The notes below the pieces were generated by a model. That model saw nothing but the letters and a program-made list of their open reading frames with translations, made no database searches and was not told where the DNA came from. From Cyanobacteria bacterium RM1_2_2 (lineage in GTDB: Bacteria; Cyanobacteriota; Cyanobacteriia; Elainellales; Elainellaceae): a stretch of 64,000 bases of DNA. Position numbers and translations under genes: made by a program. Within the stretch, counting starts at the first letter, position 1, and every line of letters begins with the position of its first letter. The DNA lies in contig JAAUQT010000003.1 in NCBI GenBank assembly GCA_012033495.1, positions 1 through 64,000 of the forward strand, written 5' to 3'. Shown one piece after another: positions 1 to 64,000 of the stretch.

Positions 1-11
1 TGCCTGACTTA

Positions 12-137
12 AGGAGATTTCCAGGAAAAAGTTGTTGCCACGTTTGGGGGCAGGTTTGGACTCAGTCTCGCGTCGCCCAGATGATTGATCTGCAAAACCT
101 GCCCGTACTGGGGTAGAGGGTTTCCTAGAAATCTCCT
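12..137. repeat. MITE-like repeat, family A, copy 1
   Basis: An element of about 126 bp bounded by near-perfect terminal inverted repeats (left AGGAGATTTCCAGGAAA, right TTTCCTAGAAATCTCCT; one mismatch). The interior is almost identical to the copy at 35315-35438. It has an internal inverted pair of the type GGGCAGGTTT / AAAACCTGCCC. There is no coding capacity, so it would need a transposase supplied in trans. The MITE interpretation is inference from the inverted ends and the second copy. Confidence 0.75.
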
Positions 138-344
138 AATTGCTCAGCTTGTTCGTGCTTTAGCCAGGTTTCTGGGATGGCAGCTAAAAGGGAACCGTAA
201 ATTAAAGTTGATCAACAAGTTGAATTACGGTTCATTGAGGCAACCTTCACCAATCGCTTGGAAACCGCCCTATAGTAGAAACTTAATATTTCGTCCTATG
301 ATTCAGTTTGGTTGAAGTTCGGTTCGGCAATTGCTTAACGGCTT

Positions 345-2165
345 ATGGCTCTGACTCAAAATTCTCCCCTTTCGCAGTCCAAACAGTCCACTGCCCGCAC
401 GGTGGGACGGCACTATCAGTCTTTAATTCTGATGCTGCTTGTCACCCTAACCATGCTTGGCGGCATTGCCACTCGGCTGGCTTATTTGCAGCTTCTTCAA
501 GGAGAACGAAACCGCCAGCTTGCCGATAATAATCGAGTACGGTTGATTCCGCGTCAGCCAGAACGGGGCAACATTCTCGATCGTAAAGGCCGAATTCTAG
601 CCGGAAATCGCCTTTCCTATGCGGTGTTTCTCTGGCCGATTTCTAATTCGCAGCAAGAATGGGAGCAGATTTTGCCTCGGCTGGCTAAAACGCTAAATAT
701 TCCGCTGCAAAATATTCAAACTCGTTTAGAGCAAGCAGGCTATAGTTCTCCGGTGTTGGTGCGGATTGCGCGAGGCTTGAGTCCGGCGCAGGTTACGGCT
801 TTGGCAGAGTTTAGTCAAGAGCTTAAGGGCGTGCAGGTGCAGGCAGAAGCAGTGCGGAACTACCCCTATGGCGATTTGGGGGCGCATGTGCTGGGCTACA
901 CCGGAGAAATGAGCGACGAAGACTTGCAAACCCATCAGGATGCAGGCTACCGCTTGGGCGATGTGATCGGGCAGATGGGGGTCGAGTCCGCGTTTGAGAA
1001 ACAGTTGCGCGGCGAATGGGGCGGGCAGCAAGTTGAGGTAGACGGAGCCGGGCGGGTGCTGCGGGTGCTAGGAGAGAAGCCAGCGCGGGCGGGTAACGAT
1101 GTGCAGCTTACTTTGGATCTTGATGTGCAAAGGTCGGCTGAACGGGCCCTTGGCAACCGCAAAGGCGCAATTGTGGCCATCGACCCACGCAATGGAGCAG
1201 TGTTGGCCATGGTGAGCCGTCCTGCTTTTGATCCCAACTTGTTTTCAACCTACATTACCGACGCCCAATGGCAACAGCTTCAAAGCAAAGAATTTCCGTT
1301 TGTGAACCGCTCCCTACAAGGGTATCCGCCTGCCAGTACGTTCAAAATTGTGACAACTACAGCAGCAATTGAGTCAGGAAAGTTTCCGCCCAGCACGGTT
1401 TTAGGCACTTTCCCTTACCTGGAAGTGGGCGGCATTCAGTTTTGGGATTGGAACCGGGCTGGCTTTGGCCCACTCGACTTCCCAGGCGCTATGGCTTGGA
1501 GTAGTGACACGTTTTTCTACCAAACGGCGCTAGGGATGGGAGAAAAGCCTTTGATTCAATGGACGAGGCGCTATGGTTTTGGGCAAAAAACAGGAATTGA
1601 AATTGGCAAAGAAGAATCTGCTGGACTCGTGCCGGATGAAGCCTGGAAGCAAGCCGAACTCAAAGAACCTTGGTATGCGGGTGATACAGTCAATATGTCG
1701 ATTGGGCAGGGCTACTTACAGTCTTCGCCTCTACAGGTTGCTGTCATGTTCGCAGTGGCGGCAAATGAAGGGCATCGGGTCAAGCCTCACCTTTTGTTGG
1801 GTAACGAAGCAGCTCGAAACTGGCGTGAGTCGCTCAATATGAGTCAAGAAACGCTGCAAATCTTGAAAGATGGGTTGCGAATGGTTGTCAGCTCCGGTAC
1901 CGGACAAGCCGGCACTGCTCCAGATTTACCTCCTATTTCAGGTAAAACTGGCACCGCTGAAGATCCGCCCCGTGACTCTCATAGCTGGTTTGGTGGGTTT
2001 GGCCCAACCGATCAACCTGAAATTGTGGTGGTCGCGTTTGGCGAAAACTCCGGCGGCGGCGGTGGCAAAGTTGCGGCCCCAATGGTGCGGCAAGTTTTGG
2101 AGACCTACTTCAACGGCAAGCAGGCCACAGGTGCGGCTGAACCGGCTGATGTGACTAGCGATTAG
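345..2165 (+). CDS. mrdA: Penicillin-binding protein 2 (peptidoglycan D,D-transpeptidase)
   Basis: Class B penicillin-binding protein that cross-links peptidoglycan on the periplasmic side during side-wall growth (family knowledge). The 606-residue product has a short cytoplasmic N-terminus, one membrane anchor at about residues 28-50, a dimerisation/pedestal region beginning around the RGNILDRKGR motif, and a C-terminal transpeptidase domain. The acyl-serine motif STFK, an SSD-type second motif and the KTGT box are all visible in the expected order. The ATG at 345 gives the normal length; no strong Shine-Dalgarno is seen. It stands alone, with the BioD-like gene convergent downstream. PBP2 rather than PBP3 is chosen from the N-terminal pattern; the rod-shape role is inferred from the family. 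Confidence 0.93.
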   Translation: MALTQNSPLSQSKQSTARTVGRHYQSLILMLLVTLTMLGGIATRLAYLQLLQGERNRQLADNNRVRLIPRQPERGNILDRKGRILAGNRLSYAVFLWPISNSQQEWEQILPRLAKTLNIPLQNIQTRLEQAGYSSPVLVRIARGLSPAQVTALAEFSQELKGVQVQAEAVRNYPYGDLGAHVLGYTGEMSDEDLQTHQDAGYRLGDVIGQMGVESAFEKQLRGEWGGQQVEVDGAGRVLRVLGEKPARAGNDVQLTLDLDVQRSAERALGNRKGAIVAIDPRNGAVLAMVSRPAFDPNLFSTYITDAQWQQLQSKEFPFVNRSLQGYPPASTFKIVTTTAAIESGKFPPSTVLGTFPYLEVGGIQFWDWNRAGFGPLDFPGAMAWSSDTFFYQTALGMGEKPLIQWTRRYGFGQKTGIEIGKEESAGLVPDEAWKQAELKEPWYAGDTVNMSIGQGYLQSSPLQVAVMFAVAANEGHRVKPHLLLGNEAARNWRESLNMSQETLQILKDGLRMVVSSGTGQAGTAPDLPPISGKTGTAEDPPRDSHSWFGGFGPTDQPEIVVVAFGENSGGGGGKVAAPMVRQVLETYFNGKQATGAAEPADVTSD

Positions 2166-2254
2166 AACTCGACAGCAGCCCTTGAAGGGTCGCCCCTATG
2201 GACTGAGAAATCTTCTGAGCAAAGTACCCCTCAGTTCCCTCAGTTGGCTGAGTC

Positions 2255-2311
2255 AGGGCAGGTTTTGCTGAGTCCTTTGCAGTACGATGCTCACATTGGA
2301 AAACCTGCCCT
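2255..2311. repeat. 12-bp perfect inverted repeat between convergent genes
   Basis: AGGGCAGGTTTT at 2255-2266 is matched by AAAACCTGCCCT at 2300-2311, with a 33-base loop. It lies between the convergent PBP2 and BioD-like genes. There is no clear U-tract, so a terminator role is uncertain. The same arm sequence recurs inside repeat families A and B, so this may be a decayed relic of such an element. Confidence 0.55.
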
Positions 2312-2341
2312 ATAGATTTTGTTTGTTAGGAAAGCTCAGAA

Positions 2342-3430
2342 TCAGGCGGTCGCAACTGGCGTTAAGCCTAATTTGGTCAGCAACCGTTCGATATTGACAT
2401 GTTTCGCCATCATTTGATAAACCGCTTGTACCTTAATTGGCTCATGTAAGCGAACTTGCCCAAAGGCTTGATCAACAATCTCAACGGTGGTTAGCGTATC
2501 GAGATCAACCGACAGAATGGGGATTTCTAGATCTTCAGCGCGGCTCAAAATCGTGGGCGACGGTGGAATGTGCCCCGTCAGGATGAGGCATTGGGTTGAG
2601 GTTTCGAGGGCTGCTAACTGAATATCGGTGCGGTCGCCGCCTGTCACTACTGCCATGTTACGAGCTTTGCGGAAATACTCTAAAGCCGAGTTGACATTCA
2701 TCGCCCCAATTTTTAAGCTCTCCACCAGCAGATCTAGCCGATCGGGACGACACAACACCTCTGCTTTAAGCTGATGCACCAATTCGCCAACGCTGACGCT
2801 ACGCAGGAGGTCATTGCGGGGGAGAATGCCAATCACCTCGATACCGTGCTGGGTCAGAAAAGGCTGCACCTGAGTTTGCACCTGCTCAATCTGATCAGGC
2901 GGCACATCATTGATTAAGACCCCAATCAACCGATTACCAAGCTCCTGTTTGGCGGCTAGCAGCCTGTCTACAATTAAAGCCGAATGGAATCGCGACACCA
3001 GCACCACAGCCGCATCTAACTGCTGAGCGATTTGAGGTAAAGCCAGATCAAACAGCTTGCCTTCTTCCAGAGTTCCGGCTCCCTCTAGAAGCACTAGATC
3101 ATGATTGGAGTAATGGGTATATTGTTCTAACTTCTGCTGATAGTTGGTGGGATCGTCGCCACGAATGCGTTGTGTGATGGTGTCGTGATCAAGCGGCAAT
3201 AGCGTTGGTAGAACCTGATTTTCCGCTAAATTGAGCGTTTTTGCAATAAACAGCACATCTTCCTCAACCTTGCCTGTTTGCGCAGAACTCAAGCAAGTAC
3301 CAATTGGTTTCCCGTAGGCAATGTCTAGCCCTTGATTTTGCAACTGATGCGCCATGCCGAGCACCAGCGCTGACTTACCACTGTAGGATTCGGAAGATCC
3401 AATGAGGAGAAACTTGGCGGATTTTGGCAC
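2342..3430 (-). CDS. Phosphotransacetylase-family protein: BioD-like P-loop domain plus DRTGG domain
   Basis: Predicted cytoplasmic protein of 362 residues. The N-terminal half is a dethiobiotin-synthetase-like P-loop NTPase (SSESYSGKSAL near residue 12-22 as the phosphate-binding loop; an LLEGAGTLEE segment near residue 115 equivalent to the BioD EGAGG region). The C-terminal half resembles the DRTGG regulatory domain found at the front of long phosphotransacetylases (VVTGGDRTDIQLAAL near residue 260). The catalytic PTA domain itself is absent, so acetyltransferase activity is not expected despite the usual database name. Proteins of this layout are common in cyanobacteria and their function is unproven. 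The ATG start at 3430 directly precedes the P-loop strand. Confidence 0.82.
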   Translation of the reverse strand: MPKSAKFLLIGSSESYSGKSALVLGMAHQLQNQGLDIAYGKPIGTCLSSAQTGKVEEDVLFIAKTLNLAENQVLPTLLPLDHDTITQRIRGDDPTNYQQKLEQYTHYSNHDLVLLEGAGTLEEGKLFDLALPQIAQQLDAAVVLVSRFHSALIVDRLLAAKQELGNRLIGVLINDVPPDQIEQVQTQVQPFLTQHGIEVIGILPRNDLLRSVSVGELVHQLKAEVLCRPDRLDLLVESLKIGAMNVNSALEYFRKARNMAVVTGGDRTDIQLAALETSTQCLILTGHIPPSPTILSRAEDLEIPILSVDLDTLTTVEIVDQAFGQVRLHEPIKVQAVYQMMAKHVNIERLLTKLGLTPVATA

Positions 3431-3681
3431 ATCCCAACTCCTAATTTTAAATTTTAAACAGATTGATCCTAACCGCTAGATTTAACTACTGAATTCAAAG
3501 AAAGAGTGTTCTACCTGATAGCGTTTCCTAATTTTATGGGGTTTGTTTATTTTTTCTCACTAAATTTATGGCTTTACCTCTATCTAGAAGTCCAATTGGA
3601 GCGCAGTGATAGATTTCTGCAAGGCAGAGTAGCCTTAAGTCTAGCGTTAGGCAGCCAGAAGGAGGAGAACAACCGCATAGT

Positions 3682-3810
3682 AGGGGGCTGTCATCCACAG
3701 CTAAAACCCTGACCTTGGCAAAGCGACAGCCCCTAGCCTGTTTTGGGGAACGGGCGCGATCCGGCGGATGCCCTCAACCGTTTGACCCCGAATGGATGAC
3801 GCGCCCTAGC
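3682..3810. repeat. Double-hairpin intergenic repeat, family C, copy 1
   Basis: A repeat of about 128 bp, homologous to 7298-7429 and 47787-47912. The left part can fold through GGGGCTGTC / GACAGCCCC and the right part through GGGCGCG / CGCGCCC; both stems are kept in this copy and in copy 2. It sits in the 519-bp gap between the BioD-like gene and ebsA, in which no gene is apparent. It could be a non-autonomous mobile element or a structured RNA; nothing decides between them. Confidence 0.75.
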
Positions 3811-3860
3811 AAGGCAAAATTCAAGGAAAATTTTTAACAGTAGCAGTTGCCCAAAGATGC

Positions 3861-3888
3861 AAAAAGGGGCAGACCATCGCTACCCCTT
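3861..3888 (-). terminator. Rho-independent terminator of ebsA
   Basis: On the minus strand AAGGGG is followed 14 bases later by CCCCTTTTT, forming a GC-rich stem with a U-tract. It lies about 60 bases past the ebsA stop codon and is correctly oriented for that gene. Confidence 0.6.
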
Positions 3889-3949
3889 CCCCTTTGACGA
3901 AACTCAACCCGCGTTAGCCCGTAGCTTGAACTTGAGGGGTTAGACAGCG

Positions 3950-4330
3950 TTAATCATCCAAACGCAGCAGCTTACGGTAGAAGGCTTGAGAAAAATCGGC
4001 AATCCGCGCGCCTTTGAAGATGAACAGAACTTCGATCAAAAAATCGACGAATTCAAAATTTGCCATTGTCACTTCGTAGCTGAGATCGGCGTTACCATCA
4101 AACTGCATCCGGCAGCGAGTCAGGTCGGCGGGCAGCGAAGAAATATTCCAAGTCGCCACAAAAGGAATGCTTTCGCCGCCCTCAATCTTGCGCGATCCTT
4201 CCAAATTTCCTCGTTGATATAGGCTAATGGCTAAGGGCAAAGCACTCCGCTTCCGTCCTTGGTAGTAGGGCGCGTAAACACTGACATCACGAGGGTTTGC
4301 GGGCTGGAGTTTCTCTAGAGACATGCTCAA
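3950..4330 (-). CDS. ebsA: EbsA-family protein (type IV pilus / biofilm self-suppression)
   Basis: A 126-residue soluble protein without signal peptide or membrane segment. The pattern of an N-terminal VYAPYYQGRKR segment, a central PFVATWNISSLPADLT segment and a C-terminal FYRKLLRL end matches what I recall of the cyanobacterial EbsA family. In Synechococcus elongatus EbsA is required for type IV pilus assembly and for repression of biofilm formation. The match is from memory of the family and has not been searched. It is monocistronic, with its own terminator-like hairpin downstream. The ATG at 4330 gives the usual length, although the second Met two residues in could also be used. Confidence 0.62.
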   Translation of the reverse strand: MSMSLEKLQPANPRDVSVYAPYYQGRKRSALPLAISLYQRGNLEGSRKIEGGESIPFVATWNISSLPADLTRCRMQFDGNADLSYEVTMANFEFVDFLIEVLFIFKGARIADFSQAFYRKLLRLDD

Positions 4331-4434
4331 TTCCTAGGTTTTAGCTGAGTTCAAACTTGCAACTTAGGCGCGATCTGGAGTTTCAACTACTGAAGTAAAC
4401 CTTCCAAGTCAACCTTTCAGTAGTATTCCCGCAG

Positions 4435-5741
4435 ATGGATTCTCCAATACATCTTCGTGGCAAATTTAAAGAGTCAAAGCGAATTTTAGCGATTTTACAG
4501 GAATTTTTACGATTGTCACTACTGCAAGTTGTTGTAATTGGCGGAGGAGCCGCTGGCTTTTTTGGAGCAATTGTCTGCGCTGAAACCCATCCGCAGGCGC
4601 AAGTCACCTTACTGGAAGCGAGTCATCAGCCGCTGAGTAAGGTGAGGATTTCTGGCGGCGGCCGCTGCAATGTCACCCATGCTTGCTTCGATCCGGTTGC
4701 CTTGGTGCAACACTATCCCAGAGGTGGACGGGCCCTGCGAGGTGCATTTAGCCGCTTTCAGCCACGAGATACGGTTGCTTGGTTTGCTCAGCGGGGGGTG
4801 GTGCTCAAAACGGAAGCAGATGGGCGGATGTTTCCTGTCACTGACGATTCGCAAACGATTGTGGACTGTCTAATCCAGGCTGCACATCGGGCAGGAGTCA
4901 AAGTTTGGACAGCTTCGCCAGTGGATACCGTAACGCGGTTGGAGTCAGGATTTGAGGTTTACTTAAAATCTGGAACCCCGCTTCAGGCTGATCGACTGCT
5001 GCTCGCCACAGGCAGCAATCCGCGCGCTATCAGGTTGCCAAAGCTTTAGGGCACTCGATTCTTGCTCCTGTGCCTTCGCTGTTTACCTTCACCATCACCG
5101 AGCCAGAATTGCGAGCCTTGGCAGGGGTTGCGGTCGAAACCGTTCAGGCGCGTCTGCTGTTGCCCAATCAAAAGCCTTTGGAGCAAACTGGCCCATTGCT
5201 AATTACCCACTGGGGGCTAAGTGGCCCAGCGATCCTCAAACTTTCGGCTTGGGGGGCAAGAGCGCTGCATGATTGTCACTATCAGGCGACCCTGCAACTC
5301 AACTGGCTTCCCGATCTTTCGGCTGAGCAGCTACACCAACAGTTGCTGGCCGTCAAACAAACCCAACCCAAACGGCAGTTAGCCACCCATAGCCCGTTTG
5401 ATCTGTCGCGGCGGCTCTGGCAATATGTGCTGGCAAAAATCGGGATTGTACCTGAACAGCGGTGGGCAGATGCGTCCAAAAAACAGCTTACGCAGCTTGT
5501 CCAGGAGCTACATCAGGGGCAATATGCGATTCAAGGCAAGGGCGCTTTTAAGGAAGAATTTGTCACCTGCGGCGGTGTGAACTTGAAAGAAGTCGATTTC
5601 AAAACAATGGAAAGCCGCCTCTGTCCTAGACTCTACTTTGCAGGCGAAATTTTGGATATTGATGGGGTGACAGGTGGCTTCAATTTTCAAAGTGCTTGGA
5701 CAACGGGATGGCTCGCAGGGCAAGCAATTGGCAAGCTGTAA
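4435..5741 (+). CDS. HI0933/YhiN-family flavoprotein (aminoacetone oxidase-like), frameshifted
   Basis: FAD-dependent oxidoreductase of the HI0933/BaiN family. The first reading frame (4435-5049) has the dinucleotide motif VVIGGGAAGFFGA and the family hallmark GGGRCNVTH. The second (5070-5741) has the C-terminal GAFKEEFVTCGGVNLKEVD and GEILDIDGVTGGFNFQSA blocks. The two halves join perfectly if one G is restored at 5026-5027: frame 1 reads NPR, then the other frame continues YQVAKALGHSILAPVPSLFT. The intact protein would be about 430 residues, the normal family length. The N-terminal stretch before LQVVVIGGG is longer than usual, so the true start may lie downstream, near residue 20. Substrate is unknown for most family members. 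This is a sequencing error or a recent lesion. Confidence 0.85.
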
Positions 5742-5819
5742 CTTCAGTGGAGCCTATCCCGCTGTGCTGCGAGCGGATGTATTCGACGGTACTCAATCAA
5801 GCTTACCGGAGCCACTTAT

Positions 5820-5875
5820 GATGTGAATGGATTGATGTGAATGGATTGATGTGAATGGATTGATGTGAATAGAAT
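5820..5875. repeat. 14-bp tandem repeat (about 4 units)
   Basis: The unit GATGTGAATGGATT is repeated head to tail almost perfectly, the last unit diverging. It lies in the 175-bp gap before the small ORF at 5917. Confidence 0.85.
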
Positions 5876-5916
5876 CAAGCCTGATTTGAAAGAGACTTAG
5901 TGAACACTAATAATGG

Positions 5917-6186
5917 ATGTCAAAAGCGATGGCAACCACAACTCGCATTGGTACAACCTTTATTGTGTTGAGCCAACTGCTCGATCGATTAGTTTCGGGT
6001 AACTATCGCGGACGGAATGCCATTAAAGATGAACTGGTTCGTCTGGTACAGCGGGGGGGGGGAACAAATACTCGGATTGATATTGATCTCAACGGTCGAT
6101 CGGTGGCTGGAGGATTCACACCATTGGTTTTAGTTGAAGATGTAAACTTGGGAAATCTGAAAGCTCCAAGAAATTTCGTATTTTAA
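5917..6186 (+). CDS. Small hypothetical protein with a G10 tract
   Basis: An 89-residue reading frame that I do not recognise. It has an internal Met at residue 5 (MATTTRIG), which may be the true start. It then has a hydrophobic/helical stretch (TTFIVLSQLLDRL), a basic middle section and a GGG turn encoded by a run of ten G residues at 6053-6062. No signal peptide, membrane helix or catalytic motif is apparent. The G10 run is prone to slippage, so the downstream half depends on the run length being correct. It is convergent with the GT10 gene. That it is coding is a moderate guess based on length and composition. Confidence 0.45.
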   Translation: MSKAMATTTRIGTTFIVLSQLLDRLVSGNYRGRNAIKDELVRLVQRGGGTNTRIDIDLNGRSVAGGFTPLVLVEDVNLGNLKAPRNFVF

Positions 6187-6223
6187 TAGCTTTATAGAAC
6201 CCATTTGGCACTTATCTAGTTTC

Positions 6224-7210
6224 TCAAGCTTTCAAATGGATGCGATAAAGCCTGTCAACAATGTTTGAAAGCATTTGCTCGCTAAAAACTTTATCAAAAA
6301 ATTTCATTTGGCTTCTTTTCTCTAAAACCTCATTTCCAGCCTTGATGCACAGATTTATGCGTTCTCGAAATTCCTCAAAATTCATTCTCTGCATATAATC
6401 AAACAGTTCATCTGTAGATTCAAAATCGCAATAATCCAAGAAGCTGTTTGAAGGAAAGTTCTCATATATCTTGTTGCCGTTTCCGTAATATACAGGAAGG
6501 CATCCTGCTTGGATACTATCCCATATCTTTTCAGTACAGTAGTAGTTATAGTTTGTGTTTTCAAAGCAAATATTGAAGCGGTAGGAACCAAGGATTTCCC
6601 GCTTTCTATCTTTCCATTTGCCCCTTCTTGAATCTTCAATGGAGAAACCTCTCGGCCAGTCCTTTCCGTAGATATCCACGAAACCCATCTGATGACCCGC
6701 TAAAGCTATTTGAGTTCTCAGATAGCAGAGATCCAGTTCTACGCCGTTTCGCTTTAGACTCCATTTTGCTTTATCGTTTCGATACAGCGCTAAGATTGCG
6801 GTCTTATGCTTTCTAGCTTCAAAGTCCTGTTTCTCATAGCTTCTTAGTTTTGTCTTAAATGCGTTTCCATAGCGTGAATAGTTGTCGAAATATATATCAC
6901 CTGTATACGCATTCATGATTTCAACGGAAAGACCACCGGGCAGCATTTTTCTAGTTTGTTCAAAGTGAGTATCAAATCTAGGCTCGTGAGTCCAAAGCAG
7001 TGCCGTCTTTCCGGTGAATAAATGAGCAATGGTCAGTGGTCGAAAGCAGCGACCCACTAAAATGTCACACTCCCTTTGGCTGTTTGTTGTGACAATTCCA
7101 TAATTCTTCAAAAACTGTATTGCCTCTGATTTTGAGAACGGAGTGTACTCCATAGAGTCAACTTTGTATACTCTGATCAAATTCTTCACCTCAGAGAAGC
7201 GCTCCAACAA
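6224..7210 (-). CDS. Glycosyltransferase family 10 (alpha-1,3-fucosyltransferase-like)
   Basis: A 328-residue cytoplasmic glycosyltransferase of the GT10 fold. The C-terminal half carries the family signature: FNICFENTNYNYYCTEKIWD followed by AGCLPVYYG, the nucleotide-sugar binding region, plus the following IYENFPSNSF(L) block. Family members transfer fucose from GDP-fucose onto GlcNAc-containing acceptors, usually in surface polysaccharide or lipopolysaccharide; donor and acceptor here are not determinable. The gene is visibly more AT-rich than its neighbours and is not in a polysaccharide operon. Together with the family C repeat just upstream (7298-7429), this suggests horizontal acquisition (inference). 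The ATG at 7210 is the first Met in frame. Confidence 0.82.
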   Translation of the reverse strand: MLERFSEVKNLIRVYKVDSMEYTPFSKSEAIQFLKNYGIVTTNSQRECDILVGRCFRPLTIAHLFTGKTALLWTHEPRFDTHFEQTRKMLPGGLSVEIMNAYTGDIYFDNYSRYGNAFKTKLRSYEKQDFEARKHKTAILALYRNDKAKWSLKRNGVELDLCYLRTQIALAGHQMGFVDIYGKDWPRGFSIEDSRRGKWKDRKREILGSYRFNICFENTNYNYYCTEKIWDSIQAGCLPVYYGNGNKIYENFPSNSFLDYCDFESTDELFDYMQRMNFEEFRERINLCIKAGNEVLEKRSQMKFFDKVFSEQMLSNIVDRLYRIHLKA

Positions 7211-7297
7211 TAGGTTTGTATGTGGGATCAGGAGTGGAAAATTTTGAGCACACTTAGAGGATGCTTTGAATACTGGTTTGAATATTGGATAGATGCA

Positions 7298-7429
7298 CTA
7301 GGGGCTGTCGTCAACTCCAGCTAGAACCCTGACCATGGCAAGGCTACAGCCCCTAGCCTGTTTTTGGAGGCGGGCGCGATCATGCTGATGCCGTAAACGT
7401 TTGACCATTAATGGATGACGCGCCCTAGC
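7298..7429. repeat. Double-hairpin intergenic repeat, family C, copy 2
   Basis: The best preserved copy of family C. It is bounded by short inverted ends CTAGGGG / CGCCCTAG and contains both conserved stems (GGGGCTGTC with a matching GACAGCCCC-like arm, and GGGCGCG / CGCGCCC). It lies between the GT10 gene and tRNA-Arg. The rest of the 452-bp gap holds only a spurious ORF (7489-7701) that runs into the tRNA. Confidence 0.75.
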
Positions 7430-7662
7430 ATCCTGATGTTCTTATGCAATTGCATGAGCAATAGGAGCAAAGAGCGACAGGACAAGAAATGCGCCAGCTT
7501 TTCATCAGGATGAAAGTGCAAACGACTATCCCTCTATTCGGAATGATTCGAGGCAATCCCTACATTCAGCCCAGCATTCAAGAAAACTTTATAGAAGGAA
7601 GATTGAAGGCTGCACCCCCAGCCAGCGATTCTACCCTGCACCGCTTTTTTTACAATTACATA

Positions 7663-7736
7663 CGGGACTGGCGCGACTCGAACGCACTACCTGTCGCTTA
7701 GGAGGCGACCGCTCTATCCTGCTGAGCTACAGCCCC
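7663..7736 (-). tRNA. tRNA-Arg (anticodon CCU)
   Basis: A 74-nt cloverleaf on the minus strand. The 7-bp acceptor stem is GGGGCTG / CAGTCCC with one G-U pair. The D arm is GCTC/GAGC. The anticodon stem GTCGC/GCGAC carries loop CTCCTAA, giving anticodon CCU, which reads AGG. The T arm GTGCG-TTCGAGT-CGCGC is canonical. CCA is not encoded (the discriminator G is followed by TA). No intron is present. Confidence 0.95.
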
Positions 7737-7779
7737 AGAATTTTTGTGATTACAGACCATTGTGATCATAACATCTACC

Positions 7780-8898
<1,119 letters not shown>

Positions 8899-9054
8899 TT
8901 ACCTAAACAGCTAGTAAATCTCGGAACTACACCCGCACTGAAGTTAACGTAAGAATACGATGTTGCCATGAATGAGTGGGTAAGTCGGTGGACAAAATGA
9001 ACCGTCAGATGCGTTTCGGCTCTGCTCACCGCGCCAACCTTCGCATTCGATCGG

Positions 9055-9142
9055 TTGAGCGCAGTCAAACGGTGAGTTGAGCGCAGTCAAACGGTGGGTT
9101 GAGCGCAGTCAAACGGTGGGTTGAGCGCAGTCGAAACCCGAA
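9055..9142. repeat. 22-bp tandem repeat (4 units)
   Basis: The unit TTGAGCGCAGTCAAACGGTG plus two bases is repeated at 9055, 9077, 9099 and 9121, the last unit diverging after 15 bases. It lies in the 327-bp gap between the divergent tocopherol cyclase and HlyD genes. The TTG that opens the long ORF in the track (9121) is simply the first codon of the last unit. Confidence 0.9.
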
Positions 9143-9213
9143 TTTCAAGTCCGTTTCATTGGGTTCTTCTACTAATCTGTTATGCCATCCTATTTGTAAA
9201 AGTATTACTCCTG

Positions 9214-10524
9214 ATGTTAAGAGCAAAATCCTCTCCTTTGCGACCCATCCAAGCAGACGAATTCCTGCCACCGGTTAGCCGCTGGACTACCGTTGGCGGG
9301 CTGATTCTGATTGGCGGTGTCGGGGCTGCGACTATCTTAGCTGCAATTGTTAAATATGATGTGGCAATCAAAGCACCAGCTAGCATTCGTCCGAGTGGAG
9401 AGTTACGGGTTGTTCAAACTGCCCTTGCGGGCACTATTGAGCAAATCAATGTAGAAGTCAATGACAGCATTCAAGCAGGGGATGTGATTGCCCGGCTCGA
9501 CCGCACCTCACTAGACGCTCAGCAGCGGCAGCTTCAAGGCACCGTGCAGCAAATTCAGCTTCAGCGAACCCAATTAGAAGCGCAAATTCAGCTTTTAGGT
9601 AGCCAAATTGCCTCAGAAGCCCGTGCCATTGACCAAACGATTGCTAGCGCCGAGTTTGAATTGAGCCAGCGCCAACGAGAGTTCCGTGAACGCCAAGTCG
9701 TGACTCAGGCTGACCTGACTGAAGCTGAAGCGACTCTCACCCTTGCTACTCGCGAAATGCAGCGCTATCAACAGTTAGTAGAATCGGGAGCGGTTGCCCA
9801 ATTGCAGCTTGAAGAAAAACAGGCGGCGGTGCAAACGGCTGAAGCTCAAGTGAGGCGAGCCGAAGCTGCTCTGAATCCCAGTGATTCGCCTGTGGCGATT
9901 GGGCAACGTCAGATCAGCCAAGCAACTGCTAGCGGTCGGGCGACTTTAGCGACATTGGAGCGAGAACGGGAACTGCTGAGGCAAAATCGGGCTGAACTTC
10001 AGGCTCAGTTGTTGGAGACACAGCAAGCGTTACGGCAGGTGGAAGCCAACTTGCAAAAAACAGCGATTCGTTCGGCAACAGCAGGCACCATTTTGCGGCT
10101 CAACTTACGGAACCCGAATCAAGTAGTGCAGTCGGGTGAGGTGCTGGCAGAAATTGCTCCGCAGACTAGCAATTTGGTGATCAAGGCGCGAGTTGCCACG
10201 CAAGATATTGATCGGGTAGAAGCAGGGCAGCAAGCTCAAATCCGGGTAGAGGCTTGTCCCTACCCAGACTACGGCATTTTGGCAGGAGAAGTGATTGCCA
10301 TTGCACCGGATGCCACAGTACCGCAAGATCAGGCAAGCCCTGTCAATTTAACAAGCAGCCCCTATTTTGAAGTCGCGCTTCGTCCAGCAGCTACCGCACT
10401 TGCAGGCAACAATCGTCAGTGCCAACTTCAACTCGGAATGGAAGCAGAAGCGAATATCATTTCCCGTCAGGAAACGTTTTTGCAATTTCTGTTGAGAAAG
10501 GCTCGGTTGACAACGGGGGTATAG
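9214..10524 (+). CDS. HlyD-family periplasmic adaptor (membrane fusion protein)
   Basis: A 436-residue membrane-fusion/adaptor protein linking an inner-membrane transporter to an outer-membrane channel. One membrane segment lies at about residues 27-50 (GGLILIGGVGAATILAAIV). It is followed by a split biotinyl-lipoyl domain (VVQTALAGTIEQINV and later AGTILRLN), a long Gln/Glu/Ala-rich coiled-coil hairpin, and a beta-barrel end. I prefer the ATG at 9214 to the TTG at 9121: the extra 31 codons come partly from a tandem repeat and are not HlyD-like. No ABC transporter or TolC gene adjoins it, so the partner and cargo are unknown. Confidence 0.88.
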   Translation: MLRAKSSPLRPIQADEFLPPVSRWTTVGGLILIGGVGAATILAAIVKYDVAIKAPASIRPSGELRVVQTALAGTIEQINVEVNDSIQAGDVIARLDRTSLDAQQRQLQGTVQQIQLQRTQLEAQIQLLGSQIASEARAIDQTIASAEFELSQRQREFRERQVVTQADLTEAEATLTLATREMQRYQQLVESGAVAQLQLEEKQAAVQTAEAQVRRAEAALNPSDSPVAIGQRQISQATASGRATLATLERERELLRQNRAELQAQLLETQQALRQVEANLQKTAIRSATAGTILRLNLRNPNQVVQSGEVLAEIAPQTSNLVIKARVATQDIDRVEAGQQAQIRVEACPYPDYGILAGEVIAIAPDATVPQDQASPVNLTSSPYFEVALRPAATALAGNNRQCQLQLGMEAEANIISRQETFLQFLLRKARLTTGV

Positions 10525-10591
10525 CCTGGCGCTACCGAGTTTTCTCTCTCCAGGGCTAAAATTAATGCAGAAACCTTGCGGAGGTTCTGGA

Positions 10592-11218
10592 GTGGAAACA
10601 CTGATCGTTTCGTTAATCGTCGGTACAGGTCTGTTGCTGGGTGGTGCAAGGATAGGTGGCATTAGCCGCTGGCTGCTGGGGGCGCTGGGGCTAGCCGTGA
10701 TGCTGACGACCCTAACTCGATTGTGTGAGCTATATCCAAATGTTTGCTCGCTAGATTGGCTCTTGGGGGAAGAGCAAACCCCTCCAATCACCGATCCGAC
10801 CGATCCAACCCTTTCCCCTGATCCGGCTAACCCTGTCTCACCGACTATTTTGCCTACTTCTCCGTCTCCGCCATTCGCTTCACCCACTATCACCCCGACT
10901 GTTTCGCCTTCTCTGGCTTCGCCGACTGTTTTGCCTACTTCTCCCTCTCCGCCGTTCGCTTCGCCCACGCTTTCGCCCACGCTTTCGCCCACGCTTTCGC
11001 CTACCCCTAGCCCGCCGCTGGTTTCGCCTACCGTTTCTCCGCCTATTCCCACTCCGACTCCGACTCCGACTCCGACTCCCGCACCTCTGCCTGCTTCGCC
11101 TTCGCCCTTACCGACCCCTTCGCCCCAACCGATCCCCAGACCCGCAAGACCTAGCCCCTATTTGTCTCCTTGTGCGGATGGAAACTGTACTTGTGTGGAT
11201 TACAAATGTTTGTGGTAG
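10592..11218 (+). CDS. Membrane protein with long Pro/Ser/Thr-rich tail (a)
   Basis: Unrecognised 208-residue protein. The N-terminus is hydrophobic (two helices, about residues 1-20 and 25-42), followed by a short Cys-containing segment. A long low-complexity tail of SPT, PTP and LSPT repeats includes a perfect tandem of TLSPTLSPTLSPT. The C-terminus is short and Cys-rich (CADGNCTCVDYKC). I choose GTG 10592 over ATG 10565 because a GGAGG lies a suitable distance before it. The tail may act as a cell-wall spacer. It pairs with the similarly built gene at 11281, suggesting duplication or a shared envelope role. Confidence 0.6.
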   Translation: METLIVSLIVGTGLLLGGARIGGISRWLLGALGLAVMLTTLTRLCELYPNVCSLDWLLGEEQTPPITDPTDPTLSPDPANPVSPTILPTSPSPPFASPTITPTVSPSLASPTVLPTSPSPPFASPTLSPTLSPTLSPTPSPPLVSPTVSPPIPTPTPTPTPTPAPLPASPSPLPTPSPQPIPRPARPSPYLSPCADGNCTCVDYKCLW

Positions 11219-11280
11219 CCTGTGCCCGGCTGCTAAAGACTGGGAGATGATAGAAAAATCGCTCTGAGGGGAATTCAGGT

Positions 11281-11970
11281 GTGCTGGAACCGCTTCTCTT
11301 TCTGATTGGATTAGCTGGGGCGGCGTTCATCATCTATGCCTTCCACGTCATGAAGCTGCTCAATCGCACGGCTCGAGTGCTGGCGATCAGTGGGCTGATG
11401 CTGCTAACCATTCTGTTTGGGAATCAAATTTTTGCCCCTAGGCAATATGGTACGACTCCGAATAACGCGGCTCCGAATAATGCGGCTCCGAACTTCCCCT
11501 TCATCGACAACAATCGCGTTAGCCCAAGAGCGGTTCCAGGTTGGCAAGAAACGCCTCTCATTATCCTCGAACTCATCCTTGCAGAAATCGGAAATTTTGG
11601 TGGTTCAGCGCCCGTCACGCCGTCACCCGCCACGCCGTCGCCCAGTCCAGCCGACCAAATTCCAACACCTGTGCCCGCTACTCCCCCCATTAGCCCGCCC
11701 CTGTCTCCGTCTCCCGCCGGGCCTCCCTCTGTTTCACCTAGCCCGACGACGCCTAGTCCGGTGCAGCCTATGCCGACGCCTAGCCCGACGCCGCCGGTTC
11801 AACCCTCTCCTGATCCCTATCCTGATCGGTATCCTGACAATTCTTATCCCGACGATCCTTACCCAGGCGATCCCTATCCGACTCCTGCCCCAACTCCTCA
11901 CCCGTCTCAGCCGGCTCCGGATGGGCGACCGTCTAGACCGCGACCCAAGCCAATTCCAGGGTGGTGGTAG
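11281..11970 (+). CDS. Membrane protein with long Pro/Ser/Thr-rich tail (b)
   Basis: Unrecognised 229-residue protein starting at GTG 11281. Two hydrophobic segments (about residues 4-22 and 33-50) are followed by a small NNAAPNNAAPN repeat. A Pro-rich tail ends in a run of PDRYPDNSYPDDPYPGDPYP-type repeats rich in Tyr, Asp and Pro. The layout (two N-terminal helices then a disordered proline tail) matches the preceding gene, 62 bases upstream on the same strand, so the two are probably co-transcribed. The tail would be extracytoplasmic if the helices form a hairpin with both ends outside, which I cannot determine. Confidence 0.58.
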   Translation: MLEPLLFLIGLAGAAFIIYAFHVMKLLNRTARVLAISGLMLLTILFGNQIFAPRQYGTTPNNAAPNNAAPNFPFIDNNRVSPRAVPGWQETPLIILELILAEIGNFGGSAPVTPSPATPSPSPADQIPTPVPATPPISPPLSPSPAGPPSVSPSPTTPSPVQPMPTPSPTPPVQPSPDPYPDRYPDNSYPDDPYPGDPYPTPAPTPHPSQPAPDGRPSRPRPKPIPGWW

Positions 11971-12121
11971 CAGTAAGCTCCGTGGGCAAGTTGGGCGGAG
12001 TGCCTGACTCACTGAACTTCCCTGAATTTGAGCCACTCAAAAGAGTTACCCAAATGGCGCCAAATTTTGTAGTAATGATGAGAGGGGGTGTTACGCCTCA
12101 GTTGCATTGGGAGTTGGCAGC

Positions 12122-14119
12122 ATGAATTCAACGAGTGATGTTCTGGTTATGGGTGGCGGGGTCATTGGGTTATCTATCGCTACAGAATTGCGGCTCCGAG
12201 GTGCAACCGTCACTGTGTTGAGCCGCGATCAGGAGGCGGCAAGCTTGGCGGCGGCTGGCATGTTGGCTCCGGGAGCAGAGGCAATTTGCGAAAGCCCCAT
12301 GCGGGATTTGTGCCTGCGTAGCCTGAGTTTGTATCCAAACTGGATCGGCAAATTAGAAGATGTGAGCGGCATGTCGGCAGATTATTGGCCCTGCGGGATT
12401 TTGGCTCCGGTGTTTGGGGCAGAAGCGCTGGAAAAGCCAGCCTCGAATCCTGCCTGCCTATGGCTCAACCAGAGTGCAATTCACAGCATTCAGCCGGGAC
12501 TCAATCCGGCGGTGGTTGGCGGCAGATGGTTTCCGGAGGAAGGGCAGGTCGATAACCGCGCGCTCATGCGGGTGTTGCAGCAGGCGGTTCAGAGTTTAGG
12601 AGTCCAGATCCAAGCTGGGGTTGAAGTAACGGCAATCCAGCAGCAGCACGGACAGGTGGTTAGCGTTCGGTCAACCGCAGGCGATTGGCAGGCAGGGCAC
12701 TATGTTTTGGCAACGGGGGCTTGGTCGGCCGCGCTGTTGCCGGTTCCGGTGCAGCCTCGTAAAGGGCAAATGCTCTCCGTGCAAATGCCTGATCGCTCAG
12801 TTGAGCCGTCCTTACATCGGGTGTTGTATGGCGAAGAAATTTACATTGTGCCGCGACGAGACGGGCGAATTGTAATTGGAGCCACCAATGAATCAGTTGG
12901 GTTCACGCCTCACAACACCCCGCGCGGAGTTCAGACGTTGCTCAATGCCGCCATCAAGCTCTACCCAACTTTGGGCGATCTGCCGATTCTGGAATGTTGG
13001 TGGGGGTTCCGTCCAGCAACGCCGGATGAATTACCGATTTTAGGCGCAAGCCCATGCGAGAATTTGACCTTTGCCACCGGGCATTACCGGAATGGTATTT
13101 TGCTGGCTCCGATTACGGCCAAGCTGATTGCGGAGACCGTTTGGCAGCAGCAGCCCGACCCGCTGTTACGGCATTTCTCTTGGCAACGATTTTATGCCGA
13201 CTCAAATCCTGCACTTCTGCCCGCTGTGAATTCCCCTGATTCTGCTAACTCCATTTCTTCATCTAACATGCTGCAATATTCTACTCCCCCATCTCCCCCA
13301 TCTCCCCTATCTCCCCCCATCCCCGATCCCAAACCGCTGATCATCGCTGGTCGGCCTTTTCGCTCACGCCTAATGACGGGCACTGGCAAATATCGAAACT
13401 TTGATCAGATGCGGCAAAGTGTGGCGGCGAGTGGCTGTGAAATTGTGACGGTAGCCGTGCGGCGAGTCCAAACCAATGCGCCCGGACATGAAGGGCTAGC
13501 CGAAGCCATTGACTGGAGCCAAATCTGGATGTTGCCCAATACCGCAGGCTGCAAAACGGCTGAGGAAGCCATTCGGGTCGCGCGATTAGGACGCGAGATG
13601 GCGAAGCTGCTAGGGCAAGAAGACAACAATTTTGTCAAGCTGGAGGTGATTCCCGATGCCAAATACCTGCTGCCCGACCCAATCGGGACGCTGGAAGCCG
13701 CAGAGAAACTGGTGAAAGAAGGGTTTGCGGTGTTGCCTTACATCAATGCCGATCCGTTGCTAGCAAAACGCCTGGAAGAGGCAGGCTGCGCCACGGTAAT
13801 GCCGCTTGGCTCGCCGATTGGTTCCGGTCAAGGCATTAAGAACACGGCAAATATTCAAATCATCATCGAGAATGCCAAAATTCCGGTGGTGGTGGATGCC
13901 GGAATTGGAGCACCCAGCGAAGCAGCGCAGGCCATGGAGATGGGAGCCGATGCGCTGTTGATCAATACTGCAATTGCTCAGGCAGAAAATCCGGCGATGA
14001 TGGCACAGGCGATGGGGATGGCAACCGTGGCGGGCAGAATGGCCTATCTGGCGGGCAGAATTCCGGTGAAGACCTACGCGAGTGCTAGCTCACCGCTGAC
14101 CGGAACAGTGACAAGCTGA
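12122..14119 (+). CDS. thiO/thiG: Bifunctional glycine oxidase ThiO / thiazole synthase ThiG
   Basis: A 665-residue fusion of two thiamine-pathway enzymes. Residues about 1-365 form the FAD-dependent glycine oxidase ThiO (dinucleotide motif [15 protein letters not shown]), which makes dehydroglycine. Residues about 405-660 form ThiG (Schiff-base lysine region [12 protein letters not shown]), which condenses dehydroglycine, deoxyxylulose phosphate and ThiS-thiocarboxylate into the thiazole. A Pro/Ser-rich linker joins them. The ThiO-ThiG fusion is known in cyanobacteria, where it channels the unstable imine. ATG 12122 is preferred to the TTG 15 bases upstream. No ThiS gene or recognisable TPP riboswitch is seen next to it. 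Confidence 0.94.
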
Positions 14120-14167
14120 CGGGCAAAATTCAAATTTGAACGAGACAGCGCCAGCCATTTAAGTAGC

Positions 14168-14200
14168 AGATCCCCGAAATCTCGAAAATTCCGGGGATCT
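14168..14200. repeat. 9-bp-stem hairpin between convergent thiOG and ndhB
   Basis: AGATCCCCG pairs with CGGGGATCT around a 15-base loop. It could end transcription of thiO/thiG, but no T-run follows on either strand, so it is listed as a hairpin only. Confidence 0.5.
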
Positions 14201-14212
14201 CGTCAAGGGTTT

Positions 14213-14300
14213 AGGTAAAACGGGGTGCTGGGGTAGAACCCCTAGCTGGAGACTACGCCCCCAAACTCCCTTGCCCTAAACTTTTTGCGTAAGCGCCATG
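14213..14300 (-). repeat. Repeat family D, partial copy, reversed
   Basis: On the minus strand this reads GGGGGCGTAGTCTCCAGC...AGGGGTTCTACCCCAGCACCCCG, aligning with the core of the repeats at 38026-38142 and 44640-44757. It lies between the convergent thiO/thiG and ndhB genes. Confidence 0.55.
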
Positions 14301-14312
14301 ATTGATAGACGA

Positions 14313-15872
14313 CTATCGAGCTTCGGTCGGAGGCTGCACTGCAACAGGTTGAGCGATTGGCATCAGCGATTGCTGTAAAAAGGCAGTGCGGGCAACCGAG
14401 CCATTAGCCAAGTTAAACAGCGGATTGGACAGAATTCCGGCTAAGGAAGTGGCAACCAAACAAATTGCCAAACCGACTTGCAAGGGGCGCATTCCGGGCA
14501 GCGTCCAGCGGATGGGCGGATAGTTCTGCACCGCTTCCGACATTTCCTCCGGTTCCTTCACCACCATCATCTTGACGACGCGGATGTAGTAGTAGATCGA
14601 AATGACGCTCGTCAGCAAGCCCACCAACACCAGTCCGTAGGCTCCAGACTGCCAGCCTGCCCAAAACAGGTAGATTTTCCCAAAGAAGCCAGCTAGCGGC
14701 GGAATCCCGCCCAACGACAGCAAACAAAGGCTGAGGCAAAGCGTCAGGAAGGGATCTTTTTGGTAAAGCCCGCTGTATTCGCTGATTTCGTCGGTTCCGG
14801 TTCTGAGGGTAAACAAAATCACGCAGGCAAAGCCGCCCAGGTTCATAAACAGGTAGACCAGCATATAAAACACCATGCTGGAGTAGCCTGCCTCCGTGCC
14901 AATCACCAACCCAATCATCACAAACCCAGCTTGGGCAATCGACGAGTAGGCCAACATTCGCTTCATGCTGGTTTGGGCCAAGGCGACCACATTTCCCAAA
15001 ATCATGCTGAGTAGAGCCAAAGCCGTCAGCACAAAATGCCATTGCTCCGACACGGTGGGGAAGGCGTTGACCAGCAAGCGAATTGCCAGCGCAAATCCTG
15101 CCGCCTTAGACCCAACTGAAAGGAAAGCCACAACGGGCGTAGGAGAGCCTTCATACACATCGGGTGTCCATTGGTGAAATGGCACCGCGGCAATTTTGAA
15201 CGCGATGCCTGCGATGACAAATACCAGGGCAATCACCGCTCCCAAAGACTGATCGCCCGCATTTTCGATAATGCTAGCCGTGATGTAGCTGAGGCGCGTT
15301 TCGCCACCCGACAGCCCATACAGCAAGGAAACGCCGTAGAGGAAAATCGCCGAGCTTGCCGCTCCAATCAGCAAATATTTCAGCGCTGCCTCGTTCGATC
15401 GGGGGTCGCGTTTCATGTAGCCCGTCAGCAAATAGGACGAGATACTTAGAGTTTCCAGCGACACAAACACCATCACAAGTTCGTCGGCTCCTGAGAGAAA
15501 CATGCCGCCGATGGTTGCGGTAAGCAGAATCACCAGAAACTCGGCGAGGGCAGTTCCCGACTGCTCGATGTAGCGAACTGTAATCAAAATAGTGACGGCA
15601 GCAGCGAGGGCAATAATCCCTCGGAACACAATACTTAACGCATCGCTGTTAAAAGCACCCAGGAAGGAAACCGGATCGGCGTTACCCCACTGAAAGTAGA
15701 GCGCCCCGATCGCTGCTAGCAGCCCGGTGATGGCAACATAGGGTGTCCAGCGAGCCGAAGCCCGCCCTACAATTAAATCTCCCACCAGAACCACCAGCAG
15801 GGTGACAATCACAATTCCCTCTGGCAGGATAGTTCCAGCGTTTAACTGAGCAGCAAGATTGGCAAAATCCAT
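14313..15872 (-). CDS. ndhB: NAD(P)H-quinone oxidoreductase subunit 2 (NdhB)
   Basis: A 519-residue polytopic thylakoid membrane subunit of the NDH-1 complex, which carries cyclic electron flow, respiration and CO2 uptake. It belongs to the antiporter-like (Nqo14/NuoN) proton-channel subunits. It has about 14 hydrophobic helices, with the family [20 protein letters not shown]-like loop and the [12 protein letters not shown] motif containing conserved lysines. The usual cyanobacterial start [10 protein letters not shown] is at 15872; the ORF track extends eight codons further upstream. It is monocistronic and divergent from topA. The 392 bp between the two show no other gene. Confidence 0.96.
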
Positions 15873-16264
15873 AAGCGTTAGGCTGGTTGAGTGCAAGCAA
15901 TCCGGAAATTCTATATGTTTAGAGTAGAGGAAGTAACCTGTAATCAGGTTGGCTCTACTGCCAAATCGTTAAAAAGTCCTTCATAGAGGATCATACCGCT
16001 TACATCCAGCTAATCTGATTTCAATTTCGATGCAGATAGTACAAATCTTTGATTGTGCTGATATTAACTATAAATAGGAGATTTTTTTCCTGGCTTTTCT
16101 AGTGGCTCCATCCCGTCCATTTCGTCGCTAATCTCTAAGGGCAGGCTACCTTCGCAGAAGCCCTGCTTGCAGATTGTTGCTCTCTCTCGCTAAGTTGGAG
16201 TTCGCTTCATCCGCCCTGATTGCTACTCCCTTGCTACTCAATTGTCCTAGAACGCGATCGACCC

Positions 16265-18997
16265 ATGCCTAGTCTTGTTATCGTCGAATCCCCAACCAAA
16301 GCACGCACCATCCGCAACTATTTGCCCGCTGGGTATCAAGTTGAAGCCTCTATGGGGCATGTGCGCGATTTGCCTCAATCTGCCAGCGAAATTCCTGCCA
16401 ACGTCAAGGGGGAAGAGTGGGCAAAAATTGGTGTGAACATAGCGGCAGATTTTGATCCACTGTATGTTATCCCGCAGGACAAAAAGAAAGTGGTCAAAGC
16501 GCTGAAGGATGCCCTGAAAAACGCTGACGAACTGGTGCTGGCAACAGACGAAGACCGCGAAGGAGAAAGCATTAGCTGGCATTTGCTGCAAGTGCTTCAG
16601 CCCAAAGTGCCGATCAAGCGGATGGTCTTCCACGAAATTACTGAAGAAGCGATTCAGGCGGCGCTGCGCGATTGTCGCACCGTTGATGAGCAGGTCGTCC
16701 GCGCTCAAGAAACCCGCCGCATTCTCGATCGGTTGGTGGGCTACACGCTGTCGCCGCTGCTGTGGAAGAAAATTGCCTGGGGGCTGTCGGCAGGGCGAGT
16801 CCAGTCGGTGGCCGTGCGGCTGTTGGTGCGTCGAGAACGAGAACGCCGCGCTTTCCGCAAAGGCACCTATTGGGACTTGAAAGCCTCCCTCAGCCAGAAC
16901 AAGTTGCCCTTTGAAGCCAAGCTCGTCACCCTCAGAGGCACCCGGATCGCCACTGGAAGTGACTTCGACGAAGCCACCGGGCAAATTATCGCTGGACGGC
17001 AAGTGCTGCTGTTGGGCGAAGAGGAAGCCCACTCCCTGCAAGAACGGCTGCTCAGCGAAACTTGGACAGTTGCCAACCTGGAAGAACGCGCCTCCACGCG
17101 CAAACCCTCTGCGCCGTTCACCACCTCCACCCTGCAACAGGAAGCCAACCGCAAGCTGAGGCTCTCTGCCCGTGACACTATGCGCGTGGCCCAAAGCCTC
17201 TACGAGCAAGGCTACATCACCTACATGCGAACTGACTCGGTGAACCTCTCGCAGCAGGCCATTGCCGCCGCCCGCAACTGCGTCGAAAATATGTATGGCA
17301 AAGCTTACCTCAGTCCAGAACCGCGCCGCTATTCCACCAAAGCCAAAGGCGCTCAGGAAGCCCACGAAGCGATTCGTCCGGCGGGCAGCACCTTCCGCAC
17401 CCCGCAAGAAACCGGACTCAAGGATCGGGAACTGCGGCTGTATGACCTGATCTGGAAGCGCACGGTGGCCACCCAAATGGCAGAAGCCCGGCAAACCCAC
17501 ATTACGGTACAAATTCAGGTGGGCGATGCAGGCTTCCGGGCGACGGGCAAACGGATCGACTTTCCGGGCTTCTTCCGAGCCTACGTGGAAGGATCAGATG
17601 ATCCGAATGCGGCGATTGAAGATCAGGAAGTGATTTTGCCGCCGCTGAAAGTGGGCGACCATCCAACCTGCGAAGAACTGGAAGCGATTGATCACGAAAC
17701 CCAGCCTCCAGCCCGATACACCGAAGCTTCGCTGGTGAAAACCCTGGAAAACGAAGGCATTGGGCGACCTAGCACCTACGCCAGCATCATCGGCACGATC
17801 ATCGACCGGGGTTATGCCCAAATGGTGAACAACAGCCTCGTGCCGACCTTCACGGCGTTTGCAGTGACATCGCTGCTCGAAAAGCATTTCCCCGATCTGG
17901 TAGATACCAGCTTCACTGCGCGGATGGAGCGCACGCTAGACGAAATTTCTACTGGCGAAGCGAAATGGTTGCCCTATCTGCGCCAGTTTTATTTGGGAGA
18001 GACTGGACTAGAAACCCAGGTGAAACAGCAGGAAAGCCAGATCGATCCCAATGAAGCCCGCATGGTAGAGCTCGAAGGCATCGATGCGAAAGTCCGGATC
18101 GGGCGCTATGGGGCCTACATTGAAGTGGGCGAGGGTGAAGACTTGGTAAAGGCAACCCTGCCGCAAGACATCACCCCTGGCGATCTTGACCCAGAGCAGG
18201 TAGAAATTCTGCTGCGTCAGAAAACCGAAGGCCCCGACAAAATTGGGCTGCATCCCGAAACCGGAGAGCCGATTTATCAGCGCATTGGCCCTTACGGCCC
18301 CTATGTCCAACTCGGCGACGAAACCGAGTCCAACCCGAAACCTAAACGCGCTTCTTTGCCCAAAGGCATGAATCCACAGGAAGTTTCGCTGGAAACGGCG
18401 GTCAATTTGCTAGCTTTGCCTCGTCTATTAGGAAACCACCCGGAAACGGGAGCTAAAATTCAGGCGAACCTGGGGCGGTTTGGCCCCTACGTCGTGCATG
18501 ATCAAGGCAAAAACGGCAAAGACTACCGTTCCCTTAAAGGAGACGACAGTGTGCTGACTATTACTCTGGGGCGGGCGTTAGAACTTTTGGCAGAACCGAA
18601 AGCCGGACGAGGACGTGGCAAAACTGCGGCAAAACCGCTGCGGGAGTTGGGCGCTCATCCAGAAGACAGCGAACCTGTCAATATTTACGATGGCCCCTAT
18701 GGCCCCTACATCAAGCATGGCAAGGTGAATGCTTCTTTGCCAGAAGGTGAAACGGTGGAAGCCATTTCGATGGATGCCGCAGTCAGTGCGCTGGCAGCTA
18801 AAGCAGGCAGTAAGAGTAAATCCAGTCGAGGCAGCAAATCGGCCGCTAAATCGAATACTAAATCAACTGCAAAATCAACGACTAGCAAAACCTCTACTGC
18901 TAACCGCTCGGCTGCAAAGAAGACGACTAAATCTGCGACAAAAACCACAAAAACTAGCAGCAAAACCTCACGGTCAAGCAAATCAGCGAAAGACTGA
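16265..18997 (+). CDS. topA: DNA topoisomerase I
   Basis: A type IA topoisomerase that relaxes negative supercoils through a 5'-phosphotyrosine intermediate. The N-terminal TOPRIM domain shows [10 protein letters not shown] and the acidic ATDEDREGE motif. The active-site tyrosine lies in YITYMRTDS at about residue 330. The C-terminal third carries four copies of the topoisomerase C-terminal repeat ([32 protein letters not shown]) instead of Cys4 zinc fingers, followed by a Lys/Ser/Thr tail for DNA binding. This is the cyanobacterial layout. The ATG at 16265 begins MPSLVIVES; the ORF track start 45 bases upstream is not family-like. A transposon end abuts the stop codon. Confidence 0.96.
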
Positions 18998-19594
18998 CAT
19001 CCTCCCGACGCTGATGCTACGCATACAGCGCGGGGTTCCTCCTTCACCCAGCCGACTTGTCCAAACCAATTGCTTGATTTCCGTATGTCCTACGGTATTT
19101 ATTCCAACCAATCTCAGCCCCTTCTCCAAAATGTTCCACGCTGCGTTTTCGTCTTTGCATCGGACAGAGCCGCAGTGAGGACAAACATGAGTTCGGGTAC
19201 TCAAACTCTTTTGAACGGGCTGTTTGCAATCAAAGCAATCAATCGTGGTGTTCTGGGGTGGGACGGGTTGCTGCACTTTGCCAAAGATTTGGGCATAGTA
19301 TTTCACCCAATCGATAAACACGCTCCAGGCTGCATCACTAATTGATTTAGCCAGATGATGATTGCGAACCATATTCCGCACCTGCAAGTTCTCGTAGGCA
19401 ATCAAGTCGCTAGACATGACCAACGCACGGGCTTGTTTCACAGCCCAGTCTTTACGCTGCCGACTTACTTTCAGGTGTTGCCGTCCCAGACGATTAATCG
19501 CTTTTCTGCGATGCTTAGAGCAATATCTGACTCTTCGTGATGAAGTAGAAGCATTGTCAACCTTAAGGAGGAGAAATTGACTCTGTTTGTTCAC
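18983..19594 (-). pseudogene. TnpB (IS200/IS605-type RNA-guided nuclease), C-terminal fragment
   Basis: About 200 residues matching the C-terminal half of a TnpB protein: the KLGRQHLKVSRQRKD-type helix, the RuvC-II glutamate in LIAYENLQVRNMV, a CFDC...CPHC zinc ribbon, and the RuvC-III aspartate in KDENAAWNIL. The N-terminal half with RuvC-I is missing. A matching N-terminal fragment on the same strand lies at 20406-20759. The sequence past the stop (CATCCTCCCGACGC) looks like the right end of such elements and touches the topA stop codon. Without its N-terminus the protein cannot be an active nuclease; any omegaRNA at the right end would be a relic. Confidence 0.82.
18998..19040. mobile_element. 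Putative right end of the IS200/IS605-type element
   Basis: Immediately after the topA stop codon, the stretch starting CATCCTCCCGACGCTGATG and ending GCGCGGGGTTCC can form a small imperfect hairpin (GACGCTG / CAGCGC). It resembles the sub-terminal hairpins of IS605-family right ends. The left end was not found. Confidence 0.45.
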
Positions 19595-19667
19595 TTCCCT
19601 TCAGCAATTGCCACCTCCATTGCTCAGGGTAAAGTGGAGGGGCAGTGTTGAAACTGAGGGCAACTTT

Positions 19668-19943
19668 ATGGCAATTCGTCAACGACGTTACAGCAAAGAA
19701 GAGATAGCCCGACGAGGTCAAGAACTGTATGAGTCAGGCATTCGGCAGCAAGTCGAAGCGGGCAATGAGGGCAAAATAGTGGCGATCGACATTGAAACCG
19801 GAGATTTTGAGGTCGATGAAAATGTGGTGCCCGCAACCAATCGACTGTTTGAGCGACATCCCGATGCCCAACCTTGGGTGATTCGGATCGGGCATCGCGC
19901 CGTCGATCATTTTGGGGCGCGATGCCTGAAGAAAAATCAATGA
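19668..19943 (+). CDS. Small antitoxin-like protein paired with an aspartic protease gene
   Basis: A 91-residue protein with a basic, helical N-terminus (MAIRQRRYSKEEIARRGQEL) and a beta-rich middle (GKIVAIDIETGDFEVD). In cyanobacteria, small genes of this appearance are commonly followed by a clan AA aspartic protease gene, as here. The stop codon overlaps the next start (ATGA), indicating translational coupling. The start is chosen at ATG 19668, where the family-like sequence begins; the ORF track adds an upstream extension from the old TnpB region. The pair resembles a toxin-antitoxin arrangement in size and coupling, but no toxicity is established and I make no firm functional claim. Confidence 0.6.
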   Translation: MAIRQRRYSKEEIARRGQELYESGIRQQVEAGNEGKIVAIDIETGDFEVDENVVPATNRLFERHPDAQPWVIRIGHRAVDHFGARCLKKNQ

Positions 19944-20308
19944 TGCAGGGAGTTGTGAATTTACGGCGTGAAGCAATTCTGGCTGTTGTAGTTGGCAGTT
20001 TGAATCGACAATTGTAAGCAATTGATACTGTGATTGATACAGGATTCAGTGGATTTCTGTCTTTACCTTCTGCAATCATCACCACTCTGAATTTACCTTG
20101 GAGTGCTTCTGATATTGTCACATTGGGCGATGGAAGCGAAGCTCTGTTTGATTTGTACACTGCGGTTGTAATTTGGGATGGGCAATACCGCGACATTTAT
20201 ATTGCAGAATCAGAAACAGAACCTCTGCTCGGAATGGCGATGCTCTACGATTATCGATTGCAGGTTGATGCTGTTGAGGGTGGTATCGTCAAAATCGAGG
20301 CTTTGTGA
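19940..20308 (+). pseudogene. Retropepsin-like (clan AA) aspartic protease, interrupted by a stop codon
   Basis: The frame starts MMQGVVNLRREAIL at the ATG overlapping the previous stop, and reaches TAA at 20015-20017. It then continues in the same frame as AIDTVIDTGFSGFLSLP to 20308. The catalytic DTG motif (VIDTGFSG) and the second GMAMLYDYRL block are intact, giving the normal single-domain retropepsin length of about 120 residues if the stop is read as Gln (CAA to TAA, one transition). A restart at GTG 20030 would remove the N-terminal strand. This is a point lesion, unlike the homopolymer frameshifts elsewhere in the window. Confidence 0.72.
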
Positions 20309-20405
20309 TCCTTGCTGAAAGCGATCGGTGAGGCACGGTCTAACAACTCAGTGGAGCGGACGATACCAAGCCTTTGTGCTCCGTTTCGGTCATACCTGCC
20401 GCCGC

Positions 20406-20759
20406 TCACTTTAGCCGATAGCAGAACCAGGCGCGTTCCGCACCTGCCTGTCTTGCCATCGAATTCAGCCTGCTTGCCCATTCAAATTCTTTTGCCAATA
20501 CAGCACAGAGCTTAGAGAGGTCATATTGATCTACCTCTTTGTTATCTATCCAATAGCGCACACATTTATTGCGAATGAACTGAGCGGTTCTAATCGCGTC
20601 ATCCCTCTGACCAACAGCGTCCAAAATGGTTAGGTGATTCTCCATTAAGTGACATAGAATGACAAGCTTAAGCTCATTGCACCAGTCATAAATGGCAGCA
20701 TTCTCTGAACCTAGTGAACAAAATTTGTATTGGGTTGAGCATGTCAACCTGCTGCGCAA
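20406..20759 (-). pseudogene. TnpB N-terminal fragment
   Basis: The minus-strand reading frame carries ILDAVGQRDDAIRTAQFIRNKC, DLSKLCAVLAKEF and ELNSMARQA-like (RLNSMARQAGAERAW) segments, typical of the helical N-terminal part of one cyanobacterial TnpB group as I remember it. Similarity stops after AERAW, where an extra T (expected AWSAI) shifts the frame. It lies upstream of, and on the same strand as, the TnpB C-terminal fragment. About 750 bp containing a two-gene cassette separates them. The two fragments are most simply the ends of one gene that lost its middle, though two independent remnants cannot be excluded. Confidence 0.6.
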
Positions 20760-21165
20760 GAGTTTTCGTCAGTTGATCGGGCGCGATTTGGCTGATTCTG
20801 CTCTCAGTTCAGTGGAAGCCGCGAAGCAAATTTACTGTGCGCCGTTTGTGGTGGTGTCTCATGACACCGCTGCTGATCCAATCTTCAATTACGGCAATCG
20901 GGCTGCCCAACAGTTGTTTGAAATGAGTTGGCAAGAGTTAACTACACTGCCTTCCCGCCAATCGGCTGAACCGCCAAATCGTGAAGAACGCGCGCGATTG
21001 CTAGCCGTTGTCTCTATGCAGGGATTCATTGAAAACTATGCAGGCATTCGGATTTCTAAAAGCGGCAGACGGTTCCGCATTGAACAGGTTACAGTGTGGA
21101 ATCTGAACGTCAATGGCTCTTATTTAGGGCAGGCGGCTGTCTATAGCAATTGGACATATTTGTAA
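20692..21165 (+). CDS. MEKHLA-domain (PAS-like) protein
   Basis: A 157-residue soluble protein covering a complete MEKHLA domain: SFRQLIGRDLADSALS..EAAKQIYCAPFVVVSHDTAADPIFNYGN, then RISKSGRRFRIEQVTVWN and GQAAVYSNW. MEKHLA is a PAS-like ligand or light-sensing module also found at the C-terminus of plant class III HD-ZIP proteins; the stand-alone cyanobacterial form is of unknown function. No output domain is attached. The proposed ATG at 20692 lies just inside the relic TnpB region, so the first few residues are less certain. Confidence 0.82.
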   Translation: MAAFSEPSEQNLYWVEHVNLLRKSFRQLIGRDLADSALSSVEAAKQIYCAPFVVVSHDTAADPIFNYGNRAAQQLFEMSWQELTTLPSRQSAEPPNREERARLLAVVSMQGFIENYAGIRISKSGRRFRIEQVTVWNLNVNGSYLGQAAVYSNWTYL

Positions 21166-21179
21166 AGAACTTGGTAATG

Positions 21180-21551
21180 CTACTTTGAATTTACTTCCGT
21201 AAGTTCAATCATATTACCATCTGGATCTTGGACAAACAAAGCAGGACGCCCAGAAGCACTAGGCTGTAAATCATAGCCATGCGCGATCAGTTCAGACTTG
21301 GCAGCAGCCAAATCCTCTACCGCTAGGGCGAGGTGCGGATTGCGCCCCCATTTTTCTACATTTTGCAGCTTCGGTGTGATGCTGGTATCGACAATCAAAT
21401 GAACCTGAATGTTACCTAGCTGATACCAAACTCCGGGAAATTTCAGAATTCGATCTACCTTTTCCAATCCTAAAACCTGTCCATAAAACTGTTCTGCCCG
21501 CTCTAAATCAGAGACTAAAATGGCTGTGTGCAAATAATGGCTAATTTTCAT
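21180..21551 (-). CDS. VOC-family (glyoxalase/dioxygenase-like) protein
   Basis: A 123-residue protein of the vicinal-oxygen-chelate fold with the expected paired beta-alpha-beta-beta-beta modules. The first module starts SHYLHTAILVSDLERAEQFY and the second is around NPHLALAVEDLAAAKSEL. It ends with the common FVQDPDGNMIELTE strand, whose Glu is a likely metal ligand. The substrate cannot be read from the sequence. It is convergent with MEKHLA, with 14 bases between the stops. Confidence 0.82.
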   Translation of the reverse strand: MKISHYLHTAILVSDLERAEQFYGQVLGLEKVDRILKFPGVWYQLGNIQVHLIVDTSITPKLQNVEKWGRNPHLALAVEDLAAAKSELIAHGYDLQPSASGRPALFVQDPDGNMIELTEVNSK

Positions 21552-21759
21552 AAGTTTTTATCTCAACTGCTTTTCTCGATAGTCCATTCACTAACGTGCA
21601 CAAAAAATATCCAATACTTTACCATTTTGCTATCCATGGCATCTATTGTATAGGTATCACCATCGCCAGCGCATTTAGGACATTGGAGATCAGAGGAATG
21701 TGGGCGAAGCCCCAGCCTCAGCAGTTTTCTCTACCCATTGATGCGGCTTTACCCGTTGC

Positions 21760-23363
21760 TCAACTCGAACCCGCGCTATTCAGATTTTTCCAAATAAACA
21801 AGCTAGTAATACCAACAAAAGCACTGAAAGCGGCTTGAATTAGCTCAAGATTACTATCACTTGCAACAGAAATAAACCACCATATCATCACGCCAACAGA
21901 TGAACCGATCAAGCCAAACAAAAGCAGCTTTATTGGGTTCCTTGGGTTGGTGGGGTCTAAGCCTTGCGATATCCAGATGGCTAATCCATTGACGAAGCCG
22001 CCGACAAAACTAGCGAAAAGTTCTATCAATGAATCACTTCCAGGCTTTAAGGCAGCAATTCCTAAAGCAGCGACCCAACCGCCAAGAATGATGCTGATCG
22101 GCAACACAAAGTCTTTACCGACGGAAGCAGCAAGTTTCTGTTCTATCTTTGCTAGCAGTACCCTTGTATCTTTATAAGTAGGGTCAATGCTAACAATTTG
22201 CTCGAACTTTTCATATGCCTTTTCCCAGTTCCGCAAATTTAGGTAGTGCTGTCCTCGATCATATAAATCATTTAATTGTCTGCGTCTTTCGTCATCCCGC
22301 ATTCGCTTCTGCGCTTGCGGCAATAGATTGTCTAGATCGAGATAAGTTGAATCGATTGCCCCGATTTCTCCAGAGACGACATCAATCACTCGCTGCCACT
22401 GCCCATTGCGGTAGTAGCTCCGTGCCCGCTCATAGAGTTCAGCAATCTGCTTTTCTTTCTTTTTTAGTTCTTCCTGTAAGATACCGTTTGCTTCTGCTTC
22501 AGGAAGTCCCAAATCCTGTCGGATCTGCTCCAGTCGAATTTTCGCATTCTGGGATAAATTGCGATTAGCTGCAAACTTTCTAACTTGTTCACGGTATTGC
22601 TTCAAATTCAATTCTTTTTCGTAGGCTCGGTCGATATTGATCTGAATCTCAATTTGTTCATTCTGTGAAAGTTGGTTGGTTGAATTAACCCCGATCGGAC
22701 TGGAAACGATCGCTGGTTTCGGCTTTTGCTTTAATTGTGGCTTTAAATGTTCTGGAATTTTGACCCGTTCAACCGATTGTTCAACAATACCAACTACAGT
22801 AGCCATGCGTTCCGCCTCTGAAGCAACCGAGCGACGAGCCGTATTTCCAGACTCCGAAATGGTGAGATGAATTTGATTGCAGCCAAACCTATAAGCCTGT
22901 TCAATTGTCTTGCCATATCCAAGAGCTTGATAAAAGCCTTTAGAAAATGCAATGGCCGCACTATCCAAAATCTCCTGGCTCATACCGATCACGTAGTTAA
23001 TATGTTCCACAATGGCGTCTGCTTGGACCTCTGAATAGCAGGCATTCAGCAACACACATTCTACCTGCTCAGAAAACAGCCCAAAGAAATTCTTAAGCGC
23101 ATCTGTGGAAACCAATTGCTCTCGCCCAGACTCATCTTGCAGAACTAGACCCCTTGCGCCTGTCCCATGCCCACAGAAATGCACAACTTGCGGATTGTAC
23201 TTCAATAACAGCCCTTGCAACTCATCCGTCCGCGCCGCCAATCCAATTTCAACCTCAAACTGTTCCCGCTCTCGTGATCGTTCGATCATGCCCTGCAAAT
23301 CCTTAATTTCTTTCATGAGATTAAGGTCTTTCGTGGGTTAGATTCCAGAATCAGAATTTTCAT
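21760..23363 (-). CDS. Membrane-anchored CHAT-domain (caspase-like) protein with TPR-like region; frameshift near start
   Basis: CHAT is a caspase-fold protease domain used in bacterial cell-death and conflict systems. The catalytic His (VVHFCGHGTG) and Cys (VLLNACYSEV) are intact, followed by the FSKGFYQALGYG helix. After a charged coiled-coil/TPR-like region (YERARSYYRNGQW; YDRGQHYLNLRNWEKAYEKF) come about four hydrophobic helices, so the protein is membrane bound with CHAT in the cytoplasm. The track starts at 23316, but an upstream frame from ATG 23363 encodes the missing first CHAT strand (MKILILESNPRK) and joins if one base is restored in the T-run at 23329-23331. It is divergent from the FHA gene. 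Confidence 0.86.
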
Positions 23364-23744
23364 GGAAGGAATATTAGAGATAATGAGTGTACCTAGATTA
23401 ATCCTGCCTACTAGATAATATAGGCTCCTATGTATTCATAGGTATCTGTTCTGTATTTTATACAAGCAAGGAATATTTAGTAGAGCGAAGATTTCATATA
23501 AGTGGATTCAGCTAGACGGGCACGGAGTTCCGCAATTCCACAGGAGAGTTCCTTAAATCTTAATGATTGAACACACACCTTGGGTAGATTTTTCCGTAGA
23601 TTTAGGATTAAGATAGCCCATATTCTTGATTGCGAATCAATGTTCTGCCTAAAGTTTAGGTTTCCTTCGTCTTGGAAAGCTAGGGTCGAACCGTATTGCT
23701 TATGTCGCCCAACTTCACAGTACGTGGATATGTAATTAGCTAAG

Positions 23745-23765
23745 AGTACCCATGCGGGTACTTTT
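23745..23765 (+). terminator. Hairpin with T-run upstream of the FHA gene (possible attenuator)
   Basis: AGTACCC pairs with GGGTACT around a 4-base loop, and a short T-run follows. It lies about 170 bp before the start of the FHA gene, in the 570-bp gap between the divergent CHAT and FHA genes, with no gene in front of it on the plus strand. It could attenuate a long leader or end a small RNA. The rest of the gap shows no recognisable gene. Confidence 0.4.
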
Positions 23766-23933
23766 CAGACTCTTGAATGTTCCTTCACAATCAAAGGGCG
23801 TGGTGACTATCAACCTGGCGATTGACTGGTGTTCATGCAATAGATAACGTGGAACTGTGTTTGAATGGCGCAGTCATTTTGAGGTTTGGAATTTCAGTAC
23901 GGTTTTCAACTGTAGAAGTTAGAGGAATTCCCC

Positions 23934-25676
23934 ATGCGTAAGCATTTCAGGTACCTGTTAGTAATGTTCGTGGCTCTATTACTGCCCCTATTTCAGATTT
24001 CTTGTTCTCAAATTCCGCAATCAACTTCAAATCAACCTAGCCCAAGGGATAAGCTTGCTACGGCTGCTAAACCTGCTGTTGTACGTGTTATCGCTGGTTG
24101 TATTGGCAACTATGAGTACAAGCCTACTGATGAATCTGAGCCGATTTACCGAGCGTTTGGCTATGGCATTTCAGGATCTGGATTTTTTATAAACTCAAAT
24201 GGGTATATTGCAACATATGCAATTAAAAATGAGTCGGATTGTAAGGAGCGGCTCTTTCAAAACTTGGTTTCACAGCTTAGAACAGAGTATTATGATTCCG
24301 AATATCCTGATCCAGACTCTAATTTGAGAAAGCAGTATCCCAATCAAGTTCTAAATTTAGATGAAAGTGAAATCAGGAAAAGAAGTACACTGCCAGACGG
24401 TAACTTTCAGTATATCAATTCCGTAATTCTGCCTCACCCAGATTCAAAAGATTATTCTTTTGAGGTCAAAGAGTCTGGTGGGCCATTGGAAGATGGCAAA
24501 GACGATGTTTCTATTATTAAAATTAATCTTGAAAAAGAGAATGCGCCTTCCCTCAGACTTGGAGACTCTGACAGAGTGCGCTTGGATGACGTGACTGTGA
24601 TTGGATATCCGGCAAATGATGCTGCTGCTGATAGTTACGAGAAGGTGCTCAATGATAAAGCAGTCTATGAAGCATCGGTTAGTGAAGGCAGAATCTCTAA
24701 TCCGAATAAAAAAACAAAAAGTAATTCTCCTGTCTTAGAGATTAATGTGTCTGCTAGCTACGGCAGTGCTGGTAGTCCGGTACTGAATGCTCAAGGCGAA
24801 GTAATTGGCATCATTGCTCCTACAAAAGCAGACCGGAATCCTTTTATCGAAGTACCTGGAGAAGACAAGGTGCGTGTCAGAGACAAAGGTATTCCTCTTG
24901 CCGTTCCTGCTAAAAAGATTCAGGAGTTTGTAGAAGCTAGTGGTACTTCTAATAAGCCAGGAGAAGTTGACGAATGGTATGGCAGAGGACTGAACCAATT
25001 CTGGCAGGGGGATTATGAAGGTGCAATCAAGAGGTTTGAAGTGGTTGAAGACCTCTTCCCAGAACACTCAGAAGTTGAGAGGCTGATTAGTGAGAGCAAT
25101 AAAAGCAAAGTCATTATTGGGATTCAACCAGCAACTCTCTTGTGGGGAGTACTTGGTACGGTGATTGCAGGATTGTTAGGATTAGTCTTCTTCCTCATGC
25201 GACGTAAGCCTCGTCCTGTCAGTAAAGTTTCAGCTTCTGCGGAACCTGAAAGAAGACCTCGCCCGCATATTACTGGATATCCTGCGGATAACGGTATAGG
25301 GCAACCGTGGGTTGAATTGGAAGGGCAAGGTCAGATTAAGAAGTTGCAGCTTAGTAAAGGTAGCCATCGGATTGGGCGTGATCCCGCTTGGTCTGACATA
25401 GAAATTCCGGCAAATTGGGAAGTGTTGTCGAGACATCATGCTCTGCTAAAGCGTGAGGACAACAGCTACCGTATCTTTGACGGAGATGGTAGGGTTCCTA
25501 GCCGCAATGGATTGTTTGTCGATAACTACACTCGTGTTGATGTGAACGAGGGCTATCTGCTGAAACCTGGTGATACGCTAATCATCGGTAAAGATCCCCA
25601 GGAACAGGTGCGGCTAACCTACTACAATCCAACTGCTAGCCAAACAACACCAGAGACGAAAGTAGCCAGATCTTAA
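23934..25676 (+). CDS. Secreted pseudo-trypsin with membrane span and cytoplasmic FHA domain
   Basis: A 580-residue protein in four parts. Signal or lipoprotein-like N-terminus (LLPLFQISC). Trypsin/HtrA-like domain at about residues 30-330 (GSGFFINSNGYIAT, DDVSIIKIN, SYGSAGSPVLNAQGEVIGI). One TPR-like helix pair (WYGRGLNQFWQGDYEGAIKRF). A membrane helix at about 400-420 followed by RRK, then a cytoplasmic FHA domain (HRIGRDPAWSDIEI, LSRHHALL, NGLFVDN). The His of the usual TNAHV motif is absent (ATYAIKN) and the nucleophile position reads Ala (GSAGSP), so it should be catalytically dead. FHA domains bind phosphothreonine. AGAGGA precedes the ATG at a good distance. It lies upstream of a Ser/Thr kinase on the same strand. 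Confidence 0.85.
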   Translation: MRKHFRYLLVMFVALLLPLFQISCSQIPQSTSNQPSPRDKLATAAKPAVVRVIAGCIGNYEYKPTDESEPIYRAFGYGISGSGFFINSNGYIATYAIKNESDCKERLFQNLVSQLRTEYYDSEYPDPDSNLRKQYPNQVLNLDESEIRKRSTLPDGNFQYINSVILPHPDSKDYSFEVKESGGPLEDGKDDVSIIKINLEKENAPSLRLGDSDRVRLDDVTVIGYPANDAAADSYEKVLNDKAVYEASVSEGRISNPNKKTKSNSPVLEINVSASYGSAGSPVLNAQGEVIGIIAPTKADRNPFIEVPGEDKVRVRDKGIPLAVPAKKIQEFVEASGTSNKPGEVDEWYGRGLNQFWQGDYEGAIKRFEVVEDLFPEHSEVERLISESNKSKVIIGIQPATLLWGVLGTVIAGLLGLVFFLMRRKPRPVSKVSASAEPERRPRPHITGYPADNGIGQPWVELEGQGQIKKLQLSKGSHRIGRDPAWSDIEIPANWEVLSRHHALLKREDNSYRIFDGDGRVPSRNGLFVDNYTRVDVNEGYLLKPGDTLIIGKDPQEQVRLTYYNPTASQTTPETKVARS

Positions 25677-25922
25677 TGCCGGAAAATTCAGTGAAGCTCA
25701 ATGCAATTTGATTGCAACCGTTTCAATGCATTGCTGGCACTCACCCAGAGGCAGGCTCATTGATCTACCTTCTATGATCTGCCTCCTGTGTGAGTAGCTT
25801 GGGCGAGCAGCCTATATGAGCGATAAGTGGCTTTGCAATTTCATGCTGTTTCAGTCAGGCTGAGAAACAGTATCCTAACTGTTATGGCAGGATGAGTGGT
25901 AAAGGCTCAGGAGAGTCAGGCA

Positions 25923-28213
25923 ATGCAGGCATTTGATGGCAAGCTAGTCGGCGGGCGCTATAAAGTCATAAACAGGCTTGGCGGGGGTGGTGGTGGTGAA
26001 ACCTACACTGCGGCTGATATGCACCGTCCGGGTCATCCCAAGTGTGTAGTCAAACGCCTAAAACCCGCTACGAATGATCCCAGTTTGTTACCGATTGCTA
26101 GAAATCTCTTTAACAGAGAAGCAGAAACATTAGAGCATTTAGGACACCATAACCAAATTCCTCGGCTGCTGGCTTACTTTGAAGAAGATGCAGAGTTTTA
26201 TCTAGTCCAAGATTTTATTGAAGGTCATCCGCTGAATGTAGAGTTGCCCGCAGGTCACTGCTGGTCAGAAACTAAAGTGATTCAATTGCTGCAAGATGTG
26301 CTGACTACGCTGGAGTTTGTGCACAGTCAAGGCGTCATTCACCGAGATGTCAAACCTGCAAACCTGATCCGACGTAATCAAGATAATAAGCTTGTCCTGA
26401 TTGACTTTGGTGCGGTTAAGCAAGTTCGAGGAGACACCCAGGCAATTACCCACAGTCGCATCATTAACCCAACTACAATTTCGATTGGCACAGAGGGCTA
26501 CATGCCGCCAGAGCAGTGGATGGGCAAGCCCTACTTGAGTAGTGATATCTATGCATTGGGCATGATCGGCATCCAAGCATTAACAGGCACCGATCAAATC
26601 CATTTGGCACAACTGCCGCGAGATTCAAGGCTTGAGGTAGTGTGGCAGCCTAAGACCCAAGTGAGTGACGAGCTAGTCGTTATTCTCAGTAAATGGTGCG
26701 TTACCACTTCATGCAGCGCTATCAGTCTGCCACGGAGGCATTAGAGGCACTTCAGGGCTGCATTAATGGGGTGATGAAATCCTCTAACCAGGAACAGGTT
26801 CATCCACAAATTGGCGATGCAGACAATTCCCAATCTACCTGGGTTATTCAATCTTCAGAACCAACTCTCAAACAGCAGCTTGAACCATTCGAGACTAAGG
26901 TTAGTTCAGCGAATAGAGCTGCTGCTCAGCAGCCCGTTGCGGAGATTCAATTGGCAGCAGATAGTAACCCTGTACCACAATTAGGGGAATGGGTGCGAGA
27001 AGCTGAGATAATCCCCGGAGAAAGAACGAGCAACGTAGAGACCACATCTTTACCTACGCACCTGCAAGCAGAGCTAATACCAAAGTCGGAATCAGAGATA
27101 CAAGCGACAAAAGTTAGCTTGATGACAGAGCCGCTACCACCCGAAACCAGCGCTGAGGTTCAGCTAGCAGAGGCAAAGGTTGCTCACCCAACTGAGCCAC
27201 AAATCCAATCTGCTAATGTAGATGGGCTACCAGAAACGAAAGTCAGTGCAGAAGCAGTGAAAGCTGAGCTACCAGAAACAAAATTCAGCCAACCCGAACG
27301 ATTGCAGCCACACACCGAACTTCCAGAAACAAAATATAGCCAGCCCGAACGTTCCCAGTCCGTTTCAGAAATACCAGAAACAAAATATAGTCAACATGAG
27401 CGATCGCATTCAGAAATACTAGAAACTAAGTACAGTCAGCCGGAGCGAGTACACTCATCTAACCTAGCCGCTAATTTAACCACGAACGTACCAGAAAACA
27501 TAGTAGAGACAAAATTCAGTCCAGATTCAACCCCAGTTGCTTCACCCCATGGAGTACAGTTCCCATCTCGCTTTCGGCAAAAACGCTGGTTGGCAGTAGG
27601 TTTGGGTACGGGCGCAGCAGTACTTGCAATCGTTGCTGCTTTGCTTGTGATCAAGCCAGGATCTGAAGTGGGGTTAGATAGTCCACCCGATAACCCACCA
27701 GAAACACCGCTGCCAGAAACACCACTGCCCGAGTTGAAGGGAGACTATACCCAACTTCAAAAATATTTAGAGGCAGGCAAATTGGAAGAAGCTGATCGAG
27801 AAACCTATGAAGTGATGCTGAAAGTTGCAGGAGAGATTTCAGAGAAACAGGGTTACTTTGCAATAAATGAATGGCAGAAGTTTTCTTGTGAAGACTTTAG
27901 AGAAATTGATCGCCTTTGGAGTAAAACGAGTGGAGGTAAGTTAGGTTTTAGTGCTCAGACAAGGATTTTGAATGAAGTCACTGATCCAACTAAAAGCCCA
28001 GAGGAGAATGGTTTTAAGTATCTAAATGAAATTGGTTGGCAAAAAGGGCAAAAAAGAGTCGTAGCTTTGGAAAAACCCACAGGTAGCAATCGATTTGTGT
28101 ATAAGACTGAACCAACTTTCGAGAATCCCCCGCCTGGTCATTTACCAGCCAAACTAATTTGGAGCAATCAGAAAGATGAACGATTTGCTATGGTTCGTAA
28201 ATGTGAGCTCTAA
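25923..28213 (+). CDS. Transmembrane Ser/Thr protein kinase with C-terminal GUN4 domain; frameshifted
   Basis: About 763 residues once one A is restored in the A-run at 26691-26693, which joins ...VVILSK to MVRYHFMQRYQSA. The kinase domain (about 10-275) has a Gly-rich loop, the VVKRLK lysine, HRDVKPANL and DFG motifs, so it should be active. The linker carries five or more repeats of the form PETKYSQPERS. A membrane helix at about 560-585 (WLAVGLGTGAAVLAIVAALLV) places the following GUN4 domain (YTQLQKYLEAGKLEEADRET; FSCEDFREIDRLW; GFSAQ) outside the cytoplasm. GUN4 binds tetrapyrroles in known proteins. I prefer ATG 25923, with GGAG upstream, to GTG 25896. Confidence 0.88.
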
Positions 28214-28423
28214 ATTCTACGATTTTTAGTTTTACTTAAACTAAAATTTCAACAATTCCTTGTAGAATTTTCGTAAGTGGCATTTAGTCTAGAGTAGACA
28301 GATTCAGCAAAGGTTTGCTTAATCAAAAAGAGTGTTTGTAGTGCAATGTGGCAGCTTACTTCAAGAGAGGTAAGCGTGGATTGAATAGCTGCAAGAAAAG
28401 TAACCTTCTAGGAATTAATTAAG

Positions 28424-29152
28424 ATGAAAAAGATCTACTTAGCCCTGCTCCTCAGTTTCCTTGGAGTTGTATCCCTGAATCCAGTATTGGCTGAAACTTC
28501 TCAAAATGGAAATCAGTCAGCACCTGAGGCAGAAACTCAGGTTACACCTGTACAACCCCAAGACAGCCAAGAACCGTCCGAGGCAGAAGGGGCAGATGTC
28601 AATGCACCGCCTTTGGGTGGAACAGTTCCAGACACAACAACGCCAACAGGAGAAACTGTCGTTGTTGAAGATTACAAGCAATATCCAGAATATAGCGAAT
28701 TGCAAGCCGCCTTGCAGCAACAGCCCCCCAACTGGCAGCTGGCTGACCAAAAGACTTATGAACTAATGCTGAGAATTGCAGGCGCTAACTCTCAGAGTCA
28801 AGGAGCTTTCGCTGTAGATGATTGGCAGCAATTTCCTTGTAATGCTTTACAGGATATTGACCAACTGTGGATGCAAGCTAGCTCTGGGCAGCAAGGTTTC
28901 AGCAGACAGTGGGACATCTTTCAATCTGCCAGGCCGAACCAGGAGTTGTACTATTACCGAATCGGTTGGAAAGAATTATCTGGAGCTTGGAAAGTAGCGT
29001 GGAGAATTCGAGATAATAATCTGGAATATATTCAGAATGCTTCTCCTAACTTTACAGATCCTCCAGCCGGCCATTTACCCGCAGGACTAGAGTGGCAAGA
29101 TGGCAAAGATTACCGATTTCAAGCGGTCGATCGATGTGGTTTGAATCAATAA
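28424..29152 (+). CDS. Secreted GUN4-domain protein
   Basis: A 242-residue exported protein. A clear Sec signal peptide (MKKIYLALLLSFLGVVSLNPVLA) is followed by an acidic/Pro-rich spacer to about residue 90. The rest is a GUN4-like domain aligning with that of the preceding kinase (YSELQAALQQQPPNWQLADQKT; FPCNALQDIDQLW; QGFSRQ; PPAGHLPAGLEW). Both proteins share a Cys in the F-x-C segment and another near the C-terminus, which could pair outside the cytoplasm. Location outside is unlike the Mg-chelatase regulator Gun4. It lies 210 bp after the kinase on the same strand and may supply a soluble ligand-binding partner (inference). Confidence 0.83.
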   Translation: MKKIYLALLLSFLGVVSLNPVLAETSQNGNQSAPEAETQVTPVQPQDSQEPSEAEGADVNAPPLGGTVPDTTTPTGETVVVEDYKQYPEYSELQAALQQQPPNWQLADQKTYELMLRIAGANSQSQGAFAVDDWQQFPCNALQDIDQLWMQASSGQQGFSRQWDIFQSARPNQELYYYRIGWKELSGAWKVAWRIRDNNLEYIQNASPNFTDPPAGHLPAGLEWQDGKDYRFQAVDRCGLNQ

Positions 29153-29245
29153 TCATCAGCAGAAAGCGCCAATTTTTTTGTAAAAGACAAGCCAACTAGA
29201 GAATGAACTCCTTTGGCTGAAGCTGAATCAAAATTGTAAGGAATT

Positions 29246-30133
29246 ATGAAAGTATCAAAGTTTTGTTTATCGATGTTGCTGTTCATCTTGGGATATTGTT
29301 GCCTTTCTGTAACCTCAGCCAAAGCAGCAGAAACGGTAGTAACAGAAATACCTCAAATTGCCCAAAATGAACCTGACTCCGTTCAAACTCCGGTTCAAGA
29401 TGCCGAACTTCTGGATAGTCCATCTCTGATTTTAGAGACTACTCCAAGTGAACAATCTGACCTCGTTTTGGAAGAAGGTCCAGGCGTTCAAGATGATTTA
29501 ACGGTTGGAAGCCCCAGTGAAAAGAATCCCGACTTCTCAGGAGTGATCGCGACGCCTGCACCCCCACTAGGAGATGTGACGGAGGATGTAATTGTCTACA
29601 CTCCAGTAGAAGCACCTACTGAAGTAGTTGTCTACACCCCGGTAGAAGCACCCGAACCTGAAGCTGTCATCATTGCAACTGCTCTTCCTGTTGACGCTCC
29701 TCCTGCACTGACTCCGGTGTCCACTAAGCAAGTGGCAATTGAGAACGTTACTTTCCTCTGCGGCGAAGATGGCAATGATCCGGCAACGGTTGCAAAAAAT
29801 AAAGACGAAGAGGAATTTTTCGTCATTGTTTGGAAGTCTGGCAACTTTGAAACTGCCGGATACGACGATCAAACTCGCTGTAAGCAAGTCTCTGCTCGGT
29901 TTGAAGAATATAACAAAGGTAAACTGCTGACTTACCTTGCAACAGGCAAGCTAAACGGACAGCCAGTAATTTGCCTCACGAGCAAAGCAGATGGAAGTTG
30001 CGGAGACGAAAGTATTTCATTACATCAAGGATTGCTGTTTACGCTCAAACCTAATGAGAATTCTGATCAAACCCTGGAGGAGTTGGTTGCTGTCATTGAT
30101 GGTAGGTCAGGGCAGAAGAGGCTGGAACAATAA
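29246..30133 (+). CDS. Secreted COP23-domain protein
   Basis: A 295-residue exported protein. It has a Sec signal peptide (cleavage near SAKA-AE) and an acidic, Pro/Val-rich spacer with a VVYTPVEAP-type repeat. The C-terminal COP23-like domain of about 125 residues has three invariant-looking cysteines (FLCGEDG, TRCKQVSARF, PVICLT) and the LLFTLKPNE end. COP23 was named from a circadian-oscillating membrane-associated protein of cyanobacteria; its biochemical role is unknown. The spacer style resembles that of the preceding secreted GUN4 protein. It is the third same-strand gene after the kinase. Confidence 0.8.
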   Translation: MKVSKFCLSMLLFILGYCCLSVTSAKAAETVVTEIPQIAQNEPDSVQTPVQDAELLDSPSLILETTPSEQSDLVLEEGPGVQDDLTVGSPSEKNPDFSGVIATPAPPLGDVTEDVIVYTPVEAPTEVVVYTPVEAPEPEAVIIATALPVDAPPALTPVSTKQVAIENVTFLCGEDGNDPATVAKNKDEEEFFVIVWKSGNFETAGYDDQTRCKQVSARFEEYNKGKLLTYLATGKLNGQPVICLTSKADGSCGDESISLHQGLLFTLKPNENSDQTLEELVAVIDGRSGQKRLEQ

Positions 30134-30297
30134 GCAACCCACCTGACTGAATTCTCCATCACTGACTTAACCAGTGGAGAGTTGGCTCTGGCAATAAATC
30201 AGTCAACTAATGGCTAAAGTGAGAGCGTTGCTTGAGAGAATAGATTGATCAGGTTCAATTCGGGTTCAATTCAGCTAATTCGATCGCTCAAGCAGAT

Positions 30298-31886
30298 ATG
30301 GTTTACGCAGTTGATTTTGGCACAAGCAACACAGTTGTCGTTCGGTGGAATTCCGTTACGCAAGCTCCTGAGACATTGACTCTCCCTGGTTTGTCGCAAA
30401 AGTTGGGCAACAATCCACCGCTGATTCCGAGTTTAGTATATGTAGAAGACGCAACGCGAGGGGAAATTGTGGCAGGGCAGGCAGTCCGCGATCGAGGATT
30501 GGATCTCAGCAGCAATCCTCGCTTTTTCGCAATTTTAAGCGCGGCATCAGTGCAGAAATTCAAGGATTTTTGCCGGAGTTAGACGGGCGCGTGGTCAACT
30601 TCGAGCAAGCCGGACAGTGGTTTTTGACAACTTTGCTCAGTCAGCTTCAGGTGATTGAACCAGACATTGATTCACTGGTGTTTACAGTTCCGGTTGATAG
30701 TTTTGAAGCCTATCGCCTCTGGCTGACGCAGGTTTGCTACTCACTTAATATCAATGAAGTTCGATTGCTCGACGAGCCAACGGCAGCCGCACTCGGCTAT
30801 GGCTTGACCAATCAGGGAACGCTGCTGGTAGTGGACTTTGGCGGCGGCACGTTGGATTTATCCGTGGTGCGGTTGGAAGGCGGACGGCAAGCTCAGTCAA
30901 AGCCAGTCGGTTTTTTGCTCAAATGGGGGCAGCGTGTTCTAGAAGAATCGGCTCAGCGACCCAAATTAGCGCGGGTGCTAGCGAAAGCTGGACAGAACTT
31001 GGGCGGTGCGGATATTGACGGTTGGCTAGTCGATCACTTTGCTGATCAAGGTTTAACCGCGTCTCCATTAACGTTACGGCTTGCAGAACGACTTAAAATT
31101 CAGCTTTCGCAGCAGCCAGAAGCCGCTGAAGTTTATTTCAATGATGAGACGTTAGAGAGTTATGACCTCAAGCTGGATCGGTCTCAATTCGAGCAGGTGT
31201 TGCAGCAGCACCAGTTTTTCGATCGGCTTGATGCCACCCTAACGCAAGTGTTGCAGCAATCCCAGCGGCAAGGACTCACCCCCGATGACATTGAAGCTGT
31301 CCTGCTGGTCGGTGGAACTGCCCAAATTCCGGCGGTCAAAGCCTGGATCGAGCGATACTTCCCGGTAGAAAAAATTCGGGCAGAGAAACCCTTTGAAGCA
31401 ATTGCTCAAGGCGCACTCCAACTCAATCAAGGCATCGAGATTAAAGATTTTCTCTATCACAGCTACGGAATTCGCTATTGGGATCGACGCAATAACTGCC
31501 ACAACTGGCATCCCCTGATTCAGCAAGGGCAACCTTACCCGATGCCAGAACCCGTCGAACTGCTGCTCGGAGCCTCTATGGAAAATCAGCCTAGCATCGA
31601 GTTGATTATTGGCGAAATCGGCACTGAAACCAGCAGCACGGAGGTTTATTTTGATGGCGATCGGCTGGTGACTCGCAGTTTAGCTGGCAGTCAGTCCGTG
31701 AAACCGCTGAATGATCAGGGCAATGCCAAAACCATCGCTCAGCTTGATCCCCCCGGATATCCGGGCAGCGATCGGGTCAAGATTTTGTTTCGAGTCGATG
31801 AAGCGCGGTTTTTGCGAATTACCGTAGAAGATCGGCTCACCCTGCGAACGTTGATGGAAGATCGCCCGGTGGTGCAGTTGAGCTAG
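30298..31886 (+). CDS. Hsp70-like ATPase, frameshifted
   Basis: An actin-fold/Hsp70-family protein of about 529 residues after restoring one T in the run at 30523-30527; the corrected join reads NPRFFRNFKRGISAEIQGFLPELDG. Phosphate-1 (VYAVDFGTSNT), phosphate-2 (LLVVDFGGGTLDLS) and adenosine (VLLVGGTAQIPAVK) motifs are present. The substrate-binding part is short (about 120 residues) and lacks the helical lid of DnaK, so this is one of the stand-alone Hsp70-like proteins of cyanobacteria. It lies 164 bp after the COP23 gene on the same strand. Its stop codon is the first three bases of a family B repeat. Confidence 0.87.
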
Positions 31887-32012
31887 GAATGGGAATTCAA
31901 TCCGTTCGATCGTGGGTAGGGACGGGTTTTGCGGTCAAATCCATTGCCGGATGCCGATTGATCTGCTCAACCCGCCCGTACAGGTTACGGATTGATTCAA
32001 TCCCCGATCCTT
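31884..32012 (-). repeat. MITE-like repeat, family B, copy 1
   Basis: An element of about 128 bp with imperfect inverted ends (TAGGAATGGGAATTCAATCCG at one side, CGGATTGATTCAATCCCCGATCCTTA at the other) and an internal GGGCGGGT / ACCCGCCC-type arm pair. Homologous copies in the opposite direction lie at 52650-52776 and 56936-57065. It abuts and partly supplies the stop codon of the Hsp70-like gene. Confidence 0.75.
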
Positions 32013-33103
32013 AGCGCGAGTGGTTATCCGGATTGTCGCCAATCTTTGAGTAAAACTGTGTAAGCAACCTTCAGGTAAAAGCCCCTACCTGGGTCATTAG
32101 GTTAAGAAAACTTAACATTTGCCAACTAAAATCGATTTTTGGTTGTTTTGTTGATTTACTATCTTCTAGTTCTGCTCGCCCTGTTGAATCGCCTCCTGTG
32201 GTGAGATGAGGTGCAGAATCGTGACACTTTAATGACACCACCCCGAAAAACTTTACCCAAACTACATGCATGACTCTTTGCAAGTAATCATTATCAATAA
32301 AAAGCGCAGAGGAAGTTAAAAACACTCCGTAACTGGGCTAACTTAAATCAGGAGTGCCTCTTCAGTAGCGCGGCTGCAACTTTTGATGCTGGTAAACCAG
32401 AGGGATGCCAACTCAAACTAAAGTGAAGATAGATGAAGCAGAGTGCAGAGGCATCGCCTCAATCTAGGAAATCAACTTGCCATCCCCAGTTCTTCAAGTT
32501 AAATCAAATTAGCTTGATGGGAGTGACCCCTACTGAGAGGCGTGCGAAACTAAGATACAAAGGAGTAAATTCTATCCCCTGCGTAGCTTTCAATCTGTCT
32601 TCATCTCCGGTTGATGTTCGGCGCTCGGCTCACTTGCACCGTTGAATCCTGACTCGTGCTTCTCCAACGGGAGAGTAAAGCGTGGCTTGAAGTCTCTTTT
32701 CTAAAGCAGAAGTGGGATTGATAGATGCGGCATGAGCTTTCGACGGAGCAGTCAGAGTTTCGAGCAGGCTGCGAGCGTATAGCTTCCTAAGCCGCAATTT
32801 CACTAGGCTGCGATCTATATCTATATTGAGGTGAAGCCCTGTTTCCCAGAGATTAAGTGGTTGATCGATTGCCAAAAGGTTCATGCTGAAGATAATCACC
32901 CTTGGATTATCAAGCGCCTCGTAAATTCATGGAGTTTTATCGTGGCTTTAAGCAAAATGGGACAAACTTCACCGACTCTTCAAATGATTTCTAGGGAGAA
33001 TGGCGCTCTGTCTCATTTCTGTTGGAAAGATAATGATACAAGGGTATTGAAACCAGCCTCTGAAGTCTCCGATATCTAGCGACGACGAGCGAGTGATGCC
33101 GGC
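32013..33103. other. Long non-coding gap before the SpkB-like gene
   Basis: About 1.1 kb without a gene I can support. The only ORF of interest is a minus-strand frame of 89 codons (32630-32899) with plausible composition (LVKLRLRKLYARSLLETLTA) but no recognised family. No tRNA, rRNA, riboswitch or CRISPR is visible. It may hold a small RNA or long leader of the downstream kinase. Confidence 0.5.
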
Positions 33104-34726
33104 ATGAGCTACTGCGTGAATCCAGCCTGTTCTAATCCTGAAAACTTGGCCCAAGCTGACTACTGTCAGACTTGCGGTTCTAAGCTGTTGTTGCGCGATC
33201 GGTATCGGGTGCTGCAAGCGCTTGGGCAAGGCGGCTTTGGGGCTACTTTCCTTGCTAAGGATGAAGCGTTACCCGGCAGTCCCTATTGCGTTATCAAACA
33301 ACTGCGTCCGGCGGCCTCTTCGCCTCATGTCATGCAGATGGCGCGGGACTTGTTTGAGCGGGAGGCTAACACCCTCGGCAAGGTAGGAAATCATCCCCAA
33401 GTGCCCCGTCTGCTGGATTATTTTGAGGTCAATAACGAGTTTTATCTAGTACAGGAATATATCAGCGGCTCGACGCTGCAACAGGAAGTGAAGCGATCTG
33501 GACCGTTTAGCGAAGCGGGAGTCAAGCAGTTTTTGAGTGAAGTGCTGCCGATGCTGCAATACATTCACAATCAGCAGGTGATTCACCGAGATATTAAACC
33601 CGCAAACTTAATTCGTCGATTGCAAGATCGCAAGCTGGTTTTGATCGATTTTGGTGCGGTTAAAGATCAGGTCAATCCAATGCGAGCAGGAGCTTCTGAG
33701 CAAACCGCTCTCACCCAATATGCAATTGGCACACCTGGCTATGCCCCGCCTGAACAAATGGCGATGCGCCCCGTTTATGCCAGCGACATCTATGCGTTGG
33801 GAGTAACGTGCCTTTATCTATTGACCGGCAGATCGCCGAAAGACATGGACTATGACCCTGCGACAGGTGAAATCCTCTGGCGCGAGCAGGTGCACATCAG
33901 CGATCACTTCACCGATGTGCTGAAAAAAATGCTGGAAGTCTCGGTGCGCCATCGTTACCAAAATGCTACAGAAGTGCTGCGAGCGCTCGACCTTGAACCT
34001 TATCTTGATAGTTTGGCCAGAGGCATGGTGAGTCAACCCACCCGCTCGCCAGGGAACCGTCCGCAACTTTCTCACTCAGGAGAATTGGGCGACGCCACCA
34101 GCCCTTCTTCTCCAACGGCGCGGATGGCAGCGGCGATTCGAGCACGTCAGGCTGCGAAGTCAATCTCTGGCCCGCTCAATGCCGATATGACTGCCCTCCA
34201 GACAGGTGTTTCGCGTCGGCGTGCTACGGTGCAAGAAGCCTCATCCCTGACCACGATTCACTCGCGCGGCATGGCGAGTAATCCCAGCGGTGCTCCTAGA
34301 CTTTCTGCTGAAGAGTTGCTGTCTGCTTATGCCAAAGGCAAGCGAGATTTTACGAACCACGATTTGAGTGCGCTGAACTTGACTAAAGCAGATTTGTCAG
34401 GGGCAAACTTCCATCAGGCAAAGCTGCATAAAATTAATCTGCAAGGGGCAAATTTACTCAACGCTGATTTTGGTCGAGCAAATTTGAGCCAGTCTTGCCT
34501 GAAGAATGCTAGGCTCGCTCGCGCTTACTTGAACCATGCCGATTTAGCGGGAGCCGATTTGCGGGGCGCAGACCTCAGCTATGCCTATATGAGCCATACC
34601 AATCTGCGAGGCGCAAACCTTTGTGGGGTTGATTTAACAGGCGCGAAAGTGTCGGACGAGCAGTTAGCCATGGCTCGCACCAATTGGGCTACGGTTCATC
34701 CGAGCGGCAAACGTGGACTTTGGTAG
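33104..34726 (+). CDS. spkB: Ser/Thr protein kinase with N-terminal Cys motif and C-terminal pentapeptide repeats (SpkB-like)
   Basis: A 540-residue cytoplasmic kinase. The N-terminal zinc-ribbon-like motif (CVNPACSNPENL...YCQTCGSK) is followed by the kinase domain at about residues 30-300, with GQGGFGATFLA, VIKQLRP, HRDIKPANLI and DFGAV all intact. A Ser-rich linker follows, then eight or so pentapeptide repeats of the A(N/D)LxX type (LTKADLSGANFHQAKL onward). This matches Synechocystis SpkB, whose Cys motif is needed for autophosphorylation and which is linked to oxidative stress. The symbol is assigned on architecture alone. The GCATG start at 33104 is the first Met before the Cys motif. 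Confidence 0.85.
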   Translation: MSYCVNPACSNPENLAQADYCQTCGSKLLLRDRYRVLQALGQGGFGATFLAKDEALPGSPYCVIKQLRPAASSPHVMQMARDLFEREANTLGKVGNHPQVPRLLDYFEVNNEFYLVQEYISGSTLQQEVKRSGPFSEAGVKQFLSEVLPMLQYIHNQQVIHRDIKPANLIRRLQDRKLVLIDFGAVKDQVNPMRAGASEQTALTQYAIGTPGYAPPEQMAMRPVYASDIYALGVTCLYLLTGRSPKDMDYDPATGEILWREQVHISDHFTDVLKKMLEVSVRHRYQNATEVLRALDLEPYLDSLARGMVSQPTRSPGNRPQLSHSGELGDATSPSSPTARMAAAIRARQAAKSISGPLNADMTALQTGVSRRRATVQEASSLTTIHSRGMASNPSGAPRLSAEELLSAYAKGKRDFTNHDLSALNLTKADLSGANFHQAKLHKINLQGANLLNADFGRANLSQSCLKNARLARAYLNHADLAGADLRGADLSYAYMSHTNLRGANLCGVDLTGAKVSDEQLAMARTNWATVHPSGKRGLW

Positions 34727-34819
34727 TGGGTGACGCCCTAATCAACTAGGGGTTTGTGGGGTCAGGGCTGTAAGCTGGTAGATGTTCCTCCTCCATTCCT
34801 TTACCTCAGTTCTTCACTT

Positions 34820-35124
34820 ATGACCGAGCCATCGCTACCCTCCTCAAAGCGCTCAAAAGCAGGGCGAATTGATCCGCAGCAAGATCCCGAAATGTATGCC
34901 CAGTTGCGAGCCGAGTTGAAGGCTCCTTATCGAGGGTTACGACAGTTTGTCTACATTGGGTTTGGGCTGTCGGGGTTAATTGGAGCCTTCATTTTTTGAT
35001 GCAACTGCTGGCAGGGCAAGAAATGAACGCCGTATTGCCTAATTTTGCGCTACAGGTGGGCGTAGTGGCTCTGATGGTGGGGTTGTTTCGCCTAGAGCAG
35101 CGAGCAAAAAAGTCTTCAAGATAG
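34820..35124 (+). CDS. DUF3493 family membrane protein, frameshifted
   Basis: A small protein of about 101 residues. Frame 1 runs from ATG 34820 through RAELKAPYRGLRQFVYIGFG and LSGLIGAFIF to a stop at 34998. Adding one T to the T-run at 34992-34997 joins it to LMQLLAGQEMNAVLPNFALQVGVVALMVGLFRLEQR, which restores the two-helix DUF3493 domain. Plant relatives (LPA3-type) are linked to photosystem II assembly, but the cyanobacterial function is not known to me. The second half is missing from the ORF track because it has no long open start. Confidence 0.78.
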
Positions 35125-35314
35125 TTGCCTCGGTGACTTTATTAAGCAAACCTTTAAAACTCGCACATTTGGTTGTCAGACTGCCATACTGATGGACGTT
35201 CAAATGGGGTCAGCCGATATAAAGACCCTAACGATAAACCCCGTGAATATCTGAAGCAAAGCGCTAGTTCCTTAATTCGGTTCTGGCGCTTTGTTTTTAA
35301 GTGGCAAGGTGTTT

Positions 35315-35438
35315 AGGAGATTTCTAGGAAAAAGTTGTTGCCACGTTGGGGCCGGTTTGGACTCAGTCTCGCGTCGCCCAGATGATTGATCTGCAAAACC
35401 TGCCCGTACTGGGGTAGAGGGTTTCCTAGAAATCTCCT
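35315..35438. repeat. MITE-like repeat, family A, copy 2
   Basis: A 124-bp element with perfect 17-bp terminal inverted repeats AGGAGATTTCTAGGAAA / TTTCCTAGAAATCTCCT. The interior is nearly identical to copy 1. A 17-bp direct repeat TAAGTGGCAAGGTGTTT flanks it on both sides (35298-35314 and 35439-35455). That is either a target-site duplication or part of a local tandem array that continues downstream. Confidence 0.85.
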
Positions 35439-35497
35439 TAAGTGGCAAGGTGTTTGAGCGGTAAGGCGTTTAAGCGGCAAAGTTTTAACATGGCGAT

Positions 35498-37281
35498 ATG
35501 GAAGTAATTCAAACCGACATTTTGGTTGTTGGAGGGGGCACAGGGGGCACTGCGGCAGCGATTCAGGCAGCTCGACGCGGCATTAGCACCGTATTGGTCA
35601 GTGAGTTTGCTTGGTTGGGCGGCATGTTGACCACAGCCGGAGTGACGGCTCCGGATGGCCTGGAGTTAGCAGCTTTTCAGACTGGGATTTGGGGCGCTTT
35701 TTGCAAGCCCTTCAGTTACGCCAACCACAGGGCTTGGATCACGCTTGGGTGAGTTTTTTTACTTATGAGCCACGAGTCGGCGCGGCAATTTTTGCCGATT
35801 GGGTGCGGGCGTTGCCCAATTTGCGGTGGATTGCCCAACAGTTGCCGTTAGAAGTTCAAGTGCGGGCAGGTCGGGTGGTGGCAGTTCGATTTGCCGATTA
35901 CCTGATTCACGCCAAAATCACGCTCGATGCCACTGAGTTAGGCGATTTGCTGGCGCTAGCAGAAATTCCGTATCGCTGGGGCTGGGAATGGCACTCGCGT
36001 TGGCAGGAACCCAGTGCGCCTGTTCATCCCAGTACCCTAACGCGGGCTTACGCGGTGCAGGCTCCGACTTGGGTGTTTGTGCTGCAAGCACGCGATGCAG
36101 TAGGAACAGACGACAAGGGGGCTGTCTCCAATCCGGTGCTGCCTGAGTCTAAAGCGTCTAAAGCATCTAGACAATTTGAGCCGTTTGCTGGCACTTGGGA
36201 AGGGTATGGTTCAACCTCGTTTTTGAATTACGGACGCTTACCCGGCAACCGTTTTATGATCAACTGGCCGCAGTGTGGCAACGATTATGGGCTGCAAGCC
36301 GAGCGGTTAGTGGGTTCAGAGACAGAGCGGCAAGCTTTTTTGCAAGAGGCTTATGGTCACGCTCAGGATTATGCCGAGTTTTTGCAGCAGCAGTTAGGGC
36401 AAGGCTACAGCTTGGCAGATGTGTTTCCAGCATCGCCGCATCGGGGAGGTGGAGCCTTTGCGCTACACCCTTACTATCGAGAAAGCCGCCGTCTGCAAGG
36501 ACTCACAACCGTATGCGAGCAGGATATTTTGCCGATCGCTGGCGGACAGGTAGCGGCTTTGCCTACCGATGCGGCTGGTGCAGTGAGTGCGGTTGCAATT
36601 GGCAATTACGCCAACGATCATCACTATCCGGGGTTTAAGTTTGCGCTGCATTCCAAATCGACTCGCTGGGGCGGGCGCTGGACAGGAACACCGTTTGCCT
36701 TGCCCTATGGTTGCTTGATTCCTGAAGCCATAGACGGGCTGTTGGTTTGCGAGAAAAATATTTCGGTTTCTCATATTGCCAATGGCGCAACACGCCTACA
36801 GCCAACGGTGTTGGGGATTGGACAAGCCGCTGGAATGGCAGCCGCGCTCTGCATAGAGCAAACCTGTCAGCCCCGTGAATTGGCAGTGAGGCAGCTACAG
36901 GAAGCCTTGCTGCAAGATCCGGTTGCCCCGCTGGCGGTTGTGCCTTTGTTTAATCTGCTGCCCGATCATCCCGAATGGTTAACTTGGCAGCGCTATTACA
37001 TCGATCATCCAGAAGTCTACCCAATGGACGGTCATGCGCCCGCTCAGCTAGCTAGTCCGCGTTCTGATTCGCCCACCTATCGAGGATATTTTCGGCAGCA
37101 AGGCGAGCAAAGTTATGTTCTAGAAGGCTTTCTGAAAGGATTCCAGCAGCCAATCAGCCTGGTGACGCTGCATCCTGCCATTGATCGTCAGCTTCAGCAA
37201 ATTCAGAATGGTCAAACCCTGGAAGTGCAGGGACGGCTCAACCGCTCTGGAAACTGGCTATTGGTGGAGGAGATTCGATAG
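35498..37281 (+). CDS. FAD-dependent oxidoreductase (FAD_oxidored family), frameshifted
   Basis: About 594 residues after restoring one T in the run at 35698-35702, which joins TGIWGAF to LQALQLRQPQGLDHAWVSFF. The N-terminus carries the dinucleotide-binding motif (DILVVGGGTGGTAAAIQAA) and WLGGMLTTAGVTAPDG. The C-terminal part has AIDGLLVCEKNISVSHIANG and LQPTVLGIGQAAGMAAA, typical of the FAD-dependent oxidoreductases grouped with xanthan-lyase-like annotations. The substrate is unknown. It is monocistronic, about 60 bp after the family A repeat. Confidence 0.84.
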
Positions 37282-37331
37282 GATGCTTGCATTAGCGGTC
37301 TCATCGACTTGCATCGCTCCCAGATTGAACT

Positions 37332-37373
37332 GCCTAGATTAGAACGCCTAGATTAGAACGCCTAGATTAGAAC
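37332..37373. repeat. 14-bp tandem repeat (3 units)
   Basis: The unit GCCTAGATTAGAAC is repeated three times head to tail just upstream of the miaE start codon, so the miaE leader has probably expanded by slippage. Confidence 0.9.
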
Positions 37374-37379
37374 CCTAAA

Positions 37380-37985
37380 ATGACTGTCACCTCAGCGACG
37401 ATACCCACGATTAAGTTCCTTCAGCAGCCCACTTCTGAGGCGTGGATCAAGCAAGCGTTGGCTAATCTCGACACCCTTTTGCTCGATCACTCTCACTGTG
37501 AGCGTAAGGCGGCCGGAGTGGCCATGAACCTGATGTTTCGCTATCCGTCCAGTACCAAGCTGGTGCGGTCACTAACGGCGATTGCCCAAGAAGAACTCGA
37601 ACATTTTGAACTGGTGAATCAGTGGCTAGAACGGCGCGGCATTGCGATGGCTCCGCTGTCGGCACCTCCCTACGGAGCGGGACTCACCGCCCAAGTCCGC
37701 CGTCAAGAACCTCATCGCATGTTAGATTCGCTGCTGGTTTCCGGTCTGATTGAAGCCCGCAGCCACGAACGGTTGGGTTTACTGGCGCAGCGTTGCCCTG
37801 ACTCGGAGCTTGCCCAGTTTTACCGAGGGCTGATGGCGTCTGAGGCGCGGCATTACGGCATCTATTGGACGTTGTCCACCACTTATTTTGATCGAGAGAC
37901 GGTGAGCCAGCGACTAGCAGAATTGGCGCAGGTAGAAAGTGAACTCCTAGCAACCCTCTATCCTGAGCCAAGAATTCACAGCTAA
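37380..37985 (+). CDS. miaE: tRNA-(2-methylthio-N6-isopentenyl-A37) hydroxylase MiaE
   Basis: A 201-residue non-heme di-iron monooxygenase of the ferritin-like fold. It hydroxylates the isopentenyl group of ms2i6A37 in tRNAs reading UNN codons. Two E...ExxH iron-binding sets are visible: HCERKAAGVAMNLMFRYP with AQEELEHFE, and LIEARSHERLG with SEARHYGIYW. Length agrees with the family. The ATG at 37380 directly follows a 14-bp tandem repeat in the leader. Confidence 0.92.
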   Translation: MTVTSATIPTIKFLQQPTSEAWIKQALANLDTLLLDHSHCERKAAGVAMNLMFRYPSSTKLVRSLTAIAQEELEHFELVNQWLERRGIAMAPLSAPPYGAGLTAQVRRQEPHRMLDSLLVSGLIEARSHERLGLLAQRCPDSELAQFYRGLMASEARHYGIYWTLSTTYFDRETVSQRLAELAQVESELLATLYPEPRIHS

Positions 37986-38025
37986 TTTTTGTTCTGCTTG
38001 TCTGTGACCTGATGCAAACCTGATG

Positions 38026-38142
38026 TATGGCTGTCGCCAGGTTGCTGAGAACATGGGTATGAAAGGGGTGTAGGGGCGAAGCTCCCAGCCAGGGGTTCCA
38101 CCTCTGCACCCCGTCCTAAACCAAGTGACTATTGCTATAGAA
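38026..38142 (+). repeat. Repeat family D, copy 1
   Basis: A 117-bp element beginning TATGGCTGTCGCCAGGTTGC, with core GGGGCGAAGCTCCCAGCCAG and ending near ATTGCTATAGAA. It is homologous to 44640-44757; the ends form an imperfect inverted repeat. It stops 4 bp before the GNAT start codon, so it forms the whole leader of that gene. Confidence 0.75.
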
Positions 38143-38146
38143 CTCA

Positions 38147-38644
38147 ATGCAAACCTACCGCGACTTTGTGATTCGAGATTGGCAGCCCTCCGATCGGCAA
38201 CCTGCGGCGGCCCTCATTGCCGAAGTGCTAGCAGAATATGGCTTAGCCTCCTGCGGCTTGGCGGCAGAACCGGGCGGAGCCGACTGGGATGTGATGCAGG
38301 TGGAAGCGTCCTATTGGGCGACCGGCGGCGCCTTTTGGGTCGTGGAGCAGCAAGGGCAAATCGTGGGGACAGGCGGCTACTATCCCATTAAGCGGGGAAA
38401 CAAAGCGGTTGAAATTCGCAAAATGTATCTGTTGCCGTCTGTCAGAGGGCAAGGGCTAGGACGCTATTTGCTGCAAGCTTTGGAGCAATCAATTCTCGAA
38501 CAAGGATTTGAGCAAATATGGCTTGAGACTGCCAGCGTGCTCAAAGAAGCTGTGAAGCTCTACGAAAGCAGTGGCTACCAACCGAGCGCGGGGGTCGAAA
38601 CGGCTCGCTGCGATCGGGTCTATGTGAAATGCCTAACCAAGTGA
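38147..38644 (+). CDS. GNAT-family N-acetyltransferase
   Basis: A 165-residue acetyl-CoA-dependent acetyltransferase. The acetyl-CoA pyrophosphate loop is VRGQGLGRYLLQALE (R-x-x-G-x-G/A), preceded by the strand EIRKMYLLPSVRG and followed by IWLETASVLKEAVKLYESSGY. The acceptor is not predictable. Its last codons (GTGAAATGCCTAACCAA) are the first unit of a three-unit tandem repeat that continues beyond the stop. The start Met lies directly after a family D repeat. Confidence 0.85.
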   Translation: MQTYRDFVIRDWQPSDRQPAAALIAEVLAEYGLASCGLAAEPGGADWDVMQVEASYWATGGAFWVVEQQGQIVGTGGYYPIKRGNKAVEIRKMYLLPSVRGQGLGRYLLQALEQSILEQGFEQIWLETASVLKEAVKLYESSGYQPSAGVETARCDRVYVKCLTK

Positions 38645-38674
38645 AATGCCTAACCAAGTGAAATGCCTAACCAA
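38624..38674. repeat. 17-bp tandem repeat copying the 3' end of the GNAT gene
   Basis: The unit GTGAAATGCCTAACCAA occurs three times. The first unit is coding sequence of the GNAT gene and the TGA lies in the second, so translation ends as before. Confidence 0.9.
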
Positions 38675-38823
38675 GATGACCAACCAGTCAATATAACTTT
38701 GTACTGTTTGTCAATTCTACTCAAGATAGAAAACCACCTCAACGAATCTCTCTATAGACAGAGGACATACCGTAACTGCCTTTGGCAAAGTTAGGCGAGT
38801 GATGTTGATTTAGGAGAGTTTCT

Positions 38824-39012
38824 ATGAAATTTAAGCCATTAGCGCTGGGATTGCCTTTGATTGCAGGGCTAGCCTTCATTGTCAGTGCGTGTGAATCCCC
38901 TGAAACTGAGGTTGAAACCCCCAGTGGTGATGTCGAAATTGAGCAGCCCGCTGAGTCTCCGATTGAGTCTCCTGGCGTTTCTCCCCAGCCCGGAGCGCCT
39001 GCTTCTCCATAA
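38824..39012 (+). CDS. Small lipoprotein, Pro/Glu/Ser-rich
   Basis: A 62-residue predicted lipoprotein. The signal peptide ends in the lipobox IVSAC (Cys at residue 23). The mature part is a short acidic, proline-rich disordered peptide (ETEVETPSGDVEIEQ, then ESPIESPGVSPQPG). No folded domain is possible at this length. AGGAGAG precedes the ATG at a good distance. It is convergent with ribD; function unknown. Confidence 0.75.
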   Translation: MKFKPLALGLPLIAGLAFIVSACESPETEVETPSGDVEIEQPAESPIESPGVSPQPGAPASP

Positions 39013-39026
39013 AGTCTTTAAGTGCC

Positions 39027-40196
39027 TTAGTCAGAGGATGGAGTTGGCAAGTAGCCTTCTAGCAAAAGATCTACCCCAACCGATTGCCAGCAAACTGCTT
39101 CTAAGACTAAGGCTTCTGTCATTTTGCTCAGCCCCAGATCGCCAATCGGTGATGGAGCCTGTGAGCCACCAATGATTTTAGGGGCAACAAACGCCAAAAC
39201 TTTCTGAACTGCGCCATCTGCAATTGCTTTTGCCGCCAGCGTTCCGCCGCATTCCCACAACACCGAGAGCAAGCCTCGCTCATACAGCAAGGGCATGACT
39301 TGGGCTGGAGTGAGCGACGGTAGAGCAATGACTTCGACTCCCTGCTGCTCCAGCTTCTGCTGAATGTCTTTTCGAGGCGAGTTTGGAGAATTTTGATTTT
39401 CTGTAAGAACTTCTGTCAGCACTAAAGTCGGAACCTCTGCGGTTTGCCAAAGCTGAGCTTGAAGGGGCAAATCAAGCGAGCGGCTCATCACAATTCGCAG
39501 CGGGTTGTGTCCCTGTCCGTGGCTGGTGAGCAGTGGGTTGTCGCATCGTACCGTGTTGCCCCCCACAATGATGGCATCACACTGGCTGCGGAGTTGGTGT
39601 ACCCAGGCGCGGGCATCGGGCGATGTAACCCAAGCACTGTGCCCAATTGCGGTGGCAATTTTGCCATCTAGGGTCATTGCATATTTGAGAATGCCAAACG
39701 GCCGCTGATATCGAATCCGATGGACAAAGCTTTCGTTGAGTTTGCGGCAAGCAGCGGCTTCAACACCAACGCTCACCTCAATGCCTGCCTGCCGCAGCCG
39801 TTCGATGCCAGACCCAGCGACCTTGGGGTTGGGATCAATCATTCCAACGACGACTCTTGCCACTTTCGCAGCAATCAGCGCATCAGCACAGGGCGGCGTT
39901 CGTCCAAAGTGACTGCAAGGCTCTAAGTTGACATAAACCGTTGCCCCTTGAGCTTGCTGTCCCGCCGCACGCAGGGCAAACACTTCAGCATGAGGCTCAC
40001 CCGCTTTTGGGTGAAACCCTTCTCCCACAATTCGCCCGTTTTGCACAATGACCGAGCCAACCATCGGGTTAGGAGCCGTATAGCCCGCCGCCTGACGCGC
40101 TAGCTCCAGACAGCGCTGCATCATCTGCCGATCAGACAAAGAAATATGCGGCTGTTCTAATAGAGGCTCTGGAGTGGAATTAGGTGGGGTTGTCAT
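39027..40196 (-). CDS. ribD: Riboflavin biosynthesis deaminase/reductase RibD
   Basis: A 389-residue bifunctional enzyme of riboflavin synthesis. The N-terminal zinc deaminase domain has the catalytic HAEVFAL and the zinc ligands PCSHFGRTPPCADAL. The C-terminal RibD_C domain reduces the ribosyl group with NADPH (GILKYAMTLDGKIAT; DAIIVGGNTVRCDNPLL; VLWECGGTLAAKAI). Length and order agree with the family. The ATG at 40196 begins shortly before the conserved MMQRCLELA helix; a start at the internal MMQ is also possible. No riboflavin operon or FMN riboswitch is seen nearby. Confidence 0.94.
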   Translation of the reverse strand: MTTPPNSTPEPLLEQPHISLSDRQMMQRCLELARQAAGYTAPNPMVGSVIVQNGRIVGEGFHPKAGEPHAEVFALRAAGQQAQGATVYVNLEPCSHFGRTPPCADALIAAKVARVVVGMIDPNPKVAGSGIERLRQAGIEVSVGVEAAACRKLNESFVHRIRYQRPFGILKYAMTLDGKIATAIGHSAWVTSPDARAWVHQLRSQCDAIIVGGNTVRCDNPLLTSHGQGHNPLRIVMSRSLDLPLQAQLWQTAEVPTLVLTEVLTENQNSPNSPRKDIQQKLEQQGVEVIALPSLTPAQVMPLLYERGLLSVLWECGGTLAAKAIADGAVQKVLAFVAPKIIGGSQAPSPIGDLGLSKMTEALVLEAVCWQSVGVDLLLEGYLPTPSSD

Positions 40197-40620
40197 TGCT
40201 ATACAGAACTTGCAGAAGTTTACGATATTCTCAGCAAATTTTTACGCTTTTTTGCCACAATTTGTCCGATAGTACAAGTCTGAGGGGAAAAATAGAGAAT
40301 TTCTCACGAAACCCCCTTGGCAGAATCAATAATTCGCGCTATCAATCAGGGGCACTCCTAAATCTTTTCCCACGGAAACTCGTAACTGGGTGAAGATCGA
40401 CCGATCGACTAGTTACAGGAATTCATGCAAACGGTTTAGAAATTGATATGGCAATTGTTGCCGCATTCGTTAGAATTTATCCCAATGCAGTCCCCTCTAT
40501 GTTATGACTCTTCAGTTACTAGCTCATAAAGGCACAGTTTGATAGCGCCCTTCTTGGCAATTGCAAGATTTTGACTTCATTTCCTCTCGACTTCTGTTTG
40601 TTTGATCCAAGGCTTACCGA

Positions 40621-42060
40621 ATGACTGCTGTGCCCGCCCCTCGACAGCCCTCACAACCTCCTCCTGACTTCACTGGTGGCAACCCATCGCCAGACATTAC
40701 GCCTGTGTTCGCGCTAAAAGAACTGGTTTCTCGTCTGCATCGAGAGCAGAATAAGATTCAGGATCTTTTGAGTTCTTTGGGGTTTGCGCTGCGCAGCTTC
40801 AAAAATCTCAACCAGTTTTTAGAGTTAACGCCTTTAATTGCCAGTCGGGTCACGGATGCTGACGGTGGAGCACTGGTTTTGTATAAGCCCAACGGCCAAA
40901 TGCGGTTGGAACGCTTGCACTGCCAAGATAGTAGCTGCCAAGATATTCGGGTTGCCATCGAAACAGCAACGCGGCAATTGGCGTCTAACTCATCTACTGC
41001 TCCCTATGGCAAAATTGCGCCCCAGTTCAACAACCGCACTGCCGCCTTGGATTATCACGTCAACGCGACGCTGGGGGCATCGGTGCAGCTATTTGGCACC
41101 GCGATTCTGACTAAAAACGTTGAGCGGGGCAGGCTATATGTGTTCAGCCGCGATCCAGAATATACCTGGACAGAAACGCGCCAAAAGCTGGTGCGACTCG
41201 TGGCTGACCAAACGGCGGTGGCGATCGAAAACGACGAACTGACCGTTGAACTGCGTAAAAAAGAACGGCTCGATCGAGAGTTGGAAATTGGAGCCGAAAT
41301 TCAGCTTCAGTTGTTGCCGCGTCAGTGCCCCAAAATTGCGGGCGTGGAGCTAGCTGCCCTCTGTAAAACCGCGAATCGAGTGGGCGGCGACTATTACGAT
41401 TTCATTCCGGCAAATTACGACCAGGTGCGCAAGAAAATGGCTCGTGCCGAATCGAATCGCTGGAGCTTAGCCATCGGCGATGTCATGGGCAAAGGCGTTC
41501 CGGCAGGGCTAATCATGACGATGCTGCGGGGAATGCTGCGGGCAGAAGTGCTAAACGCTCACTCTCCAGCGCGGATTTTGCAGCACCTCAACCATGTCAT
41601 GTATGCCGATCTGGAAAACTCGAATCGGTTTGTCACGCTGTTTTATTCTGAATACGACGCTACGACGCGCACCCTGTCCTATAGCAACGCTGCCCACAAT
41701 CCGCCTTTGCTGTGGCAAGCCGCTACCGGGACGCTGAAGCGCCTCGATACGCTGGGAATGCTGATCGGCTTAGATATGGATAGCAAATATCATGAAGCCC
41801 AAGTGCAGCTTCAGCCGGGCGATACCATCATCTATTACACGGATGGCTTCACCGATGCCGCCAACCAAAACGGCGAACGCTTTGACGAAGAAAACCTAGC
41901 GCGTCATTTTCAGTGGGCTTGCCGTCAGTGCAACGGGCCGCAGGCGATTCTGGAGTATTTGTTTAATCAAGTAAAGCAATTTATTGGCGTCGATCGCTCC
42001 AACGACGACGATATGACGCTGATTGTGATGCAAGTGCAGCCAGAAGCAGCCCAAGAGTAA
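40621..42060 (+). CDS. GAF-SpoIIE (PP2C-type) Ser/Thr phosphatase
   Basis: A 479-residue cytoplasmic phosphatase of the RsbU/SpoIIE class. A Pro-rich N-terminus (about 1-40) is followed by a GAF sensor domain (about 60-210), a short coiled-coil signalling helix (ELRKKERLDRELEIGAEIQ) and the SpoIIE catalytic domain. The metal-binding aspartates lie in VGGDYYDFI, AIGDVMGKG and the final DDDMTLIVM; YYTDGFTDA is also intact. Such proteins usually dephosphorylate anti-sigma-factor antagonists; none is adjacent. The 424 bp upstream contain nothing I recognise. Confidence 0.9.
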   Translation: MTAVPAPRQPSQPPPDFTGGNPSPDITPVFALKELVSRLHREQNKIQDLLSSLGFALRSFKNLNQFLELTPLIASRVTDADGGALVLYKPNGQMRLERLHCQDSSCQDIRVAIETATRQLASNSSTAPYGKIAPQFNNRTAALDYHVNATLGASVQLFGTAILTKNVERGRLYVFSRDPEYTWTETRQKLVRLVADQTAVAIENDELTVELRKKERLDRELEIGAEIQLQLLPRQCPKIAGVELAALCKTANRVGGDYYDFIPANYDQVRKKMARAESNRWSLAIGDVMGKGVPAGLIMTMLRGMLRAEVLNAHSPARILQHLNHVMYADLENSNRFVTLFYSEYDATTRTLSYSNAAHNPPLLWQAATGTLKRLDTLGMLIGLDMDSKYHEAQVQLQPGDTIIYYTDGFTDAANQNGERFDEENLARHFQWACRQCNGPQAILEYLFNQVKQFIGVDRSNDDDMTLIVMQVQPEAAQE

Positions 42061-42177
42061 GATAGACCAAGACAGACTAAGAATAGTCGTAAAGAATCAA
42101 CACTTCTGCTCCGAATTCAGTGAACTGTGGCAAACTAGGGTTCGATTAGTAACCGTTTGTGTGAGGTTCGACGAATT

Positions 42178-42489
42178 ATGGAATTTGTGCAGCTTGTGCA
42201 GCATTTGACCCCTTATTTGATAGATATTTTGGCAAATCTTAGCTCTTGGAGTGATGGGAGCCAGTTTTGGGTAGCACACTTGAGCTTTGATGGAATTGCG
42301 AATCAGCTAAATCAGCTACACCACGGGTTTGACCTGCACTGGGCGGTGCTGGCTCAGCAGTTTGATACAGATGTGTTTGCTACCACACGCCGGATCGTGG
42401 GTGACTTTATTGAATCTGGTAAGCTCTGGACGCTGTTGATTGGCATTGTGATTGGCTACATCTTGAAGAGCGTCACTTCCTACGGTTGA
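42178..42489 (+). CDS. Conserved hypothetical, C-terminal membrane helix
   Basis: A 103-residue protein, probably starting at ATG 42178 (MEFVQLV); the track's earlier start adds seven residues. It has an N-terminal hydrophobic helix, an aromatic/His-rich middle (QFWVAHLSFDGIANQLNQL) and a C-terminal membrane helix (LWTLLIGIVIGYILKSV). I do not recognise the family. It lies between the phosphatase and argH on the same strand, without clear functional linkage. Confidence 0.6.
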   Translation: MEFVQLVQHLTPYLIDILANLSSWSDGSQFWVAHLSFDGIANQLNQLHHGFDLHWAVLAQQFDTDVFATTRRIVGDFIESGKLWTLLIGIVIGYILKSVTSYG

Positions 42490-42667
42490 GGAGACTGCTG
42501 AAGCGGAACAGGCTAAGCCATCGGAGCGAACTCTATTTTCGCTGAACACTTTCATTAAAAAGAACGCTGTACAATTTTGGTTTCATGCGTCAATTTGAAG
42601 GCAAATGCGTTCAGAACAGCGTTGAGGCTATCTGTTTATTCAAAAATAATCAGGAATCAGAACCTTG

Positions 42668-44124
42668 GTGAATTCGTCTTCCTCCCATTCGTCTTCTCAG
42701 CCTTCTTCCCAAACGTGGAGCCAGCGATTTGAATCGGCGCTGCATCCAGCCATTGCTCGCTTTAATGCCAGTATTGGGTTTGACATTGAACTGATTGAAT
42801 ATGACATCATCGGTTCCCAAGCCCACGCCAAAATGCTGGCGCATACTGGCATCATTTCTGCCGCAGAAGGTGAGCAATTGGTGAATGGCTTAGCTCAAAT
42901 TCAGCAAGAATATCGGGCAGGCATGTTTCAGCCTGGGATTGAAGCTGAAGATGTTCATTTTGCGGTTGAGCGGCGGCTCACCGAACTGATTGGCGATGTG
43001 GGCAAAAAGCTGCATACGGCTCGGTCGCGCAACGATCAGGTGGGAACTGACACGCGGCTTTATCTGCGGGCCCAAATTAGACAAATTCGCCAATATTTGC
43101 TCAACTTCCAGGCGGTTTTGCTGCGGTTAGCGGAGCAGAATGTCGAAACATTGATTCCCGGCTACACCCATTTGCAGCGAGCGCAGCCCCTCAGCTTGGC
43201 CCATCACCTGCTCGCCTATGTGGAAATGACGCAGCGAGATTGGCAGCGGCTCGACGAAATTTATCATCGGGTTAACACTTTGCCGCTAGGGTCGGGCGCA
43301 CTGGCCGGAACCACCTTCCCGATTGACCGCCACTACTCAGCCGAGTTGCTCCAGTTTGAATCAGTCTATGCCAACAGCTTGGATGGCGTCAGCGATCGAG
43401 ACTTTGCCATCGAGTTTCTCTGTGCCGCTAGTTTAATCATGGTGCACTTGTCGCGCTTGTCGGAAGAAGTGATTTTGTGGGCGTCGGAAGAGTTTGGCTT
43501 TGTTAGCCTCAAAGATAGCTGCTCGACGGGTTCTAGCATTATGCCGCAGAAAAAAATCCAGATGTCCCCGAACTGGTGCGTGGCAAAACGGGGCGCGTGT
43601 TTGGGCATTTGCAGGCGATGCTCACCCTCATGAAAGGGTTGCCTTTGGCATACAACAAAGATCTCCAAGAAGACAAAGAAGCCTTATTTGATGCGGTTAA
43701 AACCGTGCTAGCTTGCCTGGAAGCCATGACCATTTTGATGGACGAAGGACTAGAGTTTCGGACGGCTCGCCTCAACCAAGCTGTCACCGAAGATTTTTCC
43801 AACGCTACCGATGTTGCAGACTATCTAGCCGCAAAAGGTGTGCCGTTCCGCGAGGCTTACAATCTCGTCGGTCAGGTGGTGAAAACATCGCTGGCTGCCG
43901 GAAAGCTGCTGAAGGATTTGACGCTGGACGAATGGCAGAGCTTGCATCCAGCATTTGAAGCGGATATTTATGAAGCAATTACGCCACGTCAGGTGGTAGC
44001 TGCCCGCAATAGTTTCGGTGGCACAGGGTTTGAGCAAGTTCGGCAAGCCTTAGAGCGGGCTAAACAGCGCTTAGCTATAGCTACAGACACAGATATAGAC
44101 CCAGACCCAGACCCAGAAAGTTAA
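42668..44124 (+). CDS. argH: Argininosuccinate lyase, frameshifted
   Basis: The last enzyme of arginine synthesis; it splits argininosuccinate into arginine and fumarate. The two frames (42665-43633 and 43576-44124) together cover the family: N-terminal [29 protein letters not shown], and the signature GSSIMPQKK followed in the next frame by [13 protein letters not shown]. The A-run at 43550-43556 has seven A where eight are required for PQKKNPD, so one missing A explains the break. Corrected length is about 485 residues. The start is GTG 42668 or TTG 42665 (no ATG), before a Ser-rich leader. A truncated protein would lack the signature loop end, so an assembly error is likely. Confidence 0.93.
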
Positions 44125-44319
44125 GCCAAGCTTCACAAAAAGCTCAGAGAACAGGAGTTCTATCAGCGATCGGACTGCCATGAACACTAGCGTGAACTTT
44201 AACAACCTTGAAGAAATATAAAGAGATTTGGAAAAAAAACAAAATCTTCCCCCAACTTTCAAGGTCTAACTTTACGATCAAAGCGAATCCCAGTGTTGAA
44301 CAGGCTGACTTGAAGACCT

Positions 44320-44574
44320 ATGCTGACCCAAGAACTCGACCATGAAACGGAGCGTTATCTGGCTGACATCCTCGCTCAGCAGAACATTACCAGCGATGCG
44401 TTGATTCGTGAGCTAATTCGTGACCGCTGGCTTTCCTTACGCCATCATAATCTGACTGAATCGCAGCTAGAGTTAGGTTCGTCTACTACTGCTCAGATCC
44501 ATCGACCTCGTAATCAAAAACAAACGATTGCTGATTTTGTCAGAAGAAAGAATCTCGGAACCCAGGTTAGGTAA
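44320..44574 (+). CDS. Small ribbon-helix-helix/antitoxin-like protein
   Basis: An 84-residue protein with an N-terminal helix (LDHETERYLADILAQQ) and a second helix (TSDALIRELIRDRWLSL), reminiscent of ribbon-helix-helix DNA-binding antitoxins, then a basic disordered tail. No toxin gene follows: the next 338 bp contain a family D repeat and no ORF of note. It may be an orphan antitoxin or a remnant of a lost module. The family assignment is by appearance only. Confidence 0.55.
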   Translation: MLTQELDHETERYLADILAQQNITSDALIRELIRDRWLSLRHHNLTESQLELGSSTTAQIHRPRNQKQTIADFVRRKNLGTQVR

Positions 44575-44639
44575 CGGTAGGGGACGGAGCTAGGTTGATA
44601 TCTTTAATATCAACGGTGATCTCTGAATCAAAAAAACAG

Positions 44640-44757
44640 TATGGCTGTCGCCAGGTTGCTTAGGACATTGGTATGGAAAGGGGGGTGGGATGTTCGCCCC
44701 CAGCCAGGGGTGGAAACCCTGTCCCCCGCCCTAAGCCAAGTGGCCATAGCTATAAAA
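44640..44757 (+). repeat. Repeat family D, copy 2
   Basis: A 118-bp copy aligned with 38026-38142. Its two ends form an imperfect inverted repeat over about 26 bp (ATGGCTGTCGCCAGGTTGCT versus the reverse complement of the AAGCCAAGTGGCCATAGCTA end). It fills most of the gap between the small RHH-like gene and ppk1. Confidence 0.75.
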
Positions 44758-44912
44758 AACTATAAAAGGTGGGTGCGTTCTGACTGCGCTCAGTCCTCAG
44801 TGAATTGGGCACGCTAAGCGTAGCTGAAACCCATACGGTAGAAGAACTACGGTAGAAGAGAACTATCGAGATCTGTTCTAAGTGCCTACAGTCGTCTGTA
44901 GACTCACTCCCG

Positions 44913-47084
44913 CTAGCTCAACATCGGGTTGAGGGTATTGAGCGCCATTTCCGTGAGAATGTTTTGGGCACTGCGCTCTGGTTCCGACTCAGTGGGCTTG
45001 CGCTGTACATAGGAACCGTCGGACTGTAACTCCCAAGCTTGACGATTATCTGACATGAGGATGCCGAGGATCTCCTGGAGGTCTTTAGCAATTGCAGGAT
45101 CGTCGATGGGCGTAATGGCCTCTACTCGACGGTCGAGGTTGCGTGTCATCCAGTCTGCACTGCCGATATATAGCTCTTCCTGACCGTTGTTTTGGAAGTA
45201 GTAGATGCGCGAATGCTCTAGATAGCGACCGACAATGCTAATCACGCGGATATTTTCGCTCACGTCCTTGATGCCCGGACGCAGACAGCAAATGCCCCGC
45301 ACAATCAAGTCAATTTGCACGCCTGCCTGTGACGCCTCATAAAGCGTCTCAATCATTTGTGGATCGACGAGAGAATTCATCTTAGCGATGATGCGGCCAG
45401 AATTGCCGTTTTTGCTGTGTTCTGCTTCTCGACGAATCAAGGCAGTCATCCGGTCGCGCATGTTTACAGGCGACACTAAGAGCTTGCGATAAGCCCGTTG
45501 GCGAGAGTAGCCCGTCAGGTAGTTGAACAGATCGGTTAAATCTGCGCCTAGCTCTTCCCGACAGCTTAAAATGCCGAGGTCGGTGTAGAGGCGAGCCGTT
45601 TTGTAGTTGTAGTTGCCTGTGCCGACGTGGACATAGCGCCGGATGCGGTCGGCTTCTTGACGCACCACCAGCACCACCTTCGTGTGGGTTTTCAGCCCCA
45701 CCAAACCATAGACCACATGCACACCAGCTTGCTCTAAACGACGGGCCCAGTTGATGTTGTTTTCCTCATCAAATCGAGCTTTCAGTTCCACCAATGCCAC
45801 CACCTGCTTGCCATTTTCGGCGGCTGAAATTAAGGCATGGACGATCGGCGAATCTCCAGACGTGCGATAGAGCGTCATTTTGATCGCCAAAACGCTTGGA
45901 TCATTCGCTGCAAGCTGAATAAATCGCTGCACTGACAAAGAAAAAGAATAAAACGGATGGTGGAGCAATAAATCACCGTTGCGAATCACCGTGAAAAAGT
46001 CTTTCTCTTCTTCGCCTTCTTGGTCAGGCTTTGCCGCCTTAAACTCGCCAATTGAACGCAACCGAGGCGGAATGATCGGCGTGCGCGGCGTGTCTTTGAG
46101 ATGGGGCAACGGCAGCGACATCAGCGACATTAAATCCTTCAGGTTTAGCAGCCCTTCAACTTCGTAAATCGAGCTACTAGAAATTTTCTTCTCCTGCATC
46201 AGCATCTCGCGGATCGACTCTGGCATATCAGACTGAATTTCGATCCGCACCACTGAGCCGCCTAACCGCCGCTTCCGCAACTCTTGCTCGATGGCCAACA
46301 GCAGATCATCAGCATCATCTTCTGCCACTTCTAAGTCAGCATCGCGGGTGATCCGAAACAGGTAATATTCCTGAATGTTCATGCCCGGAAACAGGAATTC
46401 CAAGTTATGAGCGATGACCTGCTCTAGCGGCACCCCCATCCACAGCGCCGACTTCCCTTCAATTTGGCGTAGCTCAGCCGGGAAGGTGACAAAACGCGGC
46501 AGCAAGCTGCTAGGCACCTTAACGCGAGCAAAATGTTCGTTGCCTAACTCAGGGTCTTTCACAACTACCGCTAAGTTGAGGCTGAGGTTTGAGATAAACG
46601 GAAACGGATGTCCCGGATCGACTGCTAGTGGCGTAAGAACCGGAAAAATTCGCTTCTCGTAATAGTCTTGTAGGTAAAGGCGTTGCTCTTGGTTGAGGTC
46701 GATGTAGTTAAGAATATGAACGCCATGCTCTGCCAATGCCGGACGCAGGGTTTTCTCAAAATTGCGGTGTTGATCAGTCACCATAGAGCGCAGCGTCTCA
46801 CTGATGGCATCTAACTGTTCTTGAGGCGATTTGCCATCTGGAGTAAGCGCGGTGACACCAGCTTCCACCTGTTGCCGCAGGGCAGCCACCCGCACCATAA
46901 AAAACTCATCTAAGTTTGAGCTAAAAATCGCGCTAAATTTCAACCTTTCCAGCAGCAGGGTGCGAGGGTCGAGGGCTTCATGTAAAACGCGACGGTTAAA
47001 CTCCAACCAGCTTAATTCGCGGTTAAAAAAATACTCAGGGCTACTGAGGTTAACTTCCGGTGCAGTTTCTTTTGCTCTCGCCAT
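44913..47084 (-). CDS. ppk1: Polyphosphate kinase 1
   Basis: A 723-residue enzyme that reversibly polymerises the gamma phosphate of ATP into polyphosphate, membrane-associated in many bacteria. The N domain (FFNRELSWLEFNRRVLHEA) and head domain are followed by two phospholipase-D-like lobes. The autophosphorylated histidine lies in RRYVHVGTGNYNYKTARLY; the second catalytic region is RYLEHSRIYYF. I prefer the Met at 47084 (MARAKETAPEVNL); the track start 17 codons upstream adds an atypical Cys-containing leader. A DUF2795 gene and ppx follow upstream on the same strand, giving a polyphosphate cluster with separate promoters. Confidence 0.95.
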   Translation of the reverse strand: MARAKETAPEVNLSSPEYFFNRELSWLEFNRRVLHEALDPRTLLLERLKFSAIFSSNLDEFFMVRVAALRQQVEAGVTALTPDGKSPQEQLDAISETLRSMVTDQHRNFEKTLRPALAEHGVHILNYIDLNQEQRLYLQDYYEKRIFPVLTPLAVDPGHPFPFISNLSLNLAVVVKDPELGNEHFARVKVPSSLLPRFVTFPAELRQIEGKSALWMGVPLEQVIAHNLEFLFPGMNIQEYYLFRITRDADLEVAEDDADDLLLAIEQELRKRRLGGSVVRIEIQSDMPESIREMLMQEKKISSSSIYEVEGLLNLKDLMSLMSLPLPHLKDTPRTPIIPPRLRSIGEFKAAKPDQEGEEEKDFFTVIRNGDLLLHHPFYSFSLSVQRFIQLAANDPSVLAIKMTLYRTSGDSPIVHALISAAENGKQVVALVELKARFDEENNINWARRLEQAGVHVVYGLVGLKTHTKVVLVVRQEADRIRRYVHVGTGNYNYKTARLYTDLGILSCREELGADLTDLFNYLTGYSRQRAYRKLLVSPVNMRDRMTALIRREAEHSKNGNSGRIIAKMNSLVDPQMIETLYEASQAGVQIDLIVRGICCLRPGIKDVSENIRVISIVGRYLEHSRIYYFQNNGQEELYIGSADWMTRNLDRRVEAITPIDDPAIAKDLQEILGILMSDNRQAWELQSDGSYVQRKPTESEPERSAQNILTEMALNTLNPMLS

Positions 47085-47162
47085 GTCTTTCAGCAGGAAA
47101 GGGGTACTGCAAATCTTGACAGAAAGAGGGGACAAAGGGAAGTGTTGTGAATGACATCGGGT

Positions 47163-47470
47163 GGAGAGAGGGCAGGAGGTAGAAGGCAGAAGGCGGGAGG
47201 CAAAAAAGTTTTGGTGTTGCTCATTGCTGTCTGTTTATTGCACAAATCGTCCTGCGAATAGTTTCGCAATCAAGAGTCTGTAAATTGATTTGTGCCGCTT
47301 TGCTGCCTGAGCCACCCGCCAATAGAATTGCGAGCGAACGGCTCAAGTCCAATTCACTGGACTCAAATCCCGGCTGAGTCTGCTATGGCAGCTTTCCTGA
47401 CTAGCCCGCAATTGATTTGCAGGTGGAAGGATGCTTTCTGCCCCCGCCTTTTGCCCTCTGCCTTCTACTC
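47163..47470. repeat. Purine-rich inverted repeat between ppk1 and the DUF2795 gene
   Basis: GGTAGAAGGCAGAAGGCGGG (from 47179) is matched in inverse orientation by the CCCGCCTTTTGCCCTCTGCC stretch ending near 47465. The arms are about 30-40 bp each, imperfect, and separated by about 230 bp. GAAGGCAGAAGG-type repeats are common in cyanobacterial genomes. There is no other gene in this 380-bp gap. Confidence 0.55.
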
Positions 47471-47662
47471 CAATTCCCCAACAGCTTGATTCACTTCAGT
47501 TGGCGTCTGGAACTCTTCATCATCAGGCAGTTGTTCTAACATATCGAGCATTTTGTCATCAGCCCCGTTGGATTTAGCATGTTCCACCAAATCCTGTTTG
47601 GAAGCTGGATAGTTCATTCCCTTTAAGTGTTTCTGAAGATCAATTGGGTTAACAGTCGCCAT
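47465..47662 (-). CDS. DUF2795-domain protein
   Basis: A 65-residue acidic protein fitting the DUF2795 family: NPIDLQKHLKGMNYPASKQDLVEHAKSN, then MLDMLEQLPDDEEFQTPTEV. DUF2795 proteins are small helical proteins of unknown biochemical function in bacteria. I use the Met at 47662 (MATVNPIDL), two codons inside the track start. It lies between ppk1 and ppx on the same strand, so a role in phosphate or stress physiology is conceivable but not demonstrated. Confidence 0.78.
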   Translation of the reverse strand: MATVNPIDLQKHLKGMNYPASKQDLVEHAKSNGADDKMLDMLEQLPDDEEFQTPTEVNQAVGELE

Positions 47663-47786
47663 CTTCAATGTCCTCGCCTAAGCGTTGAGTAAACACTGAG
47701 GATTCTAGAAACATTGGATTTGCTGAGCCTCCAACTTTAGGCAGACCTTCTGCACACAGGTTGAGGCTGATTTGGCTGAGCTTGAC

Positions 47787-47912
47787 GAGGGGCTGTGATC
47801 CATTCCAGCTACAACCCTGATCATGGTATGGCAACAACCCCTAGCCTGTTTTGGGGAGCGGGCGCGATCCGGCTGATGCTGCGTTTGACCCTTCATGGAT
47901 GACGCGCCCTAG
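47787..47912. repeat. Double-hairpin intergenic repeat, family C, copy 3
   Basis: The third copy of family C, lying in the 271-bp gap between the DUF2795 gene and ppx. The right stem (GGGCGCG / CGCGCCC) is perfect. The left stem is changed on both arms (GGGGCTGTGA with CAACAACCCC), so only part of it is preserved. Confidence 0.72.
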
Positions 47913-47933
47913 CCCTAATTCACTCAGGCAAAT

Positions 47934-49589
47934 TTACTCAGGAAGCGAAACGGGGACGCTTTCCAATATAGGGGTGAGCTTCAAGTCATACACTTCTTCA
48001 AAGCTGGGTCTCTTTTGGTTCAGGCTCCATAGCTCTAGTTCGCAGTCGTCTTTGAGGTCAATTGCCTTCAAATATAGGCGCATTTCTTGCTCTTCGGGCA
48101 GGTATTCACAGCGCACTTGCTGAATAGCTCCGATTTGTCGCCGATCTAAGGCCACCGCCAAGCGCAACAACGGACTCAACTGTTCCACGATCTGACGATG
48201 CTTTTTGCTGTCGATGCTGCGGTAGCTGTCGTGTTTTTTCTTGGGGCCGCTACGGCGATGATAGCGAGCGAGATTGGCAATCGTTTCGATTTCTACGTCA
48301 GTGTAGCCCAACAGTTCACCGTAACGAATCAGGTAATAGGAGTGTTTGTGATGTCCAGAATGGCTGACGAAGTGACCGCAGTTATGCAAAATTGCTGCTG
48401 CCCAAAGCAACTCTTTTTCTTCATCACCCCACGAGTGAAGGGTTCCGTGCATTTGTTGAAATAGGTCTAACGCAAACTGAGCTACCCGCTGACTGTGTTC
48501 TAAATTCACCTGATATTTGTGAGCAATTTTGAAGACGCTGCGTTCGCGGACAGACTTTTGAAAGCGCAGGCGGTCTTCGATTAAACCGTGGGTTAACATC
48601 CAATCGACGATGATGCCTTCGCGCAAGGCCCGTTCGCAAATGGTAATCGTTTCTAAGCCCAGTAGCGCCATTGCTTCTTGCAAAATGACTGCCCCTGCCA
48701 CAATGATTTCTGAGCGGCGTTCGTTGATGCCCGGAATGTTGGCACGCTCAGCACAGTTGAGTTTGCGGAGGCGGTTGACCAATTCCCGCAGATCTCTGAG
48801 GCTAAACTGGTAGCCATGCAGTAAGGCAGGCACGTCTCCCAACTTTTCACGGGCGTGGAGTTCGGCGAGGGTGGCAATCGTCCCAGAAGTGCCAACCAAG
48901 CGCGGCAGTTCACCCAGACGCAAATGGGATTGCAACTCCTCCACAGGGCGTTCCAACATGCCGCGCACATAGGCTTGTAGATAATTGAACTCGCTGTTGC
49001 TGATGGGGTCAGTGTTCACCATCTCAGCAGTGAGGCGAACTGCGCCAATTTTGGTACTGCTGAGGCTGCACGGTTCATGCCCGTCGCCCAAAATTAGCTC
49101 TGTTGAGCCGCCGCCAATGTCGATAATGACGTGAGGCTGGTGATTGAACTCCATGCCCGACAGCACACCCAAATAAATGCGGCGGGCTTCTTCCTGTCCA
49201 GAAATCAAGTCAACGATTAGCCCTAGCTTCTGCTCAACTTGATGCAAAAACGCATGGCCGTTGGGCGCTTCTCGAACCGCGCTTGTGGCAGTCGCAATAA
49301 TGGCTTCGGCGTTGAGGGTTTGGGCAATCTTTTGGCAATGGCGCAGTGCCGTCATCGCCCGTTCGATGGCTGCGGGCGTGAGCCGACCTGTTTTTTTGTC
49401 TCGATCGCCTAAACGAACCGTTGCTTTTTCGCGGGCAATGATGGTGAACGCCGGAAGGGCAGGCTGAATTTTGACAACCACCATATGAATGGAATTGGTT
49501 CCCACATCGATCGCAGCCAGAACTCGATCACGGGCAGCAACAGATGGCTCACCAAAGGATTCTTGGCTCTTCAACAGCAGATCAATCAT
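47934..49589 (-). CDS. ppx: Exopolyphosphatase (Ppx/GppA family)
   Basis: A 551-residue enzyme that releases phosphate from polyphosphate ends (or hydrolyses pppGpp). The actin-like ATPase-fold domain shows the phosphate-1 loop (LAAIDVGTNSIHMVVVKI) and the second loop (VIIDIGGGSTELILG). The C-terminal HD-like domain has LLWAAAILHNCGHFVSHSGH. The long cyanobacterial form fits Ppx better than GppA, and the closeness of ppk1 supports this. The start ATG 49589 leaves 25 residues before the first strand; another Met is not available nearer. A 362-bp gap without recognisable genes follows upstream. Confidence 0.92.
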   Translation of the reverse strand: MIDLLLKSQESFGEPSVAARDRVLAAIDVGTNSIHMVVVKIQPALPAFTIIAREKATVRLGDRDKKTGRLTPAAIERAMTALRHCQKIAQTLNAEAIIATATSAVREAPNGHAFLHQVEQKLGLIVDLISGQEEARRIYLGVLSGMEFNHQPHVIIDIGGGSTELILGDGHEPCSLSSTKIGAVRLTAEMVNTDPISNSEFNYLQAYVRGMLERPVEELQSHLRLGELPRLVGTSGTIATLAELHAREKLGDVPALLHGYQFSLRDLRELVNRLRKLNCAERANIPGINERRSEIIVAGAVILQEAMALLGLETITICERALREGIIVDWMLTHGLIEDRLRFQKSVRERSVFKIAHKYQVNLEHSQRVAQFALDLFQQMHGTLHSWGDEEKELLWAAAILHNCGHFVSHSGHHKHSYYLIRYGELLGYTDVEIETIANLARYHRRSGPKKKHDSYRSIDSKKHRQIVEQLSPLLRLAVALDRRQIGAIQQVRCEYLPEEQEMRLYLKAIDLKDDCELELWSLNQKRPSFEEVYDLKLTPILESVPVSLPE

Positions 49590-49951
49590 TCGAGTATGGA
49601 GGAAGTAATGATGATGACAAATATGTTCAGCAAATGCCCTGCGGCTATCCTGCGGCTATCTACTGCTGTGAGCCATCCTATAACCAAGTTGTACCTTCCA
49701 TTTTTCAATTCTTAAGTGCCGCAATCCGGGAATTTAGTGCCGTCACAAAACTGCGCGATGGCTTTCCACGATAGTTTCTCAAATACTAGCGTACAGCCTT
49801 CTACCTCGATCGCTTCTCGTCTGGTTCGTTTCCAACTTCTTATGTTTCCAACCTCTTAGTTGAAGCTTAGTTGAAGCTTAGTTGAAGTTAAGCCGATGTC
49901 GCTTCACACCCGCCTTGATAAGAGTCAGCTTCTGACCGAAGTAAACAGCCG

Positions 49952-50476
49952 CTAATTAAGATAAACATTGCCCCTCTGATCAACATAAACCGAGGTGCGA
50001 TCTTCAGCAAAGTTAGGGGTTTCCCGGACTTGCAGCGTCACCGTTCCAGTTGCGGAATCAGGCAGCAACGTCACCTTCAAAAAGCCATTATCAGCGCGAC
50101 GAAACGTAAAGGTGGTCGGCACCCGCAGGCGTTCTAGCGTCATTTCTGAGCGACCTGCTAACGTCCGATATTCGGTGTCGCCAATCACCTGATACTCAAT
50201 TGCTGAACCCGTTTCGTTAATAAACCGTAGGTTCACCCGACCATTCGTTGGCGTAACAGAGGTAGAAGGAATCTGAGTGCCTGTGAAACCTGTATTTGGA
50301 TCGGTTTGCGCGAGTCGATCCGGCAAAGCGACTCGGTTAGGTAAAGCAACGGCACTCAACCCAACGCTAGCTGACATGCCAATCATGCCAACCAAACTGC
50401 CCCAAAGCCCCAAGCCAATAAGCTGCTGAACGCGAGAACCACGATGCCAACGCTGAACAAGGTTAAGAGGATTCAT
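49952..50476 (-). CDS. Exported beta-rich hypothetical protein
   Basis: A 174-residue protein with one N-terminal hydrophobic segment (LIGLGLWGSLVGMIGMSASVGLSAVALP) that could act as signal or anchor. A Thr/Pro-rich spacer follows, then a C-terminal beta-sandwich-like domain of about 100 residues (VNLRFINETGSAIEYQVIGDTEYRTL ...). No known catalytic motif. It lies 30 bp from the small membrane protein gene at 50506, which is upstream on the same strand, so the two probably share a transcript. Confidence 0.68.
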   Translation of the reverse strand: MNPLNLVQRWHRGSRVQQLIGLGLWGSLVGMIGMSASVGLSAVALPNRVALPDRLAQTDPNTGFTGTQIPSTSVTPTNGRVNLRFINETGSAIEYQVIGDTEYRTLAGRSEMTLERLRVPTTFTFRRADNGFLKVTLLPDSATGTVTLQVRETPNFAEDRTSVYVDQRGNVYLN

Positions 50477-50505
50477 AGATGAGAAACCAAATGCAATAGA
50501 TGAAT

Positions 50506-50757
50506 TTAGAGAGGTTGTTTAGGAGCAAACTGTTTGTTGAGCCAGCTTATGATGCCGCTCAAGAGCGCACCACCCATCAAAATTCCGATTGCCGGAGTAA
50601 AAACGGGCTGCCAAAGACGATACCAAAGATCCAGCCCTAAAGGAAGATGAAATGCTCGTCCTGCTACGGCAATTGCCAGCCAGAAAAAGCTCAGCAAAAC
50701 CAGAAAAAGGTTTGCGACTAAAGCCAGGTTGAGCCATTCTAAAAGCTTCTCTCTCAT
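50506..50757 (-). CDS. Small two-helix membrane protein
   Basis: An 83-residue protein with two hydrophobic helices (about residues 8-30 and 50-72) and a short basic C-terminus. I use ATG 50757 (MREKLLEWLNLALVANL); the track start upstream is a TTG. Cyanobacteria encode small membrane proteins of this appearance with unknown function; I cannot name the family. It is first in a likely two-gene transcript with the exported protein downstream. Confidence 0.66.
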   Translation of the reverse strand: MREKLLEWLNLALVANLFLVLLSFFWLAIAVAGRAFHLPLGLDLWYRLWQPVFTPAIGILMGGALLSGIISWLNKQFAPKQPL

Positions 50758-50938
50758 AAAAATTGCCAAATAAAATTAGGAATCGCAGAAATGATTGGAG
50801 GACTGAGCCAGTCAAAATATGCCTCAACGAACCCAAACCCAAATTGGTTAATTTTGAGTAATCTGTAACAACCCAGTTAATTGACAGACTGTTTGCAAAT
50901 CCATATCGAGTCAGAGAGCGAGGTCTAGCGCCTTTATG

Positions 50939-51168
50939 TTCATTTACAAACAGTCATTTAGAGCTTGTTTATCAACAAAGATTGAGATCCCCCCCAAATC
51001 CCCCTTAAAAAGGGGGACTCAGAGATTTGGTATGTGCTACCCACAGGCTTCGCCTACGGTTCCCTCCTTTTTATAGGCTTTGCCTTCCCTTTAGGGTAGG
51101 AGGGTTAGGGAGGATCAGATGTGAAGTCGATTCTAGCCTCTTAAAATTCATTTACAAACAGTCATTTA
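50939..51168. repeat. Element flanked by 22-bp direct repeats
   Basis: TTCATTTACAAACAGTCATTTA occurs identically at 50939-50960 and 51147-51168. Between them lie 186 bp with a CCCCCTTAAAAAGGGGG palindrome and a GGTAGGAGGGTTAGGGAGG stretch, typical of dispersed cyanobacterial repeats. The direct repeats could be a target duplication or a recombination scar. No gene is seen in the 608-bp gap. Confidence 0.6.
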
Positions 51169-51377
51169 AGCAGGCTGGCTACCTACCACCATTATTTATG
51201 AATTAATCTTTGCGTATCAACTCAGTCAAAAGTCAGTCAAAAGTTTTGGAGCAAGTTATTTTCCTTAGGGATAGTTTACCAAATTCAATTGCCAAAAAAT
51301 ATGGCTGTCTCATCATGAGATTCAGCCACATTTGTAGAAGCAGCATTAAATTAAGTGTGAAAAAGAGTGTGCTTAAA

Positions 51378-51569
51378 TTAGCTCTCTACCAACTCCTCTA
51401 CTTCTTCTAAATTGTCTGGATCTACATAGTGGCAAGTGGCATCGTCAATACAAATTAGCGCCCAACCGGTCTGGTCAACACCCATGAATTTATATAAACC
51501 TTGCTCAACGAAAAAGCCTTTGTGGTTACGAGTTTCCGTCTTCACTTCTACGTTGTTGTTACCGCTCAT
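51378..51569 (-). CDS. Small acidic hypothetical protein
   Basis: A 63-residue protein beginning MSGNNNVEVKTETRN. I choose this start at 51569 because AAAGGAG lies about 11 bases before it; the track start 16 codons upstream has no such signal. The product is beta-rich (GFFVEQGLYKFMGVDQTGWALICID) with an acidic C-terminus (DNLEEVEELVES). It is not recognised and has no operon partner. Confidence 0.68.
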   Translation of the reverse strand: MSGNNNVEVKTETRNHKGFFVEQGLYKFMGVDQTGWALICIDDATCHYVDPDNLEEVEELVES

Positions 51570-51865
51570 AAATTCCAGCTCCTTTGATATTAAAAAGTGA
51601 AGTTTTTGAGGAGTCATCAGAACGACTAATCTCTAACTTCACCAAATCTTATCATTAGATTTTCAATTCCTTTGTTAAAGATTCTAAGGAATAATTAAGC
51701 TCTTGATATAAAACGGGAATGGAAGACGGATAAAGCGAACTGCCTCAAAACCTTTTTCGCGAGAAAGATGGGCTGAAATCCTAGATTTGGCTGAAATCCA
51801 TGCTTGACTAATTACGTTTTGTAAAGCTGAAACTCATCCGGCAGTCACTTGATTAAGCCTGAAGA

Positions 51866-52285
51866 TTAAGCCTCAAACAGCCAGTTCTTCACCCTAATCA
51901 AGCTTTTCCATTCAGGCCTTCTGCTCAATCCATCTTCAAAATTTTGTTCAACTTCCTGCCGCAGTTCTGGAATCATGATCAGTTGACCTGCCACTTCAAT
52001 ATGCTCTCGCACACCTTTTTGAGCCGTTTCCAGCATGGCAATTGACAAATTAATTCGAGCTTGCGGATCTTGCGGGTTCAGCTTCACTGCTTTTTGAGCC
52101 GCTTTGTAAGCTTGAGTTGGCTTACTGTCTAACAAATAAAGCCACGATAGGCACGTCCAAGCCGCGCTGGTTTTGGGGGTGCGATCGCAAACTTCCTTGA
52201 AGAGAGGCAACAGTTCTGTCGCTGACTCTCCTGCCCGATAGCGCTCCAACCCTTGATCAAACAATACTTCAACCGTTTCCGTCAT
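51866..52285 (-). CDS. TPR-type protein
   Basis: A 139-residue helical protein with about three TPR-like helix pairs: LFDQGLERYRAGESATEL, AAWTCLSWLYLLDSKPTQAYKAAQKAVKLNPQDPQ, and ARINLSIAMLETAQKG. Such small TPR proteins are scaffolds; no partner is suggested by the context. No signal peptide. Start ATG 52285 is the only suitable one. Confidence 0.8.
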   Translation of the reverse strand: MTETVEVLFDQGLERYRAGESATELLPLFKEVCDRTPKTSAAWTCLSWLYLLDSKPTQAYKAAQKAVKLNPQDPQARINLSIAMLETAQKGVREHIEVAGQLIMIPELRQEVEQNFEDGLSRRPEWKSLIRVKNWLFEA

Positions 52286-52593
52286 ACGTGCTGATAAATT
52301 CTCTAATCTTCTTGCCGATCGTTAAGCATAGCAAATTTGGCAGGTTGAATAAATCTTAATGCAGTCTGAATGCAGTTAGTTTTTTGCGCTGCTCAATCGA
52401 TAGGTGCAATGAGAGAGCAGATGCAATTCGGCTCCGTTCAACGCTCAAACCACAGACTCAAGCGGGGTGAGCGCAGCCGAACCCCAGATTCTCAGTTGAA
52501 TTCAGTTCACCCACCGATTTGCGTGCTGGTTGCTTTTGCACTTTCCTAGACACGCTTTCAGAGCTTTTCAAACACTTTTTCCAAATTTCCAAA

Positions 52594-52641
52594 CAAAAAA
52601 AGAAGGACTGAAACCGCAGGCTTTCCGCCAATTTCAGTCCT
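52594..52641 (-). terminator. Rho-independent terminator (minus strand)
   Basis: On the minus strand AGGACTGAAA pairs with TTTCAGTCCT around a GC-rich inner hairpin, and TTCTTTTTTTG follows. It lies about 190 bp beyond the stop of the IscA-type gene (with a family B repeat in between) and is oriented to end its transcript. Confidence 0.75.
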
Positions 52642-52649
52642 CTAAGAAA

Positions 52650-52776
52650 GAATCGTGGATTGAATCAATCCGTAAACTGTTGGGCGAGCCTAGCAGATCA
52701 ATGGGCATCCGGTAATCGATTTGACCGCAAAACCTGCCCCTGTCCACGATCGAACGGATTGAATTCCCATTCCTAA
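52650..52776 (+). repeat. MITE-like repeat, family B, copy 2
   Basis: AATCGTGGATTGAATCAATC at the left and CGAACGGATTGAATTCCCAT towards the right frame an interior with the GCAAAACCTGCCC arm. It is the same orientation as 56936-57065 and opposite to 31884-32012. It lies between the IscA-type gene and its terminator. Confidence 0.75.
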
Positions 52777-52829
52777 GGCTTTTTTTATTTCTAGACTTGA
52801 TGCTGATTGGTTAGCTTACATTTGTTAGC

Positions 52830-53183
52830 CTACGAGAAAGACTTACCGCAGCCGCAGGTCTGGTTAGCGTTGGGGTTGGTGAACTGGAAGCCGCCGCCAA
52901 TTAGAGCATCACTATAGTCAAGCATCAAACCATAGAGATACAGGATGCTTTTGGGATCACAAACGACCTTAAAGCCGCCATAGTCAAACACTTCGTCGTT
53001 CTCCCGAATGTTATTGGGATCTTCAAAATCCATCATGTAGGACATGCCGGAACAACCACCTTGCCGAACGCCAACCCGCAGGCACAGATCTTTTCCTTGG
53101 CTGTCACGCAGGGCCATAACGTGACGTAGGGCTGCATCGGACATCATAATTCCTTGCTGTTGAGGCTGAGCTACTTGTGTCAT
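52830..53183 (-). CDS. Iron-sulfur cluster assembly protein, IscA/SufA type
   Basis: A 117-residue A-type Fe-S carrier protein. The three conserved cysteines are present, one in [14 protein letters not shown] and two in the C-terminal CGCG motif. The LGVRQGG-like strand (LRVGVRQGG) and [16 protein letters not shown] complete the HesB fold. Such proteins deliver [2Fe-2S] or [4Fe-4S] clusters or iron in photosynthetic cells. It is a single gene with no suf or isc genes adjacent. The ATG at 53183 begins a short Gln-rich N-terminal extension. Confidence 0.92.
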
Positions 53184-53504
53184 GGGTTAAAGACTCCTAA
53201 CGTTATCTAACGAAAACTTATCCTAGATTTTTCTGCTTATAGTGAGGGTAACTGGCTCTGACAGCTTACAGTTAGCTTGAACCATCGTTGCCTTGCTGCC
53301 AAATCTCGTTGATTGGCTGCTGACTTCGCTGACCCTCTACCATCCCTCTGCCATCATTTTTGCCATCATTACAGAGTTCATCAATCCGAAACAGGCTTGC
53401 ACTCGATACACTAATCTTTAATCTGATTAATCTGATGGTAACGGATTCCGCAAATTCCCTGCAAAAGGAAGCTGACCGCCGACTCACTTTTACGGTTTTT
53501 TTGT

Positions 53505-55187
53505 ATGACTGGTCTCAATCGCTCTACCCGCCGTCGTCTTCAAAATTTGCGTCAAGTCCCTAGTGTTTGGGAGGGGGATCGACGTATGCTTGCGTCGCGC
53601 CTCTTGCGCAGTTCAGAACCGGATTTACCGCGACAAGGGGATTGCATCCTCTGGGTGGATGGAACCGAGGGCATGGTGCGAGCAATGGACGTGGTTTCAT
53701 CGGATGCGGGAGCCGAAGCGGTCGTGCGAACCTTGCTGCAAGCGATGGAATATCCGCACAATTCGGGAGTGCCTGCTCGTCCACAAAAGATTTTAGTCCG
53801 CGATCGAGAAATTCAGTTCTTTTTGCGGGGCGTTTTGCAAGAGTTGAACATCGTAGTGGACTATGCCCCCGAACTGCCGCTGATCGACGAGATTTTTCAA
53901 GGACTGCAAGGGCTAGATGCCGACAAACCGCCCGAACTGCCTGCCGAATATGCCCACTCTATCTTTCAGGTGACTCAGCAAATCTGGCAGATTGGGCCGT
54001 GGGCGAAGTTAGATGAAGAAAAAATCATTGCAGTGGAGTTGAACTATGGCGATGTGGAAACGCTCTACATCTCAACGCTGGGCATGTTGGGCATGGAATA
54101 TGGGCTGTTGATGTATCGCTCATTGGAGTCGCTGAAAAAATTTCGCCAACAGGTGCTAGTTGCTGCCGACGACACGCCCCAAATTTTGGAAGAAGCTTTC
54201 TTAGAGCAAGATTGCCTATTTCTCACCTTTGACCAGCTAGATAACTTTCCTGATCCAGAAGAATTAGTCACCGACGATGAACAGCAGTCAGCGCTGGCTG
54301 CCTTCCGAGCCGAAACCGGCGTGCAACCCAGTTTTGGCAATTTGCACCCGCTGGAAGGGATGCGCCCCGTGCTGTATGAAGAAGAAGCGCGAGTCATTTT
54401 GGTGGCGCTGCAAGCCCTCCAGCGGTTTTTCCAGAGCCATTTGTCTGAAATGAACGTGGATGAGTTTCCGGCGATGACTAGCCGCTACCGGATTCCCAAC
54501 CCCGACCAGCCGAGCCAAAAAATTAGCGTCAAGGTTTCGACGTTGCCAGAGGTGGCAGAGGAACTCTATGAAATGTCGATGGCAGCCGAACTGGAAGCAG
54601 ACGAAGGACTGCCAAGTTTTCCAGTTTTGCACAACGACTTGATTCCTGAAGATGCGTTTTACAGCTTGGGCGCAATGCCTTGGGAAACCTTAGACATTTT
54701 GCGAACCATTGTGCAATCACATCAGGCTGCTGCTAAAGACGAAGGGCGCTCTGAGGGACGTTCAGAGGGTCGCTCTTCAGATGGCTTTCCCGTAATTTTG
54801 ATCCAAACCTCGCGCCCCAAAGCCAAAGCGCTGATTGAAGGGCTACAAGCCGCCGGAGGACTGCAAGCGATTTGTTTCAATTCTGGAGAAGATCCGCTGT
54901 CGGCAGAACAGTATGATTTGGGGCTTTTGCAAACCAACAATGGCGAACTGCATCTGTTTGGCGAGTTTTCTAATGACGATCCGGTACACATCCAAGCCCG
55001 CAAAAAATGGGATCAGCGCTGTAAGAAAACCAAAGGGCACTGCGGCTTAGTCATCGCTAGAGGGTTAAAAGGCGCCTCGCGCGGCAACCCGCAACTCACG
55101 GATATGATGGCCCTTTTTGAAGCCAAAGCCATCACTGAAGCCGAGTTGGGTTTAGGATCGTTGCAACTCATTCCCTATTTGGAGTAG
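53505..55187 (+). CDS. Conserved cyanobacterial protein (possibly DUF6930)
   Basis: A 560-residue cytoplasmic protein with no membrane helices. The N-terminal part (LNRSTRRRLQNLRQVPSVWEG; ILWVDGTEGMVRAMDVV) resembles what I remember of the DUF6930 family; this is a weak recollection. A middle acidic region (EEAFLEQDCLFLTFDQLD) and a C-terminal alpha/beta portion (VILIQTSRPKAKALIEGLQAAGGLQAICFN) follow, separated by the short repeat EGRSEGRSEGRSS. No catalytic motif is recognised. It lies directly upstream of psaD on the same strand but 131 bp away. Confidence 0.65.
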   Translation: MTGLNRSTRRRLQNLRQVPSVWEGDRRMLASRLLRSSEPDLPRQGDCILWVDGTEGMVRAMDVVSSDAGAEAVVRTLLQAMEYPHNSGVPARPQKILVRDREIQFFLRGVLQELNIVVDYAPELPLIDEIFQGLQGLDADKPPELPAEYAHSIFQVTQQIWQIGPWAKLDEEKIIAVELNYGDVETLYISTLGMLGMEYGLLMYRSLESLKKFRQQVLVAADDTPQILEEAFLEQDCLFLTFDQLDNFPDPEELVTDDEQQSALAAFRAETGVQPSFGNLHPLEGMRPVLYEEEARVILVALQALQRFFQSHLSEMNVDEFPAMTSRYRIPNPDQPSQKISVKVSTLPEVAEELYEMSMAAELEADEGLPSFPVLHNDLIPEDAFYSLGAMPWETLDILRTIVQSHQAAAKDEGRSEGRSEGRSSDGFPVILIQTSRPKAKALIEGLQAAGGLQAICFNSGEDPLSAEQYDLGLLQTNNGELHLFGEFSNDDPVHIQARKKWDQRCKKTKGHCGLVIARGLKGASRGNPQLTDMMALFEAKAITEAELGLGSLQLIPYLE

Positions 55188-55318
55188 TTAAAGGGTGAAG
55201 CGTCAATGTCCTATTCCTGAAGCCGGTTTCCTGAAGAACTGTTACAGTTCCTGAACAAAGTCGAATATGGGGTCAGCCGCGATGGTAGGATTCCTGAAAA
55301 CTGTTCAGAGAACGATTC

Positions 55319-55747
55319 ATGGCAGAAACTCTTACTGGACAAACTCCCATATTCGGTGGCAGCACAGGCGGCCTACTGAGCAAAGCAGATGAAGAAGAAA
55401 AATACGCAATCACCTGGACTTCTTCTAAAGAACAGGTGTTTGAAATGCCCACGGGCGGCGCTGCAATCATGCAGGAAGGTGAAAACCTCTTGTATCTCGC
55501 TCGCAAAGAGCAATGTCTAGCTCTAGGAGCACAGTTCCGCTCTAAGTTTAAGCCTAGGATCGAGGATTTCAAGATCTATCGGGTTTATCCGAGTGGGGAA
55601 ATTCAATATCTCCATCCATCTGATGGCGTCTTCCCTGAAAAGGTGAATGCAGGTCGTCAGGCGGTGAACAGTGTGCCTCGCGGCATCGGGCAGAATCCTA
55701 GTCCTGCTACGGTGAAGTTCACAGGCAAAAATGTTTATGATCCCTAG
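55319..55747 (+). CDS. psaD: Photosystem I reaction centre subunit II (PsaD)
   Basis: A 142-residue stromal/cytoplasmic-side subunit of photosystem I that provides the docking site for ferredoxin and stabilises PsaC. The whole protein matches the family from [19 protein letters not shown] through the basic ferredoxin-binding region ([19 protein letters not shown]) to NVYDP. Length is typical of cyanobacteria. A strong terminator follows. Expression is expected to be high; no promoter was assigned with confidence. Confidence 0.98.
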
Positions 55748-55830
55748 GCTGCCTCTAGCCTAAGTCAATGGGGACGCATTATTTCTACTTCTTTTCAACT
55801 TCAAGATAGTTCAGGTCATTCATTGAAATT

Positions 55831-55856
55831 GGGCAGCTATAGGCTGTCCTTTTTTA
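55831..55856 (+). terminator. Rho-independent terminator of psaD
   Basis: GGGCAGC pairs with GCTGTCC (one G-U) around a TATAG loop and is followed by TTTTTT. It is 83 bases after the psaD stop. The next bases are three copies of the 10-bp unit TTTATTGGGC, starting in its T-run. Confidence 0.8.
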
Positions 55857-55882
55857 TTGGGCTTTATTGGGCTTTATTGGGC
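55853..55882. repeat. 10-bp tandem repeat (3 units)
   Basis: TTTATTGGGC repeated three times immediately after the psaD terminator hairpin. Confidence 0.85.
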
Positions 55883-55939
55883 TTTTATCTGGCTTTGGCA
55901 GGCTACACTCAAAAAACTGGCAGCAGCTTGAACAGCATT

Positions 55940-56830
55940 TTATTCACCATCTTTTGCAGGTTTTGCCTCCGCTAATTTTGCCTCCGCTAGCTTTGCTTTT
56001 GCCGCTTGCCAAAGCTGTTCCAACTCTTCTACAGAATACTCGTTGATCGAGCGTCCTTGAGCGAGTGCTTGTTCGACCTGAGCAAACCGTTGGATAAACC
56101 GCTGATTGGTGCCTTGTAGGGCAGCTTCTGGGTCTAACCCATACCAGCGAGCCAGATTGACCACGGTAAACAGCAGATCGCCCAGTTCGGCTTGCTGATT
56201 TTCGATTGGCTCTGACCGAATCGCCTGTTCAAATTCGCCCAATTCCTCGTGAAACTTTTGCCAAACGCCCTCTACGTTTTCCCACTCAAACCCGACTGCG
56301 GCCGCTTTATGTGAAATTTTCATGGCAGCGGTTAAAGGAGGCAGCGAGCGAGCGTACCGTTCCAGCCGAGGCGTGAGGGCAGCGGTTTCTGTTTTGGCTT
56401 GCTCTTCCTGCGCTTTGATCGACTCCCAGTTTTGGTGAACCTGTTCAACGCCCTCAACTGTCACATCACTAAAAACATGCGGGTGGCGACGAATCAGCTT
56501 TTCGGCAATTCCAGTAGCAACCGTTGCCAAATCAAACTGTCCGGATTCGCTGGCAATTTGAGCTTGTAAAACGACTTGCAGCAGCAAATCACCCAATTCA
56601 TCAGCAATGGCATCGGGCTGGGCTTGCCGGATGGCATCCACGACTTCGTAGGCTTCTTCTAACACGTAGGGAATCAGCGTTTCAGGGGTTTGGGCTAAAT
56701 CCCACGGGCAGCCCCCCTCTGGTGATCGAAGTTGGGCAACGACCTCAATTAGCTGCTGAAGGGCGGCAAGTTTGGCTGATAGGCTGGGAGCATGGCTCGA
56801 AGAATTGGGCTGGGCAGGCGAAATTGACAT
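55940..56830 (-). CDS. mazG: Nucleoside triphosphate pyrophosphohydrolase MazG
   Basis: A 296-residue enzyme that hydrolyses (d)NTPs to NMP and pyrophosphate. There are two MazG modules: the N-terminal one shows CPWDLAQTPETLIPYVLEEAYEVVDAI and ADELGDLLLQVVLQA with the EExxE...ExxD metal-binding residues; the C-terminal one shows KFHEELGEFEQAI and AELGDLLFTVVNLARW. Start ATG 56830 (MSISPAQP) is preferred to the track start six codons earlier. The C-terminus ends in a small KLAEAKLAEAKPAK repeat, probably from local slippage. Confidence 0.94.
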   Translation of the reverse strand: MSISPAQPNSSSHAPSLSAKLAALQQLIEVVAQLRSPEGGCPWDLAQTPETLIPYVLEEAYEVVDAIRQAQPDAIADELGDLLLQVVLQAQIASESGQFDLATVATGIAEKLIRRHPHVFSDVTVEGVEQVHQNWESIKAQEEQAKTETAALTPRLERYARSLPPLTAAMKISHKAAAVGFEWENVEGVWQKFHEELGEFEQAIRSEPIENQQAELGDLLFTVVNLARWYGLDPEAALQGTNQRFIQRFAQVEQALAQGRSINEYSVEELEQLWQAAKAKLAEAKLAEAKPAKDGE

Positions 56831-56935
56831 AGCTTCCAGGAATAACAAAGCTTCAACATTAAATTACTTTAGAACGCTGAGAAAAGCACGGAGATGAGCC
56901 AAGTTTTCGCTTGACTGGTCTCTCACTTCCTCAAT

Positions 56936-57065
56936 TAGGATCGTGGATTGAATCAATCCGTAACCTGTACGGGCGGGTTTCGCAGATCCATGGGCATCCG
57001 GCAATCGATTTGACCGCAAAACCCGCCCGTCCCCACGATCGAACGGATTGAATTCCCATTCCTTA
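56936..57065 (+). repeat. MITE-like repeat, family B, copy 3
   Basis: The best preserved copy of family B. The ends TAGGATCGTGGATTGAATCA and TTGAATTCCCATTCCTTA form an imperfect inverted repeat. The interior GGGCGGGTTTCGC / GCAAAACCCGCCC arms can form a stable hairpin. It lies in the gap between mazG and the peroxiredoxin-glutaredoxin gene. Confidence 0.8.
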
Positions 57066-57195
57066 GTGCTCTGTTTGGCTGATAGACTGGTTGAGGCTGA
57101 GGTTACATATTCAATGAACTTGACAGAATATACCTTGCGTGAATACGCTGTTGCCAACGATCTATCGTAAGTTGTTGTAAGTAGGAGTTGCTGTA

Positions 57196-57930
57196 ATGCT
57201 ACAAAATCGTGAAGGACAACGTGTTCCCACCGTCACCTTTCGGACACGCCAGAATAACCAGTGGGTTGACATTACAACGGATGATTTGTTCACAGACAAA
57301 ACAGTCGTATTGTTTGCATTACCTGGAGCCTATACGCCAACTTGTTCATCAACGCATTTGCCAGGCTATAACGAATTGGCAACGAGCTTTAAAGAAAACG
57401 GTGTAGATGATATTGTCTGCCTCTCTGTAAATGATGCCTTTGTGATGAATCAATGGGCAAAGGATCAAGAAGCTGAGCACATCACTGTGATTCCCGATGG
57501 CAACGGTGAGTTCAGCGAGGGAATGGGGATGTTGGTTGATAAAGGCGATCTGGGTTTTGGCAGACGGTCTTGGCGCTATTCCATGCTGGTAAAAGATGGC
57601 GTCATTGAAAAAATGTTCATTGAACCTGATGCGCCGGGCGATCCCTTTGAGGTGTCAGATGCTGAAACGATGTTGAAGCACATTAACCCAGAGGCTGTTC
57701 GCCCTAAGCTGGTGTCGTTGTTTACAAAAGAAGGCTGTCCGTTTTGTGCGCGTGCCAAAGCCTTGCTGCAACAACAGGGCGTTCCCTATGAAGAAATTAC
57801 TTTAGGAAAACAGGTGACAACTCGCTCTCTGAAAGCAGTTACGGGGGCGACAACCGTTCCGCAAGTCTTCATTGACGGCAGATTGATTGGTGGTTCTGAT
57901 GAATTAGCAACTTACCTGAAAGAATTGTAG
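57196..57930 (+). CDS. Peroxiredoxin 5-glutaredoxin fusion (glutathione-dependent peroxidase)
   Basis: A 244-residue hybrid enzyme reducing peroxides with glutathione. The N-terminal Prx5 domain (about 1-160) has the peroxidatic cysteine in [16 protein letters not shown]. The C-terminal glutaredoxin domain (about 170-244) has the redox motif [12 protein letters not shown] and the GSH-binding [13 protein letters not shown]. Prx-Grx fusions are known in gamma-proteobacteria and cyanobacteria. It is followed 71 bp later by a glutathione transferase gene on the same strand, so both may form a glutathione-linked oxidative stress pair (inference). Confidence 0.93.
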
Positions 57931-58001
57931 AAGGCGGTACGAGATAATAGGATTAAGCGCTACAAACGCTGTTCCATCACAGAACGCAGGAGGGCAAACT
58001 G

Positions 58002-59072
58002 ATGAGCCAAGCGCAACGAAAAGCGTTACCCGCTAAGCTGATCATTCAGGCGGGCCGCTGGGTCTGGACAACCCTGTGGCAGATTATGATGTCGCAAATG
58101 GCTCCCAGCGCTCGCTCAGGTGAATACTTGCGTCCAGAAAGCCAGTTTCGGCACTCCGTGGGTGAGGCTATTAACGGTGAGGTGGGCAGCGATGCGGTTT
58201 ATCCGGTAGCGGCAGGGCGCTATCGTTTGTTGGTGGGCTTGGGCTGTCCATGGGCCCACCGAACGCTGATTGTTCGGGCTTTGAAGGGGTTAGAAGAAGT
58301 GATATCAGTCTCGGTTGTTTCGCCTTCTCCAGAGGCGGGCGGCTGGGTGTTTGAACAGCCAGAAGTAGGATGTAAAACTGTTAAGGATCTGTATGAACTT
58401 GCCCAGCCTGGATACACCGGACGCTGCACTGTCCCAGTTTTGTGGGATACGCAACAGCAAGCAATTGTGAACAACGAAAGTGCTGAAATTATTATAATTT
58501 TGAATAACGCTTTTAATACTTTTGCTCGATATCCAGAATATGATCTCTATCCGATTGAGTTACGGCAGGAGATCGATGACTGGAATGAAAAAACCTATCA
58601 CTCTGTTAACAATGGCGTTTATCGCTGTGGTTTTGCCCAGACCCAAACCGCCTACGAATCTGCTTGTCGAGAATTGTTTACGACACTGGACGAAATTGAT
58701 CAAGCTTTGGCAACCCGTCGGTATTTATGTGGCGACGCGGTGACGCTGGCAGATGTGCGGCTGTTCACCACGCTGTTCCGGTTTGATGTGGTCTATTACA
58801 GTTTGTTTAAGTGCAATCGCCGCAGAATTCAAGACTACCCGCAGCTTAGCGGCTATTTACGAGACTTGTATCAACTGCCCGGAGTCGCCGCCACCTGCAA
58901 CTTAGAAGCCGTCAAGCGAGATTATTATGGCAACCTGTTCCCGCTGAATCCGGGTGGACTGATTCCGATTGGCCCAGAGATTGATTTGAACCAACCCCAC
59001 GATCGAGAGCGGTTAACCAGCACCGAAGCGCTCGGCATCGACGCCAATACAAGGCTGCAAAACAGGCTTTAG
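58002..59072 (+). CDS. Xi-class glutathione S-transferase (glutathionyl-hydroquinone reductase)
   Basis: A 356-residue enzyme of the YqjG/ECM4 family. The catalytic cysteine lies in the signature LGCPWAHRTLIVRALKG near residue 85. The helical C-terminal half shows IDDWNEKTYHSVNNGVYRCGFAQ and RYLCGDAVTLADVRLFTTLFRFD. Members remove glutathione from glutathionylated hydroquinones. AGGAGG lies just before the ATG. It follows the Prx-Grx gene on the same strand. Confidence 0.92.
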   Translation: MSQAQRKALPAKLIIQAGRWVWTTLWQIMMSQMAPSARSGEYLRPESQFRHSVGEAINGEVGSDAVYPVAAGRYRLLVGLGCPWAHRTLIVRALKGLEEVISVSVVSPSPEAGGWVFEQPEVGCKTVKDLYELAQPGYTGRCTVPVLWDTQQQAIVNNESAEIIIILNNAFNTFARYPEYDLYPIELRQEIDDWNEKTYHSVNNGVYRCGFAQTQTAYESACRELFTTLDEIDQALATRRYLCGDAVTLADVRLFTTLFRFDVVYYSLFKCNRRRIQDYPQLSGYLRDLYQLPGVAATCNLEAVKRDYYGNLFPLNPGGLIPIGPEIDLNQPHDRERLTSTEALGIDANTRLQNRL

Positions 59073-59174
59073 ATTAGGTTCTAGAATAAGTTCTAAAAAG
59101 TTGCGGTGAATTCGGTAGAATCGATTGCGTTAACGCATCAAGTTAATTCTCAAAAGCATATCTGGGAAACCTTA

Positions 59175-59657
59175 ATGAACAGGATAAAAAGATCCGCTAT
59201 TTTATGTTTTGTGGCTGTGCTGAGCCTGATTTTGCTGCCAATGCCCGCACTGGCTCATAGCGTTCAAACTGATTACCGGATGGTATCCGATGCGCTGGAA
59301 ATTCAGTCTACTTTTAGCACAGGCGAAGCGCTGGAAGGCGCACCCGTGACGATTTACGCGCCCAATGATCCAACTCGTCCTTGGCTGCAAGGTACAACCG
59401 ATCCGCAGGGCACATTTTCGTTTCAGCCCGATCCAAAATTGGTTGGCGAATGGTCGGTGAAAATTGGCAGCGAAACGGATGATCACGGCGATATCTTGAC
59501 GGTTCCGGTCAGCAACCGAGGCGTTGAACTAGACGCGATTAGCCAAAATCCTTACGATGCCCCCCACAAGTTGGCGCGGCAGGTGTTCGTGGGCGGAGCG
59601 GTGTTGGGCAGCATGGGCGCAGTCAGTTGGTTTCGCTGGCGACGCAGAGCAACCTAG
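59175..59657 (+). CDS. Exported carboxypeptidase-regulatory-like membrane protein
   Basis: A 160-residue protein with a signal peptide (cleavage near PALA-HS). A beta-sandwich domain (LEIQSTFSTGEALEGAPVTI; TTDPQGTFSFQPD; GEWSVKIG) follows, and a C-terminal membrane helix ends in RWRRR, giving a periplasmic domain with a short inside tail. The HSVQTDYRM start after cleavage places a His at the mature N-terminus, as in some metal-related proteins, but no further metal motif is visible. ATG 59175 is the correct start; the track extends 23 codons upstream without a signal-like sequence. Confidence 0.75.
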   Translation: MNRIKRSAILCFVAVLSLILLPMPALAHSVQTDYRMVSDALEIQSTFSTGEALEGAPVTIYAPNDPTRPWLQGTTDPQGTFSFQPDPKLVGEWSVKIGSETDDHGDILTVPVSNRGVELDAISQNPYDAPHKLARQVFVGGAVLGSMGAVSWFRWRRRAT

Positions 59658-60472
59658 CTTAACACTTCGACTGCACTGCCGACGCTGATTTTGCCTGGGT
59701 TAGTGTGGATCAAATTTTGCCCAAAAATAACGCCGCCTTTCAATCGTCGGTAGGTAGCGAGCGTTTTGAGCGGTTCTTTGGCAGCATCTCGGATCGCCGT
59801 TTGCTGATCGGTGGTAGTAATCACACAGCGCTGGCAGGGTTTCGCTACGTCAAAGATCGTTTGATCGACACGAATCTGCTGCCAACGGTCTTCGGCATAA
59901 GGCTCGCAGCCTGTAATAACTAGATTCGGGCGGAAGCGGTTCATCGGCAGCGGTTGCGGCAAGCGTTGATTTAAATCGGCCAGCGAGGCATCAGAAATCA
60001 ACAGCAGCGGATAGGCGTCGGCAAAACTGACTTGAGCAGACGGTTGATTAGACTTGTGACTGGACTGCACCGGACGGTTGTAAGCCTCGCCGATTCGCAC
60101 CAGGCGGCAGTCCATCGCCAAAAATTGACTAAACCAAGCGGCGGCTTCGTCTCCCTGATCAATAGCCTGACAGCGATCGCGCCAAACTTCAACGGTTAAC
60201 CCCTTTTTGACTGAAGCAACGGGCGGCACCAATGGCAACCGCAGCGCTGATTGATTGGGACTTTGAACGCAGAGATGCTCTGATTCGATGGCTGTGTCGA
60301 TTAGCGCCAAACGGGGAACATCGCGCTGGGTGAGAAATTTTCCGGCAGGCGTAACCACCATCCAGTTACGGTCATATTGCAGCCCCCAAGCATCCAACTC
60401 AGCAACAGAGCGGCGAATCCCCCGGCAGGATTTGATCGGGTAGATGTAGAGATCAGTTACAGTTAGCGTCAT
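59654..60472 (-). CDS. MOSC-domain protein
   Basis: A 272-residue protein with the MOSC N-terminal barrel (DLYIYPIKSCRGIRRSVAEL; YDRNWMVVTPAGKFLTQRD) and the C-terminal MOSC domain (SFADAYPLLLISDASLADLN; FRPNLVI), with the molybdenum-cofactor-ligating cysteine likely in CQRCVITT. It resembles YcbX/mARC proteins, which reduce N-hydroxylated compounds. The track's 409-residue ORF overlaps the divergent gene at 60504; the family starts at MTLTVTDLY (60472), which I use. Confidence 0.88.
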   Translation of the reverse strand: MTLTVTDLYIYPIKSCRGIRRSVAELDAWGLQYDRNWMVVTPAGKFLTQRDVPRLALIDTAIESEHLCVQSPNQSALRLPLVPPVASVKKGLTVEVWRDRCQAIDQGDEAAAWFSQFLAMDCRLVRIGEAYNRPVQSSHKSNQPSAQVSFADAYPLLLISDASLADLNQRLPQPLPMNRFRPNLVITGCEPYAEDRWQQIRVDQTIFDVAKPCQRCVITTTDQQTAIRDAAKEPLKTLATYRRLKGGVIFGQNLIHTNPGKISVGSAVEVLS

Positions 60473-60503
60473 AGCGTGATAGAAGGCAACGTTGGCATAG
60501 ATC

Positions 60504-61172
60504 ATGATGATAGAACGAACTTTTCTGGCAGGTGCGAGTCGGGGTGTCGGACGGGAAATCGCCCGCTGTTTAAGAGAAAAATCGCTGTCGGTGCAAGCAT
60601 TGCTGCGAAGTGAAAACACCCGCCCAGAACTAGAAGCGATGGGCATCCAAGTTTGTGTCGGCGATGCCCTCAACCCAGACGCAGTTAAGCAAGCGATGGC
60701 AGGGCACTCCTTCCAAGCCGTGATTAGCACGATTGGCGGTTTACCCAAAGACGGGCAGCGAGCCGACTTTTTGGGCAACAAAAACCTGATTGATGCGGCA
60801 GTGCAGGCAGGCGTGCAGAAGTTTATTTTGGTGTCGTCGATTGGCAGCGGTGAGAGTGCGACCGCCCTACCTCCGCAAGCCATGGAAACGTTGCGCCCTG
60901 TCCTAATCGAAAAAGAGCAGGCGGAGCAGCATCTAATTAAGAGCGGCTTAACCTATGTGATCATCCGTCCGGGCGGCTTAAAATCGGAGCCTGCGACCGG
61001 CAATGGGGTTCTGACTCCTGACCCAACGGTGGCTGGCACGATTCACCGCGCTGATGTTGCTCAGTTGGTGTGTGAATGTTTGTTATCCGAGCGGGCAGAT
61101 AATCGAGTTTTGTCAGCCGTTGACCGCAACATGGTTTATGGGCAAGCAGACTTTGAAATTCTGACGCCATGA
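60504..61172 (+). CDS. NAD(P)-binding Rossmann-fold protein (atypical SDR)
   Basis: A 222-residue soluble atypical SDR. The N-terminal binding motif is FLAGASRGVGREIARCL, the middle QAVISTIGG and LIDAAVQAGVQKFILVSSIG, then YVIIRPGGLKSEPATGNG and a C-terminal HRADVAQLVCECL, as in the NmrA/Ycf39-like group. The canonical YxxxK is not clear, so a dehydrogenase reaction is not assured. Its last codons (GAAATTCTGACGCCAT) are the first of five tandem 16-bp units that continue past the stop. It is divergent from the MOSC gene. Confidence 0.85.
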   Translation: MMIERTFLAGASRGVGREIARCLREKSLSVQALLRSENTRPELEAMGIQVCVGDALNPDAVKQAMAGHSFQAVISTIGGLPKDGQRADFLGNKNLIDAAVQAGVQKFILVSSIGSGESATALPPQAMETLRPVLIEKEQAEQHLIKSGLTYVIIRPGGLKSEPATGNGVLTPDPTVAGTIHRADVAQLVCECLLSERADNRVLSAVDRNMVYGQADFEILTP

Positions 61173-61234
61173 AATTCTGACGCCATGAAATTCTGACGCC
61201 ATGAAATTTTGACGCCATGAAATTCTGACGCCAT
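61155..61234. repeat. 16-bp tandem repeat (5 units) copying the 3' end of the SDR gene
   Basis: GAAATTCTGACGCCAT is repeated five times (one unit with a C-to-T change). The first unit is the end of the reading frame; every unit would encode EILTP followed by a stop. Confidence 0.92.
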
Positions 61235-61427
61235 AAAGTAGCGTTTCAAAATGCACGAATTTTCATCAGAACTGTGTAGCCTGATGTTGAGATCCTTAAC
61301 GAAAAAATAAGAAATCTTTGAGCGATTTTGAGTTTTGATCTGGTCAATCTGTTCAGGTCAGACTTGGCGCTGTTCTGCCCATTTGCTGCTTGCAAAGGCT
61401 CTGCATCAGCGATACAAATTTTCATAA

Positions 61428-61462
61428 ATTAACCTGCTCATTTAGATTATGAGCGGGTTAAT
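61428..61462. repeat. 14-bp-stem hairpin upstream of the EF-G-like gene
   Basis: ATTAACCTGCTCAT pairs with ATGAGCGGGTTAAT (one G-T pair) around a 7-base loop. It could be an operator, an attenuator, or a terminator lacking a U-tract. It lies in the 602-bp gap before the GTPase, which holds no gene I can recognise apart from the tandem repeat. Confidence 0.6.
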
Positions 61463-61774
61463 CTAAGTAGATACAGCAAGATTTGATCTGCATCAATGAA
61501 TCTGATCAACCGTTAATCTGATCAACCAACCAGCCATTCGCATTCCCTTCCTGGCAATTGGCAGCGTTTACCTCTACAAAATCTGTTTCTGCGATTGAAC
61601 GAATCGCCCGCTCACTTGCTGATTGTCCTTTCTGAATGCTAATCGCTGCACTGCTTTCCTTTGTCGAAGCGATAGAAAGTTAGTAGCTTTAAACCTGGTT
61701 TAAACTGCTCAATCTTGCTGCATTCATTGATTGACAAATTGTTAGCAACTATTCAGCAGAAAGTGAGTGTTGTT

Positions 61775-63799
61775 ATGAATGAAAAAGTCTTGTCCGGCTC
61801 ACGAAACGTGGCGATTGTAGGGCCCTATCTGAGTGGTAAAACAACCGTCCTGGAAAGCATTTTGTCGGTGACAGGAGCCACCTCTCGTAAAGGCAAAGTG
61901 ACTGATAAGAATACCGTCGGAGATGCTACGCCAGAAGCCCGCGATCGCCAAATGAGTGTTGAAGTGAATGCCGCTAGTACCGAGTACAGCGGCATTTGTT
62001 TTACGTTTTTAGACTGTCCCGGTTCAGTTGAATTTGCTCAAGAAACCTATCATGCGCTAATGGGGATAGATGCTGCAATTGTGGTGTGTGAGCCAGATTG
62101 CAGCCGCGTTTTAACCCTCGCACCGCTGTTTCAATTTTTGGATGATTGGCAGATCCCACACCTCGTTTTCATTAACAAAATGGATCGCTGCCATGATTCC
62201 TTTGCCGACATTTTGCAAGCTTTAAAAGCTGTCTCCAGCCGCCCGCTCGTGCCGCATCAATATCCGATTGGGCAAGGAGAACAGCTTCGTGGCTTTATTG
62301 ATCTGATCAGCGAGCAAGCCTATCAGTATCACCCTAACGCACCTGCCGACCCGATCCCCCTGCCCGAAGACCTGCGAGAAGCCGAACACACCGCCCGCGC
62401 TGAAATGCTGGAAACCCTAGCAGACTTTGACGATCACCTGCTAGAAGAACTTTTAGAAGACATTGATCCGCCTCAAGAAGAAATTCTGCAAGACCTGAAG
62501 CTGGAACTCGGCGCAGACCTGATTGTGCCCGTCTTGATTGGCATCGCCGAACAGGATTTTGGCATCCGACCGCTGCTAGAAACCTTGCTGCGCGAATCAC
62601 CCGAACCCGCCACCACCGCAGAACGGCGCGGCATGACGGCAAGCTCGACTCCCGTAGCGCAAGTTTTGAAAACCTACTGCACTCAGCAAGGCGGTAAGCT
62701 CTCTCTAGTGCGGGTTTGGCAAGGCACGCTCACCGACGGCATCGTGCTCAACGGCGTGCGAACAGGGGGCATCTATCGGCTGATGGGTCAGCAGCAACTC
62801 GCCCTCACCCAAGCGGCGGCAGGCTCAATTGTGGCGTTGGCGCGGATGGAAGGCATCAAAACAGGCGACACCCTCAGCCCCGATGCCGTTAAAACGCTAC
62901 CCAAAACCGAACGGCTGGAACCCGTCTATGCGCTGGCAATCACCCCTGAAAAACGCAGCGATGAAGTGAAGCTCAGCGGTGCCCTCACTAAACTTTTAGA
63001 AGAAGATCCCTCGCTAATTTGGGAACAGCACGGCGACACCCATGAAGTCATTTTGTGGGGACAGGGTGAAATTCATTTGCAGGTCGCGCTGGATCGCCTG
63101 CGCCGCAAGTATGGGCTACCGATGAGCACCCATCTGCCGCAAATCCCCTACAAAGAAACGATTCGCGGCTCGGCAAGCGCAATTCACGGCCGCTACAAGC
63201 GGCAAACCGGCGGTCACGGTCAGTTCGGCGATGTTTACCTCGACATTCAGCCCTTAGCGCGAGGAGAAGGGTTTAATTTCAAAGAAACAATTGTCGGCGG
63301 TGTCGTGCCTAGACAATACATTCCGGGTGTAGAACTAGGCGTGCGCGAGTCGCTGGTGCACGGGCCACTGGGCTTTCCGGTGGTGGATGTGGCAGTGACG
63401 CTAACGAACGGCTCCTATCACACGGTCGATAGCTCAGAGCAAGCGTTCAAACAGGCGGCCCGGCTTGCAATGCAGGAAGGCATGGCAAAATGTCAGCCAA
63501 GTTTGCTGGAGCCAATTCTAGCCATTACCATTTCAGTTCCGACTGAGTTCACCTCTAACGTCCTGCGATTGGTCAACGGACACCGAGGGCAGGTGCTCGG
63601 CTACGAAGCCAAACCCAACTGGCGCGGTTGGGACGAAGTGCAAGTTCACCTCCCGCAAGCCGAAATGCACAATCTGATTGTGGAACTGCGCTCGCTCACC
63701 ATGGGGGTTGGCACATTCCGCTGGCAGTTCGACCATCTGCAAGAAGTGCCCGATAAGGTAGCTGAGCGTGTGCTAGCAAAAGTCGGCAACGGCGGCTAA
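61775..63799 (+). CDS. EF-G-like translation-factor GTPase
   Basis: A 674-residue paralogue of elongation factor G with the domain order G, II, III, IV and V. G1 is GPYLSGKTT, G3 is DCPGS instead of DTPGH, G4 is NKMD. Domain IV/V segments VYLDIQPLARGEG and GPLGFPVVDVAVTL are intact. The catalytic histidine after the G3 glycine is replaced by Ser, and the G2 region (NTVGDATPEARDRQMSV) is shortened. It therefore belongs to the EF-G-like branch, whose role in the ribosome cycle is unclear. I prefer Met 61775 (MNEKVLSGSRNVAIVG) over the track start 20 codons upstream. Confidence 0.88.
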   Translation: MNEKVLSGSRNVAIVGPYLSGKTTVLESILSVTGATSRKGKVTDKNTVGDATPEARDRQMSVEVNAASTEYSGICFTFLDCPGSVEFAQETYHALMGIDAAIVVCEPDCSRVLTLAPLFQFLDDWQIPHLVFINKMDRCHDSFADILQALKAVSSRPLVPHQYPIGQGEQLRGFIDLISEQAYQYHPNAPADPIPLPEDLREAEHTARAEMLETLADFDDHLLEELLEDIDPPQEEILQDLKLELGADLIVPVLIGIAEQDFGIRPLLETLLRESPEPATTAERRGMTASSTPVAQVLKTYCTQQGGKLSLVRVWQGTLTDGIVLNGVRTGGIYRLMGQQQLALTQAAAGSIVALARMEGIKTGDTLSPDAVKTLPKTERLEPVYALAITPEKRSDEVKLSGALTKLLEEDPSLIWEQHGDTHEVILWGQGEIHLQVALDRLRRKYGLPMSTHLPQIPYKETIRGSASAIHGRYKRQTGGHGQFGDVYLDIQPLARGEGFNFKETIVGGVVPRQYIPGVELGVRESLVHGPLGFPVVDVAVTLTNGSYHTVDSSEQAFKQAARLAMQEGMAKCQPSLLEPILAITISVPTEFTSNVLRLVNGHRGQVLGYEAKPNWRGWDEVQVHLPQAEMHNLIVELRSLTMGVGTFRWQFDHLQEVPDKVAERVLAKVGNGG

Positions 63800-63894
63800 G
63801 CGTTGAGATCCCCGGATTTTCGACGAATCTAGGAAGTTGAACCCAAAACATCTTTCAAACGTTCTGTAAGCCATATATCGGTTTCTAATCCAGT

Positions 63895-63990
63895 CATGCC
63901 AAGGGCTTGGGGGATTCACTCCCAGCCCCATTTTTTTGCACCTCATCCTCTGGTTAAACAACCAAGTGGTTCCTTGGGCAGAGGCGTTTG
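63895..63990 (+). repeat. Diverged repeat resembling family D, near window end
   Basis: GGGGGATTCACTCCCAGCCCC, then TTGCACCTCATCC and ACCAAGTGG in the same order as in family D. Divergence is high, so the relation is tentative. Confidence 0.35.
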
Positions 63991-64000
63991 TTCTTGCAGG

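What the first reader, a model, noticed from the sequence alone, without database searches (positions are those of the whole stretch)
21760..31886. Candidate undescribed envelope-signalling system: CHAT / pseudo-protease-FHA / kinase-GUN4 / secreted GUN4 / COP23 / Hsp70-like
Five consecutive plus-strand genes face a divergent CHAT gene. Seen: FHA (phosphothreonine reader) on the cytoplasmic end of a transmembrane pseudo-trypsin; an intact Ser/Thr kinase whose outside end is a GUN4 domain; a soluble secreted GUN4 copy; a secreted COP23 protein; an Hsp70-like ATPase; and a membrane-bound CHAT caspase-like protein. Inference: the outside GUN4, COP23 or pseudo-protease domains sense a ligand (GUN4 proteins bind tetrapyrroles). 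The kinase signals to the FHA protein, and CHAT is a possible proteolytic effector. Individual domain types are known in cyanobacteria; I know of no description of this set as one system.
Basis: partly seen in the sequence, partly recalled or inferred. Interest (0 to 1): 0.85.

Follow-up and report, generated by a model that had tools for sequence, protein, structure and literature searches.

The report
Kinase-controlled membrane cell-death module
A cluster of cyanobacterial genes that keeps the same order in distant relatives appears to encode an outside sensor, a kinase and a phosphate-reading membrane protein wired to a membrane-anchored death-type enzyme that is swapped from species to species, so it is probably an undescribed bacterial self-destruct or defence switch.

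Summary
The domains reported are present, and the neighbourhood is a real conserved unit. In five cyanobacterial genomes trypsin-TM-FHA, kinase-TM-GUN4, secreted GUN4 and COP23 occur in the same order and orientation. In a sample of 390 genomes the secreted GUN4 is found only in the genomes that carry this cassette. Hsp70 is chromosomal backbone, not part of the set. The GUN4 domains lack the bilin-binding motif of GUN4 orthologs. The pseudo-protease state is derived; most relatives keep the catalytic triad.

New here: the neighbouring effector is exchanged between loci (CHAT, C14 caspase, TIR), while the membrane tail that anchors it, four predicted helices, is kept. In two genomes TIR and tail are separate proteins that both carry the adaptor domain EAD9. 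The kinase linker carries seven ETK[VFY]S repeats, and the FHA protein ends in the same motif in 5/5 GUN4 cassettes.

Best reading: an outside-in kinase/FHA switch gating a membrane-anchored death-type effector, a new variant of the predicted bacterial conflict/cell-death systems. Unit well supported; mechanism and death output inferred.

The parts
21760..23363 (-). CHAT (caspase-fold) - TPR - four-TM-tail effector; ORF as read is 21760-23316, true start probably 23363 with a one-base frameshift at about 23329-23331
   Evidence: Pfam CHAT/TPR; His and Cys of the dyad present; TM tail; upstream frame reads MKILILESNPRK
23934..25676 (+). Secreted trypsin/HtrA-fold pseudo-protease - TPR - TM - cytoplasmic FHA, ending in TPETKVARS
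   Evidence: Pfam; triad lost; HtrA fold; FHA pThr residues GR481-482, SR499-500, NG525-526 kept
25896..28213 (+). Ser/Thr kinase - ETK[VFY]S-repeat linker - TM - extracytoplasmic GUN4; split in this assembly by a one-base deletion at about 26691-26693 (ORFs 25896-26744 and 26693-28213)
   Evidence: Pfam; single ORF in L039, L056, L109, L111; K, HRD and DFG present; linker repeats
28424..29152 (+). Secreted stand-alone GUN4 paralog
   Evidence: Pfam; signal helix; found only in cassette genomes; lacks LxNxLR
29246..30133 (+). Secreted COP23 protein, last gene of the conserved cassette
   Evidence: Pfam; same position in five cassettes
30298..31886 (+). Hsp70-like ATPase, NOT part of the system (chromosomal backbone next to SpkB); one-base frameshift at about 30523-30528
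   Evidence: absent from all other cassette loci; next to SpkB in same-genus G001 without the cassette

Best explanation
The genes 21760-30133 encode one membrane signalling switch. Outside the cytoplasm, the GUN4 tail of the kinase, the secreted GUN4, COP23 and the HtrA-fold domain form the sensor layer. Inside, the kinase phosphorylates threonines in the ETK[VFY]S repeats of its own linker and/or in the ETKVA tail of the FHA protein. The FHA domain reads these phosphothreonines and assembles the complex at the membrane. The assembled complex controls a neighbouring death-type effector held in the same membrane by a conserved tail of four predicted helices: here a CHAT caspase-fold protease, in relatives a C14 caspase or a TIR enzyme. 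Shown here by sequence: the conserved gene set, the topology predictions, the effector swap on a conserved tail, the EAD9 pair, and the shared threonine motif. Inferred: phosphorylation, FHA docking, activation of the effector, and cell death or defence as output.
For: Same four genes in order in window, L039 (Drouetiella hepatica), L056 (Symploca sp. SIO3C6), L109 and L111. Secreted-GUN4 profile: the only full-length matches among 390 genomes are the four sampled cassette genomes. Effector next to kinase + FHA-protease in 10 of 12 evaluable loci: CHAT-TM, C14-TM, TIR-TM, or TIR-EAD9 with EAD9-TM, against 0 of 10 comparable GUN4-kinase/GUN4 loci without the FHA protease. Closest relatives (window and L039, support 1.0) differ in effector catalytic domain but keep 37%-identical tails. 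Tail signature W17/G39/G43/G47/G78/W82 over 11 proteins; an HMM trained on CHAT/C14 tails finds the TIR and EAD9 tails and no other ORF of the loci. Linker ETK x7 observed against 0.14 expected, and x4 in two relatives. The FHA C-terminal [ED]xT[KR][VM]A motif occurs in 5/5 GUN4 cassettes and in none of the other 438 ORFs of the loci. FHA phosphothreonine residues are kept.
Against: No experiment. Two of 12 kinase + FHA loci (L114, L110) lack a recognised effector, and an FHA-protease branch in family f16 lacks both kinase and effector. L109 and L111 have short kinase linkers without repeats. The tail homology between caspase and TIR/EAD9 groups is modest (E 9e-10 to 4e-3) and hydrophobic sequences inflate scores; some shuffled tails score in the same range. 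CHAT, C14 and TIR genes are common in these genomes. The assembled sequence carries three frameshifts, so function in this very strain is unproven.
Confidence: 0.6

Rival explanations
1. Envelope-stress regulator without a death output: a DegS-like HtrA sensor joined to a kinase adjusts gene expression or envelope repair, and the CHAT/C14/TIR neighbour is a processing enzyme of that regulon.
For: HtrA/DegS fold of the outer domain; intact protease triad in most relatives; secreted COP23/GUN4 partners.
Against: The swap between death-type enzyme domains on one tail, TIR included (a non-protease fold), and the EAD9 adaptor fit conflict systems better; sporadic distribution.
Confidence: 0.22
2. 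Tetrapyrrole or light-status sensor: outside GUN4 domains bind a porphyrin or bilin and drive the kinase.
For: GUN4 fold family; profile matches solved GUN4 structures; Kaur et al. suggest GUN4 domains sense tetrapyrroles (PMC7159879).
Against: The LxNxLR bilin motif (Asn211/219) present in the canonical GUN4 of this genome is absent in all ten cassette GUN4 domains (PMC10156173). Other cassettes replace GUN4 by a TPR-like ectodomain. Porphyrin binding itself is not excluded.
Confidence: 0.08
3. Accidental neighbours: separately transcribed accessory genes with no common function.
For: Intergenic gaps of 94-220 bp in the window; GUN4, COP23 and CHAT are all common cyanobacterial families.
Against: Conserved order in five divergent genomes, exclusive co-occurrence of the secreted GUN4, shared motif in kinase and FHA protein, negative control loci.
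Confidence: 0.04

Closest known systems
EAD-based NTP-dependent conflict systems (Kaur et al. 2020, PMC7159879; Iyer et al. 2021, PMC8195603)
   Same: TIR, caspase and trypsin domains, EAD adaptors pairing effector and core, effector swapping, sporadic distribution, GUN4 domains in cyanobacterial members
   Different: No MoxR/vWA/STAND/GTPase core in these loci (L110, with a kinase-NACHT fusion, is the exception); the core is a transmembrane Ser/Thr kinase plus an HtrA-TM-FHA protein, with extracytoplasmic sensors and a membrane tail as effector anchor
Cyanobacterial kinase-GUN4 fusions (Zhang et al. 2007, PMC2176072; also surveyed in PMC1262709)
   Same: Kinase-GUN4 domain architecture
   Different: Sampled Nostocaceae-type kinase-GUN4 genes are solitary: no FHA protease, secreted GUN4, COP23 or adjacent effector
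GarA/OdhI FHA switch (PknG substrate; PMC5448819)
   Same: Ser/Thr kinase plus FHA protein that carries a phosphorylated ET-containing motif in a disordered tail
   Different: Soluble metabolic regulator; here the FHA is the cytoplasmic end of a membrane HtrA-fold protein and the same motif is repeated in the kinase; phosphorylation not shown
DegS/HtrA membrane-anchored sensor proteases
   Same: HtrA protease fold outside the membrane with a single TM
   Different: No PDZ domain, cytoplasmic FHA instead, catalytic residues lost in this strain
Defence kinase PD-T4-6 models in PADLOC
   Same: Kinase and GUN4 stretches match these broad models
   Different: The match is to broad kinase models; no multi-gene system of this kind is recognised

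Membership tests
EAD-based conflict systems (Kaur/Iyer) | NTPase or GTPase core (MoxR-vWA, STAND, GAP1) | tested here: not met
   No NTPase among the Pfam-scanned cassette genes; only L110 has a kinase-NACHT neighbour
EAD-based conflict systems (Kaur/Iyer) | Matching EAD on an effector and on a core protein | tested here: inconclusive
   Met in L109 and L111 (EAD9 on TIR and on the TM protein); weak and on one partner only in L045; not in the window
EAD-based conflict systems (Kaur/Iyer) | Exchangeable death-type effectors | tested here: met
   CHAT, C14, TIR at the same position
GUN4 orthologs | LxNxLR bilin-binding motif | tested here: not met
   Alignment with the canonical GUN4 of this genome
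GUN4 orthologs | Porphyrin binding and Mg-chelatase stimulation | not testable with these tools
   Needs binding and enzyme assays
HtrA/DegS proteases | Trypsin-like HtrA fold | tested here: met
   AF2 model (pLDDT 75) matches HtrA1/DegS/DegP
HtrA/DegS proteases | Intact His-Asp-Ser triad | tested here: not met
   Lost in window and L039; kept in L056, L109, L111, L041, L042, L044, L045, L112, L040 and others
GarA/OdhI-type FHA switch | FHA with phosphothreonine-binding residues | tested here: met
   GR, SR and NG residues conserved
GarA/OdhI-type FHA switch | Phosphorylated ET motif bound by an FHA domain | not testable with these tools
   Motif present and enriched; phosphorylation and binding need biochemistry
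Eukaryote-type Ser/Thr kinase | Catalytic Lys, HRD, DFG | tested here: met
   CVVKR, HRDVKPANL, DFGAV present
Known anti-phage systems (PADLOC) | Full set of genes of a described system | tested here: not met
   Only single-domain matches (chat, caspase, ThsB, PD-T4-6)

The most novel reading that the evidence does not exclude
A previously undescribed outside-in programmed-death or defence system of bacteria: a transmembrane Ser/Thr kinase with exchangeable extracytoplasmic sensors signals through phosphothreonine-FHA docking to a membrane platform, a four-helix tail, on which TIR, caspase or CHAT effectors are interchangeably mounted, either by fusion or through EAD9 pairs.
Probability: 0.45. 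Interest if true: 0.88.

Novelty: new variant of a known kind. Interest (0 to 1): 0.74.

Why it matters
Most described bacterial death-effector circuits sense threats inside the cell and use an NTPase or nucleotide messenger (background knowledge and PMC7159879). This unit would put an extracytoplasmic sensor and kinase/FHA phospho-signalling, closer in logic to animal receptor-triggered death, upstream of the same effectors. It also gives a natural experiment for the EAD adaptor hypothesis: in some loci the effector is fused to the membrane tail, in others the two are separate proteins that both carry EAD9. The conserved T-x-[hydrophobic]-S/A motif gives a short list of residues that can be tested directly.

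Tried and rejected
Disulfide as a secretion marker: the two cassette GUN4s share a Cys pair, but so do paralogs without a signal peptide in the same genome, so it says nothing about location. Hsp70 as a member: rejected. Empty-site comparison in the genus: topA and SpkB, which flank the region here, lie on different contigs in the relatives, so only the right-hand boundary is informative. Plasmid-borne copies: none (one 26%-identity protease match only). Structural relatives of the TM tail: none in PDB at E<=0.001. Search for the T-x-phi-S motif in the effector linkers: nothing consistent. Single monophyletic origin of GUN4 cassettes: not resolved, deep nodes have support below 0.5. Programmed frameshift in kinase-GUN4: not supported, relatives have one continuous frame and CHAT and Hsp70 show the same kind of lesion.
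Full report
WHAT IS THERE. Hydropathy gives a signal helix and one TM in the FHA protein, one TM between linker and GUN4 in the kinase, only a signal helix in the second GUN4 and in COP23, and four TM at the C-end of the CHAT protein. So FHA, kinase and CHAT domain face the cytoplasm, and trypsin fold, GUN4 domains and COP23 face outward. Kinase catalytic residues (CVVKR, HRD, DFG), the CHAT His/Cys dyad and the FHA phosphothreonine residues are present. The trypsin domain has lost His and Ser; its AF2 model (pLDDT 75) is HtrA/DegS-like.

FRAMESHIFTS. Three genes are broken by one missing base in a short run: CHAT near 23330, kinase-GUN4 near 26692, Hsp70-like near 30525. The kinase-GUN4 is one ORF in L039, L056, L109 and L111; the Hsp70-like gene is an intact 531-aa ORF in a same-genus genome. 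Assembly error is the simplest reading (335-contig draft), but real lesions cannot be excluded.

CONSERVED CASSETTE. FHA-protease, kinase-TM-GUN4, secreted GUN4 and COP23 occur in the same order and direction in the window, L039 (= L055, Drouetiella hepatica), L056 (Symploca sp. SIO3C6), L109 and L111, at 35-50% protein identity to the window for the FHA-protease and down to 27% for the secreted GUN4. COP23 and GUN4 as families are common (274 and 384 of 390 genomes), so their presence alone means little. But the full-length secreted-GUN4 profile (E below 1e-90) hits only the four sampled genomes that carry the cassette; the next matches (1e-44) are other GUN4 proteins, mostly kinase fusions. 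The cassette is sporadic: FHA-protease matches at E<=1e-80 are in 3 of 65 and 6 of 42 genomes of two other families, and no full-length FHA-protease or secreted GUN4 was found in the four other genomes of the window's genus. The Hsp70-like gene is not found at any other cassette locus and sits next to SpkB in same-genus G001 without the cassette, which puts the right-hand boundary of the cassette between COP23 and Hsp70.

SENSOR SWAP. In L041, L042, L044, L045 (and truncated L043) the FHA-protease is followed by a kinase whose outside part is a TPR-like or unassigned region instead of GUN4; in L041, L042, L044 and L045 the protease triad is intact. L045 also has a COP23-PPC gene. L112 has a third ectodomain and a secreted PPC protein.

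EFFECTOR SWAP. The gene next to the FHA-protease, divergent in most loci, is CHAT-TPR-TM in the window, C14-TPR-TM in L039 and L056, C14-TM in L042, CHAT-TM in L041 and L044, CHAT plus a separate TM protein in L045, and TIR-TM in L112 and L040. In L109 and L111 a TIR-EAD9 gene follows COP23 and an EAD9-TM gene precedes the FHA-protease. Counting loci with kinase and FHA-protease together, 10 of 12 evaluable ones have such an effector (not L114, L110; L040 has the effector but no kinase and is not counted). As background, ten carrier genomes average about 27 CHAT and 18 TIR_2 matches; with C14 added and about 6,000 genes (both assumed, not measured) this is roughly 1% of genes.

SHARED TAIL. 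Window and L039 FHA-proteases are sisters (support 1.0), yet one has CHAT and the other C14 on tails 37% identical. Over 11 proteins the tail keeps W17, G39, G43, G47, G78 and W82 and is modelled as four helices (pLDDT 77) with no solved structural relative. A profile of CHAT/C14 tails finds the EAD9-TM, L045-TM and TIR tails (9e-10 to 4e-3) and no other ORF of the loci; shuffled hydrophobic controls reach part of this range, so homology of the most distant tails is likely but not proven. The EAD9 pair fits the proposal of Kaur et al. that EADs couple domains by homotypic contact (PMC7159879): in other loci the same tail is fused directly to the effector.

PHOSPHO-DOCKING MOTIF. The window linker has ETK seven times (0.14 expected by shuffling); L039 and L056 have it four times each. 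The FHA protein of all five GUN4 cassettes ends in [ED]xT[KR][VM]A or close to it (ETKVARS, NETKMA, AETTRMA, DPTRVAQ, DPTRMA), a C-terminal pattern found in none of the other 438 ORFs examined at these loci. In the non-GUN4 loci the same T-x-hydrophobic-S/A pattern lies before the FHA domain (TVMS, TVLS, TLMS) and is enriched in the kinase linkers of L044 and L045. Limits: L109 and L111 linkers are short and lack repeats, and the motif was noticed in these proteins before it was tested. GarA offers a precedent for an FHA protein regulated through an ET motif in a disordered tail (PMC5448819).

LIGAND. The canonical GUN4 of this genome has LSNQLR (LxNxLR); all ten cassette GUN4 domains lack it. 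In PMC10156173 this motif goes with bilin binding and is missing in paralogs. Tetrapyrrole sensing is therefore weakly supported; the ligand is unknown.

LITERATURE. Kinase-GUN4 fusions were listed in 2007 (PMC2176072); GUN4, trypsin, caspase, TIR, kinase and EADs appear in the conflict-system papers (PMC7159879, PMC8195603), but searches of the open full-text library found no description of this kinase/FHA-protease/tail unit. Subscription papers and preprints were not covered.

VERDICT. One unit: about 0.9. Kinase-to-FHA phospho-docking: about 0.6. Death or defence output: about 0.5.

Noticed in passing
window 18983-19594 (-): ORF reading like the C-terminal part of a TnpB/IS605-type protein (Zn-ribbon CxxC motifs) between topA and the cassette; a possible mobile-element remnant (by eye, not searched).
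   Followed up: no
window 33104-34726 (+): SpkB-type kinase with zinc-ribbon start and pentapeptide repeats, 80-86% identical in four same-genus genomes; next to the Hsp70-like gene in G001.
   Followed up: partly
L056:11764-14559: Symploca version of the kinase is a tandem double kinase (kinase-linker-kinase-TM-GUN4).
   Followed up: no
L017-L023, L026 (about 800-870 aa proteins): A separate family with an N-terminal FHA about 40-54% identical to the cassette FHA, widespread in relatives; partners unknown.
   Followed up: no
L110:6013-11209 (-): FHA-protease beside a kinase-NACHT fusion (broken into ORFs), a possible link between this unit and STAND-type conflict systems; triad also looks lost.
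   Followed up: partly
L041:12966-14147, L044:12672-13844, L042:13195-14379, L114:13476-14546: A WD40 gene with a signal-like N-terminus sits just downstream of the kinase in four loci; may be a further secreted sensor.
   Followed up: no
L061-L066: Proteins with the same trypsin-TPR part and mostly without a detected FHA (acidobacterial except L065, a cyanobacterium; one weak FHA match in L063).
   Followed up: no
L039:13956-19998: Three more CHAT genes lie beyond the cassette in Drouetiella, one with an NTPase-like C-terminus by eye; could be a defence-rich region.
   Followed up: no

Follow-up and report, generated by a model that had tools for sequence, protein, structure and literature searches.

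GUN4 is usually treated as an intracellular protein of the chlorophyll pathway. In Cyanobacteria bacterium RM1_2_2, two consecutive genes on contig JAAUQT010000003.1 carry GUN4 domains that the original prediction, made from the letters of a stretch of 64,000 nucleotides (the window), placed outside the cytoplasm. What might GUN4 do there? Use of one clade as an extracytoplasmic domain of receptor kinases would separate the GUN4 fold from Mg-chelatase, and small soluble extracytoplasmic GUN4 proteins would provide a defined system for the question of the ligand.

Two neighboring genes with GUN4 domains

The first gene, on the forward strand, is split in the window at an A-run near 26690 into two ORFs. 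The upstream ORF (25896-26744) contains a Ser/Thr kinase domain (Pfam Pkinase, 115 bits) in which both kinase active motifs, HRDVKPAN and DFG, are kept. The downstream ORF (26693-28213), in a shifted frame, encodes the kinase tail, a long linker, a transmembrane (TM) helix, and a GUN4 domain (27740-28210; PF05419, E 3.5e-25; Cys codons at 27887 and 28202). The helix (27596-27652), which has a 19-residue core, is the lone hydrophobic segment between the kinase and GUN4. Since the kinase needs cytoplasmic ATP, a single helix is predicted to place GUN4 outside, and the same orientation is expected because the N-side of the helix is basic (RFRQKR) and its C-side acidic and proline-containing. With its active motifs, single TM, and GUN4 ectodomain, the gene fits a one-TM receptor Ser/Thr kinase. 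Its frame is interrupted in the window assembly and uninterrupted in the relatives, the orthologue being a single unbroken frame in Drouetiella hepatica (L068) and in every other relative inspected.

The juxtamembrane linker (26891-27520, forward strand) contains seven ETK[VFY]S motifs and includes a tandem unit of 51 bp at 27270-27395. If phosphorylated on Thr, these motifs might serve to dock the FHA protein described below. As a general FHA docking code, we set the linker aside as speculation, the motif being confined to the window, the Drouetiella kinase (four copies), and the Symploca kinases (one each), with zero copies in the other relatives examined.

The second gene (28424-29152, forward strand) begins, as read from the sequence, with a classical Sec signal peptide (28424-28492), its N-terminus reading MKKIYLALLLSFLGVVSLNPVLA/ETS with a V-x-A cleavage site (V-L-A / E), and continues into a GUN4 domain (28685-29149; PF05419, E 4.8e-24; Cys codons at 28838 and 29135). 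Both structural parts of the original prediction, a GUN4 domain after a membrane helix on a cytoplasmic kinase and a second one behind a Sec signal peptide in the next gene, were therefore borne out.

The two window domains score 89 and 86 bits against PF05419, for which the curated Pfam cut-off is 29.2 bits. AlphaFold2 models were obtained with a mean pLDDT of 96 for the secreted GUN4 and 90 for the kinase GUN4, and the significant PDB matches of both (E<=0.001) were GUN4 entries only, with a Foldseek probability of 1.0 to the GUN4 porphyrin and phycocyanobilin complexes. The secreted model is closer to ligand-bound Synechocystis GUN4 (TM-score 0.74) than to the apo form (0.66). As modeled, both domains adopt the GUN4 fold. 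The host draft genome (5.54 Mb in 335 contigs) encodes eight GUN4 domains, including these two and an ordinary Mg-chelatase Gun4 on another contig (C216), which scores 223 bits and has an LSNQLR motif.

A predicted exported clade of the GUN4 family

We compared 141 GUN4 domains drawn from the host genome, its family, and its class. Of these, 30 are Mg-chelatase Gun4, 41 are related to the window pair, and the other 70 are further paralogues. A tree built from 105 domains put the extracytoplasmic copies on one side of a 100/100 branch, with the Gun4 orthologues and the window pair on opposite sides of 100/100 branches. A helix or signal peptide was called just before GUN4 in 40 of the 41 clade members, as against three of the 70 other paralogues and none of the 30 Mg-chelatase Gun4; the 41st clade member has a visible signal peptide slightly below the calling threshold. 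An excess of Lys/Arg on the N side of the helix was seen in 33/40 clade members and the reverse bias in 0/40. These findings support the location outside the cytoplasm that had been predicted, and we consider it highly probable that the window GUN4 domains face the periplasm (or the thylakoid lumen).

When 390 genomes of the class were scanned with a profile of the extracytoplasmic clade, 43 places in 37 genomes scored at least 118 bits, 19 of which had built the profile, and all other GUN4 scored at most 103.5 bits. While a single-sequence scan of named genomes returned zero relatives of the secreted GUN4, a search with a five-row alignment yielded an independent hold-out set of GUN4 copies. 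Within this sample, export appears to have arisen once in the GUN4 family. The host genome encodes another GUN4 with a seeming N-terminal membrane- or lipoprotein-like signal (L008; G000:C124:18930-19283), which sits on a long branch outside the extracytoplasmic clade. A TM-anchored GUN4 that does belong to the clade comes directly after a caspase-like gene in an Oscillatoriaceae MAG (L233, 5722-8459).

The original prediction had also noted two cysteines at equivalent places in the two copies, compatible with a disulfide outside the cell membrane. The first part holds well: the two cysteines align between the copies and are invariant in 19/19 members of alignment A1, in all 41 extracytoplasmic copies, and in 9/9 hold-out copies from other genomes. 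As a pointer to the outside, the pair does not hold, being shared by 46/70 other paralogues (and 0/30 Mg-chelatase Gun4) and therefore not specific to exported copies; nearly all of these other paralogues are predicted to be cytoplasmic, as NACHT, TIR, caspase, and soluble kinase fusions. The pair is a mark of GUN4 paralogues rather than of an outside location, and an invariant pair could form a putative disulfide after export. The pair is commoner outside (Fisher p 3e-7), which we discounted as evidence because it rests on one clade. Joint loss of both cysteines gave a raw-count Fisher p of 0.00015, yet the tree offers just 3 independent contrasts, which leaves this comparison underpowered.

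Is the tetrapyrrole pocket retained? In GUN4, the Asn of the LxNxLR motif is essential for bilin binding, and the motif is reported to be missing from paralogues (Rockwell and Lagarias, PMC10156173). The answer for the window pair is divided. The predicted structures keep the GUN4 fold, and the PxGHLP stretch that precedes the LxNxLR site and the GFS-Q core are retained in the extracytoplasmic copies, but LxNxLR itself, which occurs in 30/30 Gun4 orthologues, is gone from every one of them (0/41). Since the motif is missing, bilin binding in the known mode is unlikely. A porphyrin, heme, another small molecule, and a protein are candidate ligands, and our confidence in a tetrapyrrole is low.

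The window copies resemble Mg-chelatase Gun4 (Synechocystis sll0558; PDB 1Y6I, 4XKC, and 7E2T) in fold and in the PxGHLP region. They differ from it in lacking LxNxLR, in carrying the cysteine pair, in their predicted export, in their clade, and in their gene context. That they are ordinary Mg-chelatase Gun4 co-factors is thus virtually impossible in our judgment, the Pfam family name being the one point in favor of it: the host already has its Gun4 orthologue at C216, and the window pair belongs to a separate clade of predicted exported proteins without the bilin motif. The separate clade, the lost motif, and an operon with kinase and FHA genes agree with the suggestion that the pair has a sensing rather than a chlorophyll-synthesis role, and a sensor role appears moderately probable. 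The kinase appears to be a receptor kinase whose ectodomain is unusual, coming from a clade of GUN4 paralogues that does not qualify as Mg-chelatase Gun4.

The cassette around the GUN4 pair

We found a kinase-GUN4 gene next to a secreted GUN4 gene in eight loci: in the window, in D. hepatica (G005), in G182, G283, G270, and G289, and in Symploca SIO3C6 (L227) and SIO2E9 (L226). In all eight, the pair is directly followed by a gene for a secreted COP23-family protein (29246-30133 in the window, forward strand; Pfam COP23, 103 bits), of which the host genome holds just three. Directly before the kinase, 5/8 pair loci have a gene for a protein in which a signal sequence and a trypsin-like domain are followed by a TM helix and a cytoplasmic FHA domain (23934-25676 in the window, forward strand; Trypsin_2 60 bits, FHA 44 bits), which is absent from the other three. 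The layout of this trypsin-TM-FHA protein is predicted to put the phospho-threonine reader in the same compartment as the kinase. In the window, the catalytic His of the trypsin-like domain is replaced and the Ser kept, a His loss common to Drouetiella; the domain may therefore bind rather than cut. A TNAHVV-type His motif is intact in G182, G283, Symploca, and most other trypsin-like domains. Most members of the extracytoplasmic clade, which form one family (f24), are kinase-GUN4 proteins that lack the secreted partner, COP23, and trypsin-FHA.

All five pair loci with trypsin-TM-FHA have an adjacent gene for a multi-TM effector-like protein. In the window, this gene (21760-23316, reverse strand) is divergent from the operon and encodes a CHAT protease-like domain (38 bits), a TPR region (Pfam TPR_2), and a C-terminal multi-TM part. 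Its CHAT His (HFCGHG) and Cys (LLNACYS) are retained, and it is a candidate effector. Its TPR-TM part is 30% identical over 369 aa to a caspase-TPR-TM protein encoded at the equivalent position in Drouetiella. The heads of these proteins are diverse: 1) CHAT-TPR in the window, 2) caspase-TPR in Drouetiella, 3) a relative of the caspase type in Symploca, and 4) EAD9 in G182 and G283, which have an additional TIR-EAD9 gene at the opposite end of the cassette. EAD9 also has a weak match in G028, and no EAD domain was detected among the window's own genes. At two loci, TIR-EAD9 and EAD9-multi-TM genes flank the operon and join it to EAD-type conflict genes (L069, 5599-6342 and 12931-13716; L072, 4594-5418 and 11211-11987). 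The G289 pair lies amid genes resembling those of phage tails or contractile injection systems (L070, 2815-5343 and 9668-14001).

The cassette is not restricted to GUN4. In seven genomes (G032, G033, G200, G014, G071, G007, and G028), trypsin-TM-FHA is directly followed by a non-GUN4 Ser/Thr kinase, the C-terminal ectodomain of which has no confident Pfam name in any of the seven, and several of these ectodomains look helical-repeat-like. Some of these kinases are followed by secreted proteins of PPC, COP23-PPC, or WD40 types. In five of the seven loci, the neighborhood includes a gene of the CHAT, caspase, or TIR type that has TM helices inside or beside it; no effector neighbor was found at G071, and the G033 locus stops at a contig edge. 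A neighbor of the same types is also present in G055, though no kinase follows trypsin-FHA there. A multi-TM CHAT, caspase, TIR, or EAD9 gene thus lies beside trypsin-FHA in 11 loci (G000, the host, with G005, SIO3C6, G032, G007, G028, G014, G200, G055, G182, and G283), the effector position in G028 being a CHAT-EAD9 gene plus a 3-TM frame. The TM modules are alike across different heads (G007 CHAT versus G200 TIR, 175 aa, E 6e-11), a similarity that is suggestive only, such E-values coming from a small set of hydrophobic sequences searched with filters off. Five further trypsin-FHA loci (family f16) have neither a kinase nor an effector adjacent. In L207 (7570-9234 and 9730-10737), L208 (1194-5147), and L210 (1970-5189), trypsin-TM-FHA comes with a divergent TIR, caspase, or CHAT gene encoding C-terminal TM helices and has a non-GUN4 receptor kinase downstream, as members of a wider cassette family. 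Since trypsin-FHA and the kinase recur with non-GUN4 ectodomains, GUN4 appears to occupy a sensor slot. As read from these gene orders, the receptor pattern is a constant kinase and FHA membrane partner with an exchangeable ectodomain and a matching secreted partner.

A proposed receptor-kinase system and its alternatives

We lean, somewhat beyond an even chance, toward a transmembrane receptor-kinase cassette whose sensors are swappable, with GUN4 as one of them, in which a ligand-controlled kinase would act through an FHA relay on a CHAT output and possibly on cell death or defense. The kinase would be cytoplasmic, with its own GUN4 and the secreted GUN4 facing the periplasm (or the thylakoid lumen), and the secreted COP23 would be a likely partner. 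A ligand, or the secreted GUN4 itself, would bind the GUN4 ectodomain and change kinase activity, the secreted copy most plausibly serving as a co-receptor or as a carrier of the ligand. Upon stimulus, the kinase would phosphorylate itself or a partner, and the FHA of trypsin-TM-FHA would dock on the phospho-product. The signal would then reach its output, the CHAT protein, which is membrane-bound and divergently encoded. After FHA docking, a protease or NAD-consuming enzyme anchored in the membrane would be released or activated. The domains, predicted topology, clade, and conserved gene order are the firm ground from which we infer ligand binding, the FHA phospho-relay, and effector control; gene adjacency falls short of proof for a pathway. 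Counting against this reading are the f24 proteins that lack the partner genes, the three pair loci that lack trypsin-FHA, the f16 loci that lack both kinase and effector, and the loss of the bilin motif.

PknB-type receptor kinases have a PASTA ectodomain and FHA partners. The window system resembles them in having a one-TM Ser/Thr kinase with an ectodomain and an FHA protein encoded next door, but its ectodomain is GUN4 (or helical-repeat in relatives) rather than PASTA, and its FHA protein spans the membrane and bears a trypsin-like domain predicted to lie outside. Cyanobacterial kinase-GUN4 fusions have been known since 2005, for example Nostoc PCC 7120 alr4949 (PMC1262709 and PMC2176072), with which the window protein shares the order of kinase then GUN4 in one polypeptide. 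The two soluble kinase-GUN4 proteins compared, L003 and L086, have no TM before GUN4 and belong to other clades. Unlike in such soluble proteins, the window GUN4 is predicted to be outside and is paired with a secreted GUN4 and COP23. We found no description of an extracytoplasmic GUN4 or of a trypsin-FHA/kinase cassette among the open-licence papers searched, and among the open-licence papers mentioning both GUN4 and the periplasm none has extracytoplasmic GUN4 as its title topic.

Two alternatives concern what the GUN4 ectodomains bind. They might be protein-protein modules that bind no tetrapyrrole, with dimerisation controlled through pairing of the secreted copy with its kinase counterpart (and COP23), a possibility that we regard as rather unlikely. 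In eight loci the two copies have adjacent genes, and within some of these loci, such as L072, they are each other's closest relatives in the tree, as such pairing would suggest. However, the fold is kept, including PxGHLP and the GFS-Q core; the secreted model is nearer the porphyrin- or bilin-bound form than apo Synechocystis GUN4; and porphyrin binding employs further residues beyond the bilin motif. Conversely, the domains might bind or carry a tetrapyrrole (heme, porphyrin, or bilin) outside the cytoplasm for scavenging or photoprotection, with the kinase merely reporting its level. The fold and its Foldseek matches to both kinds of complexes are consistent with this, but the bilin motif is missing and zero tetrapyrrole transport or synthesis genes were recognized beside the pair loci inspected, which makes this reading improbable.

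A bolder extension of the receptor cassette draws on its neighbors. Kaur et al. 2020 (PMC7159879) propose that the GUN4 domains of kinases, caspases, trypsins, and TIR proteins act as intracellular tetrapyrrole sensors of conflict systems. As in those systems, GUN4 is here fused or linked to kinase, TIR, caspase, and trypsin parts, and the cassettes of the relatives G182 and G283 include EAD9 and TIR-EAD9 genes, whereas the window GUN4 is a predicted extracytoplasmic receptor domain rather than an intracellular sensor within effectors. No VMAP/MoxR/vWA core was recognized here. The cassette might be a modular system for membrane surveillance, in which the exported GUN4 pair would sense a cue in the periplasm or outside the cell, perhaps a tetrapyrrole that damaged cells release, and set off cell death or phage defense. 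Read jointly, its parts would be a receptor kinase whose ectodomain can be swapped, trypsin-TM-FHA as the relay, and an executioner of the CHAT, caspase, or TIR type anchored in the membrane. We regard this as an unlikely, tentative reading, the link to cell death or defense being suggestive and drawn from gene neighborhood alone. The triggers of programmed cell death and defense in cyanobacteria are largely undescribed, and an FHA relay with CHAT, caspase, or TIR neighbors would tie such receptors to these processes. The PADLOC PD-T4-6 matches of the kinase and of both GUN4 domains were not taken as a defense call, these being broad kinase-family models. As a lead only, a GUN4-kinase gene is one of several genes mutated in a phage-resistant substrain (PMC10811720).

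Given the broken kinase frame and the lost trypsin His, the window system may be decaying or the assembly may be wrong. An HSP70/DnaK-like gene downstream of COP23 (30298-31886, forward strand; Pfam) is also split into two frames, and the breaks, at 26680-26720 in the kinase-GUN4 gene and at 30560-30590 in the HSP70-like gene, affect two genes within 4 kb, from either sequence error or decay. If the locus were decaying, the system would no longer work in the host strain. We give this little credence: both GUN4 domains, the His and Cys of CHAT, and the COP23 domain are all intact; Drouetiella, with the same His loss, has an intact kinase; and sequence errors of this kind, at an A-run, are common in a draft of 335 contigs. 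The HSP70-like gene was not found adjoining the GUN4 pair in the relatives. A second Ser/Thr kinase gene, with pentapeptide repeats and apparently outside the cassette of the relatives, lies 5 kb downstream of the pair, at 33104-34726 of the window.
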